From the IMG/VR virus record IMGVR_UViG_3300047550_003297, positions 1 to 20,219 of that record: a stretch of DNA of 20,219 bases; one strand, written 5' to 3'. The position numbers and the translations under genes were made by a program. The stretch's first letter is position 1. The number at the start of each line of letters is the position of its first letter. This document shows, piece by piece, positions 1-20,219 of this stretch. Under the pieces are notes generated by a model. That model ran no database searches, was not told the origin of the DNA, and saw only the letters and a program-made list of their open reading frames with translations. Source of the DNA: a virus.

Positions 1-150
1 GTCTTCGCGTTCTTGAACATGCTTCGTGACTCTGGTAAGGTCAATATGTTTGGTGCTGGTCCCTATGTCCAAGAGGCATTTGACTTTAGCAGAGCCCAAG
101 CCAAGCAGTATGTTCTTGCCTGGATGAGGAGTTATGACAATGTTCACTAA
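1..150 (+). CDS. Small phage protein, C-terminal 49 residues (5' end outside window)
   Basis: The frame is open from base 1 and stops at TAA 148-150, so only the C-terminus is visible. It contains the stretch NMFGAGPYVQEAFDFSRAQA followed by a Trp-containing end (VLAWMRSYDN). From memory, short proteins with a similar FGAxxYLQEAFxLSRxxA pattern occur in many tailed phages, with no assigned function. The last bases overlap the start of the next gene, which suggests translational coupling. Function unknown. Confidence 0.72.
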   Translation, partial: VFAFLNMLRDSGKVNMFGAGPYVQEAFDFSRAQAKQYVLAWMRSYDNVH

Positions 151-397
151 AGATAAGATCATGGACTTCCTCAAGGCAAATGTTGCCGAGGTCAGGTTCA
201 CAAAGTCAGATGGTACAGAGCGAATAATGAAGTGCACTCTTCGTGAAGATCTCGTAGTACCGTATGTTAAAAAGACCGATAGAGTGAAGGAGGCAAATAC
301 CGACGTCGTACCAGTCTTCGATGTTGAAAAGAATGAGTGGCGCTCATTCAAGGTAGATGCTGTACAATCTATCAGTCTTTGGGGCAGTCAGGAATGA
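140..397 (+). CDS. Small SH3/Sm-like barrel phage protein (WYL_2/DUF2693-type)
   Basis: An 85-residue protein with the pattern 'xGTERIMKCTLRED...VPVFDVEKNEWRSFKVDAVQSI'. This alternation of short strands, with a 'D/NxxWRSF' signature, is typical of the phage WYL_2/DUF2693 family, thought to form an Sm-like SH3 barrel. Two in-frame ATGs exist at 134 and 140. I chose 140 because GAGGAG at 126-131 then sits 8 nt upstream, against only 2 nt for the ATG at 134. The gene overlaps the upstream gene by 11 nt, and its stop codon lies inside a terminator hairpin. The exact role is unknown; nucleic-acid binding or gene regulation is possible. Confidence 0.8.
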   Translation: MFTKDKIMDFLKANVAEVRFTKSDGTERIMKCTLREDLVVPYVKKTDRVKEANTDVVPVFDVEKNEWRSFKVDAVQSISLWGSQE

Positions 398-407
398 CTG
401 CCCTTTT
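381..407 (+). terminator. Rho-independent terminator overlapping the stop codon
   Basis: A perfect 9-bp stem (GGGCAGTCA at 382-390, TGACTGCCC at 395-403) encloses a GGAA loop and is followed by TTTTCTCTTT. The TGA stop of the preceding gene (395-397) lies in the descending arm, so ribosomes finishing that gene could prevent hairpin formation. Confidence 0.8.
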
Positions 408-424
408 CTCTTTAGGATAACAAG

Positions 425-655
425 ATGAATAGATACCACATTAGATTCAACACAAAGCATGCCAACTCTGGTCTTGTTTGGAGAGTGTTTGAGAATGGCA
501 AAGAGCATTTGTTCAAGCACATTCTGATTGAGGTTCCTGTGAGAGATGAAGTAACCATTGAGAATGGTGAAGTCAAATGGAATATGGCTTGTGATGGTCT
601 CTTAGTTTATAGTGACAACAACTTAGGTAGAATAACATGGAATACAAAGATTTAA
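425..655 (+). CDS. Small conserved phage protein, unknown function
   Basis: 76 residues starting MNRYHIRFNTKHANSG and containing a strand-rich core (LVWRVFENGKEHLFKHILIE, then WNMACDGLLVYSD). The mixture of Lys, Trp and hydrophobic alternation suggests a small all-beta protein. Short proteins of similar look are common in the nucleotide-metabolism regions of marine T4-like phages, but I recognise no characterised family. AGGA at 414-417 provides a modest ribosome binding site. The 3' end overlaps the next gene by 19 nt. Confidence 0.7.
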   Translation: MNRYHIRFNTKHANSGLVWRVFENGKEHLFKHILIEVPVRDEVTIENGEVKWNMACDGLLVYSDNNLGRITWNTKI

Positions 656-852
656 CTGACGAAGAAATGGATAAATATGAGTCGGCCCTTGTTGCCATTG
701 TCGATAAAATCCGTATAATACATGCTCTAGGTCTTGAGAAACAATTGCTCAGCGACCTCAATAACGATGCCCCACAAGAACTAAACACACTAATAGCACA
801 TGCAGTGAGGATGAACATTGGACGAGAACAACTACGTAACTTCTACTGGTAA
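637..852 (+). CDS. Small helical protein, unknown function
   Basis: 71 residues, predicted largely alpha-helical (MEYKDLTDEEMDKYESALVA, then an amphipathic Leu-rich stretch), ending NFYW. It starts inside the previous gene (19-nt overlap) with AGG at 625-627 about 9 nt upstream. It overlaps the start of thyX by 35 nt, so it probably belongs to the same polycistronic message. No known family recognised. Confidence 0.65.
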   Translation: MEYKDLTDEEMDKYESALVAIVDKIRIIHALGLEKQLLSDLNNDAPQELNTLIAHAVRMNIGREQLRNFYW

Positions 853-1804
853 GAATGGAATCACAGCCAAAGTTATTCAAGACTCAGTCTGTACAAGAAC
901 TGCAACAAGAGTAACAACATTCGAATTAGAATACCCAAGATTCATTCATAGTGAGTTTATGACTCACCGCATGCTCTCTAGGAACGCTGCTTCCTCGAGA
1001 GCAATTCCTATTTCCAAGTTGGTAAAGTTGGTGGAGCAAAGACCAGCTAGGCCAATTCATTGGGGTAAGAATATTAAGGGCATGCAGGCAAATGAACAGC
1101 TTGATATGCCTGAGCTGTTACAGGCAACTCAGCTATGGGATGAGATTGCAAGGGCAACAAGCAACACTGCCAGAAAGTTTGATGCTCTTAATCTCCATAA
1201 GCAGGTCTCTAATAGAATCTTAGAGCCATACCAATTGATTAAGGTAGTCTGTACTGCTACTACCTATGATAATTTCTTCCATCTTCGTAAGCATCCAGAT
1301 GCCCAGCCAGAGATTAAAGAATTGGCCACCGTAATGTGGGATGCATACAATAAGAGCAATCCAGTTGGTCTTGCCAAGGGCGAATGGCATGTGCCCTACA
1401 TCCTTCGTGAGGATAGTGAGCTAGGGCTTCAGTATTACATTTGGGAAGAACAAGACAACCTAGAGAAGCAGATTGTAAAAACATACTTGACAGAGGAACA
1501 GGCTATTATGATTTCAGCCTCTTGCTGTGCTCAAGTTTCCTATAGAATTCTAAACACTGATATTGCTAAAGCACGAGACATCTTCCAGCGCCTAGTTGAA
1601 TCTAAGCCTGTTCATGCCTCTCCTTTGGAACATCAGGCCACTCCAATGACTAATCTCACAAACAGCTGTAGCAATTGTGATAGTTGGGAGAAGGGTGTAA
1701 CTCATTCAGATAGAAGCGGTGCTATGTGGTCTGGTAACTTTAAATACTGGATCCAGCATCGTCAGCTAATTGAGGATCATGTCGTTTGGAACTATAGGGA
1801 GTAA
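818..1804 (+). CDS. thyX: Flavin-dependent thymidylate synthase (ThyX, phage type)
   Basis: Converts dUMP to dTMP using methylene-tetrahydrofolate and FAD/NADPH, without the separate dihydrofolate reductase needed after ThyA. The ThyX signature is visible as T49-H-R-M-L-S-R-N-A-A-S59-S-R, i.e. the RHRx7S motif with Thr in place of the first Arg, flanked by TTFELEYPRFIHSEFM (33-48). Also seen are FFHLRKHPDAQPEI (153-166) and the C-terminal GNFKYWIQHRQ (306-316). At 328 residues it is longer than typical bacterial ThyX (about 215-250), consistent with the phage form. The start is TTG at 818, preceded by TGAGGA at 805-810; no in-frame ATG fits the conserved N-terminus. It overlaps the upstream gene and lies near guaC, suggesting a nucleotide-supply operon. 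Confidence 0.95.
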   Translation: MDENNYVTSTGKNGITAKVIQDSVCTRTATRVTTFELEYPRFIHSEFMTHRMLSRNAASSRAIPISKLVKLVEQRPARPIHWGKNIKGMQANEQLDMPELLQATQLWDEIARATSNTARKFDALNLHKQVSNRILEPYQLIKVVCTATTYDNFFHLRKHPDAQPEIKELATVMWDAYNKSNPVGLAKGEWHVPYILREDSELGLQYYIWEEQDNLEKQIVKTYLTEEQAIMISASCCAQVSYRILNTDIAKARDIFQRLVESKPVHASPLEHQATPMTNLTNSCSNCDSWEKGVTHSDRSGAMWSGNFKYWIQHRQLIEDHVVWNYRE

Positions 1805-1806
1805 CT

Positions 1807-1992
1807 ATGCAACTTAATCATGTTATTGAAATGAGTTTGATTGAAGCTGAAAATGAAGGACTATGTAAACAAGAAGCAATCGAGTATGCGGCAAGGGCTA
1901 ACAACGTAAGTACTGAACATGTTCGTACTGTATACGAAAACCTTGTAGACTTCCAGATCAAGATTGCTGACAGACTAGGTATTGGATTATGA
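1807..1992 (+). CDS. Small helical protein between thyX and guaC
   Basis: 61 residues starting MQLNHVIEMSLIEAENEGLC, with a possible helix-turn-helix-like middle (KQEAIEYAARANNVSTEHVR). That stretch would fit a small DNA-binding or adaptor protein, but the evidence is only the helix pattern. AGGGAG at 1796-1801 is a good ribosome binding site. The TGA stop overlaps the ATG of guaC (ATGA), so the two are probably translationally coupled. No family recognised. Confidence 0.7.
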   Translation: MQLNHVIEMSLIEAENEGLCKQEAIEYAARANNVSTEHVRTVYENLVDFQIKIADRLGIGL

Positions 1993-3008
1993 TTCAAGAT
2001 GCTCCTAAATTAGACTATAGTGATGTTTTAATCGTTCCTAAGTTCTCTGATATTGATAGTAGATCCAAAGTTGTAATGGACTACAATCCTATCATTGCAT
2101 CTAATATGGATGGTGTTGGAACATTCTCCATGGCTCGGGCTCTATGCAGGCATGGTGCTAGCACTGCTATTGTCAAACACTACACTCTTGATCAGTGGAT
2201 TCAATTCATCAACGAATGTTTGAATGAAGATGATACTGATCCTATTAAGTACTGTTATGTCTCTACTGGTATTAGCCGAGATGATTATAGTCTAACGACT
2301 TCCATCATTAAAGAGATCAGACAGCGGACGGGCATACATGCAAACATCTGTGTCGACGTTGCTAATGGCTATATGACTCAGTTCTATGAGTTTGTCTCAA
2401 GACTAAGGCAAGAAAATCCAGATAGTACTATCATGGCCGGCAGTGTTGTTACCCCTAAGGCTGTGACAAGATTAGAAGCAGCTGGTGCTAACTTGATTAA
2501 GGTTGGTATTGGTTCTGGTGCTGTCTGCACAACCCGTATCAAGACAGGCATTGGCTATCCTCAGTTTAGTGCTGTGGCTGAATGTGCGCTTGCCTGTAAT
2601 AAGTCTGAGATTGTTGCTGATGGTGGTATTACAAACCCAGGTGATGTTTGTAAGGCAATAGGTGCTGGTGCCAAGTATGTTAAGCTAGGTTCAATGCTGG
2701 CAGGACATGATGAAGGCGAGCAACCTATTGTTAATAACAAGATTGTGTTCTATGGGATGAGTTCTAGAACGGCTCAGGTTAAGCATAAGGGTGAACTAGC
2801 TAGCTATAGATCCTCGGAAGGTAGAACAGTATCAATGCCATATAAGGGCCCTGTAAAGAATACAATCCTGGATGTTCTTGGTGGTATTAGATCGTGCTGC
2901 GCGTATGTTGGGGCATATAGGGTATCTCAACTCCACATGTATACAGAGTTCATTAGGGTCAATAACCAATACAATAGGTCGATGGAACCCTATACAGTGT
3001 CACTTTAA
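1989..3008 (+). CDS. guaC: GMP reductase (IMPDH/GMPR family)
   Basis: Catalyses NADPH-dependent deamination of GMP to IMP, allowing guanine nucleotides to be turned into adenine nucleotides. The TIM-barrel family signature is clear: LDYSDVLIVPKFS at the N-terminus, KVGIGSGAVCTTRIKTGIGY (171-190) with catalytic Cys180 and Thr181/Thr182, and DGGITNPGDV (211-220). FYGMSSRTAQ then precedes YRSSEGRTV (273-281), whose Glu278 matches the GMPR catalytic glutamate, and the end has LGGIRSCCAYVGA. The CBS-domain insertion usual in IMP dehydrogenase is absent. The 339-residue length and the 'FYGMSS...SEG' segment favour GMP reductase over IMPDH. It is the last gene before the terminator at 3011-3033. Confidence 0.92.
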   Translation: MIQDAPKLDYSDVLIVPKFSDIDSRSKVVMDYNPIIASNMDGVGTFSMARALCRHGASTAIVKHYTLDQWIQFINECLNEDDTDPIKYCYVSTGISRDDYSLTTSIIKEIRQRTGIHANICVDVANGYMTQFYEFVSRLRQENPDSTIMAGSVVTPKAVTRLEAAGANLIKVGIGSGAVCTTRIKTGIGYPQFSAVAECALACNKSEIVADGGITNPGDVCKAIGAGAKYVKLGSMLAGHDEGEQPIVNNKIVFYGMSSRTAQVKHKGELASYRSSEGRTVSMPYKGPVKNTILDVLGGIRSCCAYVGAYRVSQLHMYTEFIRVNNQYNRSMEPYTVSL

Positions 3009-3010
3009 AC

Positions 3011-3033
3011 AAAGCCCCCGAAAGGGGGTTTTG
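3011..3033 (+). terminator. Rho-independent terminator after guaC
   Basis: CCCCC (3015-3019), loop GAAA (3020-3023), GGGGG (3024-3028), then TTTT. The upstream AAA (3011-3013) pairs with part of the T run. It separates the nucleotide-metabolism cluster from the late genes that follow. Confidence 0.85.
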
Positions 3034-3037
3034 CATA

Positions 3038-3045
3038 TATAAAGT
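3038..3045 (+). promoter_or_regulatory. Probable T4-type late promoter (TATAAAGT)
   Basis: TATAAAGT differs from the T4 late consensus TATAAATA at its last two positions. It stands directly after a terminator and about 20 bases before the next ATG. A start point near 3051 would leave a short leader carrying TGGGAGA at 3054-3060. Confidence 0.5.
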
Positions 3046-3065
3046 ATCATAATTGGGAGAACTAC

Positions 3066-3791
3066 ATGGCTGGTGCCTCATCAGAAAGACAGGAAAATGG
3101 TCTAATCAAGGCCATTAATGATGCCGTCAAGGCTAACAAAAATAATGCCGTTACTGTTATTTTTGAAAACATGACACTATCAGGTGTAACAAAAGCAGAA
3201 AAGTTTGGGGGCAGACAAGCTGGTGGTTCAGAACCTTATACGGATGTTGTTTTATACAGAGGCACAAAAACTTTAAACTTATCATGCAAAGGTGAGTCAG
3301 CCCCTTCGCTAGCTGGTGGTGGGCTAAAAGGATTAGAATTGGCTGTACCAGGTATTGCCAAGAAGTTTATGATGAAAGCTTTCGAGCATCTAAAGACTAA
3401 AAAGAAACTCAAGGTTGGCGATAAAGTACCTGATGTCTATGGTAAGATAAGTAAACAAGACAAGTTAAAAATTGTTGTTGGCAATAAAGCTATGGGTGGT
3501 CCAATTGACTATATGTACATTGGACCGATGGATGTTACTAAGCAGTATGATAGCGCCAAAAATAGATTGAAAATTTCTGGCTCAATGTATGAGGCAGAAT
3601 CATATGCTAATTCTAAAGAACTATACTTTAGATTGAGAGCACGTAGAGAAGATCAACGCTTTGATCCAACAGCAAAGGATAGTATGGGGACTCCAAAAAT
3701 ATATGGTAAGTCACCATCAAAGGGAGATAGCGCCGGCCGTATAGTTGTAACAGACGATACACCAGCATCAGCAGTAATGGTAAACCTATGA
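3066..3791 (+). CDS. Conserved phage protein, possible restriction-endonuclease-like fold
   Basis: 241 residues. The N-terminal half has a helix (ERQENGLIKAINDAV, 7-21) and then TDVVLYRG (59-66) followed by LNLSCKGES (70-78) and a glycine-rich SLAGGGLKGLE (81-91). An acidic residue on one strand, a Lys on the next and a following Gly-rich turn resembles PD-(D/E)xK-fold phage proteins. The canonical (D/E)xK is not intact, because Ser73 occupies the acidic position before Lys75. The C-terminal half has KELYFRLRARREDQ, reminiscent of a strand at the end of such folds. Function not established; an alternative is an inactive structural relative. The ribosome binding site GGGAGA precedes the ATG, and the stop overlaps the next gene as ATGA. 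Confidence 0.7.
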   Translation: MAGASSERQENGLIKAINDAVKANKNNAVTVIFENMTLSGVTKAEKFGGRQAGGSEPYTDVVLYRGTKTLNLSCKGESAPSLAGGGLKGLELAVPGIAKKFMMKAFEHLKTKKKLKVGDKVPDVYGKISKQDKLKIVVGNKAMGGPIDYMYIGPMDVTKQYDSAKNRLKISGSMYEAESYANSKELYFRLRARREDQRFDPTAKDSMGTPKIYGKSPSKGDSAGRIVVTDDTPASAVMVNL

Positions 3792-4987
3792 GCTTTATTC
3801 AGTACCTAGTAGAATCAGTTGATGACGAGAGTAAGCTAATTCATTTAAAGCATAATGAAGAGCATGTCATTGACTCTGGTACTGAAGGCTTCAAGCATGC
3901 CTTCCATACACTCAATGATACGCATAATGCTATCATGGGTGCTACTCATTCCTCAACTAAGAATGTAATTAAATATGATGGTTCACCTTCTGTAATCTTT
4001 GGTTACCATCCTGTTACAGGCAAGTTCTTTACAGCATCTAAGTCTGCATTTAATAAAGAACCAAAGATTAACTACTCCCACGAAGATATCGAAAAGAACC
4101 ATGGCCATGCACCTGGCTTAGTTGAGAAGTTGAAGGCAGCGCACGACCATCTCAAAAAGATTATTCCAAAGGGCAGAGTGTTCCAAGGTGACATCATGTA
4201 TACACATAATGATGTGACCCATCATGGTGGTAAGTATCACTTTACACCTAACACAATTACCTATTCTCAGAGAGCAGATTCACCAGAAGGCAAAAAGATC
4301 AAGAAGGCTAAGATTGGTGTGGCTATCCATACTGAGTATAAAGGCCATGGTGATCTTGAATCAATGCAAGCCCATTATGGATTTGATCCACACGAAGAGG
4401 GTAGTGGATTCCAACATCACCCAGATGTTCATGTATTACCAGTCCATGTAGTTCATGCAGCCAAGGCACCAAAGACAAGGTTCCAGCAACACATGAAGAA
4501 GGCTGTTGAAGAGTTTGAAGGCGTTACTGAGGAAACTCATAACGCCATTACTAACCATAGAGTTAACCTAAAAACATTTATCAATAGCACAGTTAGAACT
4601 GGTGCCAAAAGATCAGCTACAGCCTATATGGCCTGGCTAAAGAATAAGCACCAGGCTGAGGTGGATAAACTAAAGACACCAGCCGGTAAGGCAAGAAGAC
4701 AACAGGCTATGGATGAAGACCTAGCTCATGTACAGAAAAATAAGGCTCATTTTCACCGTATTCTAAATATTCACGACCATCTAGAAAATGCAAAAAATGA
4801 ATTAGTTGATCATCTTTCAAGTCTAGATCACCATGGATACGAACATTCAATCCATGGCAGACCAGCTGGACCAGAAGGGTTTGTATCAATTAGAAACAAT
4901 AGACCAACTAAGTTAGTTAGAAGATCAGGAGTTGGTAGAGGCGGCCATGCTGCATTCTCCCAAGCTAATTTTTTAAGAGCTAGATAG
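3788..4987 (+). CDS. Ligase-like covalent nucleotidyltransferase candidate (DUF6267-like), with capsid-targeting-like N-terminus
   Basis: 399 residues. The sequence shows KYDGSPSVIFG (62-72), matching the KxDG nucleotidylation motif of DNA/RNA ligases with Lys62 as the candidate nucleophile. VFQGDIMYT (131-139) follows in the place of motif III. A C-terminal GPEGFVSI (361-368) then TKLVRRS (374-380) matches the motif IV (EGxV) and motif V (Lys-rich strand) order. A His-rich and helical insertion of about 200 residues separates III from IV. I believe it belongs to the phage family DUF6267, whose biochemistry is, to my knowledge, undescribed. The N-terminus MSFIQYLVES resembles a capsid-targeting peptide with an LVE|S cleavage-like site. 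It overlaps the upstream gene by 4 nt. It could equally be a non-catalytic relative. Confidence 0.78.
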   Translation: MSFIQYLVESVDDESKLIHLKHNEEHVIDSGTEGFKHAFHTLNDTHNAIMGATHSSTKNVIKYDGSPSVIFGYHPVTGKFFTASKSAFNKEPKINYSHEDIEKNHGHAPGLVEKLKAAHDHLKKIIPKGRVFQGDIMYTHNDVTHHGGKYHFTPNTITYSQRADSPEGKKIKKAKIGVAIHTEYKGHGDLESMQAHYGFDPHEEGSGFQHHPDVHVLPVHVVHAAKAPKTRFQQHMKKAVEEFEGVTEETHNAITNHRVNLKTFINSTVRTGAKRSATAYMAWLKNKHQAEVDKLKTPAGKARRQQAMDEDLAHVQKNKAHFHRILNIHDHLENAKNELVDHLSSLDHHGYEHSIHGRPAGPEGFVSIRNNRPTKLVRRSGVGRGGHAAFSQANFLRAR

Positions 4988-4988
4988 A

Positions 4989-6293
4989 ATGGCACAGTTT
5001 AGAAAAGATAAACATCAATACTTGCCTGATAACAAGACTCTGTTCGAAGTTGTCATGCTTGCCGACCAGTACGGTAACCGTATTGGTCCAGCTAACCCAT
5101 CAGGTACAGCTGTTGATGCTTTTGGTAGAGCCAGACAGTCACAGCCAGTAACACTATTTGATTCATTCAATCGTTATGAAGATAACGACAAATTCTCTAC
5201 TGCCAATACTGCCACAGCAACATATTCTTTTAGTGCTAATGCAGCTACAATGTCCCTCACTGTAGATACAACATCTGGCGCTAAGGTTCAGAGAGAAACA
5301 ACAAGAGTATTTGCCTATCAGCCAGGTAAGAGCTTGCTGATTATGAATACGTTTGTTATGAATGCACCCCAAGCTAACCTTGCTCAGAGAGTTGGTTACT
5401 ACAATGATCTCAATGGCGTATTTCTAGAACAGACTGGTACTACAATTAGATTTGGTATTAGATCAAATGTTAACGGCTCAGTTCAATACGAGTATGCTAA
5501 TCAGGCAGACTGGAATATTGATACACTACTTGGGGCTGTCCCATCCTCACCATCTCAACTAACCCTTGATCTAACTAAGGCTCAAATTTTCTGGTCTGAT
5601 ATTGAGTGGTTAGGTGTTGGTACAGTTAGATGTGGTTTTGTGATTAACGGTCAGTTAGTCCATTGTCATTCATTCCATCATGCCAATATAACAGCTGGCA
5701 CTTATATGACGACAGCATGTCTTCCAGTAAGATATGAAATTGAGAATACAGGCACAACGGCTGCCTCTGCTACTCTAAAGCAAATTTGTACCACTGTTAT
5801 TTCTGAAGGTGGTTATGAACTTAGAGGCAAGCCAAGATCATATGGCCAGGAGCCAACAACACAAAGAGAACTTGCCACAGCTGGCACATACTATCCAGTA
5901 ATATCACTAAGATTGAAGTCCACGAAGTTAGATGGTATTGCTGTTCCTAAAGATATTTCAATTGCAGCTCTAAACCAAGCACTCTATAAATATAAGATTG
6001 TTGTTAACCCAACAATAACTGGTGGATCTTGGACATCGGCTGGTAATGATTCGTGTGTAGAGTATGATGCAAACAACTCATCCACAATGAGTGGTGGCAC
6101 GACAATAATGTCAGGCATCTATAATTCTACCAACCAGTCAGCAGCTGGCGTAAACTTAGATGGAGAGATGTTTAAGTTTCAGCTAGAGAGAAATGGTTTA
6201 GCTAATACACCAGTCATCTTTACACTTGCAATGACATCTCGCACTGCAACAAGTAATGTTGTCGCATCTATGGATTGGCAAGAGTTTACATAA
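4989..6293 (+). CDS. VrlC-like virion structural protein
   Basis: 434 residues with the pattern DAFGRARQSQPVTLFDS (43-59), then NRYEDND, QPGKSLLIMNTFVMNAP, AQIFWSDIEWLGVGTVRCGF, HSFHHANI and VISEGGYELRG. This series matches a domain of the VrlC-like proteins seen in marine T4-like phages, where the protein is regarded as virion-associated, probably tail or fibre linked. The composition is beta-rich and Thr/Asn/Ser-rich with no signal peptide, as expected for a virion component. A start at ATG 4989 follows the upstream stop by one base, with AAGAG at 4974-4978 as a weak ribosome binding site. The precise location in the virion is unknown. Confidence 0.82.
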   Translation: MAQFRKDKHQYLPDNKTLFEVVMLADQYGNRIGPANPSGTAVDAFGRARQSQPVTLFDSFNRYEDNDKFSTANTATATYSFSANAATMSLTVDTTSGAKVQRETTRVFAYQPGKSLLIMNTFVMNAPQANLAQRVGYYNDLNGVFLEQTGTTIRFGIRSNVNGSVQYEYANQADWNIDTLLGAVPSSPSQLTLDLTKAQIFWSDIEWLGVGTVRCGFVINGQLVHCHSFHHANITAGTYMTTACLPVRYEIENTGTTAASATLKQICTTVISEGGYELRGKPRSYGQEPTTQRELATAGTYYPVISLRLKSTKLDGIAVPKDISIAALNQALYKYKIVVNPTITGGSWTSAGNDSCVEYDANNSSTMSGGTTIMSGIYNSTNQSAAGVNLDGEMFKFQLERNGLANTPVIFTLAMTSRTATSNVVASMDWQEFT

Positions 6294-6301
6294 GGGGCTA
6301 T

Positions 6302-6814
6302 ATGAAGAATTTCAGTCTTTATACCGAAGAACTAAACTTCGAGGAACAAGAAGGTAAAAATATTACCGTGGGTTCCTATGAGACGGAGAACTTTCCACTG
6401 TGTCCAGGTGCCACAGAGGCTTTCAATAACCTAATAAAAGAACCAGGTGTAGATATGGCCAAGGCAGAAGAAGCAGCTAAACATGTGGATGAAGCTCTTG
6501 CTGTTGAAGCAAAGGCTCTTGAAAGAGGCTATTCCACTGAAAAGGATCTTGAAGATTATGATATGCATGCTACGGCTGCAGAAGAAGTATTAGAGGAACT
6601 TGGCGATCTAGAAAACCACGAATATTATCTCCGCGATGTCCATGAGCCAAAGTTAGTAGATATGCTAGATGTTAATGGAATCAGTGATGAAGATCTTGAA
6701 GATGATGAGGAAGATGAGGACGAGGAAGATTATAAGCACCTAGATGAGGACCTAGAAGTAGAGCCTTTCTGGGATGATGAAGAAGATTATTCAGGAATAT
6801 TTGATAAGGAATAA
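6302..6814 (+). CDS. Acidic protein with capsid-targeting-like N-terminus
   Basis: 170 residues from ATG 6302. An upstream in-frame TTG at 6275 was rejected because AAGGGG at 6292-6297 sits 4 nt before this ATG and the TTG would overlap the end of the previous gene. The protein starts MKNFSLYTEELNFEEQE, a Lys/aromatic then Glu pattern like other proteins here. The middle is helical and Ala/Glu-rich, and the C-terminal third is almost entirely Asp/Glu (DEDLEDDEEDEDEEDY). The strong negative charge beside very basic downstream proteins could suit a scaffold-core or charge-neutralising role, but that is inference. No family recognised. Confidence 0.75.
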   Translation: MKNFSLYTEELNFEEQEGKNITVGSYETENFPLCPGATEAFNNLIKEPGVDMAKAEEAAKHVDEALAVEAKALERGYSTEKDLEDYDMHATAAEEVLEELGDLENHEYYLRDVHEPKLVDMLDVNGISDEDLEDDEEDEDEEDYKHLDEDLEVEPFWDDEEDYSGIFDKE

Positions 6815-6819
6815 GTTCT

Positions 6820-6827
6820 TATAAATA
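6820..6827 (+). promoter_or_regulatory. T4-type late promoter (TATAAATA)
   Basis: Perfect match to the T4 late promoter consensus, in the 56-bp gap before the NMNAT-like gene. Predicted start near 6833. The leader contains a short imperfect inverted repeat (GGTT at 6838-6841 with AACC at 6852-6855) and the ribosome binding site TTGAGGA at 6859-6865. Confidence 0.75.
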
Positions 6828-6870
6828 TTCCGTACAAGGTTAGGGTACGCCAACCCCTTGAGGAATATCG

Positions 6871-8814
6871 ATGAAAAAGAGACTCAGTCTACAAGAATTT
6901 GTGGTTACGCGCCAAGCTGCAGCAGCAATGGCCAGCCAAGATGCAACAGCAGAAGTTGCCGATTCAGACACAAAAAAATCCAAAAAGAAAGACGATAAAA
7001 AGGCGGGTAAGGGTACCACGGATACTGGTATGCCTAAGAATGAGATCGAGCTGAATCCTCAGATGGATACAACTTGGTCAGTCTACGAGCAAAAAGATAG
7101 ACACGTCGTCTTTGCATTTGGTAGAATGAACCCACCAACAGTTGGCCATGAGAAGTTGGTAGATGCAATTAAGGCTCATGCAGAAAAGGTCGGTGGCGAA
7201 GCCCATATCTACCTATCTAAGTCCCATGACAAAAAGAAGAATCCTTTAGACTACGAAACAAAGCATGCATTTGCAAAGAAAGCATTTGGCAGTGTTGTTA
7301 AGCACACCCCAGAAGGATCATCTAATGTCTTTGGAATCCTAAAGCATCTTCACCACCAAGGATACACCCATGCAACATTAATTGCTGGTGATGATAGAGT
7401 TGAAGATTATAAGAGAATTGCTAACTCTTATAATGGTCCAGATAAAGACTTCAACTTCAAAAAGATTGAAGTCAAATCAGCTGGTGCCAGAGATCCAGAT
7501 GCCGAAGGTGTTGAGGGAATGTCAGCCTCTAAGATGAGATCATTAGCATCAGCTGGCAAACATAAAGAGTTTAAAGCAGGCCTACCAAAGAATCTTCAGC
7601 AACATCACAAAGAGGTATTGAATACTTTACGTGGTGCATTAAATGAAGAACTAACACCAGAAGAACTACAAGAAGTAGTAAGTGTACAATCAAGAATTAA
7701 GAAGGCTGCCAGAGCAAGATCAATGAAAAGCCGTCTTGCATTTGGTAGAAGAAGAGCTTTAAGAAGAAAGGCAACAAAGCCTGTCTTACAAAGAAGAGCT
7801 CAAAGAGTTGCGCGTAAGTTTATGAGAGCTAGAATACTAAGAGGTCAGAAGTATTCAAGTCTATCGTATGGTGCAAGAGTTGCTCTTGATAAGAGATTAA
7901 AGCTAAAGTCCAAATCTGTCAACAGATTAGCTCAAAAGCTTCTACCAAGAATCTCTTCAGCAGAACAAAGAAGAAAGTTGGGGGCTGGATTTAAGGCACC
8001 AAGAGGACTTGGCGCAGCTGCTGGCGTACCAGGCGTGAGAGAAGCACTAGAGCTGATAATGAGAGAGCAGCAGCTGCCATTATCAGTTGTCGAATCTCTA
8101 CAAAAGAAATCTACTCAAAGTAATATTGCTTATGAGGTATTAGAGACTGTATACTATCGTGGTCTAGCTGACTTTGCCTCAGGCCATAGACCAACTCTAA
8201 CCCCACAACAATGGGCATTCAATAGAGTCAATTCATTTATTCATGAAGGTCTAGCATATCACACAGCTGATAAAGATTTAGCTGAAGCTGCTATTGATGT
8301 TAAGAGAGCTCAAAAGGCTGCATTGCAGTTACATAAGAAAGATAAAAAGACTGTAGCTGAAGAGGGTGGTGCTGGATATGAGGGTACACCTGAACTTGTA
8401 GCAAAACTTAAAAATGATACACCTGGCGAAGGCAAAAAACTATCATTCAAAAACTTCATGAAGGAAGCAATTGAAGCACCTAATGATCCAGCAAGAAGTG
8501 TTAAGTTAGATATTATGCAAGCTGAAGAAATGAGAAAGACGATGACACCATCATGGGATATGATTCAAGGTCACCATCTTTCAAAGAAATTTATTGGTAG
8601 AGATTATGTTGACATTGAAGTGTTTATTAAAGAAGTAAACAAGCTTGGTGTAGAGCTAGATCACTTTCCAGAGATAAGCCATTTCTATAATGAAGCAACA
8701 ATCAAAATGTCAACAAATGATGTTGATGGATTAACAGCTGTTGACTTTAAGATGGCTGCAGAAATTGATATCCTTGCTAACTCATTATCACTAAGAGACA
8801 GTATTGATGAATAA
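6871..8814 (+). CDS. NMNAT/cytidylyltransferase-like enzyme fused to basic virion-type modules
   Basis: 647 residues in several modules. Residues 78-223 form a HIGH-type nucleotidyltransferase: FAFGRMNPPTVGHEKL with the (T/H)xGH motif at 90-93, LIAGDDRVEDY at 170-180, and GMSASKMR at 216-223 matching the ISxSxxR motif. This is the signature of nicotinamide-nucleotide adenylyltransferase-like enzymes, which join an adenylyl (or cytidylyl) group to a phosphate substrate. Residues about 275-370 are extremely Arg/Lys-rich (FGRRRALRRKA, QRVARKFMRARI) and would bind nucleic acid. Further helical modules follow, including FIHEGLAYHTADKDLAE (457-473) and an internal capsid-targeting-like SFKNFMKEAIEA (525-536). 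The N-terminus is MKKRLSLQEFVV, then a Lys-rich linker. Substrate cannot be set from sequence. Confidence 0.88.
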   Translation: MKKRLSLQEFVVTRQAAAAMASQDATAEVADSDTKKSKKKDDKKAGKGTTDTGMPKNEIELNPQMDTTWSVYEQKDRHVVFAFGRMNPPTVGHEKLVDAIKAHAEKVGGEAHIYLSKSHDKKKNPLDYETKHAFAKKAFGSVVKHTPEGSSNVFGILKHLHHQGYTHATLIAGDDRVEDYKRIANSYNGPDKDFNFKKIEVKSAGARDPDAEGVEGMSASKMRSLASAGKHKEFKAGLPKNLQQHHKEVLNTLRGALNEELTPEELQEVVSVQSRIKKAARARSMKSRLAFGRRRALRRKATKPVLQRRAQRVARKFMRARILRGQKYSSLSYGARVALDKRLKLKSKSVNRLAQKLLPRISSAEQRRKLGAGFKAPRGLGAAAGVPGVREALELIMREQQLPLSVVESLQKKSTQSNIAYEVLETVYYRGLADFASGHRPTLTPQQWAFNRVNSFIHEGLAYHTADKDLAEAAIDVKRAQKAALQLHKKDKKTVAEEGGAGYEGTPELVAKLKNDTPGEGKKLSFKNFMKEAIEAPNDPARSVKLDIMQAEEMRKTMTPSWDMIQGHHLSKKFIGRDYVDIEVFIKEVNKLGVELDHFPEISHFYNEATIKMSTNDVDGLTAVDFKMAAEIDILANSLSLRDSIDE

Positions 8815-9394
8815 CGTAAACGAAAAGGTTGGGATTGGTACAATGTTTGGCGCCGGTCTAGGTGCTGGCGTTGGAGCTGCATTGGGTGCTCCTTTAATTG
8901 GAGCTGCAGCTGGTGCATTTGCGGCTCACAAAGTTGGCCAAAAGATGAAGAAGTATTTTAGCGCTAAGCCAACAGCACATAAGGTGGGTCAAAAGCCAAA
9001 ACCATCAACAGCTGCTAAGAGGTCTAGTAAAATGAAAACATTTAGAGAACATGCAGATGAGATTGACTTTGGCTTCACTGAAGAAGAGTTTGAGGTCACT
9101 GGCGAAGAGGTCTATGAAGACTGGAATGAGGTTGAAGAGCTAGAAGAAGCTGAGAAGGGCGGCCGTAAGGTCAAGCTTGGCAAGCCATTCCTAACACCAG
9201 GCGGTCCAAAGAAGAGAGCTGTTTATGTTAAGCATCCAGAGTCTGGCAATGTAGTTAAGGTTAGCTTTGGTGACCCTAACATGACTATTAAAAAGAATAT
9301 TCCTTCCAGAAGAAAATCTTTTAGAGCAAGACACAACTGTGATAGCCCAGGTCCAAGACATAAGGCAAGATACTGGTCTTGCAAGGCTTGGTAA
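8807..9394 (+). CDS. Glycine-zipper protein with conserved phage C-terminal Cys/Trp module
   Basis: 195 residues from ATG 8807; the in-frame TTG at 8804 lies just before it and is less likely. Residues 9-40 are a glycine zipper (GIGTMFGAGLGAGVGAALGA onwards), able to insert in or bind a membrane. A Lys/Pro-rich linker follows. An internal MKTFREHADEI (76-86) looks like a capsid-targeting peptide, then comes an acidic stretch. The C-terminus (119-195) carries KLGKPFLTPGGPKKRAVYV, SFGDPNMTIKK, FRARHNCDSPGP and ARYWSCKAW, a module I recognise from several marine T4-like phage proteins but cannot name. Cys178 and Cys192 with nearby His could bind a metal. It overlaps the upstream gene by 8 nt. 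Confidence 0.78.
   Translation: MNNVNEKVGIGTMFGAGLGAGVGAALGAPLIGAAAGAFAAHKVGQKMKKYFSAKPTAHKVGQKPKPSTAAKRSSKMKTFREHADEIDFGFTEEEFEVTGEEVYEDWNEVEELEEAEKGGRKVKLGKPFLTPGGPKKRAVYVKHPESGNVVKVSFGDPNMTIKKNIPSRRKSFRARHNCDSPGPRHKARYWSCKAW
9017..9034 (+). promoter_or_regulatory. Possible internal ribosome binding site and start (Met76 of the glycine-zipper protein)
   Basis: AAGAGG at 9017-9022 lies 9 nt before an in-frame ATG at 9032. Translation from there would give a 120-residue protein starting MKTFREHADEID, without the glycine zipper and with the targeting-like peptide at its N-terminus. Confidence 0.45.
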
Positions 9395-9395
9395 C

Positions 9396-9812
9396 ATGCT
9401 AAGATTCAAACAGTTAATTCTTGAAGACATGGCGCACGAACAAATGGTTCAGCAGCATGTCGATGACTTTATGGGCCATGCAAAGGAACATTTGGGTCTA
9501 CAGGAACTACCAAAAATAGAACTTGTAAACAATAAAAGAGTTGCTCAAGAGAATGCAAGCTTTGGTGGATACTATCCAGCAGAGAAAACAATTAGAGTAA
9601 ACATTGCTGGTAGACATCCAGTTGATATTTTAAGAACATTAGCACACGAAATGGTTCATTATAGACAAGATTTAGATGGCCAGTTGGATGATGTAGAGAT
9701 GGCTGGCGAGACTGGTAGCACATTTGAAAACGAAGCAAATAGTGAAGCTGGTGTTATGATGAGAAACTACGGAAGGGCTAAGCCATCAATCTATGAGAGT
9801 TACAAGCAGTAG
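9396..9812 (+). CDS. Small HExxH zinc metalloprotease
   Basis: 138 residues from ATG 9396; an earlier in-frame start at 9339 lies within the upstream gene's coding end and is unlikely. HEMVH at 84-88 is the gluzincin-type zinc site (His84, His88, catalytic Glu85). FENEANSEAG (110-119) supplies a probable third ligand Glu (111 or 113). SFGGYYPAEKTIRVNIAGRH precedes the helix, as in phage SprT/IrrE-like peptidases. The N-terminus MLRFKQLILEDMAHE has the capsid-targeting-like pattern with LILE. There is no signal peptide, so it acts in the cytoplasm or in the virion. Substrate unknown. It overlaps the next gene by 20 nt. Confidence 0.82.
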   Translation: MLRFKQLILEDMAHEQMVQQHVDDFMGHAKEHLGLQELPKIELVNNKRVAQENASFGGYYPAEKTIRVNIAGRHPVDILRTLAHEMVHYRQDLDGQLDDVEMAGETGSTFENEANSEAGVMMRNYGRAKPSIYESYKQ

Positions 9813-10416
9813 TTTTAGTAGATTCCTAGGGTTACCTCTAGGACTACAGGAAGAACAATACTATAAACTATCAATGGATTTTTTTGATAGAGATGGGTTT
9901 GAGTTGAATGAATTGGAGCAGGCATTATATAGACGTAATATGATTGATATAGGTGAGCAGCATTTAAACCATACTGCAAACCATATTAAGTGGATAGAGC
10001 AGGATTCAAATGATGATCCAAGGATTATGATTGATCATAGCTGCCTACAAATGAGACATGATTATATTGGTGAAGGTAGAGAGGAATTGCAAATAGCTTC
10101 TAATTATAGAAGAGAGCTAAAGAAGCTATTGGCAATTGTTCCTAAATGGGGAATAGATTTTAACATTGATTACGTTGGTGAGACTGTTATGGAGCTATTC
10201 CATATAGAGGTTGATAGACGTAGTTACGAAGATATTATGGATCAAAAGTATTTGGCTGAAAGGCTAATACTTAGAACTGATTGGGTGAATGTAGCCAATA
10301 TCTTTCATAAAAAAAGAGATCAATGGGAGCATTTACCAGCAGATGATCAGATTGAATGGAAGGTTAATTACCTAGGATGGCCTAGGGTATATGACACCAG
10401 AAAAGTGTTCATATAA
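9793..10416 (+). CDS. Conserved phage protein, unknown function
   Basis: 207 residues, helix-rich, with LNELEQALYRRNMIDIGEQH, then YRRELKKLLAIVPKWGIDFN and IDYVGETVMELFH. I recall proteins of similar pattern in marine T4-like phages but no assigned function. The start at ATG 9793 lies within the metalloprotease gene and has no well-spaced Shine-Dalgarno sequence (GGAAGG at 9774-9779 is 13 nt away), so it may rely on coupling; ATG 9874 is an alternative giving a protein 27 residues shorter. Its end overlaps the late promoter of the next unit. Confidence 0.7.
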   Translation: MRVTSSSFSRFLGLPLGLQEEQYYKLSMDFFDRDGFELNELEQALYRRNMIDIGEQHLNHTANHIKWIEQDSNDDPRIMIDHSCLQMRHDYIGEGREELQIASNYRRELKKLLAIVPKWGIDFNIDYVGETVMELFHIEVDRRSYEDIMDQKYLAERLILRTDWVNVANIFHKKRDQWEHLPADDQIEWKVNYLGWPRVYDTRKVFI

Positions 10417-10419
10417 ATA
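10412..10419 (+). promoter_or_regulatory. T4-type late promoter (TATAAATA)
   Basis: Perfect consensus match, overlapping the stop codon of the upstream gene. A start near 10425 would give a leader of about 19 nt containing GGAG (10434-10437), correctly spaced before ATG 10444. Confidence 0.75.
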
Positions 10420-10443
10420 TTTTGACTAATTTTGGAGAAATCC

Positions 10444-11448
10444 ATGACAGATAAAGAGATTTTTGAGGAAGTTAAGCAACGTTTTACAGATCCAAAAGTA
10501 ATGGATTTGTTACGTAATGGCTTAGCTGACCCTGAAGAGATGGAAGTAGTAAAAAGAGCATTGCGTTATGGTGATGCCGCTATGACTATTCCGTCTCTTA
10601 GAAGCATACTTTACAAAGTATTTGACCGTTTGTTAAACGTTGTAAAGGACGATAGTACTACAAGACAAATGGTTAAACAAGATTTAAGACAATTACAGAA
10701 AGGAGACTCAGACATGAGCGAAGATCTAAACACAGCAAACGTAGCTAAGGCTGTTGCCCACGATTGTGCCAAGCACGTTGTTCACGAAACATGGGGCAAA
10801 GGTCAATGCATTGCTGGTGAGCATACATTGCTTGAAGATGGCACAGTAACTCACTATGATGTTATGTTTGAGCATGGCATTGAGCAAGATGTTCCAGTTG
10901 CTGATCTAACAGTCGTAGTTTCTGAGTCACACATGCATGCTTCTAAGAAGAGAAAGCCAGCAATGGAAGAAGAAGCAGTAGCACCAGCCGGGGGTGAAGA
11001 TTCTTCTAAGGCTTCAAAGAAGGGCAAGCCAGAAATGCCACTAGAGAAGCTAAAGGCAATCATGGAAAAGAAGAAGTCAAAGGCTTACATTGCCATGTTA
11101 AAGTCACAAGGCAAGATGGAAGAAGAGACAGAGATTGAAGAGAAGACTCTAACAAAGGCAGAAATGAAGAAGCGCGAAGAAGTTGCTAAGGCAATTGAGC
11201 GTGACCAGCCAGGTATGCCAATGGGTAAGAAGATGGCAATTGCCACAGCAACAGCTAAGAAGGTTGCTGAAGCTAAGGCCCATACCATTCCAAAGACAGC
11301 AAAAGAAAAGGATCTAGCTGCCCTAGCTGCTCCACATGATAAGATTACACACGCCGATGTTATGGTTGGTCGTGGTGTAAGCAAGAAGAAGACAATGAAA
11401 GAGTTTGTTGAGCAGCTAACAGAGTCTCTAGCACCAAAGGGTGAGTAA
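10444..11448 (+). CDS. Modular Lys/Ala-rich phage protein with internal start signal
   Basis: 334 residues from ATG 10444, chosen because GGAGAAA precedes it; the TTG at 10432 is unlikely. Residues 1-90 are helical with ALRYGDAAMTIPSLRSIL. Residues 91-165 begin MSEDLNTANVAKAV and include THYDVMFEHGIEQDVPVADL, a small beta module I associate with marine T4-like phages. A Lys/Glu-rich linker follows, then a helix 'MKKREEVAKAIERDQPGMPM'. The C-terminus KKTMKEFVEQLTESL (316-329) is a capsid-targeting-like peptide with LTE|S. The first two modules look like formerly separate genes, because a strong ribosome binding site sits exactly at their junction. Function unknown; possibly virion-internal. 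Confidence 0.75.
   Translation: MTDKEIFEEVKQRFTDPKVMDLLRNGLADPEEMEVVKRALRYGDAAMTIPSLRSILYKVFDRLLNVVKDDSTTRQMVKQDLRQLQKGDSDMSEDLNTANVAKAVAHDCAKHVVHETWGKGQCIAGEHTLLEDGTVTHYDVMFEHGIEQDVPVADLTVVVSESHMHASKKRKPAMEEEAVAPAGGEDSSKASKKGKPEMPLEKLKAIMEKKKSKAYIAMLKSQGKMEEETEIEEKTLTKAEMKKREEVAKAIERDQPGMPMGKKMAIATATAKKVAEAKAHTIPKTAKEKDLAALAAPHDKITHADVMVGRGVSKKKTMKEFVEQLTESLAPKGE
10699..10716 (+). promoter_or_regulatory. Strong internal Shine-Dalgarno and in-frame ATG
   Basis: AAAGGAG at 10699-10705 is a near-perfect ribosome binding site, 8 nt before an in-frame ATG at 10714. It would yield a second, 244-residue product starting MSEDLNTANVAKAV. Confidence 0.65.
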
Positions 11449-11449
11449 T

Positions 11450-13135
11450 ATGAAAAAGTTCAGCGAACAAGTTTTATCACCACACAAGCATATGTCTAAA
11501 AAGGCTAGCCCATACCATGCGCATAGCCAAGGTCTTGTCTATACTCCAAGGGGTAAAGAAGAGGTTAGACCTATCGATACAGCAGATGCTGGTTATGGTG
11601 GTGAAGCTGTCGCTGATGCTCAAGGCGGCGAGGCAAATCCAGGTAAGGCTTCTAAGAAGGCAGTTGCTCCAATGAAGATGCAAACATTAGTTAAGGCTAA
11701 TGAAGAAACAGAGCGTGAAAGACTAATGAAGCTAAGATCATTTGCTGCACAGCAAAAGCATAAAGGTCTAGGTAAGGCAATGGTAGAAGAAGAGCAGATT
11801 GATGAACTAAAGAAGTCAACTCTTGCTTCATATGCCAAGAAAGCAACAGACGATGTTAGCTATCATTCATTTACAGCCGGCACAATGTCAGCTAAAAATC
11901 CAGAGCGTTTAGCTCAAGATAAGAAGGCTATGAAGAGACAGGCTGGCGTCATCAAAGCTGTTGATAGATTAGCCAAGGAAGACGTTGAGCTAGATGAGCG
12001 CAACATGGAAAATAAGGCTAAGAAGGATAATGTTGTCAGACAAGTTGGCACACATGCCTTCATTAAGCATGGCACGGATGCTGGTTCACCAAAGATGACT
12101 GGCAGAAAGGTAATGAAGGACCCAAAGATGATGTCAAGCAAGATTGCTGACATGTATAGAAAGCTTCCAAGTATGGAAGAAGCCACTGACGTTACTGACT
12201 ACAATCCAAAGAGCCAAGGTGGTACAAGAGCTGAGCTACTACAGAAGCTTGCAAAGTCAAAGAGCCCAGAACATGCTACAGCAGCAAGAAAGGCTGGTGC
12301 TACTCAAGGTGAGCTAAAGAAGGCAATGATGGCTGAATCAGATGATTGGAATGGTCCTGCTGAAGAAAATGATATGGCTCTAACACAGCTACATTTTATT
12401 CATTATGCAGCAGAAGAGATTATTGCGGCAGTAGAAGCTGGTACAGATATGGAAGAGTGGTACCAGAATAAGCTATCAAAATTACATGGGGATATGGAAA
12501 GCCTCTACTCATATATGCAGGGTAGACAAAGACATACAGGCACATTGGGTGAACCAATGGCAGAAGGTAAGATGAAGGACATTGCTACTGACAAAGCTGA
12601 GGATGATAGGCTAGCAGCCCACGCAGCTGAAGTTTTAGGTGGTCCAGTTAAGCCTAAGTCATCTGCTATTGGCGGTCCAGGTAAACCAAAGAGTGCCCGC
12701 AACCTTGCTAAGAGATTAGCAACAAAAGCCATGAAGGCTGGTCACTCAGTATCCGAAGAAAAGAAGTCAAAGGTACCAAGAATTGGTGAAATGGAAAAGG
12801 CTCTAGAAGAGGAGCAGATTGATGAGCTGATGGGTCCAGATCTAAGATCCCAACAGGCTAAGGAAAACGATGCTCATTTTAAGAAACAGCCACCACGCAT
12901 GCAGACAGCTATCAGATATCACCTGAAGAATAGAAAATCTTATAAGGATGCTGTCACAGCTGCAGAAAAAGATGTAGCAACAATGCATGAAGAAGTTTGG
13001 GATAAGCCAATGCCTGATTCTAAGAAGCAAGGCTCACTTTCACCAGAACAAAAAGCAAAAGCTAAGGCCAGGGCTGAAAGAGCTGGTAGAAGCTATCCAA
13101 ACATGATTGATAATATGTGGGCTTCTAAACAATAA
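11450..13135 (+). CDS. Large modular helical protein with repeated EEEQIDEL linkers
   Basis: 561 residues from ATG 11450; a GTG at 11441 is possible but overlaps the upstream stop. It begins MKKFSEQVLSPHKHM. Modules in order: a Lys-rich linker; EEEQIDEL (113-120) followed by STLASYAKKA; a segment with GGTRAELLQKLAKSKSPEHA (257-276); LHFIHYAAEEIIAAVEAG then WYQNKLSKLHGDME (314-350); a second EEEQIDEL (453-460); and RAERAGRSYPNMIDNMW near the end. These modules recur in different orders in marine T4-like phages. The repeated I-D-E sites match an (I/L)-x-Glu prohead-protease rule, so it may be cut into pieces during head maturation (inference). Function unknown. Confidence 0.75.
   Translation: MKKFSEQVLSPHKHMSKKASPYHAHSQGLVYTPRGKEEVRPIDTADAGYGGEAVADAQGGEANPGKASKKAVAPMKMQTLVKANEETERERLMKLRSFAAQQKHKGLGKAMVEEEQIDELKKSTLASYAKKATDDVSYHSFTAGTMSAKNPERLAQDKKAMKRQAGVIKAVDRLAKEDVELDERNMENKAKKDNVVRQVGTHAFIKHGTDAGSPKMTGRKVMKDPKMMSSKIADMYRKLPSMEEATDVTDYNPKSQGGTRAELLQKLAKSKSPEHATAARKAGATQGELKKAMMAESDDWNGPAEENDMALTQLHFIHYAAEEIIAAVEAGTDMEEWYQNKLSKLHGDMESLYSYMQGRQRHTGTLGEPMAEGKMKDIATDKAEDDRLAAHAAEVLGGPVKPKSSAIGGPGKPKSARNLAKRLATKAMKAGHSVSEEKKSKVPRIGEMEKALEEEQIDELMGPDLRSQQAKENDAHFKKQPPRMQTAIRYHLKNRKSYKDAVTAAEKDVATMHEEVWDKPMPDSKKQGSLSPEQKAKAKARAERAGRSYPNMIDNMWASKQ
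11786..11809 (+). repeat. EEEQIDEL-encoding repeat, copy 1
   Basis: Encodes EEEQIDEL (residues 113-120). Nearly identical at DNA level to 12806-12829, sharing GAGCAGATTGATGA. The conserved peptide occurs at module boundaries. Confidence 0.8.
12806..12829 (+). repeat. EEEQIDEL-encoding repeat, copy 2
   Basis: Encodes EEEQIDEL (residues 453-460), 1020 bases after copy 1 and in the same frame. It differs from copy 1 only at synonymous third positions. Confidence 0.8.
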
Positions 13136-13152
13136 GGTCAATAAATACATAG

Positions 13153-13416
13153 ATGGGTATAGTAGCAGGAAAATTTATTACTGGTTCTCAGTTAGTTTAT
13201 GAGAAACCAACAGTGGAAGTACCAGTAGTACCAACACGTAATGCAATTGCTATTAAGTCATTATCAGAGCTTAGAACATCAGATAACTTTGAAGTAAAGG
13301 AAAATACTGATGGCAGCAAAGAGATTGTTGCAATTGATAAAAGACTTTCTAGCTATTTTGTAGTTAATAAAGAATCTGATTATCTAGATCATAATAATAG
13401 AAACAATAGGAGATAG
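13153..13416 (+). CDS. Small conserved protein, unknown function
   Basis: 87 residues starting MGIVAGKFITGSQLVYEK, with a beta-rich first half and an Asn/Asp/Arg-rich tail (YLDHNNRNNRR). The ribosome binding site is weak: AAGG at 13134-13137 is 15 nt from the ATG. The gene lies directly before the MALW-type structural gene and reads the same way, so a neck or tail accessory protein is possible but unproven. No family recognised. Confidence 0.62.
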   Translation: MGIVAGKFITGSQLVYEKPTVEVPVVPTRNAIAIKSLSELRTSDNFEVKENTDGSKEIVAIDKRLSSYFVVNKESDYLDHNNRNNRR

Positions 13417-13420
13417 AGAT

Positions 13421-13987
13421 ATGGCACTTTGGGGAAAAACAGACGCAGCAGCAAGCGCACCAAAATTTACGGGCTTGGCCTCAAATGGTGCCATTGCTAA
13501 CACACTTTTTGGTGGTGCAAAGGTAGGCGTATTTGGTGTTGATGCAGCAGAATCACAGTATGCTCGTGCAACAGACAATAAGCCAGTTGCACAAGGTTGG
13601 GTTCTACAGCAATATGGTACTGGTCCAGTACTAACAGTTGCCAAGAACGCAGGTGGTTCGGGCTATGTAAACAACGAAGTTGTTACATTGTCAAATGGTG
13701 TAGTTAATGCTACAGCCACAATCACAACAAACTCAACTGGTGGTGTTACAGCTCTAACGTTGACAAATGGTGGTTCAGGTTTTGCAAATACTGGTCAGAT
13801 TAAGATCCAGGTTGCAAACTCAACTGCAGCATCAAACTCAACAAATGGTAACACATCTGGTGGTTCAAGCTTAACGCTAACAATCACTCTAGGTGGTCGT
13901 GCAGGTCGTGTTAATAGAGAAACACTAGTAGCTCTAACAGCATATCCAAACAACGATGCAGCAGACGATACACAGTTCCCAGAATAA
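13421..13987 (+). CDS. Virion structural protein of the MALWG family
   Basis: 188 residues starting MALWGKTDAAASAPKF and containing VFGVDAAES, GWVLQQYGTG, and GGRAGRVNRETLVAL near the C-terminus. I recognise this pattern ('GWVLR...GGRAGRVxxETLVA') from virion proteins of marine T4-like phages. The middle (about residues 68-155) is a Gly/Asn/Thr/Ser-rich beta insertion, with repeated 'GGSGYVNNEVVTLSNG' and 'GGSGFANTGQIKI' halves, that looks like an Ig-like or fibre-type insertion absent from shorter homologues. AGGAGA at 13409-13414 is a strong ribosome binding site. The exact position in the particle is unknown. Confidence 0.8.
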   Translation: MALWGKTDAAASAPKFTGLASNGAIANTLFGGAKVGVFGVDAAESQYARATDNKPVAQGWVLQQYGTGPVLTVAKNAGGSGYVNNEVVTLSNGVVNATATITTNSTGGVTALTLTNGGSGFANTGQIKIQVANSTAASNSTNGNTSGGSSLTLTITLGGRAGRVNRETLVALTAYPNNDAADDTQFPE

Positions 13988-14005
13988 TAGGACTGTACTT
14001 TATTA

Positions 14006-14413
14006 ATGAATAATGAGAAATTGACTGAAGAAAACTTTTTGTTATATGCAGCAAGACATTATGACAATCCATCATGTATAGACGTGACGGAATTTGAAGA
14101 TGATCTTAATACGCTAAAGTATATTAAGAGGCTGCTAACAAGGTATCAAGAATCAGGTGAGTTGAAGGAGAGATTAATCCTCAACCACCTGAACTTGTTA
14201 AACAATTTATTTGGCCCAGAAGCAACAGTAAAGATGTGTTTGCTGAAGATGCAGGGGCAATGGCATATCCTCAAGCCATTTTTGGTTTTCCTAGGTTACA
14301 TGCCAGATGTTGTTTATAATGTAGGGGAGGATAAGGTCATTAGAAACAGTGACATTCCTCTCGACACAAACGTTGTAAAGAAACTAAGAGAGTTCCATGA
14401 AGGATCTAGTTGA
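14006..14413 (+). CDS. Conserved T4-like phage protein (DUF7207-like)
   Basis: 135 residues with LTEENFLLYAARHYDNP (6-22), FEDDLNTLKYIKRLLTRY (30-47), GELKERLILNHLNLLNNLFG and LKPFLVFLGYMP. This arrangement is highly conserved in T4-like phages, in a gene usually beside small structural genes; I recall the label DUF7207 but cannot check it. Helical and without signal peptide. The ribosome binding site is poor (AGG about 14 nt upstream). Its 3' end overlaps the next gene by 17 nt. Function unknown. Confidence 0.78.
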   Translation: MNNEKLTEENFLLYAARHYDNPSCIDVTEFEDDLNTLKYIKRLLTRYQESGELKERLILNHLNLLNNLFGPEATVKMCLLKMQGQWHILKPFLVFLGYMPDVVYNVGEDKVIRNSDIPLDTNVVKKLREFHEGSS

Positions 14414-15104
14414 CCTAGCCATTACATATAAGTTCTTAAAGAATCTGGTCACTCCGTTTGATAAGTGGCCAGCCTATAAGCTTGGTCTAATTGATAAAGA
14501 CGGTAACATTATTAAGCCAAGAAGAGAAAGACTAAAGCAAGAAGAGAAAGATGCTCTAGGCTATTTTGATGTAGTAACATTAAATTTAAGAAAACTACTC
14601 GGCAAGCTTCCTGGCGGCCAATCAACTATTGCTACATATGCTGCTGCATTGCTTCTAATGAAAGAATATCCTAAAAAGCAAATGAGAGAAGGATATGAAC
14701 CTTCCGAACAACAAGTTGCTTATATGTTACAACAAATGATTAGAGAAGTAGAAGAAGAGTTAGCTGTAACAAACACTACAGCTGGCATTGCTGGCCTAAG
14801 ACCAGATTCAATTGGTGTTAAAAAGAAAGCAATGATTAGATACAAGAAAGCTAATCAGAAGCTAGCTCCATCAAGAATGGGTAAAAGGTTTGCCAATTTC
14901 GTAGCAGAAGAAGAAAAAAAACCACGTGTGGCTAAAGGGTTGGTGTATGAAACAGATGTGTATGGTGCTAAGGCATATCACGCTGGTTGCTCGGAATCTG
15001 GATGCGGTTGGCAGAGTAAAAGATATGATAAAATTACGCAAGCACAAGCTGCTATGAAGAAACATCACGAGAATGAACATTTTAAAGTAAACGAAGGGGA
15101 ATGA
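14397..15104 (+). CDS. Virion-type protein with C-terminal Cys2His2-like finger
   Basis: 235 residues. The N-terminal domain (1-95) has FDKWPAYKLGLIDKDGNIIK (21-40), then NLRKLLGKLPGG, a pattern I know from conserved T4-like phage proteins. A helical region follows, with QQVAYMLQQMIREVEEEL. MGKRFANFVAEEE (161-173) is another targeting-like peptide. The C-terminus carries Cys198-x4-Cys203 and His223/His224-x3-4-His228 (GCSESGCGW ... KKHHENEH), consistent with a small zinc-binding finger. ATG 14397 lies within the previous gene, suggesting coupling. Function unknown; DNA or protein binding through the finger is plausible. Confidence 0.78.
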   Translation: MKDLVDLAITYKFLKNLVTPFDKWPAYKLGLIDKDGNIIKPRRERLKQEEKDALGYFDVVTLNLRKLLGKLPGGQSTIATYAAALLLMKEYPKKQMREGYEPSEQQVAYMLQQMIREVEEELAVTNTTAGIAGLRPDSIGVKKKAMIRYKKANQKLAPSRMGKRFANFVAEEEKKPRVAKGLVYETDVYGAKAYHAGCSESGCGWQSKRYDKITQAQAAMKKHHENEHFKVNEGE

Positions 15105-15105
15105 G

Positions 15106-15366
15106 ATGAAGACTGTAATGTTAGCACTCTCATTATTATTAATTGCTGGCTGTGAAGAACACTATAGATATCCATGCCAAGACCCAGCAAATTGGAACAA
15201 TAAGGAATGTCAGAAACCAGTTTGTGAAGCTGACGGCACCTGCCCAGATCAACTAACTGGTAAAGAGATAGACTTAACCCAAGGTAAAGTAGAAGCAGCT
15301 GAACAGAATGAAGAACCAGCTGCTCCATGCGAACAACCAACAAGTGAAGAACCAACAGGAGAATAA
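15106..15366 (+). CDS. Lipoprotein of the lysis region
   Basis: 86 residues. The first 15 residues are a lipoprotein signal (MKTVMLALSLLLIAGC) with lipobox LIAG|C16, so the mature protein starts with lipid-bearing Cys16. The next residue is Glu rather than Asp, favouring outer-membrane sorting under Gram-negative rules. Mature Cys-rich motifs include YRYPCQDPANWNN, KECQKPVCEADGTCPD, and an acidic Pro/Glu tail. I associate this motif with small lipoproteins of marine T4-like phages. Position before a holin-like gene and the endolysin suggests an o-spanin-like or envelope role, but no fusion domain is evident. GGGGAATGAG precedes ATG 15106. Confidence 0.82.
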   Translation: MKTVMLALSLLLIAGCEEHYRYPCQDPANWNNKECQKPVCEADGTCPDQLTGKEIDLTQGKVEAAEQNEEPAAPCEQPTSEEPTGE

Positions 15367-15368
15367 TT

Positions 15369-15692
15369 ATGTTTAATGGACCAAGATATACACCTGAAGA
15401 ATTAATGGCACGATTGAAGTTTGTTGTTGGCCTAACATTGGCTGGCACACTAACTGGTATTGTGTTTGTTGTACTATATTCATTGATCTTTGTAGTCCAA
15501 CCAATGACACAGTCGCCAAACGACGCCAAGTTCTTTGAATTGATCACACCTATTGCTACATTCCTAACCGGTATCCTTTCTGGTATCATGCTAGGCAAAT
15601 CGCCAGATGAAAAGAAGCCAGAAGAGCCAGCCAAGCCACAGGAAACTGTTGCCGAGCAAGTTGTTGAGGAAGTAGAAGACGAAATCGCCTGA
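15369..15692 (+). CDS. Two-TM holin-like membrane protein
   Basis: 107 residues with two hydrophobic helices, about 17-43 (KFVVGLTLAGTLTGIVFVVL onwards) and 56-76 (FELITPIATFLTGILSGIML), then a charged tail rich in Glu/Pro/Lys. Small size, two TM segments, acidic soluble tail and the place directly before an endolysin fit a class II holin, but holins share little sequence, so this rests on topology and context. AGGAG at 15358-15362 is 6 nt before ATG 15369. Confidence 0.72.
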   Translation: MFNGPRYTPEELMARLKFVVGLTLAGTLTGIVFVVLYSLIFVVQPMTQSPNDAKFFELITPIATFLTGILSGIMLGKSPDEKKPEEPAKPQETVAEQVVEEVEDEIA

Positions 15693-15700
15693 GGTAGAAA

Positions 15701-16870
15701 ATGAGTATTGAGAAGTTTTGCAATAAGATTGGAGTTGCACCAGATCCTAAGTTTGGTGTTGAGGTTCTCAAAGCAGCAATGAAGTATTATAAGATGACGC
15801 CTGAAAGGGCAGCACACTTCTTTGCACAGACTAATCACGAGTCTGGTGGCTTTAGTAAATTCCAAGAGAACCTAAACTATGGTGCTAAAGGCCTCCGTGG
15901 TATCTTTGGCAAATACTTCCCAACAGATCAGTTGGCAGTAGCCTATGAGAGAAAGCCAGAAAAGATTGCCAATAAGGTATACGGTGGTAGAATGGGCAAT
16001 GGCCCAGAATCATCTGGCGATGGCTGGAAGTATAGAGGCCGTGGTGCTCTCCAGTTAACTGGTAAGGATAATTATAAAGCTCTTGCTACCTATCTTGGTA
16101 AGCCAGAGATTCTTTCAAATCCAGATCTAGTTGCTACAGAATATATCTTTGAATCAGCTATCTGGTTCTTTGATAAGAATAAGCTTTGGGATATTTGTGA
16201 CAAGGGTGTTAGCGATGCTACTATCCTCTCTATCACAAAGAAGATCAACGGTGGTACCCATGGTCTAGATGATAGATCAGCCAAGACAAAGAAGTACTAT
16301 AATCTTCTCAAGGGCGTTAAAGTAGATGCAGCTCCTGCTCCAGCTAAGGCAGCAGCACCAGCAACTAAGCCTGCTGCAGCACCAGGCGTTGTTAAGCCTG
16401 GTAACTTGTCAGAGCACTTCTCGCTGAAGGAATTAACAAGATCAGAGACAGCTACAAGAAAGGGTATTGACAATACACCAAACCCAACTCATATGCATAA
16501 CTTAACTCTTGTATGTAAGAATATTCTAGAGCCAGTTAGAAAACATTTTGGTAAGCCAGTGCAAATTAATTCAGCTTATAGAGGTCCAAAGCTAAACGCA
16601 GCTGTTGGTGGCTCAGCTAAGTCACAACACTGCAATGGCGAGGCCGTAGATTTTGAGATTGACGGGATGTCAAACTATGAATTAGCTAAGTGGGTTTCTG
16701 AAAACTTAGATTTTGACCAAGTAATCCTTGAATTCTACAATCCAAAAGAAGGTCCAAATAGTGGTTGGGTTCATGCTAGCTATGCTTCCTCTGGTAAGCA
16801 AAGAAAGCAAATCCTTACTGCCGTAATGGAAAAAGGAAAGACTGTCTACAAACCAGGCTTTGCTGTATAA
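15701..16870 (+). CDS. Endolysin: GH19-type muramidase/chitinase-like domain plus M15 peptidase
   Basis: 389 residues with no signal peptide, so release needs a holin. Domain 1 (about 1-206) is GH19-like: FFAQTNHESGGF (40-51) with catalytic Glu47, and YRGRGALQLTGKDNY (111-125), then WFFDKNKLW. An Ala/Pro/Lys linker follows (209-233). Domain 2 (236-378) resembles Peptidase M15_3: HFSLKELTRSET (239-250), INSAYRGPKLNAAVGG, SQHCNGEAVDFEI with His310 and Asp317, and GWVHASY with His358 as zinc ligands. It should cut both the glycan and the peptide parts of peptidoglycan. GAGG at 15691-15694 precedes ATG 15701. It follows the holin-like gene by 8 nt. Confidence 0.92.
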   Translation: MSIEKFCNKIGVAPDPKFGVEVLKAAMKYYKMTPERAAHFFAQTNHESGGFSKFQENLNYGAKGLRGIFGKYFPTDQLAVAYERKPEKIANKVYGGRMGNGPESSGDGWKYRGRGALQLTGKDNYKALATYLGKPEILSNPDLVATEYIFESAIWFFDKNKLWDICDKGVSDATILSITKKINGGTHGLDDRSAKTKKYYNLLKGVKVDAAPAPAKAAAPATKPAAAPGVVKPGNLSEHFSLKELTRSETATRKGIDNTPNPTHMHNLTLVCKNILEPVRKHFGKPVQINSAYRGPKLNAAVGGSAKSQHCNGEAVDFEIDGMSNYELAKWVSENLDFDQVILEFYNPKEGPNSGWVHASYASSGKQRKQILTAVMEKGKTVYKPGFAV

Positions 16871-16873
16871 TAA

Positions 16874-16881
16874 TATAAATA
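16874..16881 (+). promoter_or_regulatory. T4-type late promoter (TATAAATA)
   Basis: Perfect consensus match directly after the endolysin stop. A start near 16887 would give an unusually long leader of about 84 nt before the next ATG (16971). Confidence 0.75.
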
Positions 16882-16906
16882 CAGGTAACAATATTGAGGA
16901 GTTGCT

Positions 16907-16961
16907 TTAAATTATTCACTCGCTGAATTTAAAATGTTTTGTAATGTAAACAATAAATTCA
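16907..16961 (+). promoter_or_regulatory. Leader with overlapping inverted repeats upstream of a ribosome binding site
   Basis: TTAAATT (16907-16913) can pair with AATTTAA (16926-16932). Alternatively TGAATTTA (16924-16931) pairs with TAAATTCA (16954-16961), reinforced by TGTTT (16935-16939) with AAACA (16948-16952). The two pairings share bases, so they exclude each other. The second ends at the ribosome binding site AGGAG (16961-16965). AT-rich chance pairing is possible. Confidence 0.35.
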
Positions 16962-16970
16962 GGAGTTAAA

Positions 16971-18539
16971 ATGAAGAAGTTACTTCTTGCGCTACTATTC
17001 GCAGTAGGTGCAACACAGGCATTTGCCCAGACAACTACAGTTTCTACGGTCAATACGACCTCGGATGTTAATACAACATCTACCTCAACTTCGACTTCGA
17101 CCTCCACATCGACTTCGGACAATACCAACACGAATGTGAATACGAATAATAACATTCAATCTGGTACTGCAACGAACATTAATCAGAATACGAACACTTC
17201 GACCTCTACTTCGACTTCTGATAATACGAATACGAATGTGAACACAAACACTTCGACTTCGACCTCTACAAATACCAATACCAATGTGAATACGAATAAT
17301 AATATTAACAGTGGTACGGTAAACTATAATAACAATAACACTACAACTAGTGATAATACCAACACTAACATTAACACCTCTACCGTTAATAGTACAAATA
17401 CCAATACGAATGTGAATACAAATAACAACATTCAGTCTGGTACTTTAACGAATAATAACAACAATAATAATGTTAGCACCAGCACCTCTACGAACACAAA
17501 TACCAACACGAATGTGAATACGAATAATAACATTCAGTCTGGTACTTTGACAAATATCAATCAGAATACAAATAATACGACTTCGACAAATAACAATAAT
17601 AATGTGAATACGACAACGAGCGTAAACACAAATAACAACAACAATGTGAATACTTCAACCAGCGTGAACACGAATAATAATAACAATGTGAACACATCTA
17701 CGAGCGTGAACACGAATAATAATAACAATAACTCTGTGTCTACAAACACAAACTTTAATAATAATGTGAGCACTTCTACCAACACGAATAACAATAATAA
17801 CAACATGTCTGGTGAAGTCACTTATAATAATAACAATAAGAACGATACAACGATTAACTCAAACAATGTTAACACAAACAACAATAACTCAACAAGTGTA
17901 AACACGAATAATAACAATAACAACAGTGTTTCCACAAATACGAATATCAATAAAAGCGATAGCACTAGCACAAATACGAATAATAATAACAATGTCAATG
18001 TAAGCACTTCAACGGCTGTAAATAAGAACGAAAATATCAATAAGTCTGAAAGCACAAGCCAAAGCAATGTAAAGACTGAGAATACAAATACGAACATCAA
18101 TCGTAACGAAAACATTACAAAGGTAGAACAAGAGATTAAGGCACCACCTGCTAGTGCTATCGCGCCTATGATCTCAACATATAGCCAGGATGTCTGCGTC
18201 AGTGGCGTCTCTGGTGCTGTTCAAACTCAGGTCATCGGTCTTTCTGCTGGTAAAGCAGTCCGCGATATGAATTGCGAACGCCTCAAACTTTCAAAGACTC
18301 TATATGACATGGGTATGAAAGTTGCTGCTGTATCAATGATGTGCCAAGACGAGCGTGTGTTCAAGGCTATGGAAATGGCTGGAACACCTTGCCCATACAT
18401 GGGTAAGATCGGTAAAGAAGCCAACGAGAAATGGGCAGAAAATAAACAAGAACGCCCAGACTTCCGTAAGAGATGGTGGGAAGTTTGGAAAAAAGATACA
18501 ACTGAAGATCTTCCAGTAGCAAAACCAGCTGGTGAATAA
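16971..18539 (+). CDS. Secreted Asn/Thr/Ser-repeat protein with conserved C-terminal domain
   Basis: 522 residues. Residues 1-19 are a Sec signal peptide (MKKLLLALLFAVGATQAFA, cleavage before Gln20). Residues about 21-386 are almost only Asn, Thr, Ser and Val, with a recurring NTNTNVNTNNNI(Q/N)SGT unit at 51-66, 101-116, 143-158 and 177-192, then degenerating to SVNTNNNNNV repeats. Such Asn-rich repeats could form a beta-solenoid or amyloid-like fibre. From 395 the composition changes to a globular domain with TYSQDVCVSGVSGAVQTQ, KAVRDMNCERLKLSKTLYDM and a Cys-containing AGTPCPYMGK (four Cys: 409, 435, 458, 474), a domain I recall from marine T4-like phages. TCG and ACG codons are frequent in the repeats, unlike neighbours. 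Role unknown; surface adhesion or a virion fibre are guesses. Confidence 0.82.
   Translation: MKKLLLALLFAVGATQAFAQTTTVSTVNTTSDVNTTSTSTSTSTSTSTSDNTNTNVNTNNNIQSGTATNINQNTNTSTSTSTSDNTNTNVNTNTSTSTSTNTNTNVNTNNNINSGTVNYNNNNTTTSDNTNTNINTSTVNSTNTNTNVNTNNNIQSGTLTNNNNNNNVSTSTSTNTNTNTNVNTNNNIQSGTLTNINQNTNNTTSTNNNNNVNTTTSVNTNNNNNVNTSTSVNTNNNNNVNTSTSVNTNNNNNNSVSTNTNFNNNVSTSTNTNNNNNNMSGEVTYNNNNKNDTTINSNNVNTNNNNSTSVNTNNNNNNSVSTNTNINKSDSTSTNTNNNNNVNVSTSTAVNKNENINKSESTSQSNVKTENTNTNINRNENITKVEQEIKAPPASAIAPMISTYSQDVCVSGVSGAVQTQVIGLSAGKAVRDMNCERLKLSKTLYDMGMKVAAVSMMCQDERVFKAMEMAGTPCPYMGKIGKEANEKWAENKQERPDFRKRWWEVWKKDTTEDLPVAKPAGE
17031..18128 (+). repeat. Tandem repeat array encoding Asn/Thr-rich protein
   Basis: In-frame degenerate repeats of the AAYACN type. 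The unit NTNNNIxSGT is encoded four times (residues 57-66, 107-116, 149-158, 183-192), interspersed with (TS)n runs such as TCGACTTCGACCTC-type stretches. The low complexity could allow copy-number change between related phages. Confidence 0.8.
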
Positions 18540-20219
18540 TGAAGCGATTACTCGCTCTATTATTGCTACTTTCTAGTGCTGCGCTTAATGCGCAGCAGCT
18601 AGATTGGACCAATGCAGTCAATGTTCCAAACATTGTTGTAAATCCAACAATGGACAATTGTGCTTCTGGTCCACCAACATGCGGTGCATGGAAAGAAGGA
18701 GGGTTTCCACTTGGTGACTGGGTCCCAGCAGGTGATGGAAAACTATACACATTTAGTTATGTTCAAGGGACATTGTATCAAGATATTGATCTTTCTCAGT
18801 ACGAAACAAACCTATTTAATTTTATATTTTCATTTGATTTGAATAATTCTTGTCGTAATTTTATTGGTGGATCTTGCTCTAGTATTAATGGTCCTATTGA
18901 TCCATTTTCCGTCACTTTAAAGTTCTATGATACAAATGGATTGAATAATTCCTTTACATTTTTAAGTGGCACACCATCTACAGCAAATATTGGTTGTGTT
19001 GGTGGTGTTGAAATCCTTGGTTTATGTTTACTTGGACAAGAAGCGCAAAGTGCTTGGCAAAGTTTTGGTTGGTATAGTCATGTTCAATCAAATAGTTTAT
19101 TCACGAGCGCAAGATTAGAATTTACTGGTAACGATGCAGGTTTCTGGGCTGGATTGTACGGTCCAAGTATTGATAATCCAATGCTGCAAATCAACTACAT
19201 GCCACCTCCATTGCCAACCTCTGGTGGTCTTGCTGGTATGAATGTGAGTGCTCCTGGCAGTGATTACATTTTTATTTTTAAGGGCAATGACCCTATATTG
19301 TTTAGCCAGCTTGCCACAAAGGGTGAAGATCTAGTTGGTTGGACTGCAGTTAGTTCTGGTGGTGAAGCATTAAAGATTACTTCTATTCAAAGACCAGATT
19401 CAGACTATCTATTCCTTTATACAGAGGGCACTCCAACCTCTGGAACATATTATAGTTTTCAAGAACAACCACCAACTATGGATTGTGTATTAGATCCATT
19501 TGATCCAAGTTGCATTATTGACACACTTGGTATTGATGATGGCACTATTGATTATTCTGATCCAGAACAAGTCTTAGCCTCTCTCGACACATCAGATACA
19601 ACTACAGATACCACAGCAGACACTGGATCTGACGATGGTTCAGACGATGGCTCATCTGATGGTACTGAAGTAGTTGAAGAAGAGGAAGAAGCATTAGTTG
19701 CTGATGAAGAATCAGGCGATACTGTTGATGAGAGTTTAGAAGAAATGCTTGCTGATAGTTCTGAAGAAGAAGCATCAGAAGAGGAAGAAGTGTTAGTTGC
19801 TGAAGAAACTGCCGAAGATCCTTCTGAACCATCCCTTCCTGCAGTTGTAGCGGCATATCGTGAATTATCAGATGAAGAAAAGGCAGCAATCCTTGCTGAT
19901 GCAATTTCTAAGAATACGCTAGAAGGTGCTCTCGCTATTGCATCAGATGCAACTGCTGCAGCCTCTGGTTCTTCTGCATCCGCTTCTGCTGCAACTACAA
20001 CACAAACAGAAAGTTCAACAAGAACTTCAACAACTCAATCATCTTCGACATCTTTTGTTGCCCAAGAAACAACAAGCATTGAATCAAAAGAAGAAGAACA
20101 AAAAACTGAAATGATGGAATCATCTGATTCTGCCTCTGAGACTTTAGAAACAGGACGACAGATGGGTAGAGAAGCCCTTGCGTCAACAATGAGTCAGACA
20201 GAGCAGTCAGCCGCTGAGT
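18539..20219 (+). CDS. Large secreted protein with acidic linker (3' end outside window)
   Basis: At least 560 residues, open from ATG 18539 to the right edge. The ATG overlaps the previous stop (TAATG), so translation is probably coupled. Residues 1-19 are a signal peptide (MKRLLALLLLLSSAALNAQQ). Residues about 20-220 look like a beta-sandwich or carbohydrate-binding-type domain (NPTMDNCASGPPTCGAW, FSYVQGTLYQDIDL, LEFTGNDAGFWAGLYGP). A second beta region (about 225-310) follows with SDYIFIFKGNDP. From about 340 it becomes an acidic Asp/Glu/Ser linker, then Ser/Thr/Ala-rich sequence (SASAATTTQTESSTRTSTTQ) and a helical end GREALASTMSQTEQSAAE. It resembles exported proteins in marine T4-like phages. 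Function unknown. Confidence 0.78.
   Translation, partial: MKRLLALLLLLSSAALNAQQLDWTNAVNVPNIVVNPTMDNCASGPPTCGAWKEGGFPLGDWVPAGDGKLYTFSYVQGTLYQDIDLSQYETNLFNFIFSFDLNNSCRNFIGGSCSSINGPIDPFSVTLKFYDTNGLNNSFTFLSGTPSTANIGCVGGVEILGLCLLGQEAQSAWQSFGWYSHVQSNSLFTSARLEFTGNDAGFWAGLYGPSIDNPMLQINYMPPPLPTSGGLAGMNVSAPGSDYIFIFKGNDPILFSQLATKGEDLVGWTAVSSGGEALKITSIQRPDSDYLFLYTEGTPTSGTYYSFQEQPPTMDCVLDPFDPSCIIDTLGIDDGTIDYSDPEQVLASLDTSDTTTDTTADTGSDDGSDDGSSDGTEVVEEEEEALVADEESGDTVDESLEEMLADSSEEEASEEEEVLVAEETAEDPSEPSLPAVVAAYRELSDEEKAAILADAISKNTLEGALAIASDATAAASGSSASASAATTTQTESSTRTSTTQSSSTSFVAQETTSIESKEEEQKTEMMESSDSASETLETGRQMGREALASTMSQTEQSAAE

Follow-up and report, generated by a model that had tools for sequence, protein, structure and literature searches.

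A head-targeting propeptide of the T4 type is very probably widespread in marine T4-like phages, where it is carried by diverse enzymes. Judged by its residues, the signal is the T4 capsid-targeting sequence or is indistinguishable from it, with an N-terminal consensus of 9–10 residues, M-x(1-3)-F-x-x-[FY]-[LI]-x-E. The original prediction had singled out these peptides as a possible undescribed system; they are better described as the capsid-targeting mechanism of T4 applied to new cargo. The stretch of DNA analysed (the window) comprises 20,219 bases of an IMG/VR virus record, and its gene matches point to marine T4-like phages, including ThyX, a DUF6267 protein, a head-and-packaging structural protein, an NMNAT, and an endolysin. 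It lies in a late-gene block of such a phage, in which several genes probably encode head cargo. No GenBank phage close to the window was found. The best long relative is G001 (IMGVR_UViG_3300046804_003518, 188 kb), with the same gene order as the window, and the cyanophage counterpart of the block lies between gp41/mazG and gp61/nrdA.

According to a review (PMC9026906), IPIII mutants of T4 place targeting mainly at residues 4 and 7 and processing at residues 8 and 10. The same source gives the gp21 cut site as following L/I-x-E, and reports that Asp at position 10 blocks processing while targeting is kept. The T4 pattern tested was an aromatic residue at 4 and 7, L/I at 8, and E at 10, and the strict regular expression used was ^M.{1,3}[FYW]..[FYWLMI][LIVMFA].E. 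This expression was composed with the window already known, and weight must therefore rest on other genomes; T4, S-CREM2, S-SCSM1, S-SM1, Melnitz, and B23 are out-of-sample. A profile was also trained on 30 N-termini from marine phages and relatives, with T4 left out. A looser N-terminal expression was abandoned as it scarcely exceeded shuffles in G001 (13 vs. 7.9).

All nine peptides of the original prediction occur in frame at the positions given for them, with varying likeness to the T4 pattern. Those at 3788 and 9396 are strict N-terminal tags, that at 6302 is a near match, and those at 6871 and 11450 were not upheld. The DUF6267 protein, a putative ligase-like covalent nucleotidyltransferase (3788..4984, + strand; Pfam PF19782, E=7e-81), starts with MSFIQYLVE at 3788-3814, and a putative SprT/IrrE/minigluzincin-like metallopeptidase (9396..9809, +) starts with MLRFKQLILE at 9396-9425. 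Both tags have suitable residues at the targeting (4, 7) and processing (8, 10) positions. These are 2 strict hits among 30 called ORFs compared with 0.04 per shuffle, and none of 300 shuffles reached two. The 9396 tag is strict in the L004, L006, and G001 orthologues, and a homologue in phage B23 has MNYKQFLRES. After the DUF6267 gene follows an untagged neighbour, a virion structural protein of the head-and-packaging class (4989..6290, +; phrog_1645, E=3e-125). An acidic protein (6302..6811, +) carries MKNFSLYTEE as a detachable N-terminal extension, which has T rather than L/I at position 8 and is conserved in six relatives; the DLP6 orthologue lacks it and begins at the part that comes after the extension. 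MKKRLSLQEF at 6871 was rejected as a tag based on conservation and on a profile score at or below background, and its residues do not fit L/I at 8 with E at 10. A repeat-rich protein (11450..13132, +) starting MKKFSEQVL was likewise not accepted as tagged, with a profile score of -3.4 and no Glu at the required position in the window or in G001.

Across other loci and genomes, the claim that unrelated proteins share a T4-like peptide held. A set of 2,112 proteins, made non-redundant at 75% and drawn from ~80 related loci plus four genomes, has 36 strict N-termini; shuffles gave 3.1, and 8 at most in 200 runs. Counted by family and with T4 left out, 19 are tagged compared with 2.6 in shuffles (maximum 7 of 300). 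When the set was enlarged to 4,901 proteins, 149 were tagged, and these form 29 groups after tag removal. Members of the largest group are probably joined by way of multi-domain proteins and common linkers, so that the real count may exceed 29. The spread of the tag is put at about 20–29 families. Profile scores of 12 or more were obtained for 12 of 2,339 whole-genome proteins, three or four of them from families used in training, with 0.5 expected. The predicted gp21 cleavage rule is kept, as position 8 is L/I in 120 of 125 distinct tags though the expression also allowed V, M, F, and A. Position 7 is F/Y in 116 of the 125, where the expression would also accept L, M, I, and W, and in most tags the Glu is followed by E, A, or S.

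Unrelated neighbouring genes are often all tagged. The N-termini of locus L038 are MIRFLSFITE (unknown protein), MIKFLTFLAE (DUF6267), MKRFLSFIKE (NMNAT), MKRFSDFISE (HAD-like), and MKTFAQFLEE (basic domain), and four or five adjacent genes are tagged in L072. A SAM lyase and, in L248, an adenylate kinase (ADK, E=3e-41) are tagged as well. The expression also accepts the G001 UvsX (MSKFFRNLIEE), to which the profile gives a low score of 4.7.

The tag behaves as a detachable module. In DUF6267 proteins, F3 and E9 do not vary among 14 homologues (27–95% identity), and an indel region lies directly after the tag. Most full-length homologues from a further 80 loci have the tag, and 42 of 73 in a wider set score above thresholds; start-codon errors of a simple gene caller, or truncations, account for many of the others. 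One cyanophage branch starts directly at SKNTHLEHLED with no tag. In the DUF6267 model, residues 1–18 are outside the folded domain, with a pLDDT of about 42. Both the DUF6267 and NMNAT families are found tagged and untagged: Syn19 and S-SM1 have a tagged NMNAT and an untagged DUF6267 protein, while G001 has a tagged DUF6267 protein and an NMNAT which, as in the window, is without a strict N-terminal tag. Together, the indel junction, the occurrence with and without the tag, the shorter DLP6 orthologue of the 6302 protein, and the low-confidence N-terminus of the model suggest that the tag is a sorting peptide and not an element of the fold.

The marine-trained profile also recovers the T4 signals. 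When applied to 277 T4 proteins, its top hits were gp61.1 (MKTFKEFIKE), IPIII, and IPII; T4 gene 61.1 adjoins gene 61, and the marine block is likewise beside gp61. The internal profile scan also selected residues 57-66 of T4 gp23, QAFGSFLTEA. As the review cited above (PMC9026906) gives the gp23 propeptide as 65 residues, E65 of this match is the maturation cut. Near the corresponding site the major capsid proteins of relatives have FLAE-A, FLSE-A, LLTE-A, LLGE-A, ILTE-T, and similar sequences, and L-x-E is kept there in most relatives. The original prediction had proposed looking for a gp21-type protease in the rest of the genome. None was matched within the 20-kb window, which is a fragment; the near relative G001 encodes one, as do nine other phage genomes, so that Peptidase_S77 is present in 10 of 10 searched (G001, HTVC008M, DLP6, T4, and six further phages; four partial contigs were left out). 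No strict tag was found in HTVC008M, although gp21 is present.

Published proteomes suggest that the tag marks proteins present in the virions of relatives, where detection by mass spectrometry (MS) denotes presence in a virion preparation and not position inside the head. The virion MS table of S-CREM2 (PMC10665884) gives coordinates, and the expression was fixed before this genome was examined. Its five hits are a SAM hydrolase, an APH-like kinase, a cytidylyltransferase, ORF136, and one other. According to the table, the first four of these are in the virion proteome; four of five compares with 24 of 190 untagged ORFs, from which the known structural set was excluded (p=0.0016). The detected ORF13 has a near match (MKDLHSFLTE), and the detected Cas9-like ORF12 has LRFASFMAEA from residue 17, 16 residues inside. 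A rank test of profile scores across all detected non-structural proteins was weak (p=0.02), as expected if the tag is used by just some virion proteins, and many MS-detected virion proteins are untagged. Tagged NMNATs are reported from virions of S-SCSM1 (MKSFLQFLKEA), S-SM1 (MKKFSAFLNEA), and S-CREM2, and the window NMNAT at 6871 is orthologous to these tagged, MS-detected proteins. In S-SCSM1 the label of virion protein is given to the majority of genes in the corresponding block; SSCSM1_30 is tagged, yet is not listed as one.

Three other explanations can be set against a T4-type targeting signal. A virion-assembly tag of another kind, which binds scaffold, portal, or tail uncut or recruits enzymes to where virions assemble but does not deliver them, is unlikely. 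In some members the cleavage position is indeed K (MFSFKGFITK) or D (MPFKNFLWD, from a virion protein of S-SCSM1), and Asp at this position in T4 is the change that blocks processing and not targeting (PMC9026906). Against this, Glu is kept in nearly all tags with L/I two residues earlier, which is the gp21 rule, and the profile recovers the gp23 cut site. It is decidedly unlikely that abundant late proteins contaminate virion preparations and share an N-terminus with an intracellular role. The S-CREM2 authors allow for co-purification; however, detection in that phage tracks the tag, detection of NMNAT recurs in the reports on three phages, and the tag agrees with a head-targeting signal already known.

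The third explanation, that chance or translation-start composition has made ordinary amphipathic phage N-termini resemble one another, is highly improbable given the excess of strict N-termini and of high profile scores over expectation. The F and E of the tag are also invariant in the DUF6267 family down to 27% identity, and the L/I preference at position 8 was not imposed by the expression. The observations that would fit a chance likeness are that most of the nine peptides first noticed miss the full pattern in the window, that C-terminal copies are at chance level, and that UvsX of G001 passes the expression.

With a T4-type head-targeting propeptide preferred, the two aromatics of the tag would bind the prohead core, a gp21-type protease would cut after [LI]-x-E and leave the enzyme inside the head, and the enzyme would be delivered to the host together with the DNA. 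In the window the tag is carried by the ligase-like DUF6267 protein and by the SprT-like protein at 9396; the acidic protein at 6302 is probably tagged and the NMNAT-dehydratase fusion may have an internal copy. Virion location and cleavage in the window's own virus are inferred, as is injection in any relative.

The closest known system is the IPI/IPII/IPIII signal of T4 (Mullaney and Black 1996, as described in PMC9026906), which has the same length of ~10 residues, N-terminal position, aromatics at 4/7, L/I at 8, and E at 10. As here, it is common to otherwise unrelated proteins, and a gp21-type protease is present in the complete relatives. The T4 carriers are small internal proteins, whereas the cargo here consists of enzymes (ligase-like, NMNAT, HAD-like, SprT-like, adenylate kinase, SAM lyase, and kinase), the hosts are mostly aquatic bacteria, and the tag is known from sequence, with cleavage and injection proposed. 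The inner-head proteins of phiKZ and SPN3US are also head cargo with protease-removed N-terminal propeptides, but they are cut after S/A-x-E or A-x-E and their propeptides are mostly far longer.

Cyanophage papers report virion enzymes such as NMNAT without a mechanism and allow contaminants as a possibility. The reports on S-CREM2, S-SCSM1, S-SM1, and S-CBWM1 describe NMNAT, kinase, SAM hydrolase, and Cas9-like proteins in virions and, in the passages covered, give no targeting signal for them. The NMNAT is of the same family as that of the window, sits in most cyanophages in an equivalent neighbourhood flanked by gp41 and gp61, and is tagged in three of three phages checked among these reports. 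The literature covered, in which subscription titles are incompletely represented, contained no earlier report that connects marine phages with capsid targeting sequences. A tag that predicts loaded proteins would explain the virion-enzyme reports and help in telling cargo from contaminants.

A broader interpretation, to which about even probability is given, is that of a portable address tag of the aquatic T4 superfamily, with a Bacteroidetes-phage variant, that pre-loads metabolic and probable counter-defence enzymes for delivery at infection and makes the injected proteome predictable from N-termini. The enzymes that might equally well be preloaded as not are the NMNAT, ligase-like protein, SAM lyase, kinase, Cas9-like nuclease, and SprT-like protease. 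T4 IPI acts against GmrSD, and by analogy the cargo may counter first-response host defences, while an NMNAT could restore NAD. The tag is a candidate signal for loading proteins into aquatic phage heads and, if this is true, what the commonest ocean phages inject becomes a list of testable proteins.

Copies of the peptide within proteins are a different case. As a general class, internal copies are not above chance (14 profile matches in 17,014 stretches), and neither are C-terminal copies (3 observed vs. 1.9 expected); a looser C-terminal expression had three hits in the window and four in S-CREM2 without confirmation by the profile. By expression and profile, the peptide is commoner than expected at N-termini, while the internal and C-terminal classes are at chance. 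The proposal that internal copies arose by fusion of once separate cargo genes fared unevenly. It gained most from the two-part basic protein (8807..9391, +), where MKTFREHADEI at 9032-9064 precedes a basic C-terminal domain. This peptide is degenerate in the window and strict in four orthologues, with cores including FKDFADE, FKEYVDE, and FKDYVDE. In L038 the C-terminal domain is a separate protein headed by MKTFAQFLEE, and in L072 it comes after MLKFKQFIQE. The lone tagged domain and the strict junction core make it likely that the 8807 protein is a fusion of once separate parts.

The NMNAT/cytidylyltransferase (6871..8811, +; phrog_3041, E=1e-87, and phrog_395) is fused to a pterin-4a-carbinolamine dehydratase domain (Pterin_4a, E=1e-14), with LSFKNFMKEAIEA just upstream of the latter (8440..8478, +; conserved in L004, L006, and G001). 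For this copy (LSFKNFMKEA), the L006 orthologue has the highest internal profile score, 17.8, among about 3,000 non-redundant proteins. No phage match was found for a stand-alone tagged dehydratase, and this fusion origin was rejected on that basis. C-terminal-type copies are conserved, in a class at chance level, in a low-complexity protein (10444..11445, +; MKEFVEQLTES at 11395-11427, conserved in G001) and in a late protein (14397..15101, +), where MGKRFANFVAEEE at 14877-14915 is followed by a Cys/His-containing extension. The G001 orthologue of the latter ends at GKRFINIVTEEEKQ, without this extension.

The DUF6267 protein has KYDG, FQGD, and EGFV, with KxDG, EGxV, and core residues invariant in homologues. 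Ligases and capping enzymes account for many of its Foldseek hits, which are weak (all E above 0.2), and a PDB sequence search gave nothing useful; the motifs and hits make a ligase-like protein plausible. The 6871 NMNAT has its motifs intact (GRMNPPTVGH and SASKMR). For the 9396 protein, with its HEMVH motif, the best Foldseek match is abylysin (probability 1.00, E=5.5e-3, TM-score 0.45), followed by IrrE and SprT-type proteins. A 30-aa stretch of the 10444 protein (10978-11067) has 90% identity to the G001 scaffold gp22 (E=1e-11), within the N-terminal variable part of that scaffold, a likeness that may be an indirect link to the prohead core.

Beyond the DUF6267 ligase-like and NMNAT genes, the tag, a probable T4-type capsid-targeting N-terminus, also occurs on HAD-like proteins, for which Pfam matches are weak. 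In three related loci these are encoded close to DUF6267 and NMNAT (L038:5922-6542, L015:8167-8772 and L210:1661). In G001, the 188 kb best long relative of the window, the major capsid gene is immediately followed by a tagged HAD-like gene (77046-77648; tag MHSFKTYLSEQ).

One 483-residue protein of G001 (72003-73454, equivalent to L094:12003-13454) contains a Dps/ferritin-like domain (PF00210, E=9e-21). Its gene sits in the head-core gene cluster, with the portal/small core protein on one side and gp21 on the other. In relatives, stand-alone Dps/ferritin-like genes occur in the cargo block at L038:10158-10601, L011:12043-12480 and L014:8184-8624; the domain search covered G001 and L038, while those of L011 and L014 were assigned by eye only. 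The Dps/ferritin-like protein is a possible DNA-binding head protein.

When a tag profile built without T4 was scored over the T4 proteins, the top match, above IPII and IPIII, was the uncharacterised 54-residue gp61.1 (MKTFKEFIKEDMVAG...; NC_000866 18966-19130). T4 gp61.1 may be an unrecognised internal head protein. Gene 61.1 adjoins 61.2 (adfA), in a region termed an anti-toxin island.

Flavobacterium phage immuto 2-6A encodes a gp21-type protease and carries an analogous recurring N-terminus on unrelated proteins, built on aliphatic residues (FDLKKFLVENKLT; MKKSELVKLIKEEL), with examples at 102294, 103366, 117631 and 118632 of its record. The aliphatic spacing gave 13 matches across L147-L154, its loci, versus 2.5 in shuffles. 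A single immuto protein, KNV73_gp088 (L140:5240-7963), contains both a metallopeptidase domain of the window 9396 type and an NMNAT domain, connecting two genes that are separate in the window.

Within the window, a 30-residue stretch of the 10444 protein (APAGGEDSSKASKKGKPEMP...; 10978-11067) is 90% identical to the G001 scaffold gp22 (74725-75585), where it lies in the variable N-terminal part. The 11450-13132 protein contains modules set apart by repeated EEEQIDEL/ELDER stretches, and a similar stretch is present in the G001 Dps-like head-cluster protein. These stretches agree with the L/I-x-E rule and could be additional protease sites. Further downstream, the product of 16971-18536 begins with a sequence resembling a signal peptide and continues into long repeats of Asn, Thr and Ser (NTNTSTST...), which account for the local GC-skew reversal at 17001-18000 (-0.28).
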